Source: Nitrospirota bacterium (lineage in GTDB: Bacteria > Nitrospirota > Thermodesulfovibrionia > UBA6902). Taken from it: 64,000 bases of DNA. Under the pieces are notes generated by a model. That model searched no databases, had not been told where the DNA came from, and saw nothing but the letters and a program-made list of their open reading frames with translations. Shown one piece after another: positions 1-64,000 of this stretch (position 1 is its first letter; every line of letters starts with the position of its first letter). The translations under genes and the position numbers were made by a program. The stretch lies in the NCBI GenBank assembly GCA_016215115.1, contig JACRLN010000020.1, positions 28,766 through 92,765 on the forward strand, in the 5' to 3' direction.

Positions 1-38
1 TAAAGCACAACAAATATTATTATTTTGAATCTATTCAT
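1..38 (-). CDS. 5' end of a probable secreted or membrane protein (cut by window edge)
   Basis: An ATG at 36-38 on the minus strand opens a reading frame that begins MNRFKIIIFVVL and runs off the window start. It is preceded by a near-consensus ribosome site (AAAGGAGG, reverse complement of 45-52) at normal spacing. The basic N-terminus followed by a hydrophobic run looks like a signal peptide or membrane anchor. Only 12 codons are visible, so function cannot be assigned. It is divergent from the gene at 411. Confidence 0.55.
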   Translation of the reverse strand, partial: MNRFKIIIFVVL

Positions 39-397
39 CTCGCTCCTCCTTTAAGGCTGCTTTTAGAAACAGATGGCCTTTGATGTTTAAATATTTCAAT
101 TGAAAAAAGACTCAAGATTGAACTGATTTGTATTTAAATTTAAACAGGTATTTTTTTGAATGTCAATATGCTTATAGGGATTATAAAAATTATTTATTTA
201 CGAGATGATGCAAATATCAAACTTGAAGATTAACTTTTGCAAGGCGGCGCGTAGGGGGAGGTTTTGTATTCTGAAAATATGTGTTCTTCGGTATTCAGTA
301 TTAGGGTAATGATAATAAAAGCATGGAGGATGTTGCAATTATGGAATTTAGAGGTACAATTGTTCTATAGGAACAGCAGATCATTTTACGTTTAATA
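39..397. other. AT-rich divergent intergenic region
   Basis: About 360 bases lie between the leftward partial gene and the rightward gene at 411. The sequence is AT-rich and carries no open frame I would defend, no palindromic repeat of the families seen elsewhere, and no promoter with both boxes convincing. It probably holds the two divergent promoters. Confidence 0.5.
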
Positions 398-410
398 AGG
401 GAGGAATATT

Positions 411-851
411 ATGAGCACAATAATAATTACGGTTGATTTAGGACATTTTAAAGCATATAGAGTCACCATGGATCCTGTTGCAAGCCCCAAAATTGATTTG
501 TTCGTAAGTTATGATTCTATTGAAGGACACGGTAAATTAGGAGAAAAATTAAGTGATATTTCAGGGAGATTCGTGGGAGGAGGCGGTGAAGGTGAAGTTG
601 CAAAGGGATACGGAGAACCTCACCATCTTGAATCGGAAATCAGAAAAAAACTGGTTAAATTGATCTCGCAGGATATCAACGCGTTAATAAAAAAAGAAGA
701 TTGTGAAAACTGGTATTTGGCAGCCAGCGCAAAGATCAACAAAGATATCATTGAAAAATTAGATCCGGAGGTAAAATCCAAACTGGATAAAAGCATCACT
801 CTTGATTTGACAAAAACCCACAAGTCTGAAATCTTAAGTCATTTTACATAA
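411..851 (+). CDS. Host-attachment-like (eRF1-fold) small protein
   Basis: 146 residues, with a strong ribosome site AGGGAGG at 398-404 fixing the ATG. The organisation resembles the family called 'protein required for attachment to host cells' (Pfam Host_attach). There is an N-terminal beta strand (IIITVDLGHFKAYRV), a glycine-rich middle (GGGGEGEVAKGYG, about residues 56-68), and a C-terminal half with WYLAASAKINKDIIEKL followed by a DLTK motif near the end. Despite the name, that family is widespread in free-living bacteria and its role is unknown; the fold is thought to resemble release-factor or Pelota domains. No signal peptide is seen, so it is probably cytosolic. It stands alone, with long non-coding flanks and no operon partner. 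Family assignment is by pattern and is moderate; function is not assigned. Confidence 0.55.
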   Translation: MSTIIITVDLGHFKAYRVTMDPVASPKIDLFVSYDSIEGHGKLGEKLSDISGRFVGGGGEGEVAKGYGEPHHLESEIRKKLVKLISQDINALIKKEDCENWYLAASAKINKDIIEKLDPEVKSKLDKSITLDLTKTHKSEILSHFT

Positions 852-1162
852 ACCCTGTTTCCGGCTTGCCAATTGGCCAGAAAATTATTCAAGATCTTTC
901 AGCCGCCATGGAAGTCTGTTCCAGAATTTCTATAATCGACAAGATATTTTAATTATTGTTTAAGTGCAATTCTTATCTTTTTTTATACCATAACCCATAA
1001 TCCATACCCCATATCTCTCTTTCAGCGGTGTCGTATAGAGATTCTTCCACAGCCTTCCATGTCTGAAAAGGTTGTTACTTGAAACAATAAAGTTGTAAAA
1101 TGTCTCTGAATTTGCAGGGGCGGGTTTTAAACCCGCCCCTGCACTGATTGACCGGAGGTTAT
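852..1162. other. Intergenic region ending in a palindromic repeat
   Basis: About 310 bases between the host-attachment-like gene and gatA. Apart from the palindrome at 1113-1143 there is no supported gene. The palindrome lies just upstream of the gatA ribosome site. Confidence 0.5.
1113..1143. repeat. Class B palindrome (TGCAGGGGCGGG type)
   Basis: A perfect inverted repeat with 15-base arms around a single T. The left arm is TGCAGGGGCGGGTTT. It is a variant of the GTAGGGGC...GCCCCTAC palindromes found at 22790, 36900 and 57273. There is no T-run after it, so it is not a typical intrinsic terminator. Confidence 0.8.
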
Positions 1163-2617
1163 GTGGAGCTTTACAGTCTCAGCATCGAGGAAGCGCTAAC
1201 AGCTATTGACAAGGGCGAGATCAGTCCTGTTGAACTGACAGAAGCGATATTCAAAAGGATTGAAGCTGTTGAAGATAAAATACATTCCTTTGTAACTCTC
1301 GATAAAGAAAATTCCCTGATTCAGGCAAGAAGTGCAGAAGACAATATCAGGAGAAATATTAAACAGCCGCTTGGAGGGATACCTATTGCCATAAAAGATA
1401 ATATTTGCACAGAGGGCGTAAGGACTACGTGTTCGTCAAAAATGCTTGAGAACTTTATCCCGCCTTATGACAGTACCATTGTGAAAAAACTTAAGGAACA
1501 GCGCTGCATATTGATTGGGAAAACCAATCTTGATGAATTTGCAATGGGTTCATCTACTGAAAATTCTTCCTTTGGGTCTACAAGGAATCCATGGGATGTT
1601 GCAAGGGTACCCGGAGGTTCAAGCGGCGGTTCGGCTGCTGCTGTTGCTGCGGATATGTGCATTGCAGCGCTTGGTTCTGACACTGGAGGCTCGATACGCC
1701 AGCCGGCGGCATTTTGCGGAGTTGTGGGATTAAAGCCGACATATGGAAGAGTATCGCGTTATGGCCTTGTTGCCTTTGCATCATCACTTGATCAGATAGG
1801 CCCGATTACAAAAAACGTGAAAGACTCAGCAATCCTTTTGAATATCATCAGCGGGTATGATCTTCGTGATTCAACATCAGCCGATCTGACAGTGCCTGAT
1901 TTTACATCTGCTATCGGGCAGGATATAAAAGGAATGAAATTGGGAGTTCCCAAAGAATACTTCATAAAAGGTATTGATAAAGAAGTGGCGGAATCAGTAA
2001 ATGCGGCGATTAATAAGCTTGAATCGCTTGGCGCAATCCCTCTTGAGATATCGCTCCCGCATACAGGCTATGCAGTAGCAACTTATTACATACTTGCCAC
2101 TTCTGAGGCTTCATCCAACCTTGCACGTTACGACGGTGTGAAATACGGATTGAGAGCAGCAGGGGGAGACCTCATTGATATGTATATGAAGACAAGGGAG
2201 GCAGGGTTTGGAGCAGAAGTAAAAAGAAGGATAATCTTAGGGACTTATACCCTGTCTTCCGGGTACTATGATGCGTATTACAAAAAAGCCCAGCAGGTGA
2301 GGACCCTGGTAAAACAGGATTTTGAGAAGGCCTTTGAAAAAGTTGACGTCATTGTTACGCCGACAACTCCATCGCCTGCATTTAAAGCCGGTGAAAAGAC
2401 AGACGATCCGCTGCAGATGTATCTTGCGGATATCTTTACCATATCCGTAAATCTTGCGGGAGTGCCCGGTATTTCGATCCCCTGCGGTTTTACTTCACAG
2501 AATTTACCAGTGGGATTACAGATAATAGGAAAGCATTTTGATGAAGAAACTTTATTAAAAACTGCATATGCTTATGAGCAGGCAACGGATTGGCATAAGA
2601 GGAAACCGAAGCTGTAA
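1163..2617 (+). CDS. gatA: Aspartyl/glutamyl-tRNA(Asn/Gln) amidotransferase subunit A
   Basis: GatA releases ammonia from glutamine and feeds it to GatB, which amidates Glu-tRNA(Gln) or Asp-tRNA(Asn). The amidase-signature Ser-cisSer-Lys triad is visible: the Lys in GIPIAIKDN (about residue 78), the Ser-rich [10 protein letters not shown] (about 153) and DTGGSIRQP (about 177). With the start used here the protein has 484 residues, normal for the family. The frame is open from a TTG at 1148, but GTG at 1163 gives the family N-terminus MELYSLS and follows the GGAGG at 1154-1158, although with a short 4-base spacer. gatB follows after 10 bases, so the two are one operon. No gatC is seen here and it must lie elsewhere. 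Confidence 0.95.
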
Positions 2618-2627
2618 AAGGATATAA

Positions 2628-4064
2628 ATGCAATACGAAGCGGTCATAGGTCTTGAGATACATGCTCAACTTTTAACAGAGTCCAAAATGTTCTGCGGAT
2701 GTTCGACGAAATTCGGCTCGGAGCCGAATACGCAGACATGTCCCGTATGCATCGGGATGCCGGGGGTTCTGCCCGTGGCAAACAAAAGGGCGATTGAGTG
2801 TGTGATAAAGACAGGGCTTGCCGTGAATTGTAAAATCGCTCCTTTCAGCAGGTTTGCAAGAAAGAACTATTTTTATCCGGACCTCCCGAAAGGTTACCAG
2901 ATAAGCCAGTACGAGCTCCCGATATGCGAGCATGGTCTTGTGGAGATTATCGTTAATGGCAGTACAAAAAAAATAGGGCTTACAAGGATTCATCTGGAGG
3001 AAGACGCCGGCAAAAATATTCACGAAGGCGCCGGAGATTACAGTTTTGTTGACTTAAACAGGGCGGGGACCCCTTTGATGGAGATTGTTACAGAGCCTGA
3101 CATCCGCAGTCCGCAGGAGGCCGCGGAGTTCGTGAAGAAGTTGAGGGCCATTGTCCGCTATCTCGGTGTTTGTGACGGAAATATGGAACAGGGTTCCTTG
3201 AGATGCGATGCGAACGTTTCTATCAGACCTGTCGGGCAGGAAGAATTGGGCACAAAGACAGAAATAAAAAATATGAATTCTTTCAAATTTATTGAAAAAG
3301 CTCTTGATTATGAGATAAAGCGGCAGATAAAGATTTTGAATGAAGGAGGAAGGATTGTTCAGGAGACACGGCTGTGGCATTCAAACAGGGGTATTACGGA
3401 ATCCATGCGTTCAAAGGAAGAAGCACACGATTACAGGTATTTCCCCGACCCTGATCTCGTGCCTGTTGATGTTGATAATGCATGGATTGAACAGATAAGG
3501 TTGCAGATTGTCGAACTGCCTGATTCCAGAAGGCAGCGATTTATTACTCAATACGGTCTTCCTGAGCAGGATGCTGATTTGCTTACTTCTGAAAGGGCAA
3601 TGGCAGAGTGGTTTGAGGAGGCTGTTAAACTCGGCGGAGACCCCAAAAGCGTGAGCAACTGGATGATGGGCGAACTCATGAAGATGCTCAATGAGGAAAA
3701 TAAACTGATTGAAGAGTGCGCTCTGAAGCCTGAACAGCTTGTCGGTCTGATAAAATTAATAGATAAAGGTGTAATCAGCGGAAAGATTGCAAAGACGGTT
3801 TTTGAAGAGATGTATAAGACAGGCAAGGACGCTGACAGGATCGTGAAGGAAAAAGGGCTTGTCCAGGTAAGCGATGAATCTGAAATTGAAAAAGTTGTGG
3901 ATGATATACTTCAGAAAAATCCGAAAGAGATGGAGCGTTTCAGGGCAGGGGAAGAGAAACTTCTCGGATTCTTTGCAGGACAGATAATGAAGGCAACAAA
4001 GGGTAAGGCAAATCCGAAGATAGTGAATGAGTTGTTGAGGAAGAAGCTGTCAGGAACAAGTTGA
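2628..4064 (+). CDS. gatB: Aspartyl/glutamyl-tRNA(Asn/Gln) amidotransferase subunit B
   Basis: GatB binds the misacylated tRNA, phosphorylates the side-chain carboxylate with ATP and transfers ammonia supplied by GatA. The N-terminal GatB/PET112 signature is clear ([20 protein letters not shown]), with zinc-site cysteines in CGCS and CPVC. The mid-domain DANVSIRP and [10 protein letters not shown] motifs follow. The C-terminal helical YqeY-like domain ends in [17 protein letters not shown]. At 478 residues it is full length. It is translationally close to gatA (10-base gap). Having gatAB means Gln-tRNA and/or Asn-tRNA is made by the indirect route in this organism. Confidence 0.96.
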
Positions 4065-4080
4065 AACAAAAAATATTAAA

Positions 4081-4166
4081 AAATCCCCCTACATCCCCCT
4101 TTTTCAAAGTGGGACTTATTTGATTCCCCTCTTTGGAAAAGAGGGGTTAGGGGAGATTTTTTAATT
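4081..4166. repeat. Class D inverted repeat (CCCCCT / AGGGG arms)
   Basis: AATCCCCCTACATCCCCC on the left is answered by GAGGGGTTAGGGGAGATT on the right, with an internal CCCCTCTTTGGAAAAGAGGGG hairpin. It lies between gatB and the response regulator. The final stem followed by T-runs could also stop transcription. Related elements are at 9821, 21481, 58936 and 61233. Confidence 0.65.
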
Positions 4167-4174
4167 AATAAATT

Positions 4175-5545
4175 ATGGAAACAATCCTTATTGTAGAAGA
4201 CAAAGAGTCAATGGCTCAGATGCTGAAAGAGACCCTTGAGCTGGAGGGGTATGAAATTATTGTGGCCCGTGATGGATCAGAAGGGATTAAAATTATCAGG
4301 GAGAATAAAGCAGATGTTGTTCTAACTGATTTAAAATTACCGAAAAAAGACGGCATGGAAGTTCTCAAGGCATCAAAAGATGAAAACCCTCTGATCCCTG
4401 TGATTGTCATGACGGCATTCGGCTCTGTTGAAACCGCTGTCAATGCCATGAAATCAGGCGCATATGATTTTATTACAAAACCACTTGATACCGACTATTT
4501 ACTTTTGCTTATAAAAAGATCTCTCAAAAACCGGAGGCTTGTTACTGAAAACCTGCTTCTGAAAGATACACTGTCGCATTATATTGGAGCGCCCAATATT
4601 GTCGGAAAAAGTCCCTCGATGATAAAAGTTGCAGAGAATATACAGAAGGTATCGCCGACAAAGACAACAGTTTTACTTCTCGGTGAGTCCGGCACAGGGA
4701 AAGAGCTCTTTGCAAAGGCGATACATGATTTAAGCCCAAGGAAGGAACATCCTTTTGTTGCGATAAATTGTGCGGCAATACCGGGGGAATTACTTGAGTC
4801 TGAACTTTTTGGTTATGAAAAAGGGTCGTTTACCGGAGCAGCGGAAAGGAAGCTTGGCAAGTTCGAGCTTGCAAATAAAGGCACCGTGTTTCTTGATGAA
4901 ATCGGCGAAATGGATATAACACTTCAGACAAAGGTTTTAAGGGCGTTACAGGAAGGAGAAATAGACAGGGTCGGCGGAATAAATCCCATTAAAGTTGACA
5001 TAAGAATTATTGCTGCAAGCAACAGGGACCTTGAAGCGGCCGTGGCTGATAATACCTTCAGACAGGACCTTTATTACAGATTAAGCGTATTTCCGATTGC
5101 CGTCCCGCCCCTGCGGGAGAGAAAAGATGACATACCGGCGCTGGTTGAATACTTTATATCCAGGCATTCCGCCATAATGAATATTCTGCATAAAAATATA
5201 ACTCAGGATGCAATGGATATGCTGAAAAACTATTCATGGAAAGGCAATGTCAGGGAACTGGAAAATGTCATAGAAAGGGCGATGATACTCTGTGAAGGAG
5301 ATACCATAATGCAGGAACATCTGAGGTTAAATCCACCTGTTGCTCCTGAGGCAATTCTTCTGAATATCCCGTTTGACGGAACTCTTGAGGACGCTTCAGG
5401 TGCAGCTCTGAGAGCGGCTGAGACATTGAGGATTAAAAAGGCGCTTGACAACACTCACGGCAACAAAACCCGGGCCGCGGAGATACTTAAGGTAAGTTAC
5501 AAGACACTGCTGACGAAGATTAAGGAATACGGGATAGAAAAGTAA
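4175..5545 (+). CDS. Sigma-54-dependent NtrC-family response regulator
   Basis: 456 residues in the standard three-part layout. A receiver domain (1-120) has the phospho-acceptor Asp in VLTDLKLPKKDG (about D52) and acidic residues in VEDK. An AAA+ domain has Walker A GESGTGKE (about 170-177), the sigma-54 contact loop GSFTGA (about 216; Ser replaces the usual Ala) and Walker B VFLDEIGEM. A C-terminal Fis-type helix-turn-helix is GNKTRAAEILKVSYKTLLTKI. It should activate RpoN promoters after phosphorylation. No histidine kinase is adjacent; the neighbours are gatB and a drug/metabolite permease, so its signal and targets cannot be read from context. The DNA-binding family is certain; the specific regulon is unknown. 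Confidence 0.92.
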   Translation: METILIVEDKESMAQMLKETLELEGYEIIVARDGSEGIKIIRENKADVVLTDLKLPKKDGMEVLKASKDENPLIPVIVMTAFGSVETAVNAMKSGAYDFITKPLDTDYLLLLIKRSLKNRRLVTENLLLKDTLSHYIGAPNIVGKSPSMIKVAENIQKVSPTKTTVLLLGESGTGKELFAKAIHDLSPRKEHPFVAINCAAIPGELLESELFGYEKGSFTGAAERKLGKFELANKGTVFLDEIGEMDITLQTKVLRALQEGEIDRVGGINPIKVDIRIIAASNRDLEAAVADNTFRQDLYYRLSVFPIAVPPLRERKDDIPALVEYFISRHSAIMNILHKNITQDAMDMLKNYSWKGNVRELENVIERAMILCEGDTIMQEHLRLNPPVAPEAILLNIPFDGTLEDASGAALRAAETLRIKKALDNTHGNKTRAAEILKVSYKTLLTKIKEYGIEK

Positions 5546-5587
5546 TGATAATACTCAATAGAAACTTGCAGCGGACCAGGAAAGTGA

Positions 5588-5637
5588 ATCGTGTCCGTGA
5601 ATCGTGACCGTAACGGGTCACGGACAACGGACACGAT
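5588..5637. repeat. Nested hairpin repeat (ATCGTGTCCGT type)
   Basis: Outer arms ATCGTGTCCGT (5588-5598) and ACGGACACGAT (5627-5637) pair perfectly. Inner arms CGTGACC (5603-5609) and GGTCACG (5616-5622) pair inside them. The same word set (GTGTCCG, CGGACAC, GGTCACGG) recurs upstream of the oxidoreductase gene at 44943-45000. It ends 9 bases before the EamA start. Confidence 0.75.
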
Positions 5638-5646
5638 CAACGAATC

Positions 5647-6510
5647 ATGTGGATTATATACGCCCTCTTGACTGCTATCTTGCTTGCCACAAGTGATGCC
5701 TTAACCAAGCGCGCCCTTGCCGCGCGAGATGAGTATTTTATTGCATGGGCAAGATTGCTGTTTGCTCTGCCTGTGTTTTTTGCAAGTTTACTGTTTATTG
5801 AGATACCTCATCTCAATAAAGATTTCTGGATGGCAACTTTAATTGCCCTGCCGTTTGAGATAGTCGCCATGATTTTATACACAAAAGCGCTGAAAGTTTC
5901 TCCTATCAGCCTGACGATGCCTTTTCTTGCCTTAACGCCGCTTTTTTTAATTTTGGTGTCATATTTTATCCTCGGCGAAAAAGTCTCCGTTATCGGCGGT
6001 ATCGGTATTTTCCTCATTGCATCAGGCAGCTACACTTTAAATATTCATAAAATGAGACATTCGCTTATAGAGCCTGTAAAAGCAGTATTCAGGGAAAAAG
6101 GTTCTGTCATGATGATTGCTGTTGCTTTACTATACAGCATTACATCATCGCTCGGAAAAATGGCAATAACGAATTCATCTCCGGTTTTTTTCGGCAGTTT
6201 TTATTTTATACTTATGACAATTTTATTTACCCCGATCGCATTAAATAAAAACAAAGGCAAACTCGTAATCACCAGAAAAGATTTAGTCCCGCTTGCAGCC
6301 ATCGGCATTACTTATTCCCTGATGATAATGTTCCACATGCTTGCAATGAGCCTCACAAAGGTTGCATATATGATTTCTGTAAAACGGATGAGTCTGCTTT
6401 TCAGTATCCTTTACGGGCATTTTCTGTTCAAAGAAGAAAAAATTGCTGAAAGAGTAATCGGTGGAATAATCATGTTCATTGGTTTTGTGCTGGTAGTATT
6501 GAGCAGGTAG
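5647..6510 (+). CDS. EamA/DMT-family permease
   Basis: 287 residues, almost all hydrophobic, with about ten predicted membrane segments in two homologous halves. This is the drug/metabolite transporter pattern of two EamA domains. The first half opens WIIYALLTAILLATSDALTKRAL and the second restarts near GSVMMIAVALLYSITSSLGKMAI (about residue 150). Such proteins export or import small metabolites such as amino acids or nucleotide precursors; the substrate cannot be told from sequence. The start lies just after a hairpin repeat and has no good ribosome site. The gene is followed by a palindromic element and has no operon partner. Confidence 0.8.
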   Translation: MWIIYALLTAILLATSDALTKRALAARDEYFIAWARLLFALPVFFASLLFIEIPHLNKDFWMATLIALPFEIVAMILYTKALKVSPISLTMPFLALTPLFLILVSYFILGEKVSVIGGIGIFLIASGSYTLNIHKMRHSLIEPVKAVFREKGSVMMIAVALLYSITSSLGKMAITNSSPVFFGSFYFILMTILFTPIALNKNKGKLVITRKDLVPLAAIGITYSLMIMFHMLAMSLTKVAYMISVKRMSLLFSILYGHFLFKEEKIAERVIGGIIMFIGFVLVVLSR

Positions 6511-6511
6511 C

Positions 6512-6696
6512 GTAGTGCGTCTTAAATCCCTTTACATTGAAGCTCTTGAAAAAACTCAATTATTGTCATTCCCGAGGTAGTAATCGGGAATCCAGTGTCT
6601 TCAAGAAACAAAGAACTCTGGATTCCCGCCTAAGGACTGCGGGAATGACGGCTCAAAACTCTCGAAATATATGTAAAGAAGCGTTGGCCGCACTAC
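6512..6696. repeat. Class A palindromic element with perfect 8-bp terminal repeats
   Basis: Ends GTAGTGCG (6512-6519) and CGCACTAC (6689-6696) are perfect inverted repeats. Ten bases further in on both sides CTTTACAT pairs with ATGTAAAG. The core has two short hairpins: TCATTCCCG...CGGGAATCCAG and CTGGATTCCCG...CGGGAATGAC. The whole 185 bp can fold as one long cruciform. No transposase or open frame is present. It looks like a non-autonomous miniature transposable element. Confidence 0.8.
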
Positions 6697-6784
6697 AGTA
6701 AATGTTGTTTTATAAGTCAACTTATTGGAAATACAAAAGGAAATATGTTAATCTTAGTTCTATAACATTCAGGAGGGACGCGAT

Positions 6785-8641
6785 TTGTATAAAAGTATAG
6801 TCATATGGGTTTTATTCGGTTTGATGATGATTCTCGTTTTTAATCTTCTCGAGACATCCAAACCTGACGATGAAATGGTTTTTACTGATTTCATCACGAA
6901 ACTGCAGCAGGATGAAGTCTCAGAAGTAACCATAAAGAAACCGGAAAACTTAATCGTCGGGACACTCAAGAGCGGAGCAAAATTTAAAAGCTATGCGCCG
7001 GACTATCCGGATCTCATAAAAGAGTTAAGAGAGAAAAACGTAAAAATTTCTGCAAAGCCCGACCACACGCCGTGGTACATGAATTTACTCTTTAATTTCG
7101 GGCCTGTCATCCTTCTTGTTTTTCTGTGGGTATTTTTTATGAGGCAGATGCAGACCGGCGGAAATAAAGCGCTCTCTTTCGGCAGGAGCAGGGCCAAACT
7201 TATATCTGAAAAAGGCATAAAAATTACTTTTGCAGATGTGGCAGGAATTGAAGAGGCTAAAGAAGAAGTGCAGGAAATAATCGCCTTTTTGAAGGACCCG
7301 CAGAGGTTTCAGAAACTGGGCGGAAAGATACCAAAAGGCGTTATGCTTGTGGGCCCCCCGGGTTCAGGCAAGACCCTGCTTGCAAGGGCCATCGCAGGTG
7401 AAGCCGGCGTTCCGTTCTTCTCCATCAGCGGCTCTGATTTTGTAGAGATGTTTGTAGGTGTGGGAGCTTCAAGGGTGCGAGACCTTTTTGAACAGGCAAA
7501 AAAGAGTTCGCCATGCATTATTTTCATTGATGAAATAGACGCCGTGGGCCGCCACAGGGGGGCAGGACTTGGAGGCGGACATGATGAACGCGAGCAGACA
7601 TTAAACCAGTTACTGGTTGAACTTGACGGCTTTGATCCAAATGAAGGAATTATCGTGCTTGCATCAACAAACAGGCCTGATGTTCTAGACCCTGCGCTTT
7701 TAAGGCCCGGAAGATTTGACAGGCAGGTTGTTGTTCCGCATCCGGACGTAAAAGGCAGATTGGAAATAATCAAAGTTCATATAAAGAAGATCCCGCTTGA
7801 CGATAATGTAAAGCTTGAGGTGCTTGCAAGAGGAACGCCCGGCTTTTCAGGGGCAGACCTTGCCAATCTTATCAATGAAGCCGCATTAAATGCGGCAAGG
7901 CAGTCCAAGACCAAGGTTGAAATGATCGATTTTGAGGATGCGAAAGACAAGGTCATGATGGGCAAGGAAAGAAAGAGCATGATTCTTTCTGAAGATGAAA
8001 AGAATAACACAGCACACCATGAAGCAGGACATGCCCTTGTTGCAAAGCTGACACCTGGAACGGACCCTCTGCACAAGGTCAGCATTATCCCGCGCGGGAT
8101 GGCGCTCGGCATTACTCAGCAGCTTCCGATTGATGACAGATACACATATTCAAGGGAATACATCCTGAATACGCTGGCTGTTCTTTTAGGCGGGAGAGCC
8201 GCGGAAGAAATTGCCCTCGGGCACATGACCACAGGCGCCGGCAATGACCTTCAAAGGGCCACCGACCTGGCGAGAAAAATGGTCTGCGAATGGGGGATGA
8301 GTGATAGATTAGGCCCTATTACATTCGGGAAACGGGAGGAACAGATTTTCCTCGGCAAGGACATAATGAAGCACAAGGATTATTCAGAAAAGACTGCTGA
8401 AGATATAGATGAAGAAGTTAAAGTGATCATTACTGAAAGATTTAATTATTCAAAACAGCTCCTCCTTGATAATAAGGCAACTCTCCTGAAACTCGCACAG
8501 GCCCTGCGTGACAAAGAAACCCTCGATGGCGTTGAGATAGAGGCTATTATTCAGGGCACCAACGGTGATATGTTGCAAACAACAGCAATTGAGGTAGCAA
8601 ATGAAACAAAAGTTGTCTCAGAGACGCCCCTCGAAGCATAA
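6785..8641 (+). CDS. ftsH: ATP-dependent zinc metalloprotease FtsH
   Basis: A membrane-bound AAA+ protease that extracts and degrades membrane and regulatory proteins. Two membrane segments flank a small periplasmic domain: about residues 4-22, and about 96-118 around [14 protein letters not shown]. The ATPase domain has Walker A GPPGSGKT (about 189-196), Walker [10 protein letters not shown] (about 243) and the second region of homology ending [10 protein letters not shown]. The zinc site HEAGH is at about 412-416. At 618 residues it is full length. Translation starts at TTG (6785) after AGGAGGGA at 6771. It stands between two palindromic elements. Confidence 0.97.
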
Positions 8642-8702
8642 GCTCCTGAATTCTAAATTTCAAATTAATAGTGTCCGGTAAAAAAATAATTAAATATTAA
8701 CT

Positions 8703-8779
8703 GGTTGTCATTCCGGCTTGTCCGGAATCTTTTCCTGATAAATAAAAAGAAGGATTCCCGACAAGCGGGAATGACAACC
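8703..8779. repeat. Class A palindromic element
   Basis: Arms GGTTGTCATTCC (8703-8714) and GGAATGACAACC (8768-8779) pair perfectly, with a short internal CCGGCTTGTCCGG hairpin. It lies directly upstream of the folP ribosome site, so it will be in or next to the folP leader. Confidence 0.8.
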
Positions 8780-8792
8780 AACTGGAGGCTTC

Positions 8793-9632
8793 TTGAAACT
8801 CACCTTTAAAAATCACACATTTGACTTTTCCCAACGAACATATATCATGGGAATATTAAACGTAACCCCTGATTCATTTTCTGACGGCGGCAAGTATTTC
8901 GACAAAGACAGCGCTGTTGAGCAGGCCCTCCGTATGCAGGATGAAGGGGCGGATATAATTGATATCGGCGGAGAGTCCACGAGGCCCGGCGCTGAGAAGA
9001 TTTCCGTAAAAGAAGAAATCAATCGGGTTGTGCCTGTCATAGAGGCTCTTGCAAATAAGGTTAACATCCCCATATCAATAGATACATATAAATCAGTTGT
9101 TGCTGAGGCAGCCATATTATCAGGCGCTTCAATTATCAATGACATAAGCGGATTGAGGTTTGATCCTGAAATGCCGCATGTTGCAGCAAGACATAATGTG
9201 CCTGTTGTAATCATGCATATTAAAGGCACGCCAAAAAACATGCAGAAAAAACCGGTTTACAAATCCCTTATGCCCGAGATAACAGATTATCTGAGAGAGG
9301 GAGTTGAAATTGCCAGAAATGCAGGAGTTGCCGATGATAAGATCGTCATAGACCCCGGAATAGGTTTTGGAAAAACAATTGAGCACAATCTTGAAATAAT
9401 AAAAAAGCTGAATGAGTTTTCAGGCCTTGAAAAGCCTATACTCATAGGTCCTTCAAGGAAGTCATTTATCGGCAGGATACTTGGCGATCTACCTGTTACG
9501 GAAAGGCTTGAAGGGACCGCGGCAGCCGTTGCCATCGGGATATTCAACGGCGCTAACATTATCAGGGTGCATGATATTAAAGCAATGGCTCATGTGGCAA
9601 GGATTGCAGATGCGATAAAACGAGGCTTTTGA
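8793..9632 (+). CDS. folP: Dihydropteroate synthase
   Basis: Condenses 6-hydroxymethyl-dihydropterin pyrophosphate with p-aminobenzoate in folate synthesis (cytosol). Family motifs are MGILNVTPDSFSDGG (about 20-34), DIGGESTRPGA (about 58), ISIDTYKS, ISGLRFDP, VIDPGIGFGKT and GPSRKSFIGRIL. 279 residues is normal for a single-domain TIM-barrel enzyme. TTG at 8793 is the start, set by GGAGG at 8784-8788. In many bacteria folP follows ftsH directly; here a palindromic element lies between them. Confidence 0.96.
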   Translation: MKLTFKNHTFDFSQRTYIMGILNVTPDSFSDGGKYFDKDSAVEQALRMQDEGADIIDIGGESTRPGAEKISVKEEINRVVPVIEALANKVNIPISIDTYKSVVAEAAILSGASIINDISGLRFDPEMPHVAARHNVPVVIMHIKGTPKNMQKKPVYKSLMPEITDYLREGVEIARNAGVADDKIVIDPGIGFGKTIEHNLEIIKKLNEFSGLEKPILIGPSRKSFIGRILGDLPVTERLEGTAAAVAIGIFNGANIIRVHDIKAMAHVARIADAIKRGF

Positions 9633-9709
9633 TTTTCCTGCCTTATTACTTCTTCGCCTTACTCTCCACATTAAATTATTACTAATCAGTTCATTAGTAT
9701 GAAGACACG

Positions 9710-9787
9710 TTTGTCATGCCCGCAGGTAGTAAGCGGGCATCCAGTGCCTTTCTGCATTCCCGCTCAACAGACTGCGGGAATGACGAC
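9710..9787. repeat. Class A palindromic element
   Basis: Two-armed structure: GTCATGCCCGC...GCGGGCATCCAG followed by ATTCCCGCTCAACAGACTGCGGGAATGAC. It lies in the non-coding gap after folP. The open frame across it (9699-9938) is built from repeat sequence and is not a gene. Confidence 0.75.
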
Positions 9788-9820
9788 CAAGGGTTATTTT
9801 CATGCTCTTTTGACAAAGAG

Positions 9821-9891
9821 TGGGGACTCTCCCCCTTTGTCACCTCAGGCGACTCGCCGAGGCGAGAAAAAGAGGGATGAAGGGGGATTTT
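9821..9891. repeat. Class D inverted repeat
   Basis: ACTCTCCCCCTTTGTCACC on the left and AAAGAGGGATGAAGGGGGAT on the right form the stem, with a small GGCGACTCGCCGAGGCGAG core. It is followed by a run of T, so it could act as a terminator in the folP-to-pilin gap (9633-10003). That gap holds no supported gene. Confidence 0.6.
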
Positions 9892-10003
9892 TTAATATTA
9901 CTAAAGTTTTTCAAATTTGTTTCCGATATATAGATTAACGAGTTCAATAAAAACATTATTTACTTGATAACTTAATCAAGTTAAACAGAGCAAGGAGGCA
10001 AGA

Positions 10004-10576
10004 ATGAAAAAAGAAATAAGACAGAAAGGGTTTACACTCGTCGAGCTGGCGATAGTGATGGTGATCATCGGTTTATTGATTGGTGCTGTTCTGAAGGGAC
10101 AGGCGATGATTGATGACGCAAAACAGAAAAGAATGTTTAATGACCTTCAGGGGATAAGCGCAGCTTATTTTACTTATTTCGACAGGTACGGGGCGGTACC
10201 AGGCGATGATCCAAACACAAATGCTCGCTGGGGCATTGCTGATGGCACTGGTACCGGTTTTATTGCTGGTGCAGAAGCAACAATAGCATGGCAGGGGCTG
10301 CGGTATGCAGGATTACTTTCAGGCGACCCTGCTTCGGCCGGTGCTGCGGCGCCACCCAGACATCCTTATGGCGGGCAATATGGTTTTGGAAATGCAGCTT
10401 TTGCAGGATTTGGGACAGGAACTGTGACAAGAAACTTTATTGTTGTTAATGCTATATCCGGCAGTGTTGCCGAGGCTGCTGATAGAAAGTTTGATGATGG
10501 GATTTTTGACACAGGCACTGTTCGTGGGAGTGCAGCTTATACGACTGCATCAGTTGATTTGCAATATATTCTGTAA
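10004..10576 (+). CDS. Type IV prepilin-like protein
   Basis: 190 residues beginning with a class III (prepilin) signal: a short basic leader MKKEIRQKG, then FTLVELAIVMVIIGLLIGAV with the invariant Glu at +5. PilD would cleave after the Gly, N-methylate the Phe, and leave a hydrophobic assembly helix. The rest is a globular domain with the common pseudopilin start AKQKRMFNDLQGISAAYFTYFDRYGAVPGDD. The ribosome site is AAGGAGG. It could be a major pilin, a type II secretion pseudopilin or a minor pilin. No assembly ATPase or platform gene is nearby. A terminator at 10604 follows it. Confidence 0.85.
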   Translation: MKKEIRQKGFTLVELAIVMVIIGLLIGAVLKGQAMIDDAKQKRMFNDLQGISAAYFTYFDRYGAVPGDDPNTNARWGIADGTGTGFIAGAEATIAWQGLRYAGLLSGDPASAGAAAPPRHPYGGQYGFGNAAFAGFGTGTVTRNFIVVNAISGSVAEAADRKFDDGIFDTGTVRGSAAYTTASVDLQYIL

Positions 10577-10603
10577 TACAAGAAAAGTTAAAATGCGTAA
10601 TAT

Positions 10604-10631
10604 AAAAGGGGCGAAAAATCGTCCCCTTTTT
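10604..10631 (+). terminator. Rho-independent terminator after the prepilin gene
   Basis: AAAAGGGG pairs with CCCCTTTTT around a short loop, followed by T residues. It lies 28 bases after the prepilin stop, so it should separate the first prepilin gene from the 63-residue gene and the second prepilin. Confidence 0.75.
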
Positions 10632-10668
10632 GCTTTGAGCGCTTGTTTTGATTTAAAATTAGCCTGTA

Positions 10669-10860
10669 ATGTATAAAGTATTGTTCATAAGATTGACTGG
10701 AATAATAGGGCTGGCGCTTGTATTATGCGGATATTATCTCTTCTGGATCTCGCCTGATACGGAAATAAGTAAAGTGATAATGAGAACGAGAATCGCAATA
10801 ATTGTTAATTTGCTGGGGAATATAATGGTTGTATTTTATCTTTATAAGAGGCAGTCGTGA
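10669..10860 (+). CDS. Small two-pass membrane protein
   Basis: 63 residues with two hydrophobic segments (about 8-27 and 40-58) and a short polar loop containing SPDTEISKVIMRTR. No family recognised. Its stop overlaps the GTG start of the second prepilin by four bases (GTGA), which suggests translational coupling and a role with that prepilin. No clear ribosome site is visible before its ATG, so expression depends on context. It could also be a chance frame, but the overlap and the clean two-helix pattern favour a real gene. Confidence 0.5.
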   Translation: MYKVLFIRLTGIIGLALVLCGYYLFWISPDTEISKVIMRTRIAIIVNLLGNIMVVFYLYKRQS

Positions 10861-12596
10861 AAGAGGAAATAATAAAACGAAAAGCAGTTACATTGAAAAA
10901 CCCGAAATCCGAAACTCAAAACTCAAAACTCAGAACTAAAAACTTAAAAGGCTTCACCCTCGTAGAGATTGCGATTGTGCTTGTAATTGTGGGTTTGCTG
11001 ATTGGAATGGGAGCAACGTTAATAGGTCCTTTAACGAGAAGGGTGAAATATAATGAGACAAAAAATACTGTTGAAAAGGTTCTTGAAGCCATCAATGGAT
11101 TTGCTATAGCGAACAAGAGGCTGCCTGCTTTACTGACAGATCTTAGTGTAAAAAATACAGATTCTTACAATGGAGGTTTGCAGTATTATTTTGCAGGTGG
11201 CTTAACTACATCCAATCTTTGCACCACTCAGGGGACCTATCTGACAGTTAACGACGGGGCAGCTCCGCCCAAAACAAATGTGGCGTTTATCATATTTAGT
11301 CAAGGTGAGAATTTGTGCAACCAGACCGGAGATGCTTCCACTTCCCCTCTGTTTAATATTATAAATACAGGCGTGCAGACTGCATGTATAGGGGGTGCAG
11401 GCACTCCTGGTTATGACGACATTGTAATGTATCAGGACATAAATACACTGAGGCAGCAAATCTGCAATTCATTCAAGATAGTGACGGACAGCCTGCCGAC
11501 AGGGACGGAGGAAGTAGCTTATTCGTCCACGACACTGGATGCAACGGATGGAACGATTCCTTACACATGGTCTTTAGCCACTGGTTCTTCTATGCCTCCG
11601 GGATTGAATTTGGCGAGTAATGGCGCTATTTCAGGGACACCTACTACAGACGGCAGTTATAATTTTACAGTTCAGGTATGTGATAACGATGATCCCAATT
11701 TGCCGAATGATTGTCCGCCTACTACTAATAAAGACAGAGTCGCTACAAAAAGCCTTTCAATTACGATAAACCCAAATGACCCGAGAATAACCACGGAGTT
11801 CCTGACTTATGGCACGGTTAATCAGGCGTATCCCAGCACCATATTAAGTGCTACAGGCGGAAAAACTACCCCTCCACCACCATATACATGGGCAATCGTA
11901 GGTTTGCCGGCGGGCTTAAGTTACAATGCAGGCACAGGTGAAATATCAGGGACCCCAACTGCGGAAGGGACATATCCAATTACTGTAACGGTTACAGATA
12001 ATGGTTCAAGAACTGCATCAAAAACTCTTTCCATTACAATTAATCCCTCAGGTACCGGCGGAGGCGGCGGAGGAGGTGGTGGGGGTAGCGCTCCAACATG
12101 CAGTGTGTCTGCGAGTCCTGATGTAATATTATCAGGCAGGACTACAACATTAAGCTTCAGTATTTCAAATGGCCCTGCATATGCGAGTTTTTCGCCTCAA
12201 AACGGCACCTGCACAACTTTTTCAGGTTCAACTGGAGGTTCATGTACAACCGGATCGCTTTCTTCAAAGACCACATATGTCCTTTCAGTCAGCAATGCTA
12301 ACGGAAGCGCTTCATGTTCGACAGTAGTATTTATAGGACAAGCCGCTTACAGGGTATGGAATAATACAGGTTCACGGTATGATTTCAATGTTGACGGCAC
12401 ATGCTTGAGGGTAAATAATGGAATTGAAATTACAACCGGAGCCTTACGACTCAACTCAGGAGAAACAATTTATCGTTATTCAACGAATAACGGTTCCTGC
12501 GGCGGAGCCGCACAGGCGCTATTAACTTACAATTCTGCAGTTTATGCTGACAGCAACAATAATGGTTTGGTGAATTTTACCGGAACTGACAGGTAG
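10857..12596 (+). CDS. Large prepilin-like protein with two Ig-like (He_PIG) domains
   Basis: 579 residues. A long basic leader of about 32 residues ends in KG, followed by FTLVEIAIVLVIVGLLIGMG (Glu at +5), so it is a PilD substrate. After a pilin-like region come two putative-Ig repeats of the He_PIG type, at about 205-305 and 310-398. Each carries the signature PxGLxxxxxGxISGTPT (PPGLNLASNGAISGTPT; PAGLSYNAGTGEISGTPT). A run of ten glycines near residue 400 links to a cysteine-containing C-terminal domain. The layout suggests a minor pilin or pilus-tip adhesin displayed outside the cell. Most of the leader (10913-10947) is encoded by heptamer repeats of the AACTCAA type. A small membrane protein overlaps its start. 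Confidence 0.75.
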   Translation: MKEEIIKRKAVTLKNPKSETQNSKLRTKNLKGFTLVEIAIVLVIVGLLIGMGATLIGPLTRRVKYNETKNTVEKVLEAINGFAIANKRLPALLTDLSVKNTDSYNGGLQYYFAGGLTTSNLCTTQGTYLTVNDGAAPPKTNVAFIIFSQGENLCNQTGDASTSPLFNIINTGVQTACIGGAGTPGYDDIVMYQDINTLRQQICNSFKIVTDSLPTGTEEVAYSSTTLDATDGTIPYTWSLATGSSMPPGLNLASNGAISGTPTTDGSYNFTVQVCDNDDPNLPNDCPPTTNKDRVATKSLSITINPNDPRITTEFLTYGTVNQAYPSTILSATGGKTTPPPPYTWAIVGLPAGLSYNAGTGEISGTPTAEGTYPITVTVTDNGSRTASKTLSITINPSGTGGGGGGGGGGSAPTCSVSASPDVILSGRTTTLSFSISNGPAYASFSPQNGTCTTFSGSTGGSCTTGSLSSKTTYVLSVSNANGSASCSTVVFIGQAAYRVWNNTGSRYDFNVDGTCLRVNNGIEITTGALRLNSGETIYRYSTNNGSCGGAAQALLTYNSAVYADSNNNGLVNFTGTDR

Positions 12597-12632
12597 AGAG
12601 TTAGGAGTTAGGGGATAGGTGATAGGTGATTT
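12597..12632. repeat. Short heptamer repeats (GAGTTAG, ATAGGTG)
   Basis: Between the convergent prepilin and rnr genes the DNA consists of slightly diverged 7-base units: GAGTTAG twice, then GGATAGGTGATAGGTGAT. It is a class C tandem array only 36 bases long. Confidence 0.65.
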
Positions 12633-12636
12633 TGCT

Positions 12637-13797
12637 TTATACGAGCCCTAACGATATTTCCCTATCTTCGATATTAACCCGCTCTATCCGTACATTTACT
12701 TCTTTTCCAATTGTAAATGTTTTATTTTTACGTCTGCCGATCAGACGGTAATTCTTTTCATCAAACCTGTAGTAGTCATCAGGCATGTATGAAACATGCA
12801 GAAAACCTTCCACAAAAAAGTCCTTCAATTGTATCTTCAGGCCGTGTGAAGAAATGTTTGAGACGATACCTTCATATTCATCTCCGATCTTGTCTTTCAT
12901 AAACCACACTCTCATTGCATTGATTATCTCCCTTTCGGCTTCATCAGCAGCCCTCTCCGTCTTTGAAGAATGCGCGGCTATTTCCGGCAAAAGTTTTTCA
13001 AAATACTCACGTTTTTCTTTTGAGAATTTACTTTTCACCAGGGAATCCCTGAGTATTCTGTGGACGACAAGATCGGGATATCTTCTTATCGGCGATGTGA
13101 AATGAGTATAACTTTCAGATGCAAGACCAAAATGCCCTGAGTTTTCCGTGGAGTATTTTGCCTGTTTAAGTGAACGCAGGAGGAGTATATTCAGCAGGGA
13201 TTCCTCAACAGATCCTTTAATTTTATTTATAAGGGACTGAAAGGTTCCCGCATCTGATTTTTTATAATGCAGACCGAAGGAATTAAAAATGGGTTTAAGT
13301 TCATCAAGCTTATAGGGATCAGGTTTTTCATGTACTCTGTAAATTGACGGGAGCCCGATATTCTCAAGATGTGACGCAACTGCTTCGTTGGCTGCTATCA
13401 TAAACTCCTCAATAACCATATGTGCAAGGTTCCGCTCAGCTTTGATGATTGCACCGGGTCTTCCCTGTATGTCAAGGAGCACTTCAGGTTCCGGCAGATC
13501 AAAATCAAGACTGCCGCGCTTTATTCTTTTATCTCTTAAAATTTCGCAAAGCTCCTCCATGTTCTCAAGACTCTCAAGCAGGTAATCGTATTTTCCCCTC
13601 TCATCGCGGTCCTTATCAACAAGAATCTTTCTTACCGAAGTATATGTCATTCTCTCGTTGCTGTTTATGAGGCTGGGATAAAAGTCCTTCCTGATCATCT
13701 GTCCTTTTTTATCAAAGTGCATCTCGACGGTGAATGTCGGCCGGTCCTGTCCCGGTACAAGACTGCACAGGTCATTTGAAAGTTTTTCAGGCAGCAT
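12637..13797 (-). CDS. rnr: RNase R, C-terminal part (frameshifted from the N-terminal part)
   Basis: 386 residues that continue the RNB catalytic domain of RNase R. They begin MLPEKLSNDLCSLVPGQDRP, a sequence that in intact RNase R follows the YFPxxVxP motif directly. RNB motifs HFTSPIRRYPDLVVHRIL and a C-terminal S1 RNA-binding domain (about 300-380: EYEGIVSNISSHGLKIQLKD) are present. The frame differs by one base from the upstream part (13787-14737). The ATG used here is simply the in-frame Met of the full protein, not an evident start. See the frameshift entry at 13799. Either the gene is intact and the sequence has an indel, or RNase R is inactivated or made by frameshifting. Confidence 0.85.
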   Translation of the reverse strand: MLPEKLSNDLCSLVPGQDRPTFTVEMHFDKKGQMIRKDFYPSLINSNERMTYTSVRKILVDKDRDERGKYDYLLESLENMEELCEILRDKRIKRGSLDFDLPEPEVLLDIQGRPGAIIKAERNLAHMVIEEFMIAANEAVASHLENIGLPSIYRVHEKPDPYKLDELKPIFNSFGLHYKKSDAGTFQSLINKIKGSVEESLLNILLLRSLKQAKYSTENSGHFGLASESYTHFTSPIRRYPDLVVHRILRDSLVKSKFSKEKREYFEKLLPEIAAHSSKTERAADEAEREIINAMRVWFMKDKIGDEYEGIVSNISSHGLKIQLKDFFVEGFLHVSYMPDDYYRFDEKNYRLIGRRKNKTFTIGKEVNVRIERVNIEDREISLGLV

Positions 13798-14737
13798 CGG
13801 GGACTACGTTTCCCGGAAAATAAACGCTTGTGCCTCTGCGCCTTGCTTCAAGGTCAATTACTGAATCCCACAGTACATAATGACTTACATCCGCAATATG
13901 AACAAAAAGTATAAAACCGTCATTTGTTTTTTTGATAGATACGGCATCATCAAAATCTTTTGCCGTCTCGCCGTCAATTGTTACGGTCAAAAGGCTTCGG
14001 CAATTAATCCTCTTTTGCAGAGATATTTCTCCGGTAAGTTCTTTAACTTCAGAGAGTACTGCAGAGGGAAATTTGCGGGAAAGGGAATATTCTTCAATAA
14101 TAGTATCAATTTCATCAGCCGGTTCAGTAATATCAGTGAGGATTTTCAAGACCCTTCCTTCAGCGGGTTTAATAGCAGTCGGATAAGAAGTAAGTTCAAT
14201 AACTACATTATCACCGTCTTTTGCGCCGGACTTATTGCCGGGACTGACCAATATGCCGAAAGGTATTTTTCTGCTTTTTGGTTTCACGTAGAAAATGTCT
14301 CCCTCACGATAACACATCCCCACAATTTTCTTCTGAGCCCGCTCAAGGATTTTTATGATACTGCCTTCTCTTCTTGCCATACTTTCAATACGGGCTACTA
14401 CCCTGTCACCTGACATGGCACCGGAAGTCTTTCGAGGAGGAATGAAAAGATCTCTTTCCCCGGATTTGTCAGGAATCAGAAACCCATATCCGTCTCTATG
14501 CGCCTCAAAAGACCCTGTGACGAGATTCATCTTGTCAGCCAGACCGTAGAAACCTGATCTTGTCTTGAAAATATCACCTGACTTTATTAAAGATTCCATA
14601 ATTCGCTTAAGAGGGCGCATTTCTTTTTTATAAATGCCGAGCGTTTTTGCAATTTCCTTGAGGTTTACAGGCCTGTCGGTTTTTGTCCTGAGGAAATTCA
14701 GGACGGCTTCTTTGTTATTGAGATCTTTTGGAATCAT
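13787..14737 (-). CDS. rnr: RNase R, N-terminal part
   Basis: 316 residues: an N-terminal helix-turn-helix (about 10-70), two cold-shock OB domains (about 70-210), and the start of the RNB exonuclease domain with the four-Asp metal site DGETAKDFDD. It ends RRRGTSVYFPGNVVP then four unrelated residues and TGA. RNase R degrades structured RNA 3' to 5' and takes part in rRNA and tmRNA quality control. With the downstream part the protein would be about 702 residues, the usual RNase R length. The start ATG overlaps the end of cobA-hemD by 23 bases on the same strand, so the two are co-transcribed. Confidence 0.9.
   Translation of the reverse strand: MIPKDLNNKEAVLNFLRTKTDRPVNLKEIAKTLGIYKKEMRPLKRIMESLIKSGDIFKTRSGFYGLADKMNLVTGSFEAHRDGYGFLIPDKSGERDLFIPPRKTSGAMSGDRVVARIESMARREGSIIKILERAQKKIVGMCYREGDIFYVKPKSRKIPFGILVSPGNKSGAKDGDNVVIELTSYPTAIKPAEGRVLKILTDITEPADEIDTIIEEYSLSRKFPSAVLSEVKELTGEISLQKRINCRSLLTVTIDGETAKDFDDAVSIKKTNDGFILFVHIADVSHYVLWDSVIDLEARRRGTSVYFPGNVVPDAA
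13799..13802 (-). other. Frameshift site in rnr (run of four C on the coding strand)
   Basis: On the minus strand the junction reads GTC CCC GAT GCT GCC TGA in the N-terminal frame. Removing one C gives GTC CCG ATG CTG CCT GAA, which restores the family sequence V-P-M-L-P-E. The defect is therefore one extra base in a CCCC run. A sequencing or assembly indel is the simplest reading. A true mutation or +1 slippage at CCC-G are alternatives. Confidence 0.85.
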
Positions 14738-16298
14738 GAAGTTTTTTCGCCCACTTTATTATTTCATTCACCATTGCATCGATCGTTGCTTCCTTTGGCA
14801 TTATGCTGACTTTCAATCCTGCCTTCTCCACGGCTTTTGCAGTGACCGGGCCGATTACTGCAATCGCAACATCTTTCAGCAGACCCTCTGCATCCTCTCC
14901 TGCTATATCCATAAAATTATTAAAAGTCGCTGCGCTTGTAAATGTTGCTATGGTGATTTTACCTTCTTTTAAAAACCGTTTTAATCTTTTGCCGTGTGTT
15001 TCAGGTTTTACAGCCCTGTATGCAGTGACGACGTCAATCTCTCCGCCGAGTTCTTTTATCTTCTCAGGGAGGATTTCCCGTCCAACCTCTGCCCTTGGAA
15101 GAAGAAATCTTACCCCTCTTAGCGCGGAAGTGCGGAAGTGCGGAAGTGCGGAAGTTTTATCTTCATTACTTTTGCACTTTTGCACTATTGCACTTATCAG
15201 TCCTTCCGCATTAAATTCCTCAGGCACCAGGTCTACTTTTATTCCGTAATTATTAATTGCTGCTGCGGTCTTTGAACCAACCGCGCATATTTTTATTCCC
15301 TTCAAATCCCTTATATCCCTGCCTCTGTCAAATAATCGCTTAAAGAAATATTTCACGCCGTTTGCGCTTGTGAGTATCAGCCAGTTGTAGAATTCAATTT
15401 TATCTATTGCATTATCGAGCTCTGTCCAGTCTTCAGGTGGTACAATCTCTATGGTATTAAATTCGATAATTTCCGCCCCAAGTTCTTCCAATGGTTCAAA
15501 CCCCTCCGAATGTTCTCTTGTGACAAGAATACGCTGCCCGAAGAGAGGTTTCTTTTCATACCATTTGAGAACTTCTCTCAGCTTCACAACATCTCCGACT
15601 ACCATAACTGCAGGTGGTTTAATTTCATTTTCTTTAACCAAATCGGATATATTTTTCAAATTACCTACAAGAGTTGTCTGATCAGCTCTTGTGCCCCAGC
15701 GTATTACAGCCACAGGGGTCTCAGAACTCCTGCCGTTGTCAATCAGCTTCTGACAGACAAGAGCGATGTTCTTAACGGTCATAAGAAACACAATTGTCCC
15801 TACGCCTGTTGCAAGCTTGGCCCAGTCAATGGAACTTTCTTCCTTGGAAGCATCTTCATAACCCGGGACAATCGCAAGTGAAGATGAATAAAGTCTGTGC
15901 GTAAGTGGAATTCCTGCGTATGCAGGCGCTGCAATTGCGGAGCTGACGCCGGGAACGATTTCAAATTCAATATCTTCTTTCGCTAATGCTTCCGCCTCTT
16001 CACCGCCTCTGCCGAATACAAACGGATCGCCGCCTTTTAACCGGCAGATAATTTTTCCTTCCTTTGCCTTTTCAACAAGAGTCAGATTTATCTCATCCTG
16101 CGTCATCGTGTGCTGTCCGCCCCGCTTGCCTGCGTAGATGAATTCAGCGTCATGATTGATGTAGTTCAGGACCTGCGCATTCAGGTGGAAATCATAAACC
16201 ACCACCTCTGCCTTTTGAAGACATTTCAGACCTTTTACTGTAAGAAGACTTACATCCCCAGGCCCGGCGCCGACTATGTAGACTTTACCTTTTTGCAT
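14715..16298 (-). CDS. cobA-hemD: Fused uroporphyrinogen-III C-methyltransferase / uroporphyrinogen-III synthase
   Basis: 527 residues carrying two enzymes of tetrapyrrole synthesis. Residues 1-245 are a SUMT/CobA methyltransferase with VYIVGAGPGDVSLLTVKG, VYDFHLN, CRLKGGDPFVFGRGGEE and GVSSAIAAPAYAGIPLTHR. It makes precorrin-2, leading to siroheme, B12 or d1-type heme. From about 253 (FGQRILVTRE) the chain is a HemD uroporphyrinogen-III synthase. CobA-HemD fusions are known in Firmicutes, Nitrospirota and delta-proteobacterial groups. About residues 368-393 are encoded by tandem repeats: four GCGGAAGT octamers plus TTGCACT units. They form an in-frame insert in the HemD half. The end overlaps the rnr start by 23 bases. 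hemA, hemC and hemB are not in the window. Confidence 0.93.
   Translation of the reverse strand: MQKGKVYIVGAGPGDVSLLTVKGLKCLQKAEVVVYDFHLNAQVLNYINHDAEFIYAGKRGGQHTMTQDEINLTLVEKAKEGKIICRLKGGDPFVFGRGGEEAEALAKEDIEFEIVPGVSSAIAAPAYAGIPLTHRLYSSSLAIVPGYEDASKEESSIDWAKLATGVGTIVFLMTVKNIALVCQKLIDNGRSSETPVAVIRWGTRADQTTLVGNLKNISDLVKENEIKPPAVMVVGDVVKLREVLKWYEKKPLFGQRILVTREHSEGFEPLEELGAEIIEFNTIEIVPPEDWTELDNAIDKIEFYNWLILTSANGVKYFFKRLFDRGRDIRDLKGIKICAVGSKTAAAINNYGIKVDLVPEEFNAEGLISAIVQKCKSNEDKTSALPHFRTSALRGVRFLLPRAEVGREILPEKIKELGGEIDVVTAYRAVKPETHGKRLKRFLKEGKITIATFTSAATFNNFMDIAGEDAEGLLKDVAIAVIGPVTAKAVEKAGLKVSIMPKEATIDAMVNEIIKWAKKLHDSKRSQ
15124..15155. repeat. Four perfect GCGGAAGT octamers inside cobA-hemD
   Basis: GCGGAAGT is repeated exactly four times, preceded by AGC (AGCGCGGAAG). 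It is followed by a second short array of TTGCACT-like units at about 15170-15195. The translated insert is in frame in HemD. A four-copy array of the near-identical unit is in leuS at 37434-37465 with the same AGCGCGGAAG lead. Confidence 0.9.
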
Positions 16299-16407
16299 GT
16301 GTTGATTTGTTTATTGTGAGTATATACCGGTTTAACTTTGCAGAAAGGTGTCGGAACCCTTACCGAACCCCACAGCAATAAAGTCGACCGACATAATTTC
16401 AGAATCA

Positions 16408-16457
16408 AGAAGAAAATTGAAAATTTGAAATTTAAAATTTTAAATTTCAAATTAAAA
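16408..16457. repeat. AATTTGA/AAATTTT heptamer-like repeat
   Basis: A run of AT-rich units of the AAATTTG/AAATTTA type forms an almost self-complementary stretch between cobA-hemD and the IHF/HU gene. The rest of the 16320-16465 gap shows nothing I can call. Confidence 0.6.
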
Positions 16458-16465
16458 TGCGTTCC

Positions 16466-16747
16466 CTAAGCCTTGTTCACCATCTCCCGCAATTCTTTGC
16501 CGACCTTGAAGAAGGGGACCTTTTTTGGCGGCACACTGACAGAGTCGCCGGTTTTTGGATTTCTGGCTTTTCTTGCATTCCTGTTGCGGAGTCTGAAATT
16601 GCCAAAACCCCTGATTTCAACTTTCCCGCCTTTTGCAAGCGCTTCCTTGATGCTCTCAAAAACGGTCTCAACGATAACTTCTACCTGCTTTTTTGAGAGA
16701 CCTTCCACTTTCTCTGCAATTTTTTCAATAAGAACCGACTTTGTCAT
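16466..16747 (-). CDS. IHF/HU-family DNA-bending protein
   Basis: 93 residues of the bacterial histone-like fold: an N-terminal helix pair (MTKSVLIEKIAEKVEGLSKKQVE), then GGKVEIRGFGNFRLRNRNARKARNP, where the beta arm carries the intercalating Pro, and PPKKVPFFKVGKELRE. The IHF-beta-like wording (GFGNF, RKARNPKTGD) and its place next to rpsA and sppA resemble ihfB, which follows rpsA in proteobacteria. HU alone would also fit, so I give no symbol. It binds and bends DNA in the nucleoid. It is part of the leftward rpsA-sppA run and is separated from sppA by a heptamer repeat. Confidence 0.9.
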   Translation of the reverse strand: MTKSVLIEKIAEKVEGLSKKQVEVIVETVFESIKEALAKGGKVEIRGFGNFRLRNRNARKARNPKTGDSVSVPPKKVPFFKVGKELREMVNKA

Positions 16748-16762
16748 AATTTCCTCCGAATA

Positions 16763-16806
16763 AAAAATTTGAAATTTGAAATTTGAGATTTGAGATTTAA
16801 AATTTC
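16763..16806. repeat. GAAATTT/GAGATTT heptamer array
   Basis: Consecutive 7-base units GAAATTT, GAAATTT, GAGATTT, GAGATTT, then AAAATTT, fill the gap between sppA and the IHF/HU gene on the minus-strand operon. It is a class C array. Confidence 0.75.
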
Positions 16807-16808
16807 CA

Positions 16809-17672
16809 TTACGGTATCATCAAGTATTTTAAACTGATGCCATGAAAGACGTTTTCCATCAGTTTTCCAGGAAATTCCCCTTTCAGTATATCAAAAAAGC
16901 TGAATTTTTCTTTTTTCTGAATAACCTGGGGCTCACCCTTGATGCCGGTCAACTTGCCTGCAAGCATGATTGCGTCCTGAAGATTTCCCAATTCATCAAC
17001 AAGTCCAAGTTCTTTTGCCATTCTGCCGGTGAATATTCTCCCGTCAGCAAGTTTTTTAATCTCCTCAAATTTCTTCTTTCTGCCCTCAGATACAGCCATA
17101 ATAAACTGATTGTGCACATCATCGAGTACGTTCTGCAAAATCTGTTTCTCTTCTGGTTTCAGTGATTTAAAAATTGATGCGATATCTTTATGCTCCCCGC
17201 TTTTTATAACTTGGGTTTCCACACCTATTTTTTGCATAAGACCTGAAATATTCGGGATTTCCATAATTACACCTATGGAACCTGTAAGCGTTCCGGCATT
17301 TGCCACAATTTTATCAGCAGGGGCGGCAATATAATATCCCCCGGAAGCTGCTACCGTACCCATTGAAACAACAACCTTTTTCTTTTCTTTAAACTTTAAG
17401 ATTTCTTCATATATTTCCTGAGATGGGGCCACGGCTCCGCCGGGACTGTCAATCCTTATAATAACGGCTTTTATAGAATTATTTTTTTCGTATTCCCTTA
17501 ATTCTTCAATAATATCGGTTGAATCAAGAATAACACCTGTAACGCGTACGAGTGCAACTTTTTCTCCTAATGGACCCTTATGGGTAAAAGTAAGCATAAG
17601 ACTCAGTACTAAAATGAGTGCTAAAATAACAGCTAAAATAATCAGAACCTTTTTCAAGTTAAAGTTCTCCAT
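16809..17672 (-). CDS. sppA: Signal peptide peptidase SppA (36K type)
   Basis: 287 residues. One N-terminal membrane anchor (about 7-27, KVLIILAVILALILVLSLML) is followed by a ClpP/crotonase-like protease domain facing the periplasm. The nucleophile region is GTVAASGGYYIAAPADKIVAN, with Ser in AASGGYY. The general-base Lys is in the GEHKDIAS segment, giving the Ser/Lys dyad of short SppA. It cleaves leftover signal peptides in the membrane. It begins 7 bases after the rpsA stop, so it is cotranscribed with the ribosomal protein S1 gene. Confidence 0.92.
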   Translation of the reverse strand: MENFNLKKVLIILAVILALILVLSLMLTFTHKGPLGEKVALVRVTGVILDSTDIIEELREYEKNNSIKAVIIRIDSPGGAVAPSQEIYEEILKFKEKKKVVVSMGTVAASGGYYIAAPADKIVANAGTLTGSIGVIMEIPNISGLMQKIGVETQVIKSGEHKDIASIFKSLKPEEKQILQNVLDDVHNQFIMAVSEGRKKKFEEIKKLADGRIFTGRMAKELGLVDELGNLQDAIMLAGKLTGIKGEPQVIQKKEKFSFFDILKGEFPGKLMENVFHGISLKYLMIP

Positions 17673-17679
17673 CCCGATT

Positions 17680-19257
17680 TCAGCCTATCATCGTTTTCAG
17701 GCTGAGGTCCATCTTTCTCTCGGCGGGATTGATATTTATTACCCTTGCAGTTAATTCTATCCCTGGCCTGAAGAGGTCTTCGATCTTTTCCTCGGGCTTT
17801 TTTTCTATTTCAGATTTGTGTATTAAACCTTCTACTCCGTCCTCAAGCTCCAAAAAGATACCGAAATCGGTAATGTTTGCTACCTTGCCGGTTACTGTAT
17901 CACCCATCTTGTATTTACCGGGTATTTCGTTAATCCATGGATCGGGAGTCAGTTCCTTGAGCCCTACTGAAATGCGCTCCTTTTCAGGTTCGAAGTTCAG
18001 AACCACAACCTCAATCTGCTGTCCTTTCTTGAGTACATCTGAGGGATGTTTTATGCGTTTCAACCATGAAATGTCAGATATATGGAGGAGTGCATCGATC
18101 CCTTCATCGAGGGCAATAAAGGCTCCGAAATCAGCAAAGCTTTTTACCCTTCCGGTTATTTTCTGCCCCACAACATATGTATTTTTTAAGATTTCCCACG
18201 GATTTTGTTTGAGTTGTTTTATGCTTAAGGATACTTTTTTATCTTCTTTGTTCACTTTCAGTATAACTGCTTCAACCTTGTCTCCCACAGAGAAATATTT
18301 TGAAGGTTTTATAGACTTTTCCACCCAGTCGATCTCACTTACATGTATAAGGCCTTCAAGCCCTTCTTCGAGTTCAATAAATATACCGTAATCAGTAGTG
18401 GTAATCACTTTTCCCAGCACTTTTTTCCCAACAGGATATTTTTCTTCCACCGAAGTCCACGGATCGGCTTTTTTCTGTTTATAACCGAGTGTCACCTTTC
18501 CTGTTTCAGGATTGAATGTAAGAACAACCACTTCAACAGTATCACCGATACTGAATAATTCACCGGGGTGACTGATCCTTCCCCATGACATGTCAGATAT
18601 ATGCAGCAGACCGTCTATTCCCCCAAGATCAATAAACGCTCCATAGTCAGTAAGATTCTTAATGATGCCTTTAACAAGAGCTCCTTCTTTAAGCTGATGC
18701 ACCGTCTGCTCCCTGAGTTTATTCCGTTGCTCTTCAAGGAGTACACGTCTTGAGACTATTACATTGGAACCTTTATGATTTATGTTAATCACCTTGAAGG
18801 CACAATTTTGTCCGATGAGATAATCCGGATTTTTTGTAGCCTTCAAATCAATCTGGGAACCTGGCAGAAAGGCGCTTATCCCGCCAATAGTAACAGTCAT
18901 GCCGCCTTTGACCTTTCCGGTGATCTTCCCGTCTACTGCAAGTCCTTTATTAAAGGCATTCTCAAGCATATCCCAGGTCCTAATCCCTTCAGCCTTTTGC
19001 CTTGATAGCTTCACGAAGCCGTCAGAATCATTCAGGTTAACAACAAACACCTCAATATTGTCTCCTGCTTTTAAATGATTGATATCATCCTCCAAGAGTT
19101 CTCCCAGAGGGATAAAACCTTCACACTTGGTTCCTACGTCTACAATGACACCGTCCGGCTTTACCTGCAAAACATTGCCTTTGACGATGGCTCTTTCTTT
19201 TAATCCCTTAAAAGTATTGGCATAAAGTTTTTCCAAATCGTTCATTTGAGTTTCCAT
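17680..19257 (-). CDS. rpsA: 30S ribosomal protein S1 (six S1 domains)
   Basis: 525 residues with six S1/OB domains at about 20-90, 100-170, 190-255, 275-345, 360-430 and 447-520. Each has the VxGxVxxxxxxGxFVxL pattern; the last four are most typical (DYGAFIDLGGIDGLLHISDM, DYGIFIELEEGLEGLIHVSE, DFGAFIALDEGIDALLHISD, DFGIFLELEDGVEGLIHKSE). Domains 1-2 look like the divergent ribosome-anchoring pair. S1 helps mRNA load on the 30S subunit. ATG at 19257 gives METQMNDLEKLY; an internal ATG four codons on is an alternative. It lies downstream of ispH in the cmk-plsC-ispH-rpsA order. Confidence 0.95.
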   Translation of the reverse strand: METQMNDLEKLYANTFKGLKERAIVKGNVLQVKPDGVIVDVGTKCEGFIPLGELLEDDINHLKAGDNIEVFVVNLNDSDGFVKLSRQKAEGIRTWDMLENAFNKGLAVDGKITGKVKGGMTVTIGGISAFLPGSQIDLKATKNPDYLIGQNCAFKVININHKGSNVIVSRRVLLEEQRNKLREQTVHQLKEGALVKGIIKNLTDYGAFIDLGGIDGLLHISDMSWGRISHPGELFSIGDTVEVVVLTFNPETGKVTLGYKQKKADPWTSVEEKYPVGKKVLGKVITTTDYGIFIELEEGLEGLIHVSEIDWVEKSIKPSKYFSVGDKVEAVILKVNKEDKKVSLSIKQLKQNPWEILKNTYVVGQKITGRVKSFADFGAFIALDEGIDALLHISDISWLKRIKHPSDVLKKGQQIEVVVLNFEPEKERISVGLKELTPDPWINEIPGKYKMGDTVTGKVANITDFGIFLELEDGVEGLIHKSEIEKKPEEKIEDLFRPGIELTARVININPAERKMDLSLKTMIG

Positions 19258-19271
19258 AGTTATATATTATA

Positions 19272-20111
19272 TTACCTCCCGACAGAAATTTCTTTAATTT
19301 TTTTTACAACATCATTAATTATCCGTTGTGGTGTTGAAGCGCCTCCTGATATGCCGACTTTTTCTACCTTGTTCAACCATTTTTTTACGATCTCTCCAGC
19401 CGTTTCTATGTGATATACTTTGGAGCATACTTCCCTTGAAAGTTTAACAAGCTGGTTTGTATTGGCGCTGTTTTTGCCTCCAACGATTATCATAAGGTCT
19501 ACTTTTTTTGCAAGTTCTTTTGTCTCCTTGACTCTTTGTGCAGTTGAATCGCATATTGTATTGTAAATTTTTATTTCCCTCGCTGTGCTGATTACCTGAA
19601 GGATAATTTTTTTTAAAGTTTCAAATGATTGAGTTGTCTGAACGATTATACCAACCTTCTTTTTTATGTTGGTCAGAGTTTCAGCCTCACTTGCAACGAT
19701 TACATCACTGCCGGCAAAACCAATTAATCCCTGCACTTCCGGATGATGTTTATCCCCGATTATAAGCACCTGATAGCCTTCGTCTCTCAGTTTCTTTGTA
19801 AAGTTCTGCGCTTTTTTGACAAAGGGACAGGTAGCATCGATGAGATTATATCTCATTTTTGATGTTTCAGCATACACCTCAGGTGATACCCCGTGGGTTC
19901 TGATAATAAGGGTTTTAATATCCGTGGAGTGGAGGGCCTCCGTTGTATTTATTCCTTTCTGTTTCAGTTCGCTGACCACCTGGGGGTTATGAATCAGCGG
20001 CCCGTAAGTGTATATGCCTTTCTTAGATTCTTTTGCAAGATTAAAAGCAATATCAATGGCGCGTTTAACCCCGAAACAAAAACCTGCTTTTTTACCGACT
20101 ATAATATCCAT
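19272..20111 (-). CDS. ispH: 4-hydroxy-3-methylbut-2-enyl diphosphate reductase
   Basis: The last enzyme of the non-mevalonate isoprenoid pathway, reducing HMBPP to IPP and DMAPP with a [4Fe-4S] cluster. The three cluster cysteines are visible in AGFCFGVKRAI (C12), DATCPFVKKA (about C95) and NTICDSTAQR (about C190). The HTHGVSPE-like IIRTHGVSPE and GGKNSANTNQL motifs are also present. 279 residues is normal. Its ATG overlaps the last base of plsC. dxs and ispA of the same pathway are at 55-58 kb in this window. Confidence 0.96.
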   Translation of the reverse strand: MDIIVGKKAGFCFGVKRAIDIAFNLAKESKKGIYTYGPLIHNPQVVSELKQKGINTTEALHSTDIKTLIIRTHGVSPEVYAETSKMRYNLIDATCPFVKKAQNFTKKLRDEGYQVLIIGDKHHPEVQGLIGFAGSDVIVASEAETLTNIKKKVGIIVQTTQSFETLKKIILQVISTAREIKIYNTICDSTAQRVKETKELAKKVDLMIIVGGKNSANTNQLVKLSREVCSKVYHIETAGEIVKKWLNKVEKVGISGGASTPQRIINDVVKKIKEISVGR

Positions 20112-20752
20112 TATGTTTTTTTCAACGCTCTTATTGCAGCCATTACTTCTTTGCTGATATCCTCATAAATAAGATGAGGGGAATAATTTATTTTGTGTAT
20201 AGAAGTATAATATATCGGTTTGTCAAATACTACTGTTATCTTCGCCCTCTTGAGCCATTTGGCATTAACCGGCAGCGCCATGTCAGTTCCTGTTATGAAA
20301 GCAGGAACAACCGGTGAGTTACTTAGACTAATAAGCATGCCTACGCCACGTTTGACTTCGAGGAAATCGCCGGTTTCACTCCTTCTCCCTTCAGGGAACA
20401 GAACAATAACCTCTCCTTTTTTAAGTCTCCTGACGGCCTCCTTTATAGTCGAGGGTTGGGTTTTTTGCCTGTCAACAGGAATTGCGGTTTGTCTCATTCC
20501 CCAGCTTAATATGGGTATTTCAAATAACCCCTTTCTCGCCATGAATGTGGCCCTTCTTGGAAGGACAGCGCCTAACAGAGGAGGATCTATATAGCTAATA
20601 TGATTTGCAGCAATGATTACGCCTCCTTCCAAAGGAATATTCTCTTTGCCCTTAACAACCACTCCGCCATTGATCCAGAGGATAAAACGTATCAAGATTT
20701 GCGTAAGCTTGTACAGGAAATCTATTAACATTGTATTCCACCATTTCGTCAT
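20111..20752 (-). CDS. plsC: 1-acyl-sn-glycerol-3-phosphate acyltransferase
   Basis: 213 residues in the PlsC/LPLAT family, making phosphatidic acid at the inner membrane. The catalytic NHxxxxD is AANHISYIDPP, and the acyl-acceptor motif is FPEGRRSETG. A short N-terminal amphipathic or hydrophobic segment (LIDFLYKLTQILIRFILWI) is typical. The reading frame is open to ATG 20752, but the first seven codons lie in the arm of a palindromic element (20747-20817). The second Met at 20731 (MLIDFLYK) may be the true start. It overlaps ispH by one base and lies between cmk and ispH, a conserved order. Confidence 0.92.
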   Translation of the reverse strand: MTKWWNTMLIDFLYKLTQILIRFILWINGGVVVKGKENIPLEGGVIIAANHISYIDPPLLGAVLPRRATFMARKGLFEIPILSWGMRQTAIPVDRQKTQPSTIKEAVRRLKKGEVIVLFPEGRRSETGDFLEVKRGVGMLISLSNSPVVPAFITGTDMALPVNAKWLKRAKITVVFDKPIYYTSIHKINYSPHLIYEDISKEVMAAIRALKKT

Positions 20753-20817
20753 TCCCGCTTAAAAAACTTCGGGCATGACGACTAATTTATGTGTCTCTAC
20801 TTATGACCGCATTAGTA
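20747..20817. repeat. Class A element, single-arm copy
   Basis: CGTCATTCCCGC pairs with GGGCATGACG around a short loop. Its right flank, with TAATTTATGTGTCTCTACTT, matches the reverse complement of the left end of the element at 29202 with few changes. It looks like half of a class A element. It sits between cmk and plsC and overlaps the longest possible plsC frame. Confidence 0.7.
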
Positions 20818-20822
20818 ACAAC

Positions 20823-21470
20823 TTATTTTTTCAAACTCTCAATTATCTTTTCAACAACCTCATCGATACTCAAATTTGTTGAATCTATATAAATCATATC
20901 ATCGGTTCTTTTTAGAGGGGAGGTTTTTCGGGATGAGTCCCTTAAGTCCCTCCTTCTGATATCTTCAATGGTTGTTTCACGAGTAATACTTGGGTCTTTT
21001 AATTTCATTTCTTCGTATCTTCTTCTGGCCCTTTCTTCAACACCTGCGTCGAGGTAGAATTTGTTCCCCGATTCAGGGAAAATGGTTGTTCCGGTGTCTC
21101 TGCCCTCGATCACAACTTTGCCCTGAAGGCATATGTTTCTCTGTATGGAAAATAAGCCTTGCCTCACAACAGGTATTGCCGAGACCTGAGAACTTAATTC
21201 CCCGATTTCGGCTGTTCTGATTTCCGAAGTAATATCTATACCGTCAACAGTAATCATGTCTCCATTAAAAGCGATATCTGTTTTGTCCAGTAACTTCTTC
21301 AATGTTTCTTCATCATCAAGTTTGATTTTTGCTTTCATCACCTTCCATGCAACTGCCCTGTACAGGGCGCCTGTATCAAGGTATCTATATCCCAGTTTTT
21401 TAGCAAGGAGTCTGGCAATCGTGCCTTTGCCGGCGCCCGAGGGCCCGTCTATGGTTATTACGCTTTTCAT
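20823..21470 (-). CDS. cmk: Cytidylate kinase
   Basis: Phosphorylates CMP and dCMP with ATP. 215 residues with the P-loop IDGPSGAGKGTIA at the N-terminus, the CMP-binding YRYLDTGALYRAVAW, the VIEGRDTGTTIFP motif and the RRRDLRDSSRKTSPL lid region. All are characteristic of bacterial Cmk type 1. It is the first gene of the cmk-plsC-ispH-rpsA-sppA run. A class D repeat separates it from aroA upstream. Confidence 0.96.
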   Translation of the reverse strand: MKSVITIDGPSGAGKGTIARLLAKKLGYRYLDTGALYRAVAWKVMKAKIKLDDEETLKKLLDKTDIAFNGDMITVDGIDITSEIRTAEIGELSSQVSAIPVVRQGLFSIQRNICLQGKVVIEGRDTGTTIFPESGNKFYLDAGVEERARRRYEEMKLKDPSITRETTIEDIRRRDLRDSSRKTSPLKRTDDMIYIDSTNLSIDEVVEKIIESLKK

Positions 21471-21480
21471 AGATAATATT

Positions 21481-21616
21481 TAAATCCCCCTCACCCTGAC
21501 CCTCTCCCGCAAGGGGAGAGGGGATTTGAGAGCAATATTTTCCCCTTGTTGAAGTTTCTCCTCAGCCTCTCCCCTCCCTTGACGGGAGGGGATGAAGGGG
21601 AGGGTGTAAGGGAATA
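21481..21616. repeat. Class D double inverted repeat between aroA and cmk
   Basis: AAATCCCCCTCACCCTGACC, an inner TCTCCCGCAAGGGGAGAG hairpin, then TCTCCCCTCCCTTGACGGGA and GAAGGGGAGGGTG. The outer CCCCCTCACCCT and AGGGTG arms pair across about 120 bases. This is the largest class D copy and the only sizeable break in the 20-27 kb gene run. Confidence 0.7.
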
Positions 21617-21687
21617 GTTCAAAATGAAGTCTATATTAACAAAATCTGAGATTCTAAGCTATGCTGGGTTTTTTGGGCAGGGTTATC

Positions 21688-23037
21688 CTATTTTGCCTGC
21701 TGCAGTTTATTTAATATCCCCATAAACCCCGGGAAAGATGTATTGATGCAGTCGGTATCTGAAATTGTGGTCTCGCCATCAGTCATCAGCGCGGCTATTG
21801 CCATGGACATTGCAATCCTATGGTCGCCATAGCTTTGAATGAGAGCGGGTCGCAGTTTCTCCTGCCCCTCGATTATCAAACCGTCTTCAAGTTCTTCTAC
21901 ATTGACCCCCATCTTTCTTAGTTCAGCAGCTATGGCAGTTATCCTGTCTGACTCTTTTACTCTCAATTCCTTTGCGCCTGTTATCTTTGTTTTCCCCTGT
22001 GCCAATGAAGCAGCTACACATAAGATCGGGAACTCATCAATTGTTTTGGGAACCATATCTCCGGCGATATCTATGCCTGAAAGGCCTGAATGCTTCACAT
22101 GTATGTCAGCTACCGGCTCTCCTGAAACTTCCCTTTTGTGCTCAAGTTTGATGTTCGCACCCATGGACTGAAGGATTTTCAATAAACCGGTTCTGGTTGG
22201 ATTGATCCCTGTATTTTTAATTAATAACTCTGAACCGGGAACAATGATTCCTGCTACTATAAAAAACGCAGCCGATGAAAAGTCATTGGGAACGATTATA
22301 TCAAAGGGCTTCAGCGCCGCCCTGCCTTGAACACTGACTGTCAGTCCTTTGATACTTAAATCCACCCCTGCCGCTCTCAGCATGCGTTCAGTATGATCTC
22401 TCGATTTCTCAGGTTCACTGACGGTAGTAACCCCGTCGCAGTAAAGCCCTGCAAGAAGTATTGCGGATTTCACCTGAGCGCTTGCAACAGGGGAACTGAA
22501 ACTGATTGGTTTGAGTTTTCCTCCAGTTATATTTAAAGGCGGACAACTATTTTCTGATTTTATAATTGCGCCCATTTGTGTGAGAGGTTCGATAACCCTT
22601 TTCATGGGCCTGCGGGTTAATGACGCATCTCCTTTCAATGTGGCTGAAAACGGCTGTCCTGAAAGAACTCCGCAGAGAAGCCTCATAGTGGTCCCGGAGT
22701 TCCCGCAGTCTATTGCACCTTTGGGCTCCTTCAGCCCCGTCAGCCCTTTGCCGTGGATGGTTATTTCTGTCTCAGGATTCCTGTCCTCTGTAAGGGCGAG
22801 TGGCCGCTCGCCCCTACTGACTGCTGATGGCTGATGGCTGATAGCTATTTCCACTCCCATTTGCTTAAATGCACCAATAGTGCTCAGGGGGTCTTCAGCA
22901 TAGAGAAAGTTTCTGATAATGCTTTTGCCCTCTGCAAGAGATGAAAGTATTATTGCGCGATGGGAGATTGATTTATCCGGCGGGGGAATGAGTTCGCCGC
23001 GCAAGGACCCTGTATTTTTAATGCTAATTTGACTCAA
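21688..23037 (-). CDS. aroA: 3-phosphoshikimate 1-carboxyvinyltransferase (EPSP synthase)
   Basis: Transfers enolpyruvate from PEP to shikimate 3-phosphate. 449 residues with PPDKSISHRAIILSSLA (shikimate-phosphate site), DCGNSGTTMRLLCGVLSGQ (PEP site), LTRRPMKRVIEPL, SRDHTERMLRAAG and the C-terminal KESDRITAIAAELRKMGV. Residues about 63-84 (IAISHQPSAVSRGERPLALTEDR) have no counterpart in the family. They are encoded by a class B palindrome plus class C heptamers (22790-22849), inserted in frame in the first domain near a surface strand. The gene overlaps the end of tyrA by 14 bases and is the last of the aromatic block. Confidence 0.95.
   Translation of the reverse strand: MSQISIKNTGSLRGELIPPPDKSISHRAIILSSLAEGKSIIRNFLYAEDPLSTIGAFKQMGVEIAISHQPSAVSRGERPLALTEDRNPETEITIHGKGLTGLKEPKGAIDCGNSGTTMRLLCGVLSGQPFSATLKGDASLTRRPMKRVIEPLTQMGAIIKSENSCPPLNITGGKLKPISFSSPVASAQVKSAILLAGLYCDGVTTVSEPEKSRDHTERMLRAAGVDLSIKGLTVSVQGRAALKPFDIIVPNDFSSAAFFIVAGIIVPGSELLIKNTGINPTRTGLLKILQSMGANIKLEHKREVSGEPVADIHVKHSGLSGIDIAGDMVPKTIDEFPILCVAASLAQGKTKITGAKELRVKESDRITAIAAELRKMGVNVEELEDGLIIEGQEKLRPALIQSYGDHRIAMSMAIAALMTDGETTISDTDCINTSFPGFMGILNKLQQAK
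22790..22849. repeat. Class B palindrome plus CTGATGG heptamers inside aroA
   Basis: A 28-base palindrome (GTAAGGGCGAGTGG / CCGCTCGCCCCTAC, two mismatches) at 22790-22817 is followed by TGACTG, then CTGATGG, CTGATGG, CTGATAG, CTATT. The insert is translated as part of AroA without breaking the frame. Confidence 0.85.
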
Positions 23038-23884
23038 GGGGCTGACGTGCCTCCCTGGCTTTTATAAATTCTTTTTCAAGTCCCTTCCAGTCTGATCTTT
23101 CAATAAGCTTTGTAATATTTGAAATAGAGGATGAAAACATTTTAAGGGATTTCAGAATATTCTTTTTATTGTGAGAGCAGATATCCCGCCAGAGTTCTGC
23201 AGGACTTTTCGCGATCCTTGTCATGTCTCTCAATCCCTTGCCTCCATGATGAAGTATAGCTTCGTCAACTTTAATAATGCCGTTTACCAGTGCGTATGCA
23301 ACTACATGCGGAAGGTGGCTTACGGCAGCAAAGATCACGTCGTGCTCTTCAGGTTCCATGAGCATTGTTTTTGCGCCGACAGTCTTCCATAGGTTGATAA
23401 TTTTTTTAAGGGCTGTATTGTTTGTATCCGGACCGGGAGTAATTATGCATCTGGCATTTTGGTAGAGATCGGCAGAGGCACAAGTGACCCCTGAACATTC
23501 TTTTCCTGCGATCGGATGAGCGCCCACAAAGTATACGTCTTTCGGCATGAGCGGCCCAAGTTTTTTGACAATTTGTGCCTTTACACTGCCGACATCTGTA
23601 ACTATGGCACCCTTTTTTAAATTTCGGCGTATATTTTTCATAATGGTTTCAAACTGTCCTACAGGAACGGCAAGCATAATCAGGTCCGCATCTTTTATAC
23701 CCTCAGTAAATTCAGTCGTATAGTTGTCAATAATTCCCAGTTTTTTAGCTTTGCTCAGATTCTTTTTATTCCTGCCCATACCGGTTATTTTTCCTTTAAA
23801 ACCTTGCTGTTTAAGGGCAAGCGCAAATGAGCCGCCTATCAAACCAACTCCGATAATAGCGATGTGTTTGAAATCTATTTTCAT
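23024..23884 (-). CDS. tyrA: Prephenate dehydrogenase (or arogenate dehydrogenase)
   Basis: 286 residues: an N-terminal Rossmann fold (IAIIGVGLIGGSFALALKQQG) and a C-terminal helical dimerisation domain. The substrate motif GAHPIAGKECSGV and SHLPHVVAYALVNG are typical of TyrA. It oxidatively decarboxylates prephenate to 4-hydroxyphenylpyruvate, or arogenate to tyrosine. No C-terminal ACT domain is present, so feedback control by tyrosine through that domain is absent. It lies between aroF and aroA; a class A element separates it from aroF. Confidence 0.93.
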   Translation of the reverse strand: MKIDFKHIAIIGVGLIGGSFALALKQQGFKGKITGMGRNKKNLSKAKKLGIIDNYTTEFTEGIKDADLIMLAVPVGQFETIMKNIRRNLKKGAIVTDVGSVKAQIVKKLGPLMPKDVYFVGAHPIAGKECSGVTCASADLYQNARCIITPGPDTNNTALKKIINLWKTVGAKTMLMEPEEHDVIFAAVSHLPHVVAYALVNGIIKVDEAILHHGGKGLRDMTRIAKSPAELWRDICSHNKKNILKSLKMFSSSISNITKLIERSDWKGLEKEFIKAREARQPLESN

Positions 23885-23910
23885 AGCTAACTCTGTTCCA
23901 ATGAATCCAT

Positions 23911-24003
23911 GCCGTCATTCCAGCTTGTCTGGAATCTTTTCCCAAGAAGGATTCCCGACGCGCGGAGCCTGTCCCGGCTTGTTCGGGGCTTGCGGGAATG
24001 ACA
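23911..24003. repeat. Class A palindromic element with internal expansion
   Basis: GTCATTCCAGC / TTGCGGGAATGAC ends enclose a TTGTCTGGAATC arm and a longer GC-rich core (CCCGACGCGCGGAGCCTGTC). It lies between aroF and tyrA inside the otherwise tight aromatic operon. Confidence 0.75.
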
Positions 24004-24045
24004 GAAAAAAATCAAGTTTGTCTCCTTAACTCATAACTCATAATT

Positions 24046-25071
24046 TTATATCTCCCTCCCAACCGCCTTTGCAACTGCTTTCAGTTCTTTCATAAGTGTA
24101 TTGAATTTGGTTGGTTTTAAGGATTGTTCTCCGTCTGACAAAGCCTCTTCCGGATTTGTATGGACCTCAATCATCAGGCCGTCGGCGCCCGCTGCGATTG
24201 CAGCTTTTGACATCGGGGCCACGAGTTTCCACTGACCTGCACCGTGACTGGGATCAACAATGACAGGAAGATGTGAAAGGCTTTTTAAAACGGGAATTGC
24301 GTTTAAATCGAGTGTATTCCTTGTTGCTGTCTCAAAGGTCCTTATGCCTCTTTCACACAGGATAACATTGTTATTCCCCTGAGCCATGATATATTCAGCA
24401 GCCATGAGAAGCTCTTTTATGGTTGCTGAAAGTCCTCTCTTCAGAACTATTGGTTTATTGTGGGAGCCGACTTCCTGAAGGAGCCTGAAATTTTGCATAT
24501 TTCTTGCGCCTATCTGGATAACATCGGCATATTTAAGAATAATGTCTATATCTCTCGGATCCATGATTTCTGTAACAACAGGCAGTCCCGTTTTCTCGCG
24601 TGCCTCTGCGAGTATTTTTAATCCTTCCTCTCCAAGCCCCTGAAAAGAGTAGGGTGAAGTTCTGGGTTTGAAAGCGCCTCCTCTTATAAATGTTGCGCCT
24701 CCTTTTTTGACTTCTTTTGCAATTCTTAGAAGCGTGGGCAGATCTTCAACTGCACATGGTCCAGCTATAACGTGTATTTTTTTACCTCCAATTGCATTTT
24801 TGCCGATTTTAATAACCGTGTCCTGCTTTTGAAAATCCCTGCTTGCAAGCCTGAACGGCTGGATAATCCTGTGGATTTTCTCAACGCCTGACATCGAAGC
24901 AAAGGCATTTGCCTCATCCTCTGTAATCTTTGAAGTGTCGCCAATAACGCCGACGACGGTTCTCTCTGTTCCCTTAGATATATTGGCCTTAAACCCTTTG
25001 CTTTCAAGTTTCTTGATAATATGACGAAGTTCTTTTTGAGTAATACTTTTTCTCAGAACTATAATATCCAT
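24046..25071 (-). CDS. aroF: 3-deoxy-7-phosphoheptulonate synthase (type I-beta) with N-terminal ferredoxin-like domain
   Basis: Makes DAHP from PEP and erythrose 4-phosphate, the first step of the shikimate pathway. 341 residues: an N-terminal regulatory ferredoxin-like (ACT-like) domain (1-80, [20 protein letters not shown]) and a TIM-barrel catalytic domain. The barrel has [47 protein letters not shown] and DPSHGAGQW. The layout matches the Thermotoga-type enzyme, which is inhibited by tyrosine or phenylalanine through the N-terminal domain. It sits between hisC and tyrA with an 11-base gap to hisC. Confidence 0.95.
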
Positions 25072-25081
25072 ACCAGTCTCC

Positions 25082-26170
25082 CTATCTCATCTCCTTGACT
25101 ATTATTTTTAACGCTTCAATCAATCTCCTGTTCTCTTTCGGAAGACCTATTGTAACACGTATTGCATTATCACCCATAGGTCTTACAATTATCCCTTTTT
25201 TCAGAAAAGAAGTGTATATTGGAAGAGCTGTTTTATCTTCCAAATGTATATAAATAAAATTCGCCTCTGTCGGCACATAATTAATTTTCATGGCATCGAG
25301 GCTTTTATAAAGATACTTTTTTCCTTTTTCATTTATCAGTTTTGTTTTTGCAAGATGTTTTTCGTCGCCCATTGCTGCAACAGCGGCCTTCTGCGCCAGA
25401 GAATTTATATTAAAGGGTTGACGCACTTTATTCATCTCTGCAATTATTTCAGCTCTTGCCATGCCGTATCCAATCCTTAATCCTGCAAGGCCGTATATTT
25501 TAGAAAAAGTCCTGAGAATAAGTATATCCCTGCCTTCTCTGAAATATTTCATGCTGTCTGCATAATCTGATGAAGCAACGTATTCATAATACGCTTCATC
25601 AATAACAACCAGCACTCCTTCGGGGATTCTTTCTATGAATGCGCTCATCTCTGTCTTTGTGTTTATTGTGCCTGTCGGGTTATTTGGATTTGCTATGAAA
25701 ATAATCCTTGTCTTTTCTGATATTCTCGAAGCCATTTCCTGAAGATTATGACGCCACTCACGCAGAGGTACAATAATATTGTTGCCCTGTACCGCCTGTA
25801 CAATCGTTGAATACACGACAAAAGAAGGGTGCGCCATTATCGCCTCATCCCCGGGCCTGAGAAAGGTCCTGACGGCCAGCTCGATAATTTCATTGGAACC
25901 GTTGCCAAATATTATTTCTTCAGGTTGGACCCGCAATCTTTCTGACAATGTCTGTCTGAGATAATAGCAGCTTCCGTCAGGATATCTGTTCAAATTGTCC
26001 AGTCCTTTACGAAGAGCCTTAATCGCGAGAGGTGAAGGGCCTAAAGGATTTTCATTGGAGGCAAGCTTGATGGAGCCGGTAATTCCAAGTTCCCTTTCAA
26101 GTTCCTCTATCGGTTTTCCCGGGACGTACGGCTTGATGCTTTTTATGTGTTCTGGGGCGTGTATCATCAT
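25082..26170 (-). CDS. hisC: Histidinol-phosphate / aromatic aminotransferase
   Basis: 362 residues, PLP-dependent fold type I. The PLP Lys is in [17 protein letters not shown] (about K228), with NPNNPTGT and an aspartate in VIDEAYYEY. Family HisC. Its place inside pheA-hisC-aroF-tyrA-aroA suggests that here it mainly transaminates phenylpyruvate and 4-hydroxyphenylpyruvate, as in other aromatic supraoperons. It could also serve histidine synthesis. The 42-base gap to pheA holds AGCTAACAGCTGTAAGCTTT-like short repeats. Confidence 0.9.
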
Positions 26171-26212
26171 TATTCTAATAAAAGCTAATAGCTAACAGCT
26201 GTAAGCTTTCAG

Positions 26213-27280
26213 CTATTCTGCAGATGGGTAGGAGCCCAGCACTTTCAGATAGAGGCATTCCTTTTTTACATCATTAATCGCTTTTTTTACTCCCTTATCT
26301 TCTATATGGCCTTCCATATCAACAAAGAATATGTATTCCCAGGCCTTTCTCCTAGATGGTCTTGATTCGATCTTTGTGAGGTTGAGTTTGTGTTTTGCAA
26401 AGGCCCTCAGAATCAGAAAAAGAGCGCCGGGTTTATCTTTTATTGTCAACATTACCGATGTTTTGTCCTTTCCTGTTTTGGGCGGTGATTCTTTTGCAAT
26501 TACTAAAAACCGGGTAAAGTTATTTTTATAGTCTTCGATACCTTTTTCAATAAACTGAAGATTGTATACAGAAGCGGCAAGCTCGCTTGCAACAGCGGCG
26601 GCATTTGGGTCCTTTGAAACACGCTTAGCTGCTGCTGCAGTGCTCATTTCTTCTATTACAGGTATTCCGGGAAAATTTTTTTCCAGCCATTCACGGCATT
26701 GAGCCCGGGCCTGCGGATGGGAATAAATTTTTCTGACGTCGTCCCGGTTGCCTGTTTTTGAAAGCAGGTTATGTCTTATTTCAAGCATTATTTCAAAGGC
26801 GATTTTCAGATCAGAATCAATGAACATGTCGAGAGTGGAATTGACTACCCCTTCTGTTGAATTTTCAATTGGTACCACACCATACTGCGCCTTATCTCTT
26901 GTAACAGCTTCAAAAACTCCTTTGATGGTGCTTTCGGATATGTATTCAGCAGAAGAGCCGAATTTTCTGCTCGATGCAAGATGAGTAAAGGTTGCAGAAG
27001 GGCCTAAGTATGCAACCTTTAAAGGTTGCTGCAGGGAAAGAGATGCAGACAGGATTTCTTCATAGATCAATTTAAGGACATTATTAGGGAAAGGTCCCGG
27101 ATTTATTTCTGTAAGTCTTCTGAGAATCTCTTTCTCTCTTTCAGGCGAATGTATGCTTAAATTTTTGTCCTGTTTTGCCTTTCCGATTTCAATGGCAATC
27201 GCAGCTCTCTTGTTCAGCAGTTCGAGTATACGAAGATCGAAAGCGTCAATTTTCTTTCTTAGTTCATTGAGATCAGACAT
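26213..27280 (-). CDS. pheA: Bifunctional chorismate mutase / prephenate dehydratase
   Basis: 355 residues in three domains. An AroQ chorismate mutase (1-85: LNELRKKIDAFDLRILELLN, AIEIGKAKQ, EREKEILRRL) is followed by prephenate dehydratase (about 90-270: VAYLGPSATFTHLA, VVPIENSTEGVVNSTLD, HPQARAQCREWL, NFTRFLVIA). A C-terminal ACT domain (KPGALFLILRAFAKHKLNLTKIESRPSR) contains the ESRP motif for phenylalanine inhibition. It makes phenylpyruvate from chorismate. It is the first gene of the leftward aromatic block. Confidence 0.95.
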   Translation of the reverse strand: MSDLNELRKKIDAFDLRILELLNKRAAIAIEIGKAKQDKNLSIHSPEREKEILRRLTEINPGPFPNNVLKLIYEEILSASLSLQQPLKVAYLGPSATFTHLASSRKFGSSAEYISESTIKGVFEAVTRDKAQYGVVPIENSTEGVVNSTLDMFIDSDLKIAFEIMLEIRHNLLSKTGNRDDVRKIYSHPQARAQCREWLEKNFPGIPVIEEMSTAAAAKRVSKDPNAAAVASELAASVYNLQFIEKGIEDYKNNFTRFLVIAKESPPKTGKDKTSVMLTIKDKPGALFLILRAFAKHKLNLTKIESRPSRRKAWEYIFFVDMEGHIEDKGVKKAINDVKKECLYLKVLGSYPSAE

Positions 27281-27296
27281 AATATTTTCACATTAT

Positions 27297-27382
27297 TGTC
27301 ATTCCCGCCCAGTCGGGAATCCTTCCCAAAAAAAGATTCTCGTAGCGAGTCTCCGCGAAGAGTCGCTCCGACCGGAATGACC
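27297..27382. repeat. Class A palindromic element
   Basis: TGTCATTCCCGCCCAGTCGG at the left and CCGGAATGACC at the right, with an internal CTCGTAGCGAG/CTCCGCGAAGAGTCGCTCCG core. It lies between the divergent pheA and cstA starts. Confidence 0.7.
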
Positions 27383-27480
27383 TTTCCGGGTCCATAACAA
27401 TAAAGCAATTTATTGCAATTATTGAATGTTAATTTATCAATTACACTAAGTTTTTTCAAGGGTTGAATGTCTTTTTGTTG

Positions 27481-27486
27481 TATAAT
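27481..27486 (+). promoter_or_regulatory. Probable -10 box of cstA; short-leader or leaderless start
   Basis: A perfect TATAAT ends only 9 bases before the cstA ATG, and no Shine-Dalgarno sequence precedes that ATG. The transcript would start at or a few bases before the initiation codon. No good -35 is present at 16-18 bases. Confidence 0.4.
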
Positions 27487-27495
27487 GAATGAATT

Positions 27496-29184
27496 ATGAT
27501 CAGTCAGGTAGTTATTTTTTCAACGTTGATATTAATAGCAGGCTATCTGTTTTACGGCAGATATCTTTCAAGGCAAATGGACCTGGACGGTTCCCGGCAA
27601 ACTCCTGCGTGTCAGGTAAATGATGGAGTTGACTTTGTACCTGCAAAACCTTCCCTGCTTTTAGGTCAGCATTTTTCAGCAATTGCGGCTGCAGGTCCGA
27701 TAGTGGGACCGATCCTCGCAGGTATATGGTTTGGCTGGATGCCTGCACTATTATGGATACTATTCGGTTCTATATTTATTGGCGGTGTACATGATTTGAC
27801 AAGTTTAACTGCGTCAATAAGACACAAGGCTGCATCAATAGGTGAGATTGTAAAAGTGTATATGTCCCGCACTTCGTATATTCTTTTTCTAATCTTCATA
27901 TGGCTGGCCCTGATTTACGTTATTATTGCATTCACGGATATTACTGCCCAGACTTTCAAAACCGTAACAGGTGATATGGCTTACGGGCCTGGAGTAGCAG
28001 CGTCTTCCATACTTTATCTTCTTCTTGGGGTAATTATGGGAGTTTTTTTGTACAAGTTCAAAATTAAATTGTGGTTTGCTACCTCAATATTTTTGCCGGT
28101 AGTCTTTTTTATTATATGGATAGGGCCGAGCCTTCCTAAGTCGGTAATTTCTTTGCTGTCAGGTATCACGGTAAAGCAGTGGGATTTCATTTTATTGATA
28201 TATTGTTTTGTTGCATCTGTGATACCGGTATGGTTACTGCTTCAGCCGCGCGGTTATCTCGGAGGATGGCTATTATATATGACCATTATTATTGGTTTGA
28301 TTGGCGCCATGTTTGGCGGAATGAATATAGAATACCCGGCCTTTAATCTTGCCGGATTGAAAAGTCTGGATAACGGGAAATTGATCTTCCCCATTTTATT
28401 CATTACCGTTGCATGCGGTGCATGTTCAGGATTTCACGGAATAGTGAGTTCCGGCACCACATCAAAACAGCTCATAAAGGAAACGGATGCACGAATTGTC
28501 GGTTACGGCGGGATGCTTCTTGAAGGGTTGGTTGGCGTGCTTGCATTGGCAACACTTATGATGATACCAAAGGGCTCCCAGAGCCTGACAAGTGATCCGA
28601 ACCTTATTTATGCGCAGGGACTTGCCGGTTACCTGGGGCTTGCAGGTGTGGATTTTCATATTGCTTTTCCGTTTGCACTGCTTGCTTTCTCCACCTTTGT
28701 GTATGACACACTTGATGTTACAACGAGACTTGCAAGATATATATTTCAGGAGCTGACAGGATGGCAGACCAAAACAGGAGGGTTTTTTGCTGCCTTGATT
28801 ACCCTGCTTGTACCGTTTTTATTTCTTATGTTTACAAAAGAGAAAGGATATTTAGTTGCCTGGCCTATTTTTGGAACAAGCAATCAACTGCTTGCAAGCC
28901 TGATACTCCTTTCAATTTCAGTATGGTTAATCAAAAGCGGTAAAAATGCCGTATATGCAATTATCCCGATGATATTCATGATGACCATGACTTTGTGGTC
29001 CCTGGCGCTTTTAATTATGCCTTTCCTGAAGGCGCTATCTGAACCTTTACAGATTTTGGCTCTTAAACCCGATGCCATGATTTCGAGCATTTTTGGAATT
29101 ATCCTGCTTTCACTGAGCTTAATGTTGATCTTCGAGGCGATAAGGATGTTGATATTAAAGCCGGTTGAAATCGGAAAGGTTTAA
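27496..29184 (+). CDS. cstA: Carbon starvation protein CstA-family transporter
   Basis: 562 residues with about sixteen hydrophobic segments. CstA signatures include the N-terminal FYGRYLSRQMDLD and NDGVDFVPAKPSLLLGQHFSAIAAAGPIVGPILA, and later CGACSGFHGIVSSGTTSKQL and DTLDVTTRLARYIFQEL. The family takes up peptides or pyruvate across the inner membrane, and is induced at low carbon in E. coli. This copy is shorter than E. coli CstA (about 700) and matches the short CstA type common in strict anaerobes. It stands alone between palindromic elements. Confidence 0.9.
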   Translation: MISQVVIFSTLILIAGYLFYGRYLSRQMDLDGSRQTPACQVNDGVDFVPAKPSLLLGQHFSAIAAAGPIVGPILAGIWFGWMPALLWILFGSIFIGGVHDLTSLTASIRHKAASIGEIVKVYMSRTSYILFLIFIWLALIYVIIAFTDITAQTFKTVTGDMAYGPGVAASSILYLLLGVIMGVFLYKFKIKLWFATSIFLPVVFFIIWIGPSLPKSVISLLSGITVKQWDFILLIYCFVASVIPVWLLLQPRGYLGGWLLYMTIIIGLIGAMFGGMNIEYPAFNLAGLKSLDNGKLIFPILFITVACGACSGFHGIVSSGTTSKQLIKETDARIVGYGGMLLEGLVGVLALATLMMIPKGSQSLTSDPNLIYAQGLAGYLGLAGVDFHIAFPFALLAFSTFVYDTLDVTTRLARYIFQELTGWQTKTGGFFAALITLLVPFLFLMFTKEKGYLVAWPIFGTSNQLLASLILLSISVWLIKSGKNAVYAIIPMIFMMTMTLWSLALLIMPFLKALSEPLQILALKPDAMISSIFGIILLSLSLMLIFEAIRMLILKPVEIGKV

Positions 29185-29201
29185 ATTATTTAGCTACTAA
29201 G

Positions 29202-29337
29202 GAGTTCATAAGTAAAGACACATAAATTAGCGTCATGCCCGAAGTTCTTAATCGGGCATCCAGTTCTTTTAATTCTCTCTGGATTCCCGCTTACTGACTG
29301 CGGGAATGACGAGCTATGGAGCCTTACTTATGAACTC
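29202..29337. repeat. Class A element with perfect 14-bp terminal inverted repeats
   Basis: Ends GAGTTCATAAGTAA (29202-29215) and TTACTTATGAACTC (29324-29337) pair perfectly. Inside is the two-armed core GTCATGCCCGAAG...CGGGCATCCAG and CTGGATTCCCGC...GCGGGAATGACG. It is joined directly to the next element at 29338. Confidence 0.85.
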
Positions 29338-29477
29338 ATTAATACAAACGAAATTAATAATGTTACATTTGCTGTCATACCCGCGAAGGCGGGTATCCAG
29401 AAGTCCTTAAAAACACTGGATTCCCGTTTTCACGGGAATGACGACACTAATTGTTAATGTCAATTTATTTAATGCGT
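29338..29477. repeat. Class A element, identical to 55129-55268
   Basis: All 140 bases match 55129-55268 in the same orientation, by direct reading; the flanking bases differ on both sides. Ends are weak inverted repeats (ATTAATACAAA against ACGCATTAAATAAA), with a core GTCATACCCGCGAAGGCGGG and GATTCCCGTTTTCACGGGAA. No open frame. Together with 29202-29337 it fills the cstA-glgC gap (29185-29564). Confidence 0.95.
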
Positions 29478-29564
29478 TTGCAATTTTATAAACCTTTTGT
29501 TTATCTTAATCATCTGTATTACAGCACCCGGAAAATAGATTTAAATTAATTAAAATAAAAGAAT

Positions 29565-30785
29565 ATGGCTTATCCAAAAATTCTTGCAATGATCATGGCC
29601 GGTGGAAGGGGAGAAAGGCTTTTCCCCCTGACCTTTGAGCGTTCCAAACCCGCGGTTCCGTTTGGCGGTCGTTATCGCATTATTGATTTTGTCCTCAGCA
29701 ATTTTATCAACTCGCAGATTTTCTCTATCTATCTCCTTGTGCAATACAAATCCCAGTCACTAATTGAGCATGTCAGGGAGAACTGGGGTCTTTCTGCAGT
29801 TATGAGCGACCATTTTGTTACGGTTGTTCCGCCGCAAATGAGGTATGGACCTGACTGGTTTCAGGGAACAGCTAACGCCGTGTTTCAAAATCTTAACCTG
29901 ATACGGCAGCACAAACCCGAGCTCGTAATTGTTTTTGGAGCTGACCATATATACCGTATGGATATACGTAAGATAATAGATTTTCATCTCGAACGGAATG
30001 CCAATGCAACAGTAGCTGCAAGGCCTGTTCCCATCAGTGAAGCCAGTTCATTCGGTATAATTGATGCAGACAGTGAGTGCAGGATAAAAGGGTTTGTCGA
30101 GAAGCCAAAGAACCCGCCTTCTATGCCCAATGATCCAACCAGGGCATATTGTTCAATGGGGAATTATATTTTTAATACAGATATCCTGATCAATGCGCTT
30201 ATACAGGCAGAGCGGAATAAGGAATATGATTTTGGCAAGCAAGTAATACCGAATATGTTGAATGCCGGAAAAAAGTTGTTCGCGTATGATTTTGAAAAAA
30301 ACATAATTCCCGGCACCAGGCCTTATGAAGAATTGGGCTACTGGAGGGACGTCGGCACAATAAAAGCATTTTGGGATGCACATCAGGATATGCTTGGAGA
30401 AAAGCCGTTGTTTGAGATCAAAAATGAGCTGTGGCCTATCCGTCCGTCAAGAAATGAGCTGCCTGCGATGAAGATATTGGGCGGAGAAATAACCAACAGC
30501 ATAATTGCAGAGGGAACAGTCATAAACAAATCAAAAATAATAAATTCTGTTATCCGCCGGGGCGTTGTTATCGAAGAGGATGTTGAAGTCAGGGACTCGA
30601 TAATCATGGATTATGTTGTTCTGAAAAAAGGGTGCACTTTAAACAAAGTAATTGTTGACGCCTACAACGTCATTGAAGAAAATGTCCATATAGGATACGA
30701 CGTCAAAAAACCTTACTGGCGTGCCCATTTAGATCCTTCCGGGATAACGGTAATTGCGACTGAGAAGCAGACCGCAAGGCTTTAA
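29565..30785 (+). CDS. glgC: Glucose-1-phosphate adenylyltransferase
   Basis: Makes ADP-glucose, the first committed step of glycogen synthesis. 406 residues: an N-terminal nucleotidyltransferase with IMAGGRGERLFPLTFERSKPA and RYRIIDFVLSN, VFGADHIYRMD, the catalytic Asp region, and GYWRDVGTIKAFW. It ends in a C-terminal left-handed beta helix with hexapeptide-like repeats (SVIRRGVVIEEDVEVRDSII), the region involved in allostery. No other glycogen gene is nearby. No ribosome site precedes the ATG. Confidence 0.95.
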   Translation: MAYPKILAMIMAGGRGERLFPLTFERSKPAVPFGGRYRIIDFVLSNFINSQIFSIYLLVQYKSQSLIEHVRENWGLSAVMSDHFVTVVPPQMRYGPDWFQGTANAVFQNLNLIRQHKPELVIVFGADHIYRMDIRKIIDFHLERNANATVAARPVPISEASSFGIIDADSECRIKGFVEKPKNPPSMPNDPTRAYCSMGNYIFNTDILINALIQAERNKEYDFGKQVIPNMLNAGKKLFAYDFEKNIIPGTRPYEELGYWRDVGTIKAFWDAHQDMLGEKPLFEIKNELWPIRPSRNELPAMKILGGEITNSIIAEGTVINKSKIINSVIRRGVVIEEDVEVRDSIIMDYVVLKKGCTLNKVIVDAYNVIEENVHIGYDVKKPYWRAHLDPSGITVIATEKQTARL

Positions 30786-30810
30786 TCGAAAGAACTCACC
30801 GAAGCCCTGT

Positions 30811-32013
30811 TCATTTCTCAAAAACAACTTTTTGTGCGGATTCTCCTATAGTAAATATCTCGTCACGGGAATATAAGTATTTTACATTCACTTCAACATC
30901 CACAGATTTTGTATCAGTTTTAAGGGGAATGATAAAGGTGCTTGTATCAGGCTCATCCGTTTTAATTCCTAAATCAAAATGTTCTGTAGCTGTTACATCC
31001 CACTCAGCCATTGCTACCTGCTTGCCGCCCTTAAAATAGAGGTCGCCTACTGTGAACTCTTTTTGTCTCGAAAATAGTTCTTTACTGTCCTGATTTTTTA
31101 CGGTCAAATTCATGACTATTTTGGGAGAAAATATACAACCATGAGGAATTACATGTCCTGCATTGTTCTTAAGTTCGATTTTTATGACCACTGCGGACGT
31201 TTTTTTGTTTTCATAGATATTTATATAGTTCGTCGGCCTTGCGTTTACAGAGAGGCTTATTGATGATTTCAGAAAGTCGGGATTATTGGGCCCAAAGAAC
31301 TTATGGATTGCTTTTGCTCCCTTCATGTGGCAGTCCTGACAGGTCTCCTTGTGCCCTTTATTGATAAAATCTTCTATGTACGTGGTGTAAAGAGTGGGAC
31401 ACTCCTTCCATGGGACATCAGGCGGACAGTGATGACATTCAGCGCAGAATTCAGAGGTGTCTATGAGATCAGATTTCTTTGTCTGAAAACCAATGCTTTC
31501 ATGAGGGTTATCTTTTATGCTCTCCGGGCCGTAGATAACCTTTTCTTCCGGTTTGACATTAAACCCCGTTGCCTTTAAATTATGACAGCCGAGACAGTTA
31601 AGATTAAGTTTCGAAAGTTCCTTTTTCGCGGCCTCCCTCTTAATCTCATCTTTGTCTTCAACGGCTGTTAATATAAGATCGCCAATATGTATAACAAGTT
31701 CCGGCGCTGCATCTTTTATTTGCGGGACATGACAGTTCAAACATATTGTCAGATCTTCCCTTTTTAATGACTTTTCCTCGTCAATTGCCAATCTTATAAA
31801 GGTTCTCATTCCCATCAGCACGCGGGGATCAACAACAGAGTTGCCCATGGTTGAAGTTTTCCAGTCTTCGTACTTGTCCGCGTGGCATTCCACACACGGT
31901 TTGATATTGTACATTTCCACCAGCTCGTCAATTGTTGCAGCTTTTTTTGCGGATGCCGGATATGGGAGAATAGCTATAGATAAAAGCAGGATACAGATAA
32001 AAGTCAGGCGCAT
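30811..32013 (-). CDS. Exported five-heme cytochrome c
   Basis: 400 residues from the ATG at 32013, which has GGGAGG at correct spacing and opens a signal peptide (MRLTFICILLLSIAILPYPASA). The frame is open further to 32061, but that extension runs into a palindromic element and is unlikely. Five CXXCH heme sites follow: CVECH, CLNCH, CLGCH, CAECH and CQDCH, all in the first 250 residues. The spacing resembles cytochrome c554/NapC-like periplasmic electron carriers. The last 150 residues have no heme motif and look beta-rich. It probably carries electrons in the periplasm; its partner is not evident from the neighbours glgC and murJ. Confidence 0.85.
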   Translation of the reverse strand: MRLTFICILLLSIAILPYPASAKKAATIDELVEMYNIKPCVECHADKYEDWKTSTMGNSVVDPRVLMGMRTFIRLAIDEEKSLKREDLTICLNCHVPQIKDAAPELVIHIGDLILTAVEDKDEIKREAAKKELSKLNLNCLGCHNLKATGFNVKPEEKVIYGPESIKDNPHESIGFQTKKSDLIDTSEFCAECHHCPPDVPWKECPTLYTTYIEDFINKGHKETCQDCHMKGAKAIHKFFGPNNPDFLKSSISLSVNARPTNYINIYENKKTSAVVIKIELKNNAGHVIPHGCIFSPKIVMNLTVKNQDSKELFSRQKEFTVGDLYFKGGKQVAMAEWDVTATEHFDLGIKTDEPDTSTFIIPLKTDTKSVDVEVNVKYLYSRDEIFTIGESAQKVVFEK

Positions 32014-32032
32014 AATTGCCTCCCTGTTTAGT

Positions 32033-32187
32033 ATCAGTTTATAAACTTTGTTGTCTGTCATTCCCGCAGTCTTTTGAGCGGGAATCCACCCTTCGACAGG
32101 CTCAGGGTGACATTTGTCATGGTGAGCTTGCCGAACTATGGATTCCCGTTTTCACGGGAATGACGAATCTGTAAGTTATAAACAGAT
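32033..32187. repeat. Composite class A element with a nested second repeat
   Basis: Ends ATCAGTTTATAAACT and AGTTATAAACAGAT are imperfect inverted repeats. Inside, the TCATTCCCGC and CGGGAATGACG arms are split by a different palindrome at about 32088-32137 (CACCCTTCGACAGGCTCAGG / GGTGAGCTTGCCGAAC). It is upstream of the cytochrome gene. Confidence 0.75.
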
Positions 32188-32213
32188 TCTATTTATTATT
32201 ATACTCGCTAACT

Positions 32214-32358
32214 AGTGTTTGTCCATAAATTGCTATTTTTTATTTTTGTCATGCCCGAAGTTTTTAATCGGGCATCCAGAACTTACTGAAAAGACTGGAT
32301 TCCCGCTCAACAGACTGCGGGAATGACGCTTCAGTATTTGACTTTATGGACAGACTCT
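32214..32358. repeat. Class A element, forward copy beside murJ
   Basis: Ends AGTGTTTGTCCATAAA and TTTATGGACAGACTCT. The core is GTCATGCCCGAAG...CGGGCATCCAG, CTGGATTCCCGC...GCGGGAATGACG. It ends 2 bases before the murJ stop codon. It is the near-identical inverse of the element at 33992-34137. Confidence 0.85.
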
Positions 32359-32360
32359 AA

Positions 32361-33917
32361 CTATCTCTTCTTTCGCATATTTATCAGATACTTCAACTCT
32401 TCGCTTCCAAGCAGATGCATAATAAAAATATATACAGCAATATAAAGTGCGATTACACCAGTCAGAATTTCTGCCTTTTCAATTGTTTTGCCGCCATGTG
32501 TCCACATGTCTCCTCTGATTATGAACCAGCTTATTAATCCCGTAACAGCGGAAGCAAGAGATATCTTAATAAAAGACACGGTTATATTCTTTCCATCAAC
32601 ATTGCCAAGTTTTTTCCTCAGCATAAAAAAGAGGATGCTGAAGTTTACTGACGAGGCAACGGCATTGGCGAGTGCAAGTCCGCTGTGCTTCAGCGGGTTC
32701 ATCAAAAACAGGCTCAGTATAATGTTTGTTGTCATTGCAATAACGGCGATCTTCACCGGTGTCTTTGTATCCTGCATGGAATAAAAACTTGCCGTAACAA
32801 CTCTCACACCGACAATGGCCCAAATCCCCAGAGAATAAAAGAGCAGAGCCTGTGATGTACCGATTGTTGCGGCATAGTCCCATTTGCCTCTCTGAAAAAG
32901 TATATTCACAACCGGCTCTCTCAGAAAAATCAACCCCGCCATCGAAGGAACTGTTATAAAGAACAGCAGCCTTAATGCAAATGAAAAATCATCCCTTAAT
33001 TTGTCAAGCTCTCCTCTCGCTGCATGCTCCGAAAGCGTTGGAAGGACAGCCATGCCCATTGCAACGCCGAATATACCGATTGGGAACTGTATCAACCGCA
33101 TGGAATAAAAAAGATATGTAATGCTTCCGGGTGGAAGATATGAAGCAAGTATGTTGCTGACAACGATATTAATCTGGCTCACTGATAAAGCAAGCGTTGC
33201 CGGGATAAGTAAAATTGATATTCTTTTAAGACCCGGGTGACTGAATTTTGTGTCAAAGCCGAGTTTGTATTTATTTTTAAAGAATGCCGGGAGTTGAAAG
33301 GCAAACTGAACAAAACCGCCGATCATGACTCCTATTGCGGCCGCCATTATAGGCTGTCTGGCCCTTGATTCAAAAAAGACTATACTCAGGATTAAGGTAA
33401 TATTCAGCATAGCAGGGGCCAGTGCAGGGATAAAGAAAACCTTTTTTGTATTCAGCGCTCCCATTATCAATGCGGCGAGACTTATGAATAAAAGGAATGG
33501 GAACATAATCCTTGTCAAAAGCACTGTCAAAGAAAATTTTTCCGGCGAACTCAAAAAGCCAGGCGCAATAACTGTTACAATGGCTGGAGAAAAGACAATG
33601 CCTATAAGGCATATGATTGACACAAAAATACTGATAAATGTAAAAGCTATTCTTACAAGACGGTTAGCTTCTTCCTCGCCGTGCTTTTCACGGTATTCGG
33701 TTAATACCGGAATAAATGCAGAGGACATTGATCCTTCAGCAAAAAGTTCTCTTAGCAGGTTCGGGATTCTGAATGCCGCAAAAAACGTATCGGAAAGCCC
33801 TGTGGCGCCGAAATACAACGCAAATATCATGTCCCTCACAAACCCGAGTATCCGGCTGATAAATGTGGCTATGGACATCTTCCCTGCGGCTTTAGCGACT
33901 CTTTTCTTTTCATCCAT
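32361..33917 (-). CDS. murJ: Lipid II flippase MurJ
   Basis: 518 residues with about fourteen membrane segments, MOP/MviN family. N-terminal signature KMSIATFISRILGFVRDMIFALYFG, then DTFFAAFRIPNLLRELFAEGSMSSAFIPVLTEY. The latter contains the Arg and acidic residues that line the central cavity and are needed for lipid II transport across the inner membrane in peptidoglycan synthesis. Length is normal. It is flanked by two class A elements in inverted orientation (32214-32358 and 33992-34137). Confidence 0.95.
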   Translation of the reverse strand: MDEKKRVAKAAGKMSIATFISRILGFVRDMIFALYFGATGLSDTFFAAFRIPNLLRELFAEGSMSSAFIPVLTEYREKHGEEEANRLVRIAFTFISIFVSIICLIGIVFSPAIVTVIAPGFLSSPEKFSLTVLLTRIMFPFLLFISLAALIMGALNTKKVFFIPALAPAMLNITLILSIVFFESRARQPIMAAAIGVMIGGFVQFAFQLPAFFKNKYKLGFDTKFSHPGLKRISILLIPATLALSVSQINIVVSNILASYLPPGSITYLFYSMRLIQFPIGIFGVAMGMAVLPTLSEHAARGELDKLRDDFSFALRLLFFITVPSMAGLIFLREPVVNILFQRGKWDYAATIGTSQALLFYSLGIWAIVGVRVVTASFYSMQDTKTPVKIAVIAMTTNIILSLFLMNPLKHSGLALANAVASSVNFSILFFMLRKKLGNVDGKNITVSFIKISLASAVTGLISWFIIRGDMWTHGGKTIEKAEILTGVIALYIAVYIFIMHLLGSEELKYLINMRKKR

Positions 33918-33991
33918 GAGTTTAATAATGAATAATTAATGAAATAAGGTCAATTCTTCTATTGTTCATGGTTAATTACACAATACTAATT

Positions 33992-34137
33992 AGAGTCTGT
34001 TTATAAACTCAAACATTGGACCGTCATTCCCGCAGTCTGTTGAGCGGGAATCCAGTCTTTTCAGTAAGTTCTGGATGCCCGATTAAAGACTTCGGGCATG
34101 ACAAAAATAAAAAATAGCAATTTATGGGACAGACTCT
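33992..34137. repeat. Class A element, inverted copy beside murJ
   Basis: Its reverse complement matches 32214-32358 along the whole length with only scattered differences, including the AT-rich arm (AAATTGCTATTTTTTATTTT). Ends AGAGTCTGTTTATAAA and TTATGGGACAGACTCT. It occupies most of the murJ-rpsT gap (33918-34239). The rest is AT-rich with no gene. Confidence 0.85.
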
Positions 34138-34239
34138 ATTTAGTTTCCACAGTTGACTTTAACATGCTGTTAATGTTAAAAAATATAACATTTTTACAGA
34201 AATAAATTTTAATTTTCAAAATATAAGGAGGGCAATCAA

Positions 34240-34536
34240 TTGCCGGCAAAAGCAGCACCCAAAAAAAGCAAATCGGTTCTTAAAAGGGCGCGACAGACAA
34301 AAGAATTAACTCTGAAGAACAGAGCAGCAAAGAATACCCTGAAGACACTTTCAAAAAATGTTGAGAAAGAGGTCTCAGGCAAAAATGCTGAAGCCGCACA
34401 GGCTGCTTTGAAAAAAGTAATTTCAGAAATTGATAAAGCGGCACGGAAGAACTTAATACACAGAAACACTGCCTCAAGGAATATTTCACGTCTCACAAGG
34501 CTTGTCAATTCAATACTTCCTTCTGCAGCAGCTTAA
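34240..34536 (+). CDS. rpsT: 30S ribosomal protein S20
   Basis: 98 residues, very basic and Ala/Lys-rich, the three-helix S20 fold that binds 16S rRNA: PAKAAPKKSKSVLKRARQTK, LKNRAAKNTLKT and KNLIHRNTASRNISRLTRLV (the conserved HxNxAxRxxSRL signature). Translation starts at TTG (34240) after AAGGAGG; a rare start at rpsT is known from other bacteria. The last 32 bases overlap the 3' end of holA on the other strand. Confidence 0.95.
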   Translation: MPAKAAPKKSKSVLKRARQTKELTLKNRAAKNTLKTLSKNVEKEVSGKNAEAAQAALKKVISEIDKAARKNLIHRNTASRNISRLTRLVNSILPSAAA

Positions 34537-35455
34537 TAAGCAAAACATCAAGCACAAGCTCAGGTCTTCCTGAAGATTTTACACCTAAATCCGCTTCATG
34601 CAGGCTTTGAAAAATACGGGAAAAATCTTCTTCACTAAAGGAAGGCACATATTTTATAAGCGCTCTGTATGTCTTTTCCCGCATCTTTGCCGGTCGTTTG
34701 CCTTTGTTTACCCACAGAGAATAAAATTGTTTATAATGCCAGTTTAAGGTCCCGATAATAGCAGGGGAGTCACTTCTGCCGGAAAACAGAGTCTTCAAAA
34801 TTCTGAAGGCCCTTGTACTCTGACCTGCTACCAGGGAATCTACAAGATCGAAAGTTGTATATTCCCGCGTCATGCTGATTGTTTCAATGATGTCCTTGCC
34901 TGTTATTAATTTATTTCCCGTGAAAGACAGTTTTTCTATCTCTGTCATCAAAAGTCCTATATCATTTCCGATATAATCTATAAGATAATCAGCAGCTTCA
35001 TCGGTTAATCTGATTCCTTTCTTCGCTACGGCCTGTTTAACCCATGCCGGAATTTCGTTTTCCTTTATATCTATCTGGAAAATTTTCCAGGCAACTTCCA
35101 AAGATTTTTGCGGGGCCTTTTGAGAAAGAATTGCCATGCATGCTGTTTCAGCAGGCTCTTTAAAATAAGGGGTTAAAGCCTTAATACTTGAGGCAGTGAA
35201 CAGATGAAAATCCTTAATAACTACTAAACGCCTCGGCGCCATAAAGGGAAGGGTTGATGCGGCGTTTAAAATTTCCTGTGGAGTTGAGGATGAATAAAAG
35301 ACATCATAATTAAAGTCCATCGGACTGGAAGCAATAATAATATCAATAAATTTTGAGAGGGCCTCCTCTAAGAAAAAGTTTTCCTCGCTCCAGATATAAT
35401 AGAGAAACTCGGGTAGACCCTTTTCAACCTCTTTCAGAAGCGCTTTATTTAGCAT
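34505..35455 (-). CDS. holA: DNA polymerase III subunit delta
   Basis: 316 residues; the delta subunit of the clamp loader, which opens the beta clamp. It has an N-terminal AAA-like domain without Walker ATPase residues (FLYYIWSEENFFLEEALSKF, APRRLVVIKDFHLF), a central domain with IGNDIGLLMTEIEKLSFTG and a C-terminal collar domain (LNWHYKQFYSLWVNKGKRPAKM). Divergent sequence but the order and context fit: leuS-lptE-holA is conserved. Its start overlaps the lptE end by 11 bases. Its 3' end overlaps rpsT convergently. Confidence 0.88.
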   Translation of the reverse strand: MLNKALLKEVEKGLPEFLYYIWSEENFFLEEALSKFIDIIIASSPMDFNYDVFYSSSTPQEILNAASTLPFMAPRRLVVIKDFHLFTASSIKALTPYFKEPAETACMAILSQKAPQKSLEVAWKIFQIDIKENEIPAWVKQAVAKKGIRLTDEAADYLIDYIGNDIGLLMTEIEKLSFTGNKLITGKDIIETISMTREYTTFDLVDSLVAGQSTRAFRILKTLFSGRSDSPAIIGTLNWHYKQFYSLWVNKGKRPAKMREKTYRALIKYVPSFSEEDFSRIFQSLHEADLGVKSSGRPELVLDVLLIKLLQKEVLN

Positions 35456-35990
35456 ATTTAAGAATAATCCTGCTTACTATTTCTTTTGCGATTTCACTGC
35501 ACGCCTTCTCTATCGCCCTTTCCTTATTAGTAACGCTTTCACTGACAGTTCCAGTTGACTGAAATGTAATTTTAATAGGGGACTCCATAGCCTTGAATTC
35601 AGTGATCTTTCCCTGATCCACGAGTTTAATATGAACCCTCATTATTATTGACTGCTCTTTGATTTTATCGTTAACCGCTCCAATAGCGGCAAGCTCGAAA
35701 TTGATAACTGTTGCTTCAATCTCAACATTGCCACCTGCTCTCTGGACCTCAATTCCCTGATTGATAAACTCTTTTGAAAGTGCATTGTGCAGCTTTTCTT
35801 CAAGCCCCGGTTCGTATGTTTTATTTTGAACCTGCTTGATTGTTATGGAATTAAAAGGCATAAGCGTTGAGCCGATCATATGATAGCCGCAGGAGGAAAG
35901 TAGGAAGTAAGAAGTGAGAAGTAAGAAGTAAGAAGTAAGAAGTGCTTTTCCGAAATTTTGAATTTTGAATTTTGAATTTTGAATTTTCAT
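35445..35990 (-). CDS. lptE: LPS-assembly lipoprotein LptE
   Basis: An outer-membrane lipoprotein plug of the LptD translocon that helps insert LPS. From ATG 35990 the protein has 181 residues. The first half of its signal region (KIQNSKFKIQNFGK) and the hydrophobic part with lipobox (LLTSYFLLLTSYFLLSSCG; Cys is the lipidation site) are both translated from 7-base tandem repeats (see 35895-35988). Then comes the LptE domain: GYHMIGSTLMPFNSITIKQVQNKTYEPGLEEKL, ending in the EKACSEIAKEIVSRI helix. A TTG at 36029 in the same frame lies inside leuS and is less likely. No clear ribosome site. Identification rests on the SSCGYH lipobox, the DUF-type fold and the leuS-lptE-holA order. Confidence 0.82.
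   Translation of the reverse strand: MKIQNSKFKIQNFGKALLTSYFLLLTSYFLLSSCGYHMIGSTLMPFNSITIKQVQNKTYEPGLEEKLHNALSKEFINQGIEVQRAGGNVEIEATVINFELAAIGAVNDKIKEQSIIMRVHIKLVDQGKITEFKAMESPIKITFQSTGTVSESVTNKERAIEKACSEIAKEIVSRIILKYAK
35895..35988. repeat. Two heptamer arrays encoding the LptE signal peptide
   Basis: Six GAAGTAA-type heptamers (35904-35945, with degenerate units before) and five AATTTTG/AATTTTC heptamers (35954-35988). Read on the minus strand in the lptE frame they give a basic N-region and then two copies of LLTSYFL, the hydrophobic core. Confidence 0.9.
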
Positions 35991-35994
35991 ATTA

Positions 35995-38532
35995 TTACAC
36001 CACCATATTAACAAGCTTTCCTTTGACAACTACGATCTTTTTCAGAGTCTTACCCCTGATCTGCTCCTGAATCTTCGGATCTGAAAAAGCCTTTTCTTTG
36101 ACAGCGTCATCGTCAAGCCCGGCAGGTATCATTATCTTTCCCCTCAGCTTACCATTTATCTGGATTACAAGTTCAATCTCATCTTCCTTTGCAATCTCTT
36201 CATCCCACACCGGCCAGGATTCTTTCAGTACGCTTTCTTTTTCACCAATCTGCTCCCATAGCTCTTCTGCAATGTGGGGGGCAAAAGGGGAAAGGAGCAG
36301 GATCATCTGCCGGATGCTGAACTTTAAAACTCTTCTGTCATTAGCGCTGTCAGGATTGAATGCCGTAATTTCATTAACAAGCTCCATGAGCGCTGCAATA
36401 GCTGTATTAAAATGATAATCGCGTTCAATGCTGCCGGTAATTTTTTTGATCGTCTGGTGAGTCTTTCTTAGTAGTGACGAGTGACGAGTGACGAGTGAGT
36501 TTGCTTTATCCTTTAACCCGTTACCCGTTACCCGTAACTCGTTACTGTATTTGTGCACAAGTCCCCATATTCTGTTTAAAAACCGGTATGCACCCTCCAC
36601 TCCCTGGTCAGACCATTCGAGGTCCCTCTCCGGTGGAGCGGCAAACATGCAAAACACTCTCACAGTATCCGTGCCGTATTTATTAATCAGAAAATCAGGG
36701 TCCACAACATTGCCTTTAGATTTTGACATCTTGGCGCCATCTTTAATAACCATTCCCTGTGTAAGGAGACTGGTAAAAGGCTCATTTATATTGATAAGAC
36801 CTATATCTCTGATAACCTTTGTAAAAAATCGCGAATAGAGCAAATGGAGAACAGCATGTTCAATGCCTCCTATGTATTGATCAACAGGCATCCAGTATTG
36901 TAGGGGCAATTCATGAATTGCCCCTACGTTTGATTTGGTGGTAAAATTTATCTTATCATTTCCGCCGAGAGCGTAAGCGATAAAATACCACGATGAGTCC
37001 ACAAAGGTATCCATCGTATCCGTCTCTCTTTTTGCCGGGGCATCGCATTTCGGACATTTTGTGTTTACAAAATCCGCTGCCTCTGCCAGCGGGGAGGCCC
37101 CTTTTCCTCTCAACATAATATCCTGGGGAAGAACAACAGGAAGCTGATCTTCAGGGACCGGGACGATGCCGCATGAATTACAATATATTATCGGTATCGG
37201 CGTTCCCCAGTATCTTTGACGTGATATTCCCCAGTCTCTCAGTTTATAGTTTACAACTTTCTTCCCGAACCCTTTTTGTTCGAGATAATCTGCGATCTGC
37301 TCCCGCGCCTCTTTGCTATGAAGATTGGAGAATTGGCCGGAATTCACGAGAATTCCGTCTTCTTCAAAGGCTTGTAGTGGCAATCCTTGTGGTTGCCCTT
37401 TTTCTGCCTGGGCAGGGGCAAGCCCTGCCCCTACTTCCGCGCTTCCGCGCTTCCGCGCTTCCGCGCTATTTTCCAGGACTATCACTTCTTTTATTGGCAA
37501 GTCATATTTCTTTGCAAAATCAAAATCCCTCTGGTCATGAGCCGGGACAGCCATTACCGCCCCTGTGCCGTATTCCATAAGAACAAAATTAGCAACCCAT
37601 ATTGGAATCCTGTCGCCTGTCAACGGATTTTCGGCATAAAAACCAGTAAAGACACCTTCCTTTTTCTCCGGATCTTCTGAAAGTGATTCTATGTCTTTTA
37701 TCGTTTTTTCATCTTTTACCAGTTCTTCTACGAGCGGATGTTTCTTTGCTATACTCATAAATGTTGCACCATAGAGAGTATCCTGCCTTGTAGTGAAAAT
37801 CCGTATGCTCTTATCCGAATCAACTATCCTGAAATCAACTTCGACCCCTTCGCTGCGTCCAATCCAGTTGCGCTGCATGGTGACAACTTTTTCAGGCCAG
37901 CCTGCAAGCGCATCAGCATCGCTCAGAAGCTCCTCTGCATAATTGGTAATTTTAAAAAACCACTGTTCAAGTTTTTTCTGAATTACGATATTATCGCAGC
38001 GCCAGCACTTTTCATCTATAACCTGTTCGTTGGCAAGGACCGTATCACACGATGGACACCAGTTGACCGAAGAAGCCTTTTTATATGCAAGTCCCATTTC
38101 AAGCATTTTGAGAAACAACCACTGATTCCATTTGTAATATTCAGGTTTGCAAGTTGTTACTTCACGTTCCCAATCATAACTCAGTCCCATCTTCTTTAAT
38201 TGACTCTTCATATAGTCAATATTTTCGAAAGTCCATTTTGCGGGATGTACCCTGTGTTTTATGGCAGCGTTTTCTGCAGGAAGTCCGAAGGCATCCCACC
38301 CCATGGGATGCAGAACATTAAAACCCCGCATTCTCTTGTATCTGGCAATAACATCGCCGATTACATAGTTCCTGACGTGTCCCATATGGATTTTACCGGA
38401 GGGGTATGGGAACATCTCAAGACAATAGAACTTCGGGGAACTGGAAACTTCTTTTACTGCGAAGAGATTCCTCTGTTCCCAATTCGCCTGCCACTTCTTT
38501 TCTATATCTTCTGGATTATACTTTTCTTCCAA
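35995..38532 (-). CDS. leuS: Leucyl-tRNA synthetase with three in-frame repeat inserts
   Basis: Charges tRNA(Leu). Class I synthetase with FPYPSGKIHMGHVRNYVIGD (HIGH motif), the CP1 editing domain (about 225-420), KMSKSKGN (KMSKS) and the C-terminal anticodon and C-terminal domains. 845 residues. Three stretches have no family counterpart and are encoded by repeats. Residues about 355-387 lie in the editing domain (octamers plus a palindrome pair, 37374-37470). Residues about 536-545 lie before QYWMPVDQYIGG (class B palindrome, 36900-36927). Residues about 663-687 follow FLNRIWGLVHKYS (7-base units, 36472-36546). The frame is open throughout, so the enzyme is expected to be functional. It is the first gene of leuS-lptE-holA. 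Confidence 0.96.
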   Translation of the reverse strand: MEEKYNPEDIEKKWQANWEQRNLFAVKEVSSSPKFYCLEMFPYPSGKIHMGHVRNYVIGDVIARYKRMRGFNVLHPMGWDAFGLPAENAAIKHRVHPAKWTFENIDYMKSQLKKMGLSYDWEREVTTCKPEYYKWNQWLFLKMLEMGLAYKKASSVNWCPSCDTVLANEQVIDEKCWRCDNIVIQKKLEQWFFKITNYAEELLSDADALAGWPEKVVTMQRNWIGRSEGVEVDFRIVDSDKSIRIFTTRQDTLYGATFMSIAKKHPLVEELVKDEKTIKDIESLSEDPEKKEGVFTGFYAENPLTGDRIPIWVANFVLMEYGTGAVMAVPAHDQRDFDFAKKYDLPIKEVIVLENSAEARKRGSAEVGAGLAPAQAEKGQPQGLPLQAFEEDGILVNSGQFSNLHSKEAREQIADYLEQKGFGKKVVNYKLRDWGISRQRYWGTPIPIIYCNSCGIVPVPEDQLPVVLPQDIMLRGKGASPLAEAADFVNTKCPKCDAPAKRETDTMDTFVDSSWYFIAYALGGNDKINFTTKSNVGAIHELPLQYWMPVDQYIGGIEHAVLHLLYSRFFTKVIRDIGLININEPFTSLLTQGMVIKDGAKMSKSKGNVVDPDFLINKYGTDTVRVFCMFAAPPERDLEWSDQGVEGAYRFLNRIWGLVHKYSNELRVTGNGLKDKANSLVTRHSSLLRKTHQTIKKITGSIERDYHFNTAIAALMELVNEITAFNPDSANDRRVLKFSIRQMILLLSPFAPHIAEELWEQIGEKESVLKESWPVWDEEIAKEDEIELVIQINGKLRGKIMIPAGLDDDAVKEKAFSDPKIQEQIRGKTLKKIVVVKGKLVNMVV
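36472..36546. repeat. GTGACGA and GTTACCC heptamers inside leuS
   Basis: Units GTGACGA repeated three times (from 36474), a short unique stretch, then CCCGTTA, CCCGTTA, CCCGTAA, CTCGTTA. The two arrays are roughly complementary to each other. Translated in LeuS as NELRVTGNGLKDKANSLVTR. Confidence 0.85.
36900..36927. repeat. Class B palindrome inside leuS
   Basis: A perfect 28-base palindrome with half-site GTAGGGGCAATTCA, giving VGAIHELPL in LeuS. Same outer eight bases as the copies at 22790 and 57273; the inner six differ. Confidence 0.9.
37374..37465. repeat. Palindrome pair plus four CTTCCGCG octamers inside leuS
   Basis: Arms 37374-37397 (GTAGTGGCAATC...) and 37411-37434 (...GCCCTGCCCCTAC) are an inverted pair. 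Four perfect CTTCCGCG octamers follow at 37434-37465. On the coding strand the octamer start AGCGCGGAAG is the same as in cobA-hemD (15122-15131). Confidence 0.9.
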
Positions 38533-38754
38533 CTAACTGACCCCGATTCTAAAAATAAATTAACAATTATCAATGAACAATGAATAATTAAGGAATTTTT
38601 GTTTACTCATTACTCATTGTAATCTTCCTTCAAGTTTTGTATTTTACCATAATTAATACCCCAAAATTACCAGGGAATAATCATTACAATAACCATTGGA
38701 TTTTAAAACTGGCTTAGTGCTATACTACCACTTAATTTTTTCCACAAGGAGACG
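38533..38754. other. leuS-bamA divergent intergenic region with short repeats
   Basis: Contains AATTATCAATGAACAATGAA and ACTCATTACTCATTG units (class C type, about 38565-38630), then AT-rich DNA with the candidate bamA promoter. No gene. Confidence 0.5.
38696..38726 (+). promoter_or_regulatory. Candidate promoter of bamA
   Basis: TTGGAT (38696-38701) and TATACT (38721-38726) with a 19-base spacer, about 28 bases before the bamA start. The spacer is longer than ideal. Confidence 0.3.
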
Positions 38755-41055
38755 TTGTTGACTAAAACTTCCTCAATGGCAGATCAATTACTGAAGCTGC
38801 AAAGCAGATACTGCAAATCAGTCATTCTTTTGTTGTTAATTGTGTTTTCTCCACTGTACGTTTCAGCAGAGTCCGGTCCGCTGATTAAGTTCGTCGAAAT
38901 ACAGGGGAACAGGAAGGTCAGCAATGAGACAATCCATTCAAAATTAAGAAGCAAAGTGGGGGATCCCTTTTCAGAAAATGTTGTTCAGGAAGATATTAAG
39001 AAATTATACAGCATTGGATATTTTGATGATATCAGTGTTGACATTGATTCATTTGAAGGCGGGGTTAAACTCGTCTTTGTTTTTAAAGAAAAACCTACTA
39101 TCACCAGCATAGACTTTCAGGGTAACAAAGAATTTGAGGCCAAGGACCTGCAGGAAAAGATAACGATTTCCTCAGGAGCCGTTGCAAACCTTCCTCTCAT
39201 AACAGATAATGTCCAGAAAATTATTTCTTTCTATCAGTCAGAAGGATACTGGCTTGTCAGTGTATTGCCAATAATCAGAGAAATCTCAAAAGATGCTGCA
39301 GCACTGACTTTCCAGATAAATGAAGGGCCTAAGGTTGTAATCAAGGATATTACAGTAGAAGGCAATAGAGCTGTTTCCAAAAAAGAAATCAAAAAGGCTA
39401 TGGAGACTAAAGAGAGATGGCTCTTTTCATTCATCACAGGCTCCGGCTTTTATCAAAAAGAACAAATTTATGCAGACCTTGAAAGGATTAAAGAGCTTTA
39501 TTTTAACAAAGGTTTTATTTATGCTGCTGTTTCAGAACCTGAAATCACTCTTAGCCCCGACAAGAAAAAACTCTCTATCAGGATTTCAATATCCGAGGGT
39601 GATCAATATAAAATTGGTGATCTGAGAATTAAAGGCAATACTTTATTTTCCAGCTCTGAGCTTTTTCAGAAATTAAAAATTGCTTCCGGTCAGATTTTTA
39701 ACCGAAGTGCCTTGAGGACAGACATAGACAGTATCCTGGACCTTTATATGGAGAAGGGGTATGCACGGTCTGATGTCAATCCGCTGATTGATGTAAATGC
39801 AAAAGAAAAACTGGCAAATATTACCCTCTATGTAATAGAAGGAGAGATATTCAGGATCGGGAGGATTGAAATCTCCGGAAATACAAAAACTCGCGACAAT
39901 GTAATACGCCGAGAGATGAGGCTTGATGAGGGTGATATATTTAACAAAAAACTTTTAAAGAGGAGTTTTCAGAGAATAAACAACCTCAATTTTTTTGAAA
40001 CCGTTGATATTACGCCGTCTCCCCGGGCAGAAGAGAAACGCATTGACCTCAATGTAAATGTAAAGGAGAAACTGACCGGCATGCTAAGCATCGGCGGTGG
40101 ATATAGCTCTGTAGATAAATTCATGGTTATGGGAGAAATTACCCAGGCGAATCTTTTCGGAAAGGGTCTGTACCTGAAATTTAGAGCTGACCTTAGTTCA
40201 CGGAGGACGAATTATAACATCTCTCTCAGGGATCCATGGTTTATGGATAAACCCATATCTGCATCAATCAGTCTTTATAATGAGTCTTTTAAATATCCTG
40301 ATTATGACAAAAAGGCAACAGGAGGTTCAATAGGATTTGGCAAAGAGTTGTCCGAATATGTTGGCGCAAATATCACATATGATCTCGAACAGGTAGAAAT
40401 CACAAAGATATCAGATAAAGCCTCTTCGCTTATTAAAGACCAGGAAGGCAATAAATTAACAAGCAGCATAAGCCCCTCGATCTGGAAAGATACACTTGAT
40501 AATAATCTGGATCCCACAAGCGGTTACAGACATGCCCTTTACACTACTTTTGCAGGGCTTGGCGGTGACAACTATTTTATGAAGGAGGTTATTGATTCAA
40601 TATGGTATTTTCCTGCCAAATGGGATACCACCTTCAGCGTTCGCGGACGGCTTGGATTTGCAGCAGGTTTTGCCGGTAGAAAACTTCCTCTTTATGAAAG
40701 GTTCTATGTTGGCGGTATTAATACTGTGAGGGGACTCGGCTTCGGCGAGGCTGGCCCACGGGATGAAAAAGGAAAAGAGATCGGAGGAAATGTTGAAACG
40801 ATATTTAACATTGAATATATATTCCCTATAGTAAAAGACATTAAATTGAAAGGAGTTACATTCTTTGATTACGGCAGTTCATTTGATAAAGATGTTGAAA
40901 AATATTCCATAAGTGATATGAGAAAAACAGCCGGTTTCGGTTTCAGATGGATGTCACCATTAGGCCCAATGAGACTGGAATGGGGGAGGAATTTAGATCC
41001 TAAAGAAAATGAAACCAAAAGCAAACTGGAATTTTCAATCGGAGGATTCTTCTGA
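38755..41055 (+). CDS. bamA: Outer membrane protein assembly factor BamA
   Basis: 766 residues. Signal peptide with hydrophobic core SVILLLLIVFSPLYVSA, five POTRA domains (about 42-420, the first starting IKFVEIQGNRKVSNETIHSKL) and a 16-strand Omp85 barrel. The barrel has the lid-loop motif FYVGGINTVRGLGFGEAGPRD (the VRG[F/Y] element) and ends in a C-terminal strand LEFSIGGFF. It folds outer-membrane beta-barrels. TTG (38755) or the next TTG (38758) is the start. It heads the bamA-skp-lpxD-fabZ-lpxA-lpxI cluster, the standard envelope cluster of diderms. Confidence 0.96.
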   Translation: MLTKTSSMADQLLKLQSRYCKSVILLLLIVFSPLYVSAESGPLIKFVEIQGNRKVSNETIHSKLRSKVGDPFSENVVQEDIKKLYSIGYFDDISVDIDSFEGGVKLVFVFKEKPTITSIDFQGNKEFEAKDLQEKITISSGAVANLPLITDNVQKIISFYQSEGYWLVSVLPIIREISKDAAALTFQINEGPKVVIKDITVEGNRAVSKKEIKKAMETKERWLFSFITGSGFYQKEQIYADLERIKELYFNKGFIYAAVSEPEITLSPDKKKLSIRISISEGDQYKIGDLRIKGNTLFSSSELFQKLKIASGQIFNRSALRTDIDSILDLYMEKGYARSDVNPLIDVNAKEKLANITLYVIEGEIFRIGRIEISGNTKTRDNVIRREMRLDEGDIFNKKLLKRSFQRINNLNFFETVDITPSPRAEEKRIDLNVNVKEKLTGMLSIGGGYSSVDKFMVMGEITQANLFGKGLYLKFRADLSSRRTNYNISLRDPWFMDKPISASISLYNESFKYPDYDKKATGGSIGFGKELSEYVGANITYDLEQVEITKISDKASSLIKDQEGNKLTSSISPSIWKDTLDNNLDPTSGYRHALYTTFAGLGGDNYFMKEVIDSIWYFPAKWDTTFSVRGRLGFAAGFAGRKLPLYERFYVGGINTVRGLGFGEAGPRDEKGKEIGGNVETIFNIEYIFPIVKDIKLKGVTFFDYGSSFDKDVEKYSISDMRKTAGFGFRWMSPLGPMRLEWGRNLDPKENETKSKLEFSIGGFF

Positions 41056-41056
41056 T

Positions 41057-41096
41057 ATTTAGCTGACAGCTATCAGCTATCAGCTATTAGCTAATT
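41057..41096. repeat. AGCTATC heptamers between bamA and skp
   Basis: TAGCTGACAGCTATCAGCTA followed by TCAGCTATTAGCTAAT: 7-base units, strongly self-complementary. The same word set occurs at 26180-26212, 44070-44105 and in the aroA insert (GCTATCAGCCATCAGCC on the coding strand). Confidence 0.75.
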
Positions 41097-41111
41097 TATA
41101 AGGGAGGCGTT

Positions 41112-41645
41112 ATGAAGAAAATAGTTTTTATGGCAGTTGCATTACTGTTTCTGTTCGTATTCAGCTTACAGGCGGCGGACCTGAAAATCGGTTATGTGGA
41201 TTTAAACAAGGCCTTAAATGAATCATACGAAGGGAAAAAGGCGGTAAAAACATTGGAAGAAATATTCAAGGCCAAACAAGCGGTTATCGATGAGAAACAG
41301 AAAGAAATCAGGAAACTTGATGAGGATCTGGCGAAACAGGCCTCTATACTTAACCCGGATGCTTTGAAAGAAAAACGTGAAGATCTCGAAAGACTCAAAA
41401 GAGACTTTCAGAGAATGATAAAAGATTCTGAAGAAGAAGTCGAAAAAAAGCGGGCTGATTTCATGGACCGCATAATTAAAGACCTCGGTGAAACAATCAA
41501 GAAACTCGGTGAAGAAGAAGGTTATACAGTTATTTTTGAAAAAAATGAAGCCGGCATAATTTATGCTCCTGAAAAACTGAATCTTACCGACAAGATTATA
41601 AAAAAATACGGCGAAACTGCAAAACCTGCTGATACTAAAAAATAA
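41112..41645 (+). CDS. skp: Periplasmic chaperone Skp/OmpH
   Basis: 177 residues: a signal peptide (MKKIVFMAVALLFLFVFSLQAA), then LKIGYVDLNKALNESYEGKKA, typical of OmpH/Skp, a long charged coiled coil (about 45-135) and a C-terminal beta strand with EGYTVIFEKNEAGIIYA. It carries unfolded outer-membrane proteins across the periplasm to BamA. Ribosome site AAGGGAGG. It follows bamA and precedes lpxD as in most diderms. Confidence 0.92.
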   Translation: MKKIVFMAVALLFLFVFSLQAADLKIGYVDLNKALNESYEGKKAVKTLEEIFKAKQAVIDEKQKEIRKLDEDLAKQASILNPDALKEKREDLERLKRDFQRMIKDSEEEVEKKRADFMDRIIKDLGETIKKLGEEEGYTVIFEKNEAGIIYAPEKLNLTDKIIKKYGETAKPADTKK

Positions 41646-41747
41646 ATATATTAAATATTAAAAAACAGGAATGTCATTGCAAGGCAAATCAATCTCGGAA
41701 TGGAATTCTTCACTTTGTTATGCATGACAGCTTAAGCGTAAGTTCAT

Positions 41748-42794
41748 ATGAAACTCAAAGAACTGTCAGATCTCATAGGCGGCAGGATTACAGGTGACCA
41801 TGAGGTCGAAATCACAGGCGCAGCCGGAGTAAATGAAGCAAAGCCGGGTGATATTACCTTCCTTGCCGATAAAAAACTTCTAAAGGATCTTTTAACTTCA
41901 AAAGCTTCAGCCGTAATTGCAAGGGAAAAGATAGAAGATTTGTCAGTCAGCATTCTCATTTCCGACAATCCTTATTTTACTTTTGCCAGGGCTCTGGAAG
42001 TTTTTTACAGGAAACCATTTAAACCTTTGGGAGTTAGCGATAAAGCGACTGTTTGCAGAGATGTCAGTTTTGGCGAAGATGTTTCAATATATCCGAATGT
42101 ATATATCAGCAATAATGTTGCGATAGGATCACGGGTAACAATGTTCCCTGGTGTTTTTATTGGTGAAGGAACATCAATTGGCGATGATTCAATTATTTAT
42201 TCAAATGTAACAATAAGAGAGAATGTAACAGTCGGTAAAAATGTAATAATACATGCAGGAGCTGTCATAGGCTCTGATGGTTTCGGCTACGTCTTTGAAA
42301 AGGGCGTCCACTATAAAATTCCGCAAGTCGGCGGTGTGATAATTGAAGATGATGTTGAGATAGGCGCGAACGTAACAATTGACAGGGCGACTACCGGAAA
42401 TACAATCATTGGGAGCGGGACCAAGATAGACAATCTGGTACATATCGCCCATAACGTTAAGATAGGCAAAAATTGTATAATACTGGGGCAGGTCGGTGTA
42501 GCGGGCAGTGCGGAGATAGGTGAAGGAGTCATCCTTGCCGGACAGTCCGGCGTGAGAGACCATGTAAAAATAGGCAACGGCGCCATGATTGGCTCTAAAG
42601 CAGGCATTTCAGATAATATACCTGATGGACAAATATATTCCGGATTCCCTGCCATTCCACACAAAACATGGCTCCGGGCACAAAGTATTTATTCAAAACT
42701 GCCTGAGTATATTAAACGTTTACAGGAACTTGAGAGGAAAATAACATCGAGTGAAGAAGTCAAGGAGTCAGGAAGTGAAGAAGACAGGAAGTAA
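41748..42794 (+). CDS. lpxD: UDP-3-O-(3-hydroxyacyl)glucosamine N-acyltransferase
   Basis: Adds the N-linked 3-hydroxyacyl chain in lipid A synthesis. 348 residues: an N-terminal uridine-binding domain ([26 protein letters not shown]), the left-handed beta helix of hexapeptide repeats, and the catalytic His in [23 protein letters not shown] (about H230). The [12 protein letters not shown] motif is also typical. The last 15 residues ([15 protein letters not shown]) come from short GAAGT-type repeats and look like a non-conserved tail. Confidence 0.96.
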
Positions 42795-42837
42795 GGGAAT
42801 GGAGACTTCCTCACTTCATCACTACTTCACTTAGCAT
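42752..42837. repeat. GTGAAGAAGT-type short repeats at the lpxD 3' end
   Basis: GAGTGAAGAAGTCAAGGAGT and GTGAAGAAGACAGGAAGTAAG on one side, GACTTCCTCACTTCATCAC and ACTTCACTT on the other, form an imperfect inverted array spanning the lpxD stop. It would fold just upstream of fabZ. Confidence 0.7.
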
Positions 42838-42854
42838 TAAGGAGGGATATTCAA

Positions 42855-43295
42855 ATGATGGACTGCCGTGAAATTCAAAGAATCCTGCCCCATAGATTTC
42901 CCTTTCTTCTGGTTGACAGGATTATTGACTTAAAGCCGAATGTAAAAGCTGTCGGAATCAAAAATGTAACAATCAACGAACCGTTCTTTCAGGGGCATTT
43001 TCCAAATTATCCCATTATGCCCGGCGTTTTGATCGTGGAGGCGATGGCGCAGGTTGCCGGTATACTGGCTTTTCATTCAGGCGCTAAAGGTAATACAGTA
43101 TATTTTCTGAGTATTGAAAAAGCAAAATTCAGGAAACCTGTAGTGCCCGGCGATCAGCTGCGTTTTGAGGTGACTATACTACAGCAAAGGAGCAATGTTT
43201 GGAAGTTCACTGCTGAGGCTTTTATTGAAGATAAACTTGTCGCTGAGGCGGAATTTACAGCAATGGTATCTAAAGAGGGGTTGACAAATGGCTAA
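42855..43295 (+). CDS. fabZ: 3-hydroxyacyl-[ACP] dehydratase FabZ
   Basis: 146 residues, single hotdog fold. It dehydrates 3-hydroxyacyl-ACP in fatty acid elongation. The catalytic His is in QGHFPNYPIMPGVLIVEAMAQ (about H54), with the Glu about 14 residues on. The N-terminal RILPHRFPFLLVDRII is the FabZ signature. It ends with 8-base overlap into lpxA, so the two are coupled; sharing 3-hydroxyacyl-ACP between FabZ and LpxA/LpxD is the usual logic of this operon. Confidence 0.96.
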   Translation: MMDCREIQRILPHRFPFLLVDRIIDLKPNVKAVGIKNVTINEPFFQGHFPNYPIMPGVLIVEAMAQVAGILAFHSGAKGNTVYFLSIEKAKFRKPVVPGDQLRFEVTILQQRSNVWKFTAEAFIEDKLVAEAEFTAMVSKEGLTNG

Positions 43296-44067
43296 AACTA
43301 AAATTCATCCGACAGCAATTGTAGCTTCAAATGCAAAACTATCAGAAGGCGTTGAGATAGGACCTCATTGTACCGTTGGAGATAACGTGAAAATCGGCAA
43401 AAACACCAAACTCTTCTCACACATTGTTATTGAAGAAACTGAAATAGGTCAAAGCTGCAATATATATCCATTCACCTCAATAGGGCTTCCGCCACAGGAC
43501 ATCAGATATAAAGGGGAGACGACAAAAGTTAAAATTGGTGATGACAACATCATAAGGGAATACATAACAATCCACCGCGCCTCTGTCAGTGGAGACGGGG
43601 TCACAAAAATAGGGAATAATAACTTTTTAATGGCTTATGTCCATATCGCACATGACTGCAACGTCGGAAACAATATTGTCATGGCAAATGCAACTACACT
43701 TGCTGGTCATGTAGTGGTAGAGGACTTTGTGTTTATAGGAGGCCTAGTTGCAGTCCATCAGTTTGCACGAATAGGAGCGCATTCAATGATAGGCGGTTTT
43801 AGCGCTATACCACAGGATATTCCTCCATACACAACAGCCGCGGGTGAGAGGGCCAAGCTGTACGGGTTAAACACTATTGGTCTGAAAAGGCGCAATTTCG
43901 ACGATGCAACAATCAGCGACCTCAAGAAGGCATACAAAATATTGTTCCGCAGCAAACTAACGCTGAAAGAAGCAATAGACAAGGCCAAACATGATTTAGG
44001 CCATTCTGAGGAAGTTAAGAACTTTATTGAATTCATAGAAAAAAATAAAAGAGGGATATGCCGGTGA
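43288..44067 (+). CDS. lpxA: Acyl-[ACP]--UDP-N-acetylglucosamine O-acyltransferase (LpxA)
   Basis: First step of lipid A synthesis, acylating position 3 of the UDP-sugar. 259 residues: a left-handed beta helix with catalytic His in AYVHIAHDCNVGNN (about H122), the SIGLPPQDIRYKGE sugar-binding loop, VAVHQFARIGAHSMIGG and the C-terminal helical domain (LNTIGLKRRNFDDATISDLK). Overlaps fabZ by 8 bases. With a GnnA/GnnB-like pair downstream (45015-47067), the real substrate may be the 3-amino sugar UDP-GlcNAc3N, giving an amide-linked chain. Confidence 0.95.
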   Translation: MAKTKIHPTAIVASNAKLSEGVEIGPHCTVGDNVKIGKNTKLFSHIVIEETEIGQSCNIYPFTSIGLPPQDIRYKGETTKVKIGDDNIIREYITIHRASVSGDGVTKIGNNNFLMAYVHIAHDCNVGNNIVMANATTLAGHVVVEDFVFIGGLVAVHQFARIGAHSMIGGFSAIPQDIPPYTTAAGERAKLYGLNTIGLKRRNFDDATISDLKKAYKILFRSKLTLKEAIDKAKHDLGHSEEVKNFIEFIEKNKRGICR

Positions 44068-44120
44068 AACAGCTAAGAGCTGACATCTGTTAGCTCTTAG
44101 CTCTGAAGGACTTAAAATTA

Positions 44121-44942
44121 GTGAATGATAAAAAACTTGCCATCATTGCCGGAATGGGCGGACTGCCAAAGGTAGTTGCTGCAGAGGCTAAAAAGATGGG
44201 CTACAGGGTTGTAGGGATTGCACTGCAGCCTCCATCTGATGAATCACTTAAACCCTTTGTTGATGACTTCCATAAAATGAATCTCGGACGTTTCGGGGGG
44301 TTAATATCTTTACTTAAAAAACTCTCCATTACAAATGCAGTAATGGCAGGAAAAGTTCCCAAGGACCTTTTATATAAGAATAAAACCAGCGTTATTCCTG
44401 ATATGAAAGCAGTCAAGCTTCTTTTTTCATTAAAGAACCGTGCAGATGATACCATCATGAATGCTGTAGTCAATGAACTCGAGAAAAACGGGATTACACT
44501 CCGCAGCACTACCGACTTCACAAGAAACCTCCTGGTCCCCGCAGAGGTGATGACACGTAAAAAACCCTCAAAAGATGAATTGAAGGATATTGAATTTGGC
44601 TGGGATATAGCCAAAGGAATGGGGCAGTTGGACATCGGGCAGACAGTAGTTGTAAAGGAGTTGGCTGTAATGGCAGTTGAAGCTATCGAGGGCACTGATG
44701 AAGCTATCAAAAGGGGCGGGAGTCTCGCAGAAAAAAATGCTGTAGTCGTAAAAGTCAGCAAGCCGCGTCAGGACCTGAGGTTTGATGTGCCTGTTGTCGG
44801 AATTGATACGCTGCATTCCATGAAAAACGTTGCAGCAAAGGTGTTAGCCCTGGAGGCAGGAAAATGTATTATTGTTGATAAAGAGAAATTTATAAAAGAG
44901 GCGGATAATGAGGGGATCGTTGTTGTCGGGGTAAGATCGTGA
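44121..44942 (+). CDS. lpxI: UDP-2,3-diacylglucosamine diphosphatase LpxI
   Basis: 273 residues. Cleaves UDP-2,3-diacylglucosamine to lipid X and UMP. It replaces LpxH in many diderms. N-terminal KLAIIAGMGGLPKVVAAEAKKMG and C-terminal KPRQDLRFDVPVVGIDTLHSM, with the conserved Asp of the metal site. GTG start at 44121; a stretch of AGCTAAGAGCTGACATCTGT-like short repeats lies in the gap to lpxA. lpxB and lpxK are not in the window. Confidence 0.92.
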   Translation: MNDKKLAIIAGMGGLPKVVAAEAKKMGYRVVGIALQPPSDESLKPFVDDFHKMNLGRFGGLISLLKKLSITNAVMAGKVPKDLLYKNKTSVIPDMKAVKLLFSLKNRADDTIMNAVVNELEKNGITLRSTTDFTRNLLVPAEVMTRKKPSKDELKDIEFGWDIAKGMGQLDIGQTVVVKELAVMAVEAIEGTDEAIKRGGSLAEKNAVVVKVSKPRQDLRFDVPVVGIDTLHSMKNVAAKVLALEAGKCIIVDKEKFIKEADNEGIVVVGVRS

Positions 44943-45000
44943 ATCGTGTCCGGTTAACGTGTCCGGAAAAAAACGGACACGGACAACGGTCACGGAGGAC
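44943..45000. repeat. Hairpin repeat of the GTGTCCG type
   Basis: GTGTCCG (44959-44965) and CGGACAC (44974-44980) pair around GAAAAAAA. Neighbouring words (AATCGTGTCCGG, GACAACGGTCACGG) match the repeat at 5588-5637. Confidence 0.75.
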
Positions 45001-45014
45001 GGGTTTTTAAAGGC

Positions 45015-45935
45015 ATGATTAACGTTGGAGTCATAGGGGTCGGTTCAATCGGGAAGCACCATGCAAGGATATTTTCAAACCTTGAAGGTGTAAGGCTCGT
45101 TGGTATAGTTGATGCTGATTTTCCGAGAGCGGAGGAATTTGCACAAAAGTATAACTGTAAGGCATTTAAAGACCATCTGAAAATTATAGACTCTGTGGAC
45201 GCAGTCAGCATTGCCGTGCCGACAACCTTTCACTTTCAGGTGGCAATGGATTTTCTGGGTCATAACAAAAACATACTTGTCGAGAAACCAATTACTTCAA
45301 CACTCGAAGAAGCAGAAACCCTGACCTCAGAGGCGGAGAAAAGAAACCTGATCCTGCAGGTGGGTCATCTTGAGAGGTTTAATGCAGGGGTTTCCATGAT
45401 AAGCGGTATGGTGGATAAACCACAGTTTATTGAGTCACAGCGCTTATCCCCGTTTCTCGGGAGGGGGATAGATGTTGACGTAACGCTTGACTTAATGATA
45501 CATGACATAGATATAATATTAAGTTTGGTTAAATCCGAAATAACTGATATCCGGGCAACAGGGGCCAGGGTGTTAACAGAAAATATAGATGTGGCCCATG
45601 CGTGGATTGAGTTTGAAAATGGCTGTATTGCCGAAGCTGTCACAAGCAGGATAGCTAATGAAAAAGTCCGGCAGCTCAAAGTTTTTCAGCATAATTTATT
45701 TATGAATCTGGATTATCAAAAACAGGAATTAACCTGTTATACAAAGCTTGACGACAGCGTTGGAAAGGAAATTAAAAAGACGGAAGAAAAAGAACCGTTA
45801 AAAGAACAGCTTGTTTCGTTTATAGAATGCGTCAAAAACGGAACTCAGCCTCTTGTTTCAGGACACGAAGGCAAAGAAGCCCTGAAAATAGCGTTAAAAA
45901 TATCAGGGCTGGTTAATCATAACCTTAAGATATAG
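45015..45935 (+). CDS. Gfo/Idh/MocA oxidoreductase, probable GnnA (UDP-GlcNAc 3-dehydrogenase)
   Basis: 306 residues: an N-terminal Rossmann fold (INVGVIGVGSIGKHHARIF), the NAD/substrate EKP motif (NILVEKPIT, about 93), and the C-terminal alpha/beta domain with VGHLERFN and DLMIHDIDIILSL, where the His acts in catalysis in the family. It directly follows lpxI and precedes a DegT/DnrJ aminotransferase by 7 bases. In Acidithiobacillus ferrooxidans and Leptospira the pair GnnA/GnnB lies among lpx genes and turns UDP-GlcNAc into UDP-GlcNAc3N for lipid A. The same role is inferred here. A role in another 3-amino sugar remains possible. Confidence 0.8.
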   Translation: MINVGVIGVGSIGKHHARIFSNLEGVRLVGIVDADFPRAEEFAQKYNCKAFKDHLKIIDSVDAVSIAVPTTFHFQVAMDFLGHNKNILVEKPITSTLEEAETLTSEAEKRNLILQVGHLERFNAGVSMISGMVDKPQFIESQRLSPFLGRGIDVDVTLDLMIHDIDIILSLVKSEITDIRATGARVLTENIDVAHAWIEFENGCIAEAVTSRIANEKVRQLKVFQHNLFMNLDYQKQELTCYTKLDDSVGKEIKKTEEKEPLKEQLVSFIECVKNGTQPLVSGHEGKEALKIALKISGLVNHNLKI

Positions 45936-45942
45936 ATAAGTT

Positions 45943-47067
45943 ATGACAAATATTACACAAAATAAAACTGTCATCCCTATGCTTGATATTAAGGCGCAGC
46001 ATGGACCTATCAAGGAAGAAATAAAACAGGCGTTGAAGGATATCCTGGACAGCGGTCAGTTTATATTAGGGCCGAATGTTAGATTGTTTGAGCAGGAAGT
46101 AGCATCATATTATAATGTCGGGCACGCTGCTGGACTTGCTTCAGGTACTGACGCCCTGTACCTTTGCCTGAAAGCTCTGGATATTAAACAGGGTGATGAG
46201 GTAATTACCACTCCTTTTACATTTATCGCAACTGCAGAGGCAATAACATATGTCGGGGCAACTCCTGTCTTTGTTGATATAGACAGGTATACATTAAACA
46301 TGGATGTCTCAAAAATAGAGAAAAAAATAACTCTAAAAACCAAAGCCATCATCGTTGTACATTTGTTCGGGCAGCCTGCAGATATGGATGAAATCACGGA
46401 GCTTGCCGGAAAATATAATTTAAAAATTATTGAAGACTGTGCGCAGGCGTTCGGAGCAAGATATAAAGGCAGGCATATAGGCACTATCAGCGACGCGGGC
46501 TGTTTCAGTTTTTATCCAAGCAAAAATCTGGGGGCTTACGGTGACGGCGGCATGATGATAACGAACCGTAACGAAATATATGAAAATGTTAACCTTCTCA
46601 GGAACCACGGGACCGTTGCGCCTTACCGGCACCGTTTTATAGGTTATAACAGCAGGCTTGATGAAATCCAGGCAGCAATCCTGAGAATAAAATTAAAACA
46701 CATTGATGAATATAACCGGAACCGCCGCAAACTTGCCAATATCTATACGTCAATTCTTGACGGCGCCGTTCAATGTCCTTTAGAATTTCAGGACAGAACG
46801 CATGTTTATCATCAATATACCATAAGGACACAAGAGAGAGATAAAGTTGCAGCTATTCTCAGAGAAAACAATATCTCTTCAGTAGTATATTATCCTGTTT
46901 CGCTTCATATGCAGGAAGCTTTTAATTACCTTGGTTATAAGAAAGGTGATTTGCCGGAGAGCGAGTCTGCTGCAGATGAGGTATTGTCAATTCCTATTTA
47001 TCCTGAACTTAAGCCGGAGAAGGCAGAGTATATCGGCAATGTTATTTTAAAAGCGCTTAAAGCTTAA
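45943..47067 (+). CDS. DegT/DnrJ/EryC1 aminotransferase, probable GnnB
   Basis: 374 residues, PLP-dependent sugar aminotransferase. Signatures: ILGPNVRLFEQEVASYYNVGHAAGLASGTDAL, VHLFGQPADMDEI, EDCAQAFGARY, the PLP Lys in FSFYPSKNLGAYGDGGMM (about K193), and the C-terminal HVYHQYTIR. Paired with the upstream oxidoreductase (7-base gap) it should transaminate the 3-keto sugar made by that enzyme, with UDP-GlcNAc3N the likely product by analogy with GnnA/GnnB. The gene ends 13 bases before the convergent mltD-like gene. Confidence 0.85.
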   Translation: MTNITQNKTVIPMLDIKAQHGPIKEEIKQALKDILDSGQFILGPNVRLFEQEVASYYNVGHAAGLASGTDALYLCLKALDIKQGDEVITTPFTFIATAEAITYVGATPVFVDIDRYTLNMDVSKIEKKITLKTKAIIVVHLFGQPADMDEITELAGKYNLKIIEDCAQAFGARYKGRHIGTISDAGCFSFYPSKNLGAYGDGGMMITNRNEIYENVNLLRNHGTVAPYRHRFIGYNSRLDEIQAAILRIKLKHIDEYNRNRRKLANIYTSILDGAVQCPLEFQDRTHVYHQYTIRTQERDKVAAILRENNISSVVYYPVSLHMQEAFNYLGYKKGDLPESESAADEVLSIPIYPELKPEKAEYIGNVILKALKA

Positions 47068-47079
47068 TCCCCTCCACAA

Positions 47080-48792
47080 TTATTCTGATACTTTTAAAAT
47101 CTGACCTTCATAAAGAAGAGACGACGTCAGGTTGTTGATCTTTTTTAGCTGAGTTGTATTCGTATTGAATTTTTTGGCAATTATCTTTAAGGTTTCGCCT
47201 CTCTTTGTACGATATTTTCCACTGGGAAGACGATTATCTTCAAATGAGAGCATGTCACTTCCCCTGCCGAGAGGTATTTTCAGTTTTTGACCTGTGTTAA
47301 GGGTACGTCTCCTGCTGATTTTATTTGCCTTGACAATCGCATCAACACTTGTACGGTATTTCGCAGCTATACGGGATAAGGTATCGCCTTTTTTAACAGT
47401 ATGATATGTATAATCATTATATTCATTTCTTTGCGGAGTCCACGCCGGCATGTTTTCAAGTTTTGAAAGCAGCACAGTACTCATTCCCGATGGAACATTA
47501 AGTGAATATCTGGTAGGTGGGGTAGCTTGCCGGCGGAGTTCGGAATTTAAAGCAGAAAGTTCTTCAAAGGGTATGTCCATAATGTCAGCCAGTGTCTTTA
47601 GTTGGATCTGCTTTTCAATGTCAACTTTTTCATAAAGAGGAGGGCTTTCCAGTTCTTCAAAAGAGAAACCGTACCTCGCAGGATTTTGTACAACATGCAA
47701 TGTAGCCAGGAATCTTGGAACATATCGCGCAGTTTCCCCGGGAAGTCGCCCGTAAAGATCCCAAAAATTATCAAGATAATTGATTTTCTGCTGCCGTATC
47801 ACTCTCAGGACATTTCCTTCTCCGCAGTTATACGCGGCAAGAACAGTGGTCCAGTCGCCGAACATCTGATGCAGCTCTTTCAGATATGCAGTAGCAGCCG
47901 CAGTTGCTTTTTCAGGGTTTAATCTTTCATCAATCCATGTATCTCTTTTTAAACCGAATCTGTAGCCTGTAGATGGAATAAACTGCCAGAGTCCCAGTGC
48001 ACGGGCTGGAGATAATGCACTTACCTTGAACCAGCTTTCAACAAGTGGCAGCCAGGACAGTTCTTCAGGCATGTCCGCCTCTTTCAGTGTCTTCACCATT
48101 GCTTCTCTGTATTTTCCTGAACGCTTATATGCCTCTATAAAAAACTCGCGTTCAGGCCCCTGAAATGACTTAATCTCTCTTTGCACATGTTCATTCATTG
48201 TGAGAGGAATTTCCTTGTGATTGCCATTGACCGTAGTATACCGGGAGGTATAAATCTCCAAAATCCTTTTAGAGATCATAAATCTCAAATCTTCTGTTTG
48301 CCGCATGAGTTCAGGATGACTGTCGGTATCAACTTTCAGGACAAACTGATAGGCTTCATCCAGGGACTCAATTGCTTTTTCAGGATTGCCTTGAGCCCAA
48401 AGTTCCTGGGCATCATTACACGAATCTAATGCGTTATCAAGAAGGTCCTGTTCTTTATTGATACTGTTATCATTTTCCTTTTCTGCCGGACTGTTAGCAG
48501 TATCGTTCTGAGAAACAATAAATTTATCTTCTCTTGTATCTTCCACGTATATCTCAGCCGCTTCTTGCCGGACAACTGGTATTATTTCATTGTCTGAGTT
48601 TTTAACTTTTTCTTCTTTAATATGAGAAACAATATCAGCGGCATCTTTCTTATCAACAACTGTATCTGTTTCATAAAAAGAAACAGGGAGCAATTTGCCT
48701 GTATTATTGACAACCGGGGTATTTGTCATTGCACAACTGAAAGTTAAAAAGACAGTTATAAAGAATGAATATCTGCAAAATAAAATCTTCAT
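47080..48792 (-). CDS. mltD: LysM-containing lytic transglycosylase (MltD-like lipoprotein)
   Basis: 570 residues. Signal peptide with lipobox FLTFSCA (Cys about 20), a low-complexity acidic region to about 165, a soluble lytic transglycosylase domain (about 240-390), and LysM repeats at about 464-508 and 523-567. The transglycosylase domain has the catalytic Glu in WLPLVESWFKVSALSPARALGLWQFIP and the AAYNCGEGNV motif. Cleaves peptidoglycan from the outer-membrane side and binds glycan through LysM. Convergent with the aminotransferase gene and monocistronic. Confidence 0.92.
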   Translation of the reverse strand: MKILFCRYSFFITVFLTFSCAMTNTPVVNNTGKLLPVSFYETDTVVDKKDAADIVSHIKEEKVKNSDNEIIPVVRQEAAEIYVEDTREDKFIVSQNDTANSPAEKENDNSINKEQDLLDNALDSCNDAQELWAQGNPEKAIESLDEAYQFVLKVDTDSHPELMRQTEDLRFMISKRILEIYTSRYTTVNGNHKEIPLTMNEHVQREIKSFQGPEREFFIEAYKRSGKYREAMVKTLKEADMPEELSWLPLVESWFKVSALSPARALGLWQFIPSTGYRFGLKRDTWIDERLNPEKATAAATAYLKELHQMFGDWTTVLAAYNCGEGNVLRVIRQQKINYLDNFWDLYGRLPGETARYVPRFLATLHVVQNPARYGFSFEELESPPLYEKVDIEKQIQLKTLADIMDIPFEELSALNSELRRQATPPTRYSLNVPSGMSTVLLSKLENMPAWTPQRNEYNDYTYHTVKKGDTLSRIAAKYRTSVDAIVKANKISRRRTLNTGQKLKIPLGRGSDMLSFEDNRLPSGKYRTKRGETLKIIAKKFNTNTTQLKKINNLTSSLLYEGQILKVSE

Positions 48793-49029
48793 GCTAAACC
48801 TCCTTTCTCGACCACTTCAATAATCAATAAAAGATCATCATATATGACTTTAAGTTTAAATAATATATCAAAAAATACCTTATTCTACAAATAAAAAATT
48901 AATTAACACTATATAATAAGCAAATTTCATTCCTAAGGTATATAAGAACCCTGAGCTTTAAAAAGTGTTTGCTTTTGCAGATGTTTTAAAATGCTATTGC
49001 CTGATGTTGAATTTACTTAACCATACAAT

Positions 49030-49182
49030 AATTAGTATCTGTCTATAAACCCGGTTTGTCTGTCTGTCATTCCGGCAGTCCTTAAGCCGGAATCCAGTTT
49101 TTTCAATGCCTTCTGGATGCCCGATTACAGACTTCGGGCATGACAAAAATATAAAATGGCAATTTATGAACAGACACTAATT
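49030..49182. repeat. Class A element with 20-base imperfect terminal repeats
   Basis: AATTAGTATCTGTCTATAAA (49030-49049) and TTTATGAACAGACACTAATT (49163-49182) form the ends. The core is GTCATTCCGGC...GCCGGAATCCAG and CTGGATGCCCG...CGGGCATGACA. Same subfamily and orientation as 33992-34137. Confidence 0.85.
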
Positions 49183-49292
49183 AAGGTAATAAAGGATATA
49201 TAACTTTTCATGAATATTGGTTCTGGAACTAACAATAAGAACAATATATGACCTTTGCAGGGGTCATTTAAAGAATTAAAAAATGTTATCAA

Positions 49293-49342
49293 TTGACAAA
49301 AAATGTCATTAAGTTGACAAGTTTTTTATTCACAGTTCGTAT
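49293..49342 (+). promoter_or_regulatory. Candidate promoter/operator before the FabL-like gene
   Basis: TTGACA occurs at 49293 and again at 49314. The second is followed after 17 bases by TCGTAT (a weak -10). The first TTGACA overlaps a palindrome TGACAAAAAATGTCA (49294-49308) that could be an operator. About 55 bases separate the weak -10 from the ATG at 49396. Confidence 0.35.
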
Positions 49343-49395
49343 TAACAGTTTGTATGGTTTACTTAAGAACATGTTTTCTATAAAATACTCGGATT

Positions 49396-50178
49396 ATGCT
49401 CCCTTTGAAGGATAAGGTCGCTTTAATTACAGGAAGTTCACGGGGTATCGGCAACGCAATAGCGCGTAAATGTGCATATGCAGGCGCTGATATTGTGATC
49501 AATTACAGGAAAACAGGCGGAACATCTCAGGAACAGGGGGGGCAATTATGTAAAGAAATAGAGGGGATCGGACGTCGCGCTTTTATGGTTCAGGCTGACA
49601 TAGCAGTAAAAGATTCTGTAAAAAAACTGTTTGCTGAAACAAATGAGAAATTCGGGCGACTGGATTATCTTATACTGAATGCTGCCAAGGCGCCGTTTAA
49701 ACCTTTTGAAAAGCTATTTGAGCGGGAATTGCGGCAATTGGTTGAAACAAACTATCTGGGCAATATATTCTGCATTCAGGAGGCGTTACCTCTATTGGAA
49801 AAATCATCGGGAAAGATCGTCTTTATTTCAAGCCTTGGAAGCCGTTTTTATAACCCCGCTTATCCACTTGGAAGCATGAAAGCAGCAATGGAATCAGTGG
49901 TGAGGGATTGCGCTGAGGGCTTAAGATCAAAAAAGATATTAGTCAATGCGGTTTGCGGCGGAATTGTCAAAACAGATTCTTTCAAGGTATTAAGGCAGTA
50001 CTGGGAGCATATTGATATGCTGCCGGATACGCTTTTCGTTGAGCCTGATGAGATAGCAGACGTTGTGGTATTTTTATGCAGTACTGAGAGCAGGGCAATA
50101 ACAGGGCAGACAATCATCGTTGACAGGGGACTGAGCAATGCTATTTGCAGATTGCCGGAAGTAAAAAGTAAGGAGTAA
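49396..50178 (+). CDS. SDR-family enoyl-[ACP] reductase, FabL-like
   Basis: 260 residues, short-chain dehydrogenase fold: the cofactor loop GSSRGIGNAIARKCAYAGAD with INYRK, which suggests NADPH, NAAKAPF, and the C-terminal IRGQTIIVDGG-like ITGQTIIVDRGLSN. The active-site region FISSLGSRFYNPAYPLGSMKAA lacks the classical YxxxK. It resembles the FabL enoyl-ACP reductase (ISSLGSxRY...K) but is one residue shorter between Tyr and Lys. FabL reduces trans-2-enoyl-ACP in the last elongation step. It is followed by an acyl carrier protein and a ketosynthase gene, so it probably works on ACP-bound chains of that system. A ketoreductase role cannot be excluded. Confidence 0.75.
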   Translation: MLPLKDKVALITGSSRGIGNAIARKCAYAGADIVINYRKTGGTSQEQGGQLCKEIEGIGRRAFMVQADIAVKDSVKKLFAETNEKFGRLDYLILNAAKAPFKPFEKLFERELRQLVETNYLGNIFCIQEALPLLEKSSGKIVFISSLGSRFYNPAYPLGSMKAAMESVVRDCAEGLRSKKILVNAVCGGIVKTDSFKVLRQYWEHIDMLPDTLFVEPDEIADVVVFLCSTESRAITGQTIIVDRGLSNAICRLPEVKSKE

Positions 50179-50242
50179 GGGATATGGGGTTGTTAACCTA
50201 TAACACAATACGGATTACGAATTATATATTCAGGGAGGCATT

Positions 50243-50806
50243 ATGAGTCAGAATATTATTTCTGAGGAAAAGGTTTTTAATGAATTGAAAAAAGCTGTTG
50301 TTGAAACACTTAGAGTTGATGCTGACAAAATAAATCCGGAAACATCTCTGATAAAAGACCTGGGAGCAGAATCTCTTGATTTTCTTGATATCAATTACAG
50401 ACTGGAACAGGCGTTTGGAATCAAGATGGCGCGCCATTTTGTGCTTGAACATATAGAAGAGATGTTCGGAGAAGGCACTGCAATAGATGAGAACGGTCAG
50501 TTGACGGATAAAGCTGTTGAAACATTGAGGATAAGATTTGGTAATGGTGTTTCTGAATTAAAACCCGGCATGGACATGGATGAGGTGCCGGCTTTACTTA
50601 CTACGCAATCAATGGTAAGAGGCGTAATGGATATACTGGACAGCCTTTCCGAAAAATGCTCAAAGTGCGGCAGTTCCGGCTGGGAATCTAAAGACACTGT
50701 CCGCATCACATGCGCTTCATGCGGAGAACCTGCAACCTTTACAAACGGCGACGAGCTAATTAAAGAGTGGCTGACCAAAGTTCAGGAAGATAAGAAGATA
50801 TTTTAA
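50243..50806 (+). CDS. Unusual acyl carrier protein with internal insertion and C-terminal zinc ribbon
   Basis: 187 residues. Residues 1-60 look like ACP: helix I (KVFNELKKAVVETLRVDADKI) and the phosphopantetheine site DLGAESLDFLDINYRLEQAF with Ser44. The next segment (about 63-113) is an insertion not found in ordinary ACP. LLTTQSMVRGVMDILDSL (about 117-134) then looks like the last ACP helix. After it comes a Cys4 zinc ribbon (C139-C142 and C157-C160, CSKCGSSGW...CASCGEP). Normal ACP is about 80 residues. It has a good ribosome site (GGGAGG) and lies one base before the ketosynthase. The zinc ribbon probably docks a partner. Its cargo is unknown. Confidence 0.75.
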   Translation: MSQNIISEEKVFNELKKAVVETLRVDADKINPETSLIKDLGAESLDFLDINYRLEQAFGIKMARHFVLEHIEEMFGEGTAIDENGQLTDKAVETLRIRFGNGVSELKPGMDMDEVPALLTTQSMVRGVMDILDSLSEKCSKCGSSGWESKDTVRITCASCGEPATFTNGDELIKEWLTKVQEDKKIF

Positions 50807-50807
50807 T

Positions 50808-52103
50808 ATGTCTTCCAATTTTTCTAAACGCAGGGTGGTTATAACCGGATACGGGATGATTACCCCTTCCGGGAAAGATACTGAAGAAACATTCGAAAAC
50901 TGTGCTAACGGTATCTCCGGCATCGATTATATCGCATCTTTTGATACAACAGGATTTCCCTGCAGGATCGGAGGTGAAGTTGACAACAGATGGCTTGAAG
51001 ATTTTGAGTGCCGGACAGATCAGAGGTTAAAAAAATTTTCCTCACGCGGACTCAGATTAATGAGAATTGCAACTAACGAGGCCGTACAGAGGTCGAGGCT
51101 TAATGAAATAGCAAACCGTGAAAGTATCGGCGTTTCGGTCGGCTCTCATGGAGATAATCTTTCCGTTCAGGACATGCTCTTTCTTCACAGATTTTTTGAC
51201 GGCAACGGGCATTGGGACATGAAAGGACTGATACATACAGGAGGGTATCAATACCTTAATTTTTTCCGCAGAAAACCGGATGCGGCAACGTCAATACTTG
51301 CAACTCTTTTAAACTGCAAGGGACCAAACAATTCCATAGTCTCAGCGTGTGCCGCAGGCTCCCAGGCCATCGGTGAAGCCTTCAGATTAATACAGGATGG
51401 AAAGTGCGATATTATGATTGCCGGTGGTTGTGAGGCAACTCTGGACTTTTCGGGAATGGCCGGTTTTATTCTTTTAAAAGCGTTGTGTGAAAAATATGCC
51501 AATCCACAAACTGCATCAAGACCTTTCGAACGTAAGAGAAACGGCTTTGTAATGTCAGAGGGTGCAGGAGCGATAGTTCTTGAAGAGCTTGAGCATGCCG
51601 GTTCAAGAGGGGCACAAATATTTGGGGAATTAAAAGGTTACGGTTCTTCTGCTGATGCCTACAGGATAACAGATACTCATCCGAAAGGGCTTGGAGCCAT
51701 AATAGCCATAAAAGCAGCATTGGAAGATGCATCTGTCCAGACAGGGGAAGTTGAATATATCAATGCCCACGGTACATCCACTTTACAAAACGATTTGACC
51801 GAGACGCGCGCAATAAAAGAGGTGTTCGGTGAAAAGGCAAAGGATATCCCTGTCAGTTCAAACAAGTCTATGCTCGGTCATACAATAGCAGCAGCAGGCG
51901 CTATTGAATGCATCCTGACACTTGTTGGAATTAACCGTTCAATCATTCTCCCAACTATCAACTATGAATTCCGCGATCCTAAGTGCGACCTTGATTATGT
52001 GCCCAATGAGGCAAGAAAAAAAGAGCACCGCATAGCCATCTCCAACTCCTTCGGCTTCGGCGGCCAGAATGCGTGCTTATGCATCGGGGCGTTTGAAGGG
52101 TAA
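50808..52103 (+). CDS. Beta-ketoacyl-[ACP] synthase (FabF/KAS II-like)
   Basis: 431 residues, thiolase fold. The catalytic triad is present: Cys181 in VSACAAGSQAIGEA, His in INAHGTSTLQND and His in NKSMLGHTIAAAGAIE. N-terminal RRVVITGYGMITPSGKDTEETF and C-terminal ISNSFGFGGQNACLCI are standard FabF signatures. It should condense malonyl-ACP with an acyl chain. The start is one base after the stop of the unusual ACP gene, so the two are coupled. Pairing with a non-standard ACP suggests a dedicated condensing system rather than the housekeeping FabF; a house FabF would be expected with fabD/fabG elsewhere. Confidence 0.85.
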   Translation: MSSNFSKRRVVITGYGMITPSGKDTEETFENCANGISGIDYIASFDTTGFPCRIGGEVDNRWLEDFECRTDQRLKKFSSRGLRLMRIATNEAVQRSRLNEIANRESIGVSVGSHGDNLSVQDMLFLHRFFDGNGHWDMKGLIHTGGYQYLNFFRRKPDAATSILATLLNCKGPNNSIVSACAAGSQAIGEAFRLIQDGKCDIMIAGGCEATLDFSGMAGFILLKALCEKYANPQTASRPFERKRNGFVMSEGAGAIVLEELEHAGSRGAQIFGELKGYGSSADAYRITDTHPKGLGAIIAIKAALEDASVQTGEVEYINAHGTSTLQNDLTETRAIKEVFGEKAKDIPVSSNKSMLGHTIAAAGAIECILTLVGINRSIILPTINYEFRDPKCDLDYVPNEARKKEHRIAISNSFGFGGQNACLCIGAFEG

Positions 52104-52154
52104 ATATTTTTACACAACTTGCATTCTTCTACTGACATTTTTATGATTATAAGC

Positions 52155-53108
52155 ATGAAAGTCGTGGGGTTGGGCCAGTGTGCACTTGATCATTTATTCG
52201 TTATAGATTCATTTCCTGTCCCGGATACAAAAAAGGAGATTATTAAATGGACCATATCCGGCGGTGGTCCTGTCGCAACAGCGCTCGTCAGTCTTTCAAG
52301 ACTGGGTGTTGCCTGCGATTTCCACGGTATAATAGGCGATGATGAAAGTGGGAGGAAAATAGCAGAATCTCTCCGTTCAGAAAATATCAATATCAATGGA
52401 CTCCTGACAAGACCGCAATCCAATTCACAGGTTGCATTTATCGCAGTTGAGAAAGAAAGCGGGAGACGGACCATTTTCTGGAAAAGGCCTTCATCGGAGC
52501 CGCTGAGGCCTTATGAACTGCCTGATAATTTTCTTGACAATACAGATTTTTTGCTTGTTGATGGGTTGATGGCAGAGGCCTCAATTTACGCGGCCCGGAA
52601 AGCAAAAGAGAAAAATATTCCTGTAATGCTTGATGCAGGCAGAGTGCGCGAAGGAATGATAGAACTTGCACATATTTGCGACTATGTGGTTTGTTCCGAA
52701 GAGTTTGCAAGAGAATTAATGATTAACAACATATCATTCGATCCTGAAAAAGCCATCATTTACATAAGGTCATTTGGTACAAAAGCAGCGACAATTACCC
52801 TCGGCGATAAAGGGAGCATAACAGTCTCTGGAGACGAACTCTTTTATACTCCAGCTTTTAAAGTTGAAGTTGTTGATACTACAGGAGCAGGCGATGTGTT
52901 TCACGGAGGATATATTTATGGACTTTTGCAGAAATGGGATATAAAAGAAGTAGTGCGTTTTGCATCTGCTTTTGCAGCGCTTAAGTGCCGGGAATTAGGA
53001 GGGAGAGCAGGGATACCGGGTTTGGAAGAGGTGAAAGAATTAATGGAAACCACAGAGGGCACAGAGAATTTAAATTTAAAATTGAAGATTGAAAATTTTA
53101 AAATTTAA
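52155..53108 (+). CDS. PfkB-family carbohydrate kinase
   Basis: 317 residues from ATG 52155 (MKVVGLGQCALDHLF; upstream in-frame starts at 52119 and 52143 are less likely). Ribokinase-like fold with the glycine pair SGGGPVATALVSLSRLG and the C-terminal anion-hole motif DTTGAGDVFHGGYIYGLL, where the Asp is the catalytic base. It phosphorylates a sugar or nucleoside; the substrate is not readable. The last 14 residues (NLNLKLKIENFKI...) are translated from AAATTTAAA-type repeats. Located just after the ketosynthase gene, but metabolic linkage is not evident. Confidence 0.75.
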   Translation: MKVVGLGQCALDHLFVIDSFPVPDTKKEIIKWTISGGGPVATALVSLSRLGVACDFHGIIGDDESGRKIAESLRSENININGLLTRPQSNSQVAFIAVEKESGRRTIFWKRPSSEPLRPYELPDNFLDNTDFLLVDGLMAEASIYAARKAKEKNIPVMLDAGRVREGMIELAHICDYVVCSEEFARELMINNISFDPEKAIIYIRSFGTKAATITLGDKGSITVSGDELFYTPAFKVEVVDTTGAGDVFHGGYIYGLLQKWDIKEVVRFASAFAALKCRELGGRAGIPGLEEVKELMETTEGTENLNLKLKIENFKI

Positions 53109-53125
53109 AATCTATAATTTTCAGT
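53068..53125. repeat. AATTTAAA-type repeats at the end of the PfkB gene
   Basis: AATTTAAATTTAAAATTGAA and the following ATTGAAAATTTTAAAATTTA form short AT-rich tandem units that supply the last codons and stop of the PfkB gene and continue into the gap. Related to the arrays at 16408 and 16763. Confidence 0.65.
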
Positions 53126-53187
53126 TTCCAATTATTTTTCCCCCTCTGTGTTCTCGGTGGTAAATTTTTTTAAAAAAGGAGGGCAAA

Positions 53188-53718
53188 ATGAAAGAACTTG
53201 ACAGACAGGAAGCTTTTGAATTAGCGTCACCATTTCCTTATGTACTTGCTGTTACATTGGACAAGCGGGAAAGACCCAACATCATGGGGCTTTCATGGTG
53301 GATGTTTACATCATGGTCGCCCTTGATGATTGCTGTTTCAATCGGTCATCCAAGATATACGCATGAGTGTCTTGAGCATCACAAAGAGTTTGTCCTTTGC
53401 TTCCCCTCAGAGGGACAGGAAAAGGACGCATGGATCTGCGGTACAAAAAGCGGAAATGCAATAGACAAATTTAAAGACACCGGATTCAAGGCGATTCCGT
53501 CAAAGACAATAAAAACCCCGACTATTGACGGTGTAACGGTTTCCTTTGAATGTAAAATTGTGGAGCAGGCGGAAACCGGAGACCACACTGTTTACATCGC
53601 AGATGTAGTTGCAATGCGAGGCAATCCTGAAAAGATTATGCATCTTTATTCTATCCATTACACGAAATTGATAAGTATCGGCTCTAACGGTAGAATAAAA
53701 ATGGATCTGGAATATTAA
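53188..53718 (+). CDS. Flavin reductase-like FMN-binding protein
   Basis: 176 residues of the FMN-binding split-barrel (flavin reductase-like) family: an N-terminal ASPFPYVLAVTLDKRERPNIMGLSWWMFTSWSPLMIAVSIG, then HECLEHHKEFVLCFPSE, ending HYTKLISIG. In archaea and anaerobes such proteins reduce FMN or act as oxidoreductases. Good ribosome site AAAGGAGGG. It precedes the MBL hydrolase by 12 bases, so they form a pair. No specific substrate. Confidence 0.75.
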   Translation: MKELDRQEAFELASPFPYVLAVTLDKRERPNIMGLSWWMFTSWSPLMIAVSIGHPRYTHECLEHHKEFVLCFPSEGQEKDAWICGTKSGNAIDKFKDTGFKAIPSKTIKTPTIDGVTVSFECKIVEQAETGDHTVYIADVVAMRGNPEKIMHLYSIHYTKLISIGSNGRIKMDLEY

Positions 53719-53730
53719 ACCGGAGGAAGG

Positions 53731-54354
53731 ATGATTATCAAAAAACTTGTAGTCGGACCGCTTCAGGAGAATTGCTACATTGCCGCTGATGAGAAGACAA
53801 AGAAAGCTCTTGTCATTGACCCGGGAGACGAGCCGGACAGGATACTTGAAGTTATTAGAGACAATAACTTTGAGATCAGCGCTGTGATATTGACTCATGC
53901 CCACTTTGATCACGTAGGGGCCGCAGGGGACATAAAAAGAGCAACCAGTGCGAAAGTGTTAATTAATGATGGCGACATGGAACTGTATAAAGGAGCCAGA
54001 GATCAGGCTGCCTTCTGGGGTTATGAGGTAGATGACTTACCGGAGCCGGATGGTTTTATTAAAGAAGGCGACGAAGTCAGTGCCGGGGAATTGACATTTA
54101 AAGTTTTGCATACGCCGGGTCATAGTCCCGGGGGAGTATGTCTTTACGGCGAAGGAACTCTATTTAGCGGTGATACCATTTTTCAGGGTTCTGTCGGGCG
54201 GACCGATTTCTACGGCGGAGATATGACAAAGCTTAAAGAATCTTTTAAACGTATACTTGGTTTACCGGAAGATACAATTATTCTTTCAGGTCATGGGCCC
54301 GAGACGACGATCGAAAGAGAGAAGAGAGAGAATTTTTTCATTGAGGAGATCTGA
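53731..54354 (+). CDS. MBL-fold metallohydrolase (glyoxalase II-like)
   Basis: 207 residues with the metallo-beta-lactamase metal motif THAHFDHVGAAGD (about 56-68), HTPGHSPGGVC and FSGDTIFQGSVGRTD, ending LSGHGPETTIEREKREN. The layout is that of YcbL/glyoxalase II-like hydrolases, which cleave thioesters such as S-lactoylglutathione or related substrates. The last 17 bases overlap the 3' end of tlyA on the opposite strand. It pairs with the preceding flavin reductase gene. Confidence 0.85.
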   Translation: MIIKKLVVGPLQENCYIAADEKTKKALVIDPGDEPDRILEVIRDNNFEISAVILTHAHFDHVGAAGDIKRATSAKVLINDGDMELYKGARDQAAFWGYEVDDLPEPDGFIKEGDEVSAGELTFKVLHTPGHSPGGVCLYGEGTLFSGDTIFQGSVGRTDFYGGDMTKLKESFKRILGLPEDTIILSGHGPETTIEREKRENFFIEEI

Positions 54355-55084
54355 TTAAATATATAAAATACTCCACGTTTCCTTTTGGTCCTCTGATCGG
54401 CGAAGTTGTTACCCCTTTGACTTTAAATCCCAGTTTCTCTGATTCATTTTTTATTTTTTTCACAACCTCAAGCCGTTTGTTTTCGTCTTTCACAACCCCG
54501 CCTTTGCCGACATCTTTTCGTCCTGCTTCAAACTGTGGTTTTATGAGGGCCACTATTTCGCCCTGCGGCGCTAAAAATTCCAGAACCTTTGGTATGACTT
54601 TCAGGAGAGAGATGAATGAGACATCAATAGTTGCAATATCTGTTTTGTCAGGCACCAAATCTTCATCAAGGTATCTTATATTTGTTTTTTCGAACAAAAC
54701 AACTTTTTCATCATTCCGCAATATCCAGCTAAACTGTCCGTAACCTACATCGATCGCATAAATCTTTTTTGCCCCATGTTGTAAAAGGCAGTCAGTGAAT
54801 CCACCTGTTGATGCACCGACGTCCATTGCTATTTTATCTTTAACGTCTATATTAAATGTCTTTATCGCGTGTTCAAGTTTAAGTCCCCCGCGGCTCACAT
54901 AGGGCATTTTACTTACTACTGTTAAAACATCATCAGGCTTCACAAGCGCACCTGCTTTATCAACAGCAATGCCGTTTACCAGAACATTGCCTTCAAGTAT
55001 CAAAGCCTTTGCCTTTTCCCTGCTTTCAACAAGGCCTTTGTCGAACAATAATTTATCGAGACGGATTTTTTTTAAAGAAGACAT
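54338..55084 (-). CDS. tlyA: TlyA-family rRNA 2'-O-methyltransferase (S4 plus FtsJ domains)
   Basis: 248 residues: an N-terminal S4 RNA-binding domain (1-60, IRLDKLLFDKGLVESREKAKALI) and an FtsJ-like SAM methyltransferase (GLKLEHAIKTFNIDVKDKIAMDVGASTGGFTDCLLQHG, LIKPQFEAGRKDVGKGGVVKD). Methylates 16S and 23S rRNA. tlyA lies next to dxs and ispA in many bacteria, as here (ispA-dxs-tlyA on the minus strand). Convergent 17-base overlap with the MBL gene. Confidence 0.93.
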   Translation of the reverse strand: MSSLKKIRLDKLLFDKGLVESREKAKALILEGNVLVNGIAVDKAGALVKPDDVLTVVSKMPYVSRGGLKLEHAIKTFNIDVKDKIAMDVGASTGGFTDCLLQHGAKKIYAIDVGYGQFSWILRNDEKVVLFEKTNIRYLDEDLVPDKTDIATIDVSFISLLKVIPKVLEFLAPQGEIVALIKPQFEAGRKDVGKGGVVKDENKRLEVVKKIKNESEKLGFKVKGVTTSPIRGPKGNVEYFIYLIRSPQ

Positions 55085-55128
55085 AAGAAATTATATCCAC
55101 AGATTACGAAGATTACTCAGAATGTTCT

Positions 55129-55268
55129 ATTAATACAAACGAAATTAATAATGTTACATTTGCTGTCATACCCGCGAAGGCGGGTATCCAGAAGTCCTTA
55201 AAAACACTGGATTCCCGTTTTCACGGGAATGACGACACTAATTGTTAATGTCAATTTATTTAATGCGT
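55129..55268. repeat. Class A element, identical to 29338-29477
   Basis: 140 bases identical to the element before glgC, same orientation, unrelated flanks. It lies between tlyA and dxs. Confidence 0.95.
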
Positions 55269-55337
55269 AGTTTTATTGGTTTTATTTATAACTAATTCAA
55301 CCAGTCAAACCAATTTAACCAATGAAACTAAGTCTAT

Positions 55338-57257
55338 CTATCTACGGAAATGCGTAAAGTCTGCGGAGCTTTTTATAAAAGCCATCGCTTCTCGTGCAAT
55401 GCCTTCAGCATCAAGGCCGAGTTTTTTTCTTAACAGGTTTTGCGGTCCCTGTTCGATAAACGTATCGGGTATGCCAAGTAATTTTATTTTCAATCCTTCA
55501 ATGTCTGATTGGGAAAGATATTCGAGCACAGCGCTTCCGAAACCGCAAGAGACCGCATTTTCTTCAACCGTTAGAATATACTTTATATTTTTAGCAAGGT
55601 TGAAGATCAGATTGGTATCCAATGGCTTTACAAAGCGTGCATTAACTACACAGGCATTAATGCCGGCATCTGCGAGCAGTTGAGAAGCATTTAAAGCCGG
55701 TATAACGGTATTGCCTATTGCTACAATTAATATATCTTCACCTGTTTTTAGAGACTCTGCTTTTCCGATTGGGATAATCGTAAGTTCTTCATGTTCATCA
55801 GGAGTTGTAACAGCGCCCCTTGGATATCTTATCGCGCTGGGAGCATCATGAGATACAGCTGTCTTTAGCATGCATTGTAATTCATATCCGTCTTTTGGCG
55901 CCATCACGATCAGATTAGGGATGTGTCTTAAGTAAGACAGGTCAAATGCCCCATTGTGGGTAGGTCCGTCATCCCCGACAATCCCGCCCCTGTCAATCGC
56001 AAAAATCACAGGCAAATTTTGCAGGCATACATCATGAATGATCTCATCATAGGCCCTTTGCAGGAAGGTTGAATATATTGCAACAACAGGTTTAAGTCCC
56101 TGAGTTGCAAGCCCTGCTGCAAAGGTAACCGCATGAGGCTCGGCGATGCCCACGTCATAAAATCTCTTTGGAAAATTATTTACAAATTCAGCGAGACCGG
56201 TCCCTTCCGTCATTGCGGCAGTAATAGCAACAATACGGTTATCTTCTTTTGCGAGTTTTGTTAGGCAGTTGCCAAAGATCTCGCTATATGACTTTTTCCC
56301 TGATGAAAGCTGCTCGCCGGTTTCTATGTCGAATGGCCCTACACCATGAAAAATCCCGGGGTTTTTCTCTGCCGGCTCATATCCTTTCCCCTTTTTTGTA
56401 ATGGCATGGATCAGGACAGGCCCGGGGAACTCCTTAAATGTTTTCAGAGTCTCTATGAGTGAATCGATCTTATGCCCGTCGACAGGGCCGACATATTCAA
56501 AGCCGAGTTCTTCAAATAAGAGACCGGGAACAAATAGCCCTTTAACAGTATCTTCAGCCCTTTGCGCTATTTTAAGTACGGGCTCTCCAAATGCTGGAAT
56601 TTTTTCGAGGAATAATTTTGTCTCTTTTTTGAATTTAGTATACAGGTCGCCCATCATTATCCTTCGGAGGTATGCAGAAAGAGCCCCTACGTTCGGGGAT
56701 ATCGACATCTCATTGTCATTCAGTATAACAATAAGGTCCTTTTTTAAATGCCCTGCATGATTTAATCCTTCGAAGGCAAGTCCTGCTGTCATGGCTCCGT
56801 CACCAATTATAGCTATCACTTTATTGGGAATTTGGGATCTGAGATTCGGGATCTGGGATTTAACAATGTCCCGTGCCTCGATAATGCCGAGTGCGGCGGA
56901 TATTGACGTAGAGCTGTGACCTGTGCCGAATGCATCATGGGGACTTTCAGTAATTTTTGGAAAGCCTGAAATGCCGCCATGTTGCCTTATGGTAGAGAAG
57001 GCATTAAAGCGACCGGTAAGCAGTTTGTGCGTATAGGACTGATGCCCTACATCCCAGATCATTTTGTCTTCAGGTGAGTTAAAGACATAATGAAGAGCAA
57101 TAGTAAGGTCCACAGCTCCGAGGTTGGAGGCAAGATGGCCGCCGTTGGTTGCGACTGTTTCAATAATTATCTCTCTCAGCTCTTCAGCGAGATCTTTCAA
57201 TTCAGTGATTGAAAGTTTTTTGATGTCTGCCGGGCTTTTAATTTTTTCTATCAGCAT
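55338..57257 (-). CDS. dxs: 1-deoxy-D-xylulose-5-phosphate synthase
   Basis: First enzyme of the non-mevalonate isoprenoid pathway (pyruvate plus glyceraldehyde 3-phosphate, TPP-dependent). 639 residues. TPP motif GDGAMTAGLAFEGLNHAG...LNDNEMSISPNVGALS, the central VATNGGHLASNLGAVDL and HQSYTHKLLTGR, the transketolase pyrimidine domain GIAEPHAVTFAAGLATQGLKP and the C-terminal domain. Residues about 133-144 (VKSQIPNLRSQIPN) come from in-frame heptamers at 56834-56861. They lie next to the TPP-loop region, so this is a tolerated surface insertion. Upstream ispA and downstream tlyA form the operon. Confidence 0.96.
   Translation of the reverse strand: MLIEKIKSPADIKKLSITELKDLAEELREIIIETVATNGGHLASNLGAVDLTIALHYVFNSPEDKMIWDVGHQSYTHKLLTGRFNAFSTIRQHGGISGFPKITESPHDAFGTGHSSTSISAALGIIEARDIVKSQIPNLRSQIPNKVIAIIGDGAMTAGLAFEGLNHAGHLKKDLIVILNDNEMSISPNVGALSAYLRRIMMGDLYTKFKKETKLFLEKIPAFGEPVLKIAQRAEDTVKGLFVPGLLFEELGFEYVGPVDGHKIDSLIETLKTFKEFPGPVLIHAITKKGKGYEPAEKNPGIFHGVGPFDIETGEQLSSGKKSYSEIFGNCLTKLAKEDNRIVAITAAMTEGTGLAEFVNNFPKRFYDVGIAEPHAVTFAAGLATQGLKPVVAIYSTFLQRAYDEIIHDVCLQNLPVIFAIDRGGIVGDDGPTHNGAFDLSYLRHIPNLIVMAPKDGYELQCMLKTAVSHDAPSAIRYPRGAVTTPDEHEELTIIPIGKAESLKTGEDILIVAIGNTVIPALNASQLLADAGINACVVNARFVKPLDTNLIFNLAKNIKYILTVEENAVSCGFGSAVLEYLSQSDIEGLKIKLLGIPDTFIEQGPQNLLRKKLGLDAEGIAREAMAFIKSSADFTHFRR
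56834..56861. repeat. GGGATCT heptamers inside dxs
   Basis: GGGATCT, GAGATTC, GGGATCT, GGGATTT: four 7-base units with one or two changes, in frame in Dxs (IPNLRSQIPN on the protein). Preceded by a degenerate GGGAATTT unit. Confidence 0.85.
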
Positions 57258-57272
57258 AGTTTGTGCATTTTT

Positions 57273-57300
57273 GTAGGGGCGTATTGCAATACGCCCCTAC
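57273..57300. repeat. Class B palindrome between ispA and dxs
   Basis: A perfect 28-base palindrome with half-site GTAGGGGCGTATTG. Intergenic copy; lies immediately before the dxs start on the minus strand. Confidence 0.9.
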
Positions 57301-57302
57301 AT

Positions 57303-58190
57303 TTAATTCCTTCTTGATAAAATATATTTTGCTATCTCCCTCAAAGGGTCTGCCTTCTTATCGAAAGCGTCTAATGCCTTCAGGGACTCTTTTATAAGTT
57401 GTTCAGCTATTTTCTCCGATTTCTTAAGGCCGAATGTTGAAGGATATGTGTTTTTACCTTTTGCATCATCCGAACCAGTTGGCTTTCCGAGTTCCTCTTT
57501 AGTGCCTGTTATATTAAGGATATCATCAATGATCTGAAATGCAAGCCCTGTCTTTTCTGCATATTCTGTCAGGGATGAAAGTTTATCCGGAGAGGAATCG
57601 GCCATGATTGCCCCTATACGGACGGAAGCCCGTATAAGCGCTCCTGTTTTATGTGTATGAATATATATGATATCTTTCTTTTTTGCTTTTTTGGATTCGA
57701 GCATAATATCTGCTGTTTGACCGCCAACCATGCCTTCAGGCCCTGAGGCCTTAGATAGTTCATGGATCACGCAGATTAATTTTTCGGGATCTACCCTGGC
57801 GCCGGAAATAATATGAAAGGCATCTGTCAATAATGCATCACCTGCAAGGATCGCGGTTGCTTCCCCAAAAACTTTATGCGCGGTAGGTTTGTTTCTTCTG
57901 AAATCATCATTGTCCATTGCCGGCAGGTCGTCATGTATCAGTGAATAGGTATGTATAAGCTCAATTGACGCTGCAACAGGAAGGATATTATCCGACCCTT
58001 CCCCCACAGCTTCATAACCGGCAAGCGCCAGGATAGGTCTTATCCGCTTTCCGCCCGCCATCAGCGAATAGCCCATGGCCTTGCTCAATTGTTCCGGACA
58101 ATCTTTCCGCTTTTTTTTGGAAGCAATATATTTCTTGAGGAAATCGTCGACCGACTTCCTTTTTTGTTTTAGGTAGAGATTTAAATCCAT
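57303..58190 (-). CDS. ispA: Geranyl/farnesyl diphosphate synthase
   Basis: 295 residues of the isoprenyl diphosphate synthase family. The first Asp-rich motif is LIHDDLPAMDNDD (about 93-105, DDxxxxD), and the second is FQIIDDILNITG (about 218). KRIRPILALAG and GGQTADI are also typical. It makes GPP/FPP for quinones and undecaprenyl phosphate. The dxs-ispA order with tlyA is conserved. Whether C10, C15 or longer chains are made cannot be told from sequence by eye. Confidence 0.93.
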   Translation of the reverse strand: MDLNLYLKQKRKSVDDFLKKYIASKKKRKDCPEQLSKAMGYSLMAGGKRIRPILALAGYEAVGEGSDNILPVAASIELIHTYSLIHDDLPAMDNDDFRRNKPTAHKVFGEATAILAGDALLTDAFHIISGARVDPEKLICVIHELSKASGPEGMVGGQTADIMLESKKAKKKDIIYIHTHKTGALIRASVRIGAIMADSSPDKLSSLTEYAEKTGLAFQIIDDILNITGTKEELGKPTGSDDAKGKNTYPSTFGLKKSEKIAEQLIKESLKALDAFDKKADPLREIAKYILSRRN

Positions 58191-58401
58191 TTAAAAAGGT
58201 TCGATGAATACACAGGTATTTTTAATTCTTCATAGTATACAAAATCTTTATTACTTTTTGTTCCGGGAGACGATAGCAACCGATTTTCGCGCATGGACAT
58301 TTTTGAAATTTCTAATTACAGCTATGATATTATGTATTTATTAATAGTCCCAAAATATTATTTACCCCGTTAGAAGGGCGAATGTCTTCTAACAGGGTAA
58401 A

Positions 58402-58510
58402 CTTTATATGTCATGCCCGAGGACCTTTATCGGGCATCCAGAGATTAAGAACTACTGGATTCCCGCTAAAGACATGCGGGAATGACGCCTATAGGAATGT
58501 ACAGACTATT
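58402..58510. repeat. Class A element
   Basis: GTCATGCCCGAGG...CGGGCATCCAG and CTGGATTCCCGC...GCGGGAATGACG arms. It is divergent between ispA and the AMP-ligase gene; the rest of the gap 58191-58551 is AT-rich and shows no gene. Confidence 0.8.
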
Positions 58511-58551
58511 ATGAGAACCTTAATAAGTTATGATGTGAAGAGTAACCTATC

Positions 58552-60060
58552 ATGACACTGAGCACTTTATTATTAACAAGGGCAAAAAGTATCCCTGATA
58601 AGATTTGTATAACTTTTGAAAAGAAAAAGTTTTCTTACTTCGCAATAGACAATCTTGTCACTAATATCGCCGGTGGACTTAAGGCGCTTGGAGTTGAACG
58701 TCGCGATAGTATTGCGATTTTAATGAACAATTGCCCTGAATACATAGTTTCATATTTCGCGATACTCAGGGCAGGTGGAATATCGGTCCCCATAAACAAT
58801 TTTCTTACTCCGGATGAAATATCCTACATACTTAATGACAGCAACTGTAAGTTTCTTGTATACAATAATTCTTTTTCATCTCATGCAGAAAAGATAAAAA
58901 AAATAATTCCTTCTTTAAAAGCCGTAGATTTCGGGGAGATCCCCAATATCCCCACCATCCCCCCTTTGTTAAAGGAGGGTGAGGGAGAAAAAAATAGTGA
59001 TGAGGTTGCTGTATTGCTGTATACATCAGGAACCACAGGTTTTCCCAAAGGTGCGATGCTTACCCACCGCAATCTCTTATCCAATGCTGAAGCCAGTATG
59101 AAGGCTATGAATGTTTCAGGTAAAGACAGGATATTGCTCTTCCTCCCGTTGTTCCATTCCTTCAGCTTTACAGTATGTGTGATCCTTCCGATATATGCAG
59201 GCGCGCGAATTGTGTTGCTGAGATCTGTAAAGCCGTTTTCAAAGGTAATAAACAGTATTCTTAAAGACAGGATAACTTTATTTGTTGCAGTTCCAACGGT
59301 ATATAATATTCTTTCTAAAAAGAGGATACCGTTTATTGCGAGATGTTTACTTAAATTTTTAGTAAATATCAGGGCATGTGTATCAGGCGCAGCAGCTTTA
59401 CCGGAAGATACAATTTATGCATTTGAAAAAAGATTTAACATCCCGTTGATTGAAGGTTACGGGCTTACGGAAGCATCCCCCGTTGTTGCCGTAAATCCAT
59501 TGAAAGGCATAAGGAAGCCTGCTTCAGTCGGACCTCCTGTTCCGGGAGTCGAGGCAGTTGTTGTTGGGGAAGACGGGAAGAAATTACCTGCTGGAGAAAC
59601 AGGCGAGCTGATCATAAGAGGTCCTAATGTAATGAAGGGGTATTTTAATAAACCGCAAGAAACAGAAGCGGTATTGAGGGATGGTTGGCTTTATACCGGA
59701 GATGTGGCAAGGATCGATGAAGACGGATACATATACATAGTTGACAGGAAAAAGGATGTTATCATTATTGACGGAATGAATGTCTATCCGCGAGAAGTAG
59801 AGGATTTCATCTTGAAGCACCCTTCGGTTGAAGAATGCGCCATGGTCGGAGTTCCGGACGGCAAGGTGTCAGAGATGCCGATACTTTTTATCAAAAAAAG
59901 GGGAGATGCGGTCATTGAAGAAAATGAAATAAGGAATTACATGAAAGGACGTATAGCACAGTTTAAGAACCCAAAGAAGATATTTTTCATCGATGAATTC
60001 CCAAAGACGGCTACAGGAAAGATAAAAAAGACTGAATTACGAAAGCAGAAGCTTAGTTAA
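58552..60060 (+). CDS. AMP-dependent acyl-CoA synthetase/ligase
   Basis: 502 residues, ANL superfamily. Adenylate motif LLYTSGTTGFPKGAMLTHRN (about 155-175), core EGYGLTEASPVVAVNP, GWLYTGDVARIDEDGYIYIVDRKKD and the C-terminal catalytic Lys in PKTATGKIKKTELRK. It activates a carboxylic acid (a medium or long fatty acid by family resemblance) with ATP and CoA. Residues about 128-146 (EIPNIPTIPPLLKEGEGEKN) correspond to an in-frame class D repeat (58936-58990). The chain length specificity is unknown. It is not clearly linked to the ACP cassette. Confidence 0.88.
   Translation: MTLSTLLLTRAKSIPDKICITFEKKKFSYFAIDNLVTNIAGGLKALGVERRDSIAILMNNCPEYIVSYFAILRAGGISVPINNFLTPDEISYILNDSNCKFLVYNNSFSSHAEKIKKIIPSLKAVDFGEIPNIPTIPPLLKEGEGEKNSDEVAVLLYTSGTTGFPKGAMLTHRNLLSNAEASMKAMNVSGKDRILLFLPLFHSFSFTVCVILPIYAGARIVLLRSVKPFSKVINSILKDRITLFVAVPTVYNILSKKRIPFIARCLLKFLVNIRACVSGAAALPEDTIYAFEKRFNIPLIEGYGLTEASPVVAVNPLKGIRKPASVGPPVPGVEAVVVGEDGKKLPAGETGELIIRGPNVMKGYFNKPQETEAVLRDGWLYTGDVARIDEDGYIYIVDRKKDVIIIDGMNVYPREVEDFILKHPSVEECAMVGVPDGKVSEMPILFIKKRGDAVIEENEIRNYMKGRIAQFKNPKKIFFIDEFPKTATGKIKKTELRKQKLS
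58936..58990. repeat. Class D repeat inside the AMP-ligase gene
   Basis: GAGATCCCCAATATCCCCAC on the left and AAGGAGGGTGAGGGAGAAA on the right are the class D arms. The stretch is translated in frame (IPNIPTIPPLLKEGEG). Confidence 0.75.
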
Positions 60061-60072
60061 AAAAATCTCTTT

Positions 60073-63000
60073 TTAAGAGAATTCTTTCAGAAGCTTCACC
60101 ATAATATCTCCAAAACCGGGCATGCCGGTAAATGAAGAAATATTTTCGGGTTCAAAACATTCATTAATGTTCGGAGTATACCCGGAGATATTATTGATAA
60201 AGCCCAGGCCGGAAGCCTTTTGCCCCCCTGGTCCGAAGGCGGTTTTAATGACTCCCGGCATTATTTCTTCTGTCAGCAATGCTTTCCCTTTCACCCGTTT
60301 TTTGTAAGGTGTTTCCAGAATTACGATATCTCCTGTTTTTATATTTAAACGCTCACCGTCGGATTTATTAATTGCAAAGACCGGTATTGAGACTGTTCCT
60401 GCAGCAAAATGATTTTCATTGTGAGTGAAATCGTTATTAAGGCGTTTCATGCATTCGGTTTCTGTTTCGGCAAGATATGGACAGATTGTTGTCATAGTCA
60501 TTGTATAGTGGACCCTTCCGCTTATTAACTGAAAGGGATATTCTTTGCTCACCTCCTGGAATGAGGAGTTTTTCGGATTCCATTTGCAATCTTTCCAGTA
60601 AAATGTGGTGGGGAAATCTGTTCCGAATTTATTATTGATGTTTTCAAGATAACTGAATCTGAATTCAAACTTCTTTGAAACGGTTTTAGGATATATACAC
60701 GATGGCGAACCATCTGATTTTTTGTATCTGTAATAGCTTGCAGGCCATATTGCAACTCCGTTGTGTTTTCTGAGCCAGTCAACTGTGAGGAGTTCTCCCT
60801 GTTTTATGATCTTTTTCCCCCAGATAACAATTGGATTATCAGGCGTGCCGATTATCAAACATCCTTCTGGAAGTTCAGGATAAGGAAGAGGAGCACCAAC
60901 ATTATAAAATTCCGGAGACTCAGCAAGTATTGCATTTATGAAAGCTTCTTCGTTTTCATATTTCTGAACGAAGTCTTCTGCCCTGATGTCAGGGTCTCCG
61001 TTCTTAAGTAAAGCGTTTGCAAGGGCGATCATGATTTCAAAAGGTGTCTTTGATTCATAAAGCGGCTTGATAACCTGATCCCTGATAGCTATTTCAGGAC
61101 TCATGGTATAAACATCGCTTACTCCCATTCTCTCGAGGAAACCGGCTTCGGGGAGTATTATATCTGCATACTTACCGGTTTCTGTTATGTGCGTATCAAT
61201 GAATACGATCAGTTCAAGCTGATATTCGTTTGATAACCCCCCTTTAATTCTCCCCTTATCTAAGGGGGGAGGCAGGGGGGTTATATCATTATCAAAGTTG
61301 GGATCATTCTTCAAGGTCAATGCGTCAATCCAGTCAGGGGTGCTGCCTGCAGTTATGACAGGATTTCCAGCTCTTGTAATAAAAGCTTTGACAGGATAAG
61401 AATAATCTTTAAAAGGACCATGTTTCAGTTTTATTCCTTCCCTTATTTTCTTCGGTAGGTCAGCAAGCACTCCTTTCCATGCAGCCGGATAATCTCCGGA
61501 AAGGTCTTTATGAAGATCGGAAAGTCTACCTGAAGCATCGCTGCTGTTAATCTTTCTGCTGACAACTGTTTCTAAAAAGTCTTTTCCGATGGTCCTGCTG
61601 CCTCTCTTCGGTTTTTGTGAATCGATAAATACAAGACCTCCCGGAACGTCAATATTGCCTGTTATTATGCAAAGCGCTGTCATAAGAATTGAGGTAACGT
61701 CGCCGTTTGAATGGTGTGCCGTGCCATGCATCCCTATTTCAATTGAAGCTGGCTTAGTACTTCCGAACATGTGGGATATTTTCATGAGGTCCTCAACGGA
61801 AATTCCTGTCTTTTCTGCAGTCCATTCAGGAGTAAAGAAATTTAATTTATTTAAAGGGTCTGTGAATTCTGTATAAGAAAGAAAAGCATCTTTGAATTTC
61901 TGCCAGCCCGTTGTGTAATTTTTTATAAAAATATGATCTATATATTTTTGTTCATTTGTAAGAGAATCATTTTTAATTATGTAATAAAGCATTCCTGCAA
62001 GCAGGGCAGCGTCTGTTCCGGGTATTATTGGAAGCCATAGGTCCGCACGAGCAGCGGAATTGGTATAAGCAGGATCAATTACAATATATATACATCCATT
62101 TTCTTCCTTTGCTGCCGGAATTCCTTTGGACATGTAATTGAATCTTGTTGCCACAAATGGATTTACTCCTATATTCAATATTAGTTTGGCATCATGCTTT
62201 TCTTTAAGATAGAGTTCATTGTCATCGTTTCTCATCAGTAAAGGTCTCTGAACATCCGGCAGGGGTCTTTCATCACCCGTCATAATACCCTGTCCCCATC
62301 TGCGGTTGGGATCGCAAATGCTTCCGTGGTTGTATGTGTTTGGCGTACCAAAGGCATGAAACAACCTGTAAAATGCCTCTCTGTCGGTAACATCACCACA
62401 ATCTAAAAAAACCGACTCAGGCCCGTATTTGTGTTTTATATCAATTAATTTTTTCGCAAAATAATCAGAAGCTTCCACCCACGTGATCTCTCTCCATTTA
62501 TCTTCACCCCTTTCTCCGATCCTCATGAGAGGTGTTTTTATCCTGTGAGGAGAGTAAGTTAGTTGAAGTCCTGAAGCGCCTTTTGCACATAAGGTCCCGT
62601 TATTTATAAGGGTATGTGGATTGCCGTATATTTTTTTCGCTATACCGTTTTCTACAAGCACAGATATGCCGCATTCAGAGGGACACATGACGTCTGATGT
62701 AAATATTAACTTTTCTGTGCTTTCCGGTTGTTCTACGGACTGTTTTGTTCTGATACGGTGTGTGGCTTTGCCGGCAGATGGTATATTATCTTTTAACGGC
62801 GTATTACTGCTATTACCTTTAAATATGTAGAAGACCGAGGGATTTGTTCCGTGTTCAGGACTTAGAACCTTTAAGTTCTGTTTTGTTAATTCAGCAGATA
62901 TTACGCTGTCCGGATTATTGATATCACCAAAAAGTATTGCCTTTCCCATACAGCTTTGCACACATACAGGAAGGAGTCCTTTTGTTATTCTTCCGTAACA

Positions 63001-63369
63001 AAAATCGCATTTTTCAGCCTGTCCTGTGACAGAGTTTATTTCAATTGCATGATATGGACATTTCTCAATACACATTTTGCAGCCGATACAGTTGCTGTTG
63101 TTTAAAACAACAACTCCGTCCTGATTTTTATAGAGTGCTTTTTCTTTGCATTCTTCAATACATGGGGCGTTGTTGCAATGATTACAAAGGCGGGGGAGGA
63201 AAATTTTCATAACCTCGGGATAATTGCCTGACTGATATGTTTCAACCCTGCACCGGAACGTACCAAAGGGGATATTGTATTCTGCTTTGCATGATACCTG
63301 ACAGGCATAACATCCGATGCATTTGTCGAGGCTGATTAACATCCCGTATCTTTTTTGAAGTTTTGCCAT
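60073..63369 (-). CDS. Fused four-cluster ferredoxin and molybdopterin oxidoreductase
   Basis: 1098 residues. Residues 1-180 are a PsrB/DmsB-like subunit with four Cys groups for [4Fe-4S] clusters (CIGCYACQVSC, CNHCNNAPC, CIGCKMCIEKC, CDFCYGR...CVQSC). From about 215 it is a molybdopterin enzyme catalytic subunit. The FS0 motif is D226-x2-C229-x3-C233...C261, so the usual first Cys is an Asp. Then come NHGSICDPNRRWG with Cys352 as probable Mo ligand (PsrA/TtrA/ArrA group), HGTAHHSNGD, and the C-terminal molybdopterin-binding beta domain. Subunits A and B are usually separate genes; here B precedes A in one chain. There is no signal peptide or Tat motif at the start. Substrate unknown; reductases of polysulfide, tetrathionate, arsenate or similar are possible. 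Residues about 696-712 come from a class D repeat. Confidence 0.85.
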   Translation of the reverse strand: MAKLQKRYGMLISLDKCIGCYACQVSCKAEYNIPFGTFRCRVETYQSGNYPEVMKIFLPRLCNHCNNAPCIEECKEKALYKNQDGVVVLNNSNCIGCKMCIEKCPYHAIEINSVTGQAEKCDFCYGRITKGLLPVCVQSCMGKAILFGDINNPDSVISAELTKQNLKVLSPEHGTNPSVFYIFKGNSSNTPLKDNIPSAGKATHRIRTKQSVEQPESTEKLIFTSDVMCPSECGISVLVENGIAKKIYGNPHTLINNGTLCAKGASGLQLTYSPHRIKTPLMRIGERGEDKWREITWVEASDYFAKKLIDIKHKYGPESVFLDCGDVTDREAFYRLFHAFGTPNTYNHGSICDPNRRWGQGIMTGDERPLPDVQRPLLMRNDDNELYLKEKHDAKLILNIGVNPFVATRFNYMSKGIPAAKEENGCIYIVIDPAYTNSAARADLWLPIIPGTDAALLAGMLYYIIKNDSLTNEQKYIDHIFIKNYTTGWQKFKDAFLSYTEFTDPLNKLNFFTPEWTAEKTGISVEDLMKISHMFGSTKPASIEIGMHGTAHHSNGDVTSILMTALCIITGNIDVPGGLVFIDSQKPKRGSRTIGKDFLETVVSRKINSSDASGRLSDLHKDLSGDYPAAWKGVLADLPKKIREGIKLKHGPFKDYSYPVKAFITRAGNPVITAGSTPDWIDALTLKNDPNFDNDITPLPPPLDKGRIKGGLSNEYQLELIVFIDTHITETGKYADIILPEAGFLERMGVSDVYTMSPEIAIRDQVIKPLYESKTPFEIMIALANALLKNGDPDIRAEDFVQKYENEEAFINAILAESPEFYNVGAPLPYPELPEGCLIIGTPDNPIVIWGKKIIKQGELLTVDWLRKHNGVAIWPASYYRYKKSDGSPSCIYPKTVSKKFEFRFSYLENINNKFGTDFPTTFYWKDCKWNPKNSSFQEVSKEYPFQLISGRVHYTMTMTTICPYLAETETECMKRLNNDFTHNENHFAAGTVSIPVFAINKSDGERLNIKTGDIVILETPYKKRVKGKALLTEEIMPGVIKTAFGPGGQKASGLGFINNISGYTPNINECFEPENISSFTGMPGFGDIMVKLLKEFS
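61233..61284. repeat. Class D repeat inside the molybdopterin gene
   Basis: ACCCCCCTTTAATTCTCCCC and GGGGGGAGGCAGGGGGGTT form an inverted repeat. In the protein it reads DITPLPPPLDKGRIKGGL, in frame and without family counterpart, on a probable surface loop. Confidence 0.8.
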
Positions 63370-63465
63370 AGATTATAATACTAAACAGCCTGTAATTTTG
63401 TGAAATTTGAGATAAAGAATATAGTAGGGGTTTATTCCTTAAATTTAAAGGGGGATGAACAGGGT

Positions 63466-63801
63466 TTACTTTTTTGAACCATTAAATATAAACTTGCAGC
63501 AGCCTAAATCCAATGTCTGATTGTCGTTAGATAAACGGGATATTAAACTCTCTGTTATTTTATATATCCTGTGAATGCCGTCTTTCTTTTTTTTAACCAG
63601 ACCGCTTGCCTCTAATATTTTCAGATGTTTTGATACGTTGTATATCCTTGAATCAAGAATAATTGATAAATCCTGGACAGTTGATTCTTGTCTTAAAAGT
63701 TCATGAATAATCCGTAAGCGGTTTTCATCTGCCAGTGCTTTTAATATTGCGGTCCACTTAAAAGTAGATTCATCATAAGATTTGCCCAATCGTTGTTTCA
63801 T
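63466..63801 (-). CDS. ArsR-family transcriptional regulator
   Basis: 111 residues with a winged helix-turn-helix: WTAILKALADENRLRIIHELLR, VQDLSIILDSRIYNVSKHLKILEASGLVKKKKDG and HRIYKI. The C-terminus has LGCCKFIF, a Cys-Cys pair that could bind a metal(loid) or thiol. ArsR proteins are usually repressors released by metal or redox signals. The ATG at 63801 is preceded within 14 bases by a TATAGT -10 box and has no Shine-Dalgarno, so the message is nearly leaderless. The gene is upstream of and on the same strand as the molybdopterin enzyme (about 100-base gap), which it probably controls. Confidence 0.85.
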   Translation of the reverse strand: MKQRLGKSYDESTFKWTAILKALADENRLRIIHELLRQESTVQDLSIILDSRIYNVSKHLKILEASGLVKKKKDGIHRIYKITESLISRLSNDNQTLDLGCCKFIFNGSKK

Positions 63802-63807
63802 ATCTTA

Positions 63808-63844
63808 TTCATATTACTATATGAAAACAAAAGCTTTAATGCAA
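63808..63844 (-). promoter_or_regulatory. arsR promoter with palindromic operator
   Basis: On the minus strand TTGCAT (63839-63844) and TATAGT (63816-63821) are separated by 17 bases: a near-consensus sigma-70 promoter. Over the -10 lies a perfect inverted repeat TTCATAT-N4-ATATGAA (63808-63825). ArsR-type repressors often bind AT-rich palindromes at this position, so autoregulation is likely. Confidence 0.65.
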
Positions 63845-64000
63845 GTTTTTAATAATTGAATTATAGTAACCATTCAGTGACGGGGGGTAATTGTAACCAT
63901 TCCATTAAATAAATAGCCGCAAAGTTTGCTTATCTCTGCTTAAATTCCATTTAATCTTCCGAATCAATTAGTTGTTTTCATTTATCGTGTTTTTTATCTT
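63845..64000. other. Intergenic edge with a direct repeat
   Basis: Contains GTAACCATTC at 63866-63875 and again at 63893-63902, 27 bases apart, separated by a G-run (CGGGGGGTAA). No gene. The rest to the window end is AT-rich. Confidence 0.4.

Follow-up and report, generated by a model that had tools for sequence, protein, structure and literature searches.

We propose, with moderate confidence, that a set of eleven genes, split between two contigs in this Nitrospirota genome (G000), builds a specialised acyl chain on an acyl carrier protein (ACP) with a Cys4 ribbon, and that the LpxL acyltransferase of the set transfers this chain to lipid A. The first three genes of the set, SDR1, ACPz and KS1 (the triad), lie in the window, by which we mean the whole stretch of 64,000 nucleotides that was analysed. 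The features relevant here are as follows.

41748..47067, forward strand: lpxD-fabZ-lpxA-lpxI-gnnA-gnnB, a lipid A operon upstream of the triad (context, outside the set).
47080..48792, reverse strand: murein transglycosylase D-like gene (mltD) that separates the triad from the lipid A operon (context).
49396..50178, forward strand: SDR1, a FabL-like short-chain reductase with Tyr-X5-Lys, predicted enoyl or keto reductase (domain and PDB matches, motif).
50243..50806, forward strand: ACPz, an acyl carrier protein of 187 amino acids (Ser44, insertion at about 63-111, Cys4 at 139-160, C-terminal helix at 169-184).
50808..52103, forward strand: KS1, a FabF-like ketosynthase with intact Cys-His-His (family match, active-site residues).

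The original prediction had placed a reductase, an ACP and a ketosynthase side by side at these positions, and both coordinates and adjacency proved correct. It had also read a shortened FabL-like active site in the reductase. SDR1 indeed has Tyr-X5-Lys where the FabL aligned for comparison has Tyr-X6-Lys, and the shorter spacing was found in 53 of the 53 SDR1 sequences that remained within length and score limits from 57 ORFs, some genes having been fetched twice. FabL was the closest PDB match of SDR1 (3oic, 142.8 bits), followed by a FabG (119.9 bits), and was also its top NCBIfam match, but the score of 207.7 was under the cut-off of 328. Membership of the FabL family was rejected because of this score and the spacing; by the same two measures we class SDR1 as FabL-like. 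Because genomes without the set need other means of enoyl reduction, SDR1 is presumably not the housekeeping enoyl reductase.

That the second gene encodes an ACP was borne out by domain search and structure prediction: ACPz matched PF00550 over the cut-off, kept the phosphopantetheine serine, and was modelled as a four-helix fold with a helical insertion. Its length of 187 amino acids, Ser44, the insertion and the four cysteines were all as first described, and Ser44, helical insertion and Cys4 were conserved in an alignment of 78 sequences with identity down to 51%. Both CxxC knuckles were present in 218 of 220 homologues among the matches listed. The original prediction hinged on insertion and ribbon being kept in relatives, and they were, with one fused exception in G044. 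There (L072:2549-4255, on the same contig as G044:C41 and L115), an ACP core without the Cys4 ribbon is fused in frame to KS1 in a protein of 568 amino acids, found in a single draft genome and possibly an assembly artefact. The NF005079/PRK06508 model, which we take to be the AcpXL-type ACP model, gave ACPz 44.9 bits against a cut-off of 83.

The Cys4 tail of ACPz is predicted to bind zinc. When folded alone, the isolated Cys4 piece gave a weak model (pLDDT 70.6), and comparison of this model with the PDB brought up only weak matches to ribosomal proteins, none reaching E 0.001. The ribbon may dock a partner protein. The covalent ACP-KS1 fusion that replaces the ribbon in G044 hints, from this one draft genome only, that the partner is KS1.

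In a tree of 47 sequences, rough where the long branches of KS2 and KS4 meet, the four ketosynthase types KS1, KS2, KS3 and KS4 were each monophyletic with full support. The ORFs numbered 56, 31, 37 and 41, respectively, before filtering; the residue counts refer to those left after dropping ORFs outside length or score limits and identical rows. The catalytic Cys, both His and the Lys were all present in 48/48 KS1 and 30/30 KS3 sequences, so that the Cys-His-His first read in the KS1 of the window holds for its whole type. The Cys was found in none of 23 KS2 sequences (Ala in 18, Ser in 3, Gly in 2), of which 16 had the second His, and in none of 39 KS4 sequences (Ser in 38, Pro in 1), of which 38 had the first His and all 39 the second His and the Lys. 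As they lack the catalytic cysteine, KS2 and KS4 are probably chain-length-factor-like. KS2 was compared with the PDB in a form translated from a start codon downstream of that of the full ORF. Two models that we take to be of the FabF1XL/FabF2XL type, NF004970 and NF005076, scored 357.3 and 327.7 against KS1 and 377.8 and 293.8 against KS3, under their cut-offs of 525 and 629.

The full gene order, as seen in many other loci, is SDR1-ACP-KS1-KS2-DH1-KS3-FabG-AcpS-DH2-KS4-LpxL. A contiguous set ending in LpxL occurs in other families, for example in L048, L050 and L051/G083, and likewise in G099, without FabG and AcpS. In G000, KS2-DH1-KS3-FabG-AcpS-DH2-KS4-LpxL is on a separate contig (C13:34789 to about 42556). 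The triad had been called a stand-alone module, which it is not: it is the head of the eleven-gene set, the remaining genes of which are on another contig in this genome. The idea of a dedicated acyl-chain system gained support, and neither of the two outcomes that the original prediction had named against itself came about: the triad genes stay together, and the ACP insertion and cysteines are conserved, save in the G044 fusion.

Both dehydratases of L053, DH1 and DH2, as well as the DH2 of G000, resembled FabZ but scored under its cut-offs. For DH1 of G000, NCBIfam gave no match at 1e-20, yet the protein is similar to DH1 of L053. Among 24 genomes scanned for PF01648, G000 had three matches, one of them inside the set; the block-less G005, G006, G010, G019, G022 and G028 had one each; and in G002 and G013 the sole match was that of the set. 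G083 has the set without its AcpS, as does G099. The AcpS of the set is thus an additional phosphopantetheinyl transferase in several genomes, not in all.

Other genes near the set were considered. The pfkB and flavin reductase genes downstream of the triad were rejected as members; counting the window, pfkB was present in 2 of 42 contexts. A gene for an AMP-binding acyl ligase near the triad (window 58552-60060) was rejected as starter ligase because G005 and G022, which have no triad, have the same gene. Window 60073-63369 (reverse strand) encodes a protein of 1098 amino acids with molybdopterin oxidoreductase and 4Fe-4S domains. In L111, the only locus tested for it, the gene after LpxL (L111:4553-5881) matched a Condensation domain, and similar-looking genes follow LpxL in L112 (5226-6512) and KS4 in L054 (16115-16561). 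In some lineages this condensation-like gene possibly gives the set an additional acyltransferase.

The triad, on whose cohesion the original prediction depended, is kept together across Nitrospirota and some Desulfobacterota. In 41 named related loci, mostly of Nitrospirota and three of Desulfobacterota type (L058, L068, L071), the ACP was adjoined by SDR1 in 41/41 and by KS1 in 40, the exception being L068, for which the ORFs picked were longer antisense ones. A search with the Desulfarculales protein gave further relatives named Syntrophobacteraceae and Desulfobacteraceae. Sampling of 295 genomes from the phylum of the window gave ACPz in 20, and sampling of 198 genomes from the phylum of the Desulfarculales relative gave the ACP in the centre genome alone.

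The two halves of the set occur together. ACPz was called in 34 of 101 genomes, with E-values of at most 2.1e-39; ordinary ACPs followed at 2e-8. KS4 was present in 31 genomes, every one among those 34, and in none of the 67 others. Within the family of the window (37 genomes), KS4 was found in 23 of 25 genomes with ACPz as against 0 of 12 without it. Fisher tests, which take no account of kinship, do not serve as proof here. The genomes with ACPz and without KS4 were G020, G044 and G028. The assemblies of G020 and G044 gave no PF03279 match whatever and so probably do not include the lpxL locus. In G028 (C52, L114), SDR1 is broken in two pieces and the ACP is short; in G035 (C96), the ACP is split between frames.

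Both halves are absent from G005 and G006, which belong to the same genus as G000. In G005, lpxL (80% identical) begins 151 bases after argH (83%), without KS2-KS4 between them, and the neighbouring kinase-like gene and lpxB-waaA-lpxK come next, in synteny with G000. The second site in G005 reads bamA-ompH-lpxD-fabZ-lpxA-lpxI-gnnA-gnnB-mltD, with one extra gene between lpxI and gnnA; the triad, pfkB and the flavin reductase are missing after mltD, where one unrelated gene leads on to the orthologue of window 53731-54354. argH abuts lpxL in G006 too, where mltD has other neighbours. In a tree of LpxL from 40 genomes (25 with the block, 15 without), G000 and G005 were sisters (99/97), G035 grouped with the block-less G022 and G029 (99/99), and the block needed four changes. 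From the tree and the empty sites we conclude that the two halves come and go jointly, next to an lpxL that is inherited vertically. G019, G028, G032 and G037 have a strongly divergent LpxL (28-30% identical), on a long branch of this tree.

LpxL of G000 matched PF03279 over the cut-off (165.4 bits) and keeps the HX4E motif (HIGNWE). It is the sole match of this genome over most of the profile; the other match is partial (39.5 bits) and lies in a cluster on contig C21. Against NCBIfam models of lauroyl acyltransferases, LpxL of L051 scored 146.3 of 273 and the G005 copy 147.3 of 248, under the cut-offs. A PF03279 gene adjoins KS4 in 26 of the 31 genomes with KS4 and is the only PF03279 match in 12 of the 31. 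The five genomes in which KS4 is not beside such a gene are all of family f14, and in L053 and L054 genes other than LpxL come after KS4 within the available stretch. Genomes that lack the set still have LpxL orthologues, so LpxL does not depend on the product of the set.

The second half of the set in G000 is near lpxB-waaA-lpxK, so that both halves stand at lpx operons in this genome. In the family of the window, lpxB, mostly with waaA and lpxK, was near LpxL in 17 of the 23 genomes with KS4; of the remaining six, two have LpxL no more than about 2 kb from a contig end, and in four lpxB was not seen. The triad was at most 6.5 kb from lpxA, lpxI, gnnA or gnnB in 12 of 46 distinct loci (14 counting mltD), a count that leaves out the window, though it has the linkage, and includes some loci with shorter flanks. 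Outside the family of the window, lpxL was the only lpx gene seen beside the set. The lpxB, lpxK, lpxD and lpxA genes pass their NCBIfam cut-offs, while waaA and lpxI fall short. The gnnA/gnnB-like genes between lpxI and mltD (window 45015-47067), named from family matches and neighbourhood, suggest, given the role described in the available part of PMC5644692, that lipid A here has a backbone of 2,3-diaminoglucose to which chains are attached through amide bonds. Our literature search found no lipid A structure from these organisms.

These data make LpxL and lipid A the likely recipient of the chain. Some observations count against this: KS4 lacks an adjacent PF03279 gene in f14 and an adjacent LpxL in L053 and L054, the triad is near lpx genes in only some of the loci, and PF03279 enzymes occur in other clusters too, as with the partial match in C21. 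A dedicated fatty acid synthase for a phospholipid, a hydrocarbon or another envelope lipid, its proximity to lpx genes being accidental, would accommodate the missing KS4-LpxL link and the limited linkage of the triad, as well as an LpxL that works without the set. We regard it as unlikely, since LpxL closes the cluster in families f1, f5, f9 and f17 and in the Desulfarculales locus L071, both halves of a split set are at lpx operons in one genome, and no other acyltransferase recurs in the 42 contexts, save the condensation-like gene in L054, L111 and L112.

Under the lipid A reading, the set would be a dedicated system in the manner of a type II fatty acid synthase (FASII) or type II polyketide synthase (PKS), and AcpS would put phosphopantetheine on Ser44 of ACPz. 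KS1 and KS3 would elongate the chain with malonyl units supplied by the housekeeping FASII; each may work as a pair with one of the cysteine-less types, KS2 and KS4, which would act like chain-length factors. FabG would reduce the keto group, DH1 and DH2 would carry out dehydration, and SDR1 would likely reduce the enoyl group in some cycles. Judged from the sequences, these parts should be enough to elongate, reduce and dehydrate a chain on ACPz in repeated cycles, given housekeeping malonyl units. In the simplest end to the cycle, LpxL would take the acyl chain directly from ACPz to lipid A. Direct use of acyl-ACP by LpxL fits the gene content: no thioesterase, starter (AMP) ligase, LolA-like or exporter gene was found among the eleven. 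More specifically, and only tentatively, two ketosynthase/chain-length-factor pairs acting on the zinc-ribbon ACP might make a very long or polyunsaturated lipid A chain, independently of AcpXL, in the way of a type II polyketide synthase and with the ribbon as an address label to KS1, a bond that the fusion in G044 would have turned covalent.

The absence of those same genes is at odds with another possible product, an aryl-polyene-like or other polyene pigment that the LpxL-like acyltransferase would fix to another outer-membrane lipid. Aryl polyene gene content, as given in the available part of PMC8253772, is indeed similar: the set combines intact ketosynthases (KS1, KS3) with others that lack the cysteine (KS2, KS4), and has a pair of dehydratases, FabG and an acyltransferase. 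However, genes for AMP ligase, LolA and thioesterase lie in another cluster of G000, that on C21; the AMP ligase of the window is not tied to the triad; the FabL-like reductase argues for saturation; and set-less genomes have an LpxL orthologous to this acyltransferase. A polyene product is thus improbable in our view. The closeness of KS1, KS3 and FabG to FabF and FabG might point to redundant copies of housekeeping FASII genes that make nothing special; we hold this to be very improbable in view of the four distinct monophyletic ketosynthase types (two without catalytic cysteine), an ACPz found almost only together with the set, the absence of the set as a unit from two loci within one genus, and the FabF and FabG that we take as housekeeping elsewhere in the genome (G000:C23).

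The cluster on C21 (G000:C21:34000-62000; L187, L188) is a second FASII/PKS-like cluster, with several ketosynthases, two ACP-like genes and a FabG-like gene. It also has amine-oxidase/desaturase-like, AMP ligase, LolA and thioesterase genes, the partial PF03279 acyltransferase and three radical SAM genes, two of them with B12-binding domains. A candidate exporter of 789 amino acids in this cluster gave no Pfam match.

Lipid A normally draws its chains from housekeeping acyl-ACPs, and the dedicated acyl supply line to lipid A known to us is the rhizobial AcpXL system. If the lipid A reading is right, the set would be a second route, apart from rhizobial AcpXL, to a tailor-made lipid A chain, and a differently built supply line in Nitrospirota, including magnetotactic lineages, with a carrier of unusual architecture. 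An undescribed acyl chain in lipid A would be predicted, and ACP selectivity would become testable through the insertion or the ribbon. Searches of the open-licence literature gave no paper combining acyl carrier protein, zinc ribbon and ketosynthase, and, for lipid A or LPS of Nitrospirota/Thermodesulfovibrio and for type II PKS with lipid A, no such system among the matches listed.

The set can be compared with several known systems. It has in common with the ladderane-like FASII clusters of Kuenenia and Desulfotalea, as far as the available part of PMC2649909 describes them, several diverged FabF paralogues whose active sites are altered, but it is without their radical SAM or phytoene-desaturase-like genes; it is the C21 cluster that recalls them. 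With aryl polyene clusters, in the portion of PMC8253772 available, it shares a ketosynthase with a chain-length factor, an extra ketosynthase, two dehydratases, a ketoreductase, an ACP and acyltransferases. Those clusters have a starter ligase, a LolA-like protein and an RND exporter, whereas our set has AcpS and a FabL-like reductase, and its acyltransferase is the only full-length PF03279 match of the genome.

In rhizobia, acpXL-fabZXL-fabF2XL-fabF1XL-(adhXL)-lpxXL is a very-long-chain fatty acid system for lipid A, according to the available parts of PMC5613085 and PMC11901934. Like it, our set brings together genes for a dedicated ACP, two or more ketosynthases, a dehydratase of FabZ type and an acyltransferase of the LpxL family; this grouping is contiguous in other lineages with our set and split in G000. 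The present set differs in having four ketosynthase types (two cysteine-less), two dehydratases, FabG, a FabL-like reductase and AcpS, in its phylum, and in occupying two loci in G000. Its Cys4-ribbon ACP is under the cut-off of the presumed AcpXL model, and the presumed FabFXL models fail likewise. By analogy, the set may work like acpXL-lpxXL without being a member of that family, and acpXL-lpxXL is the closest working model for it.
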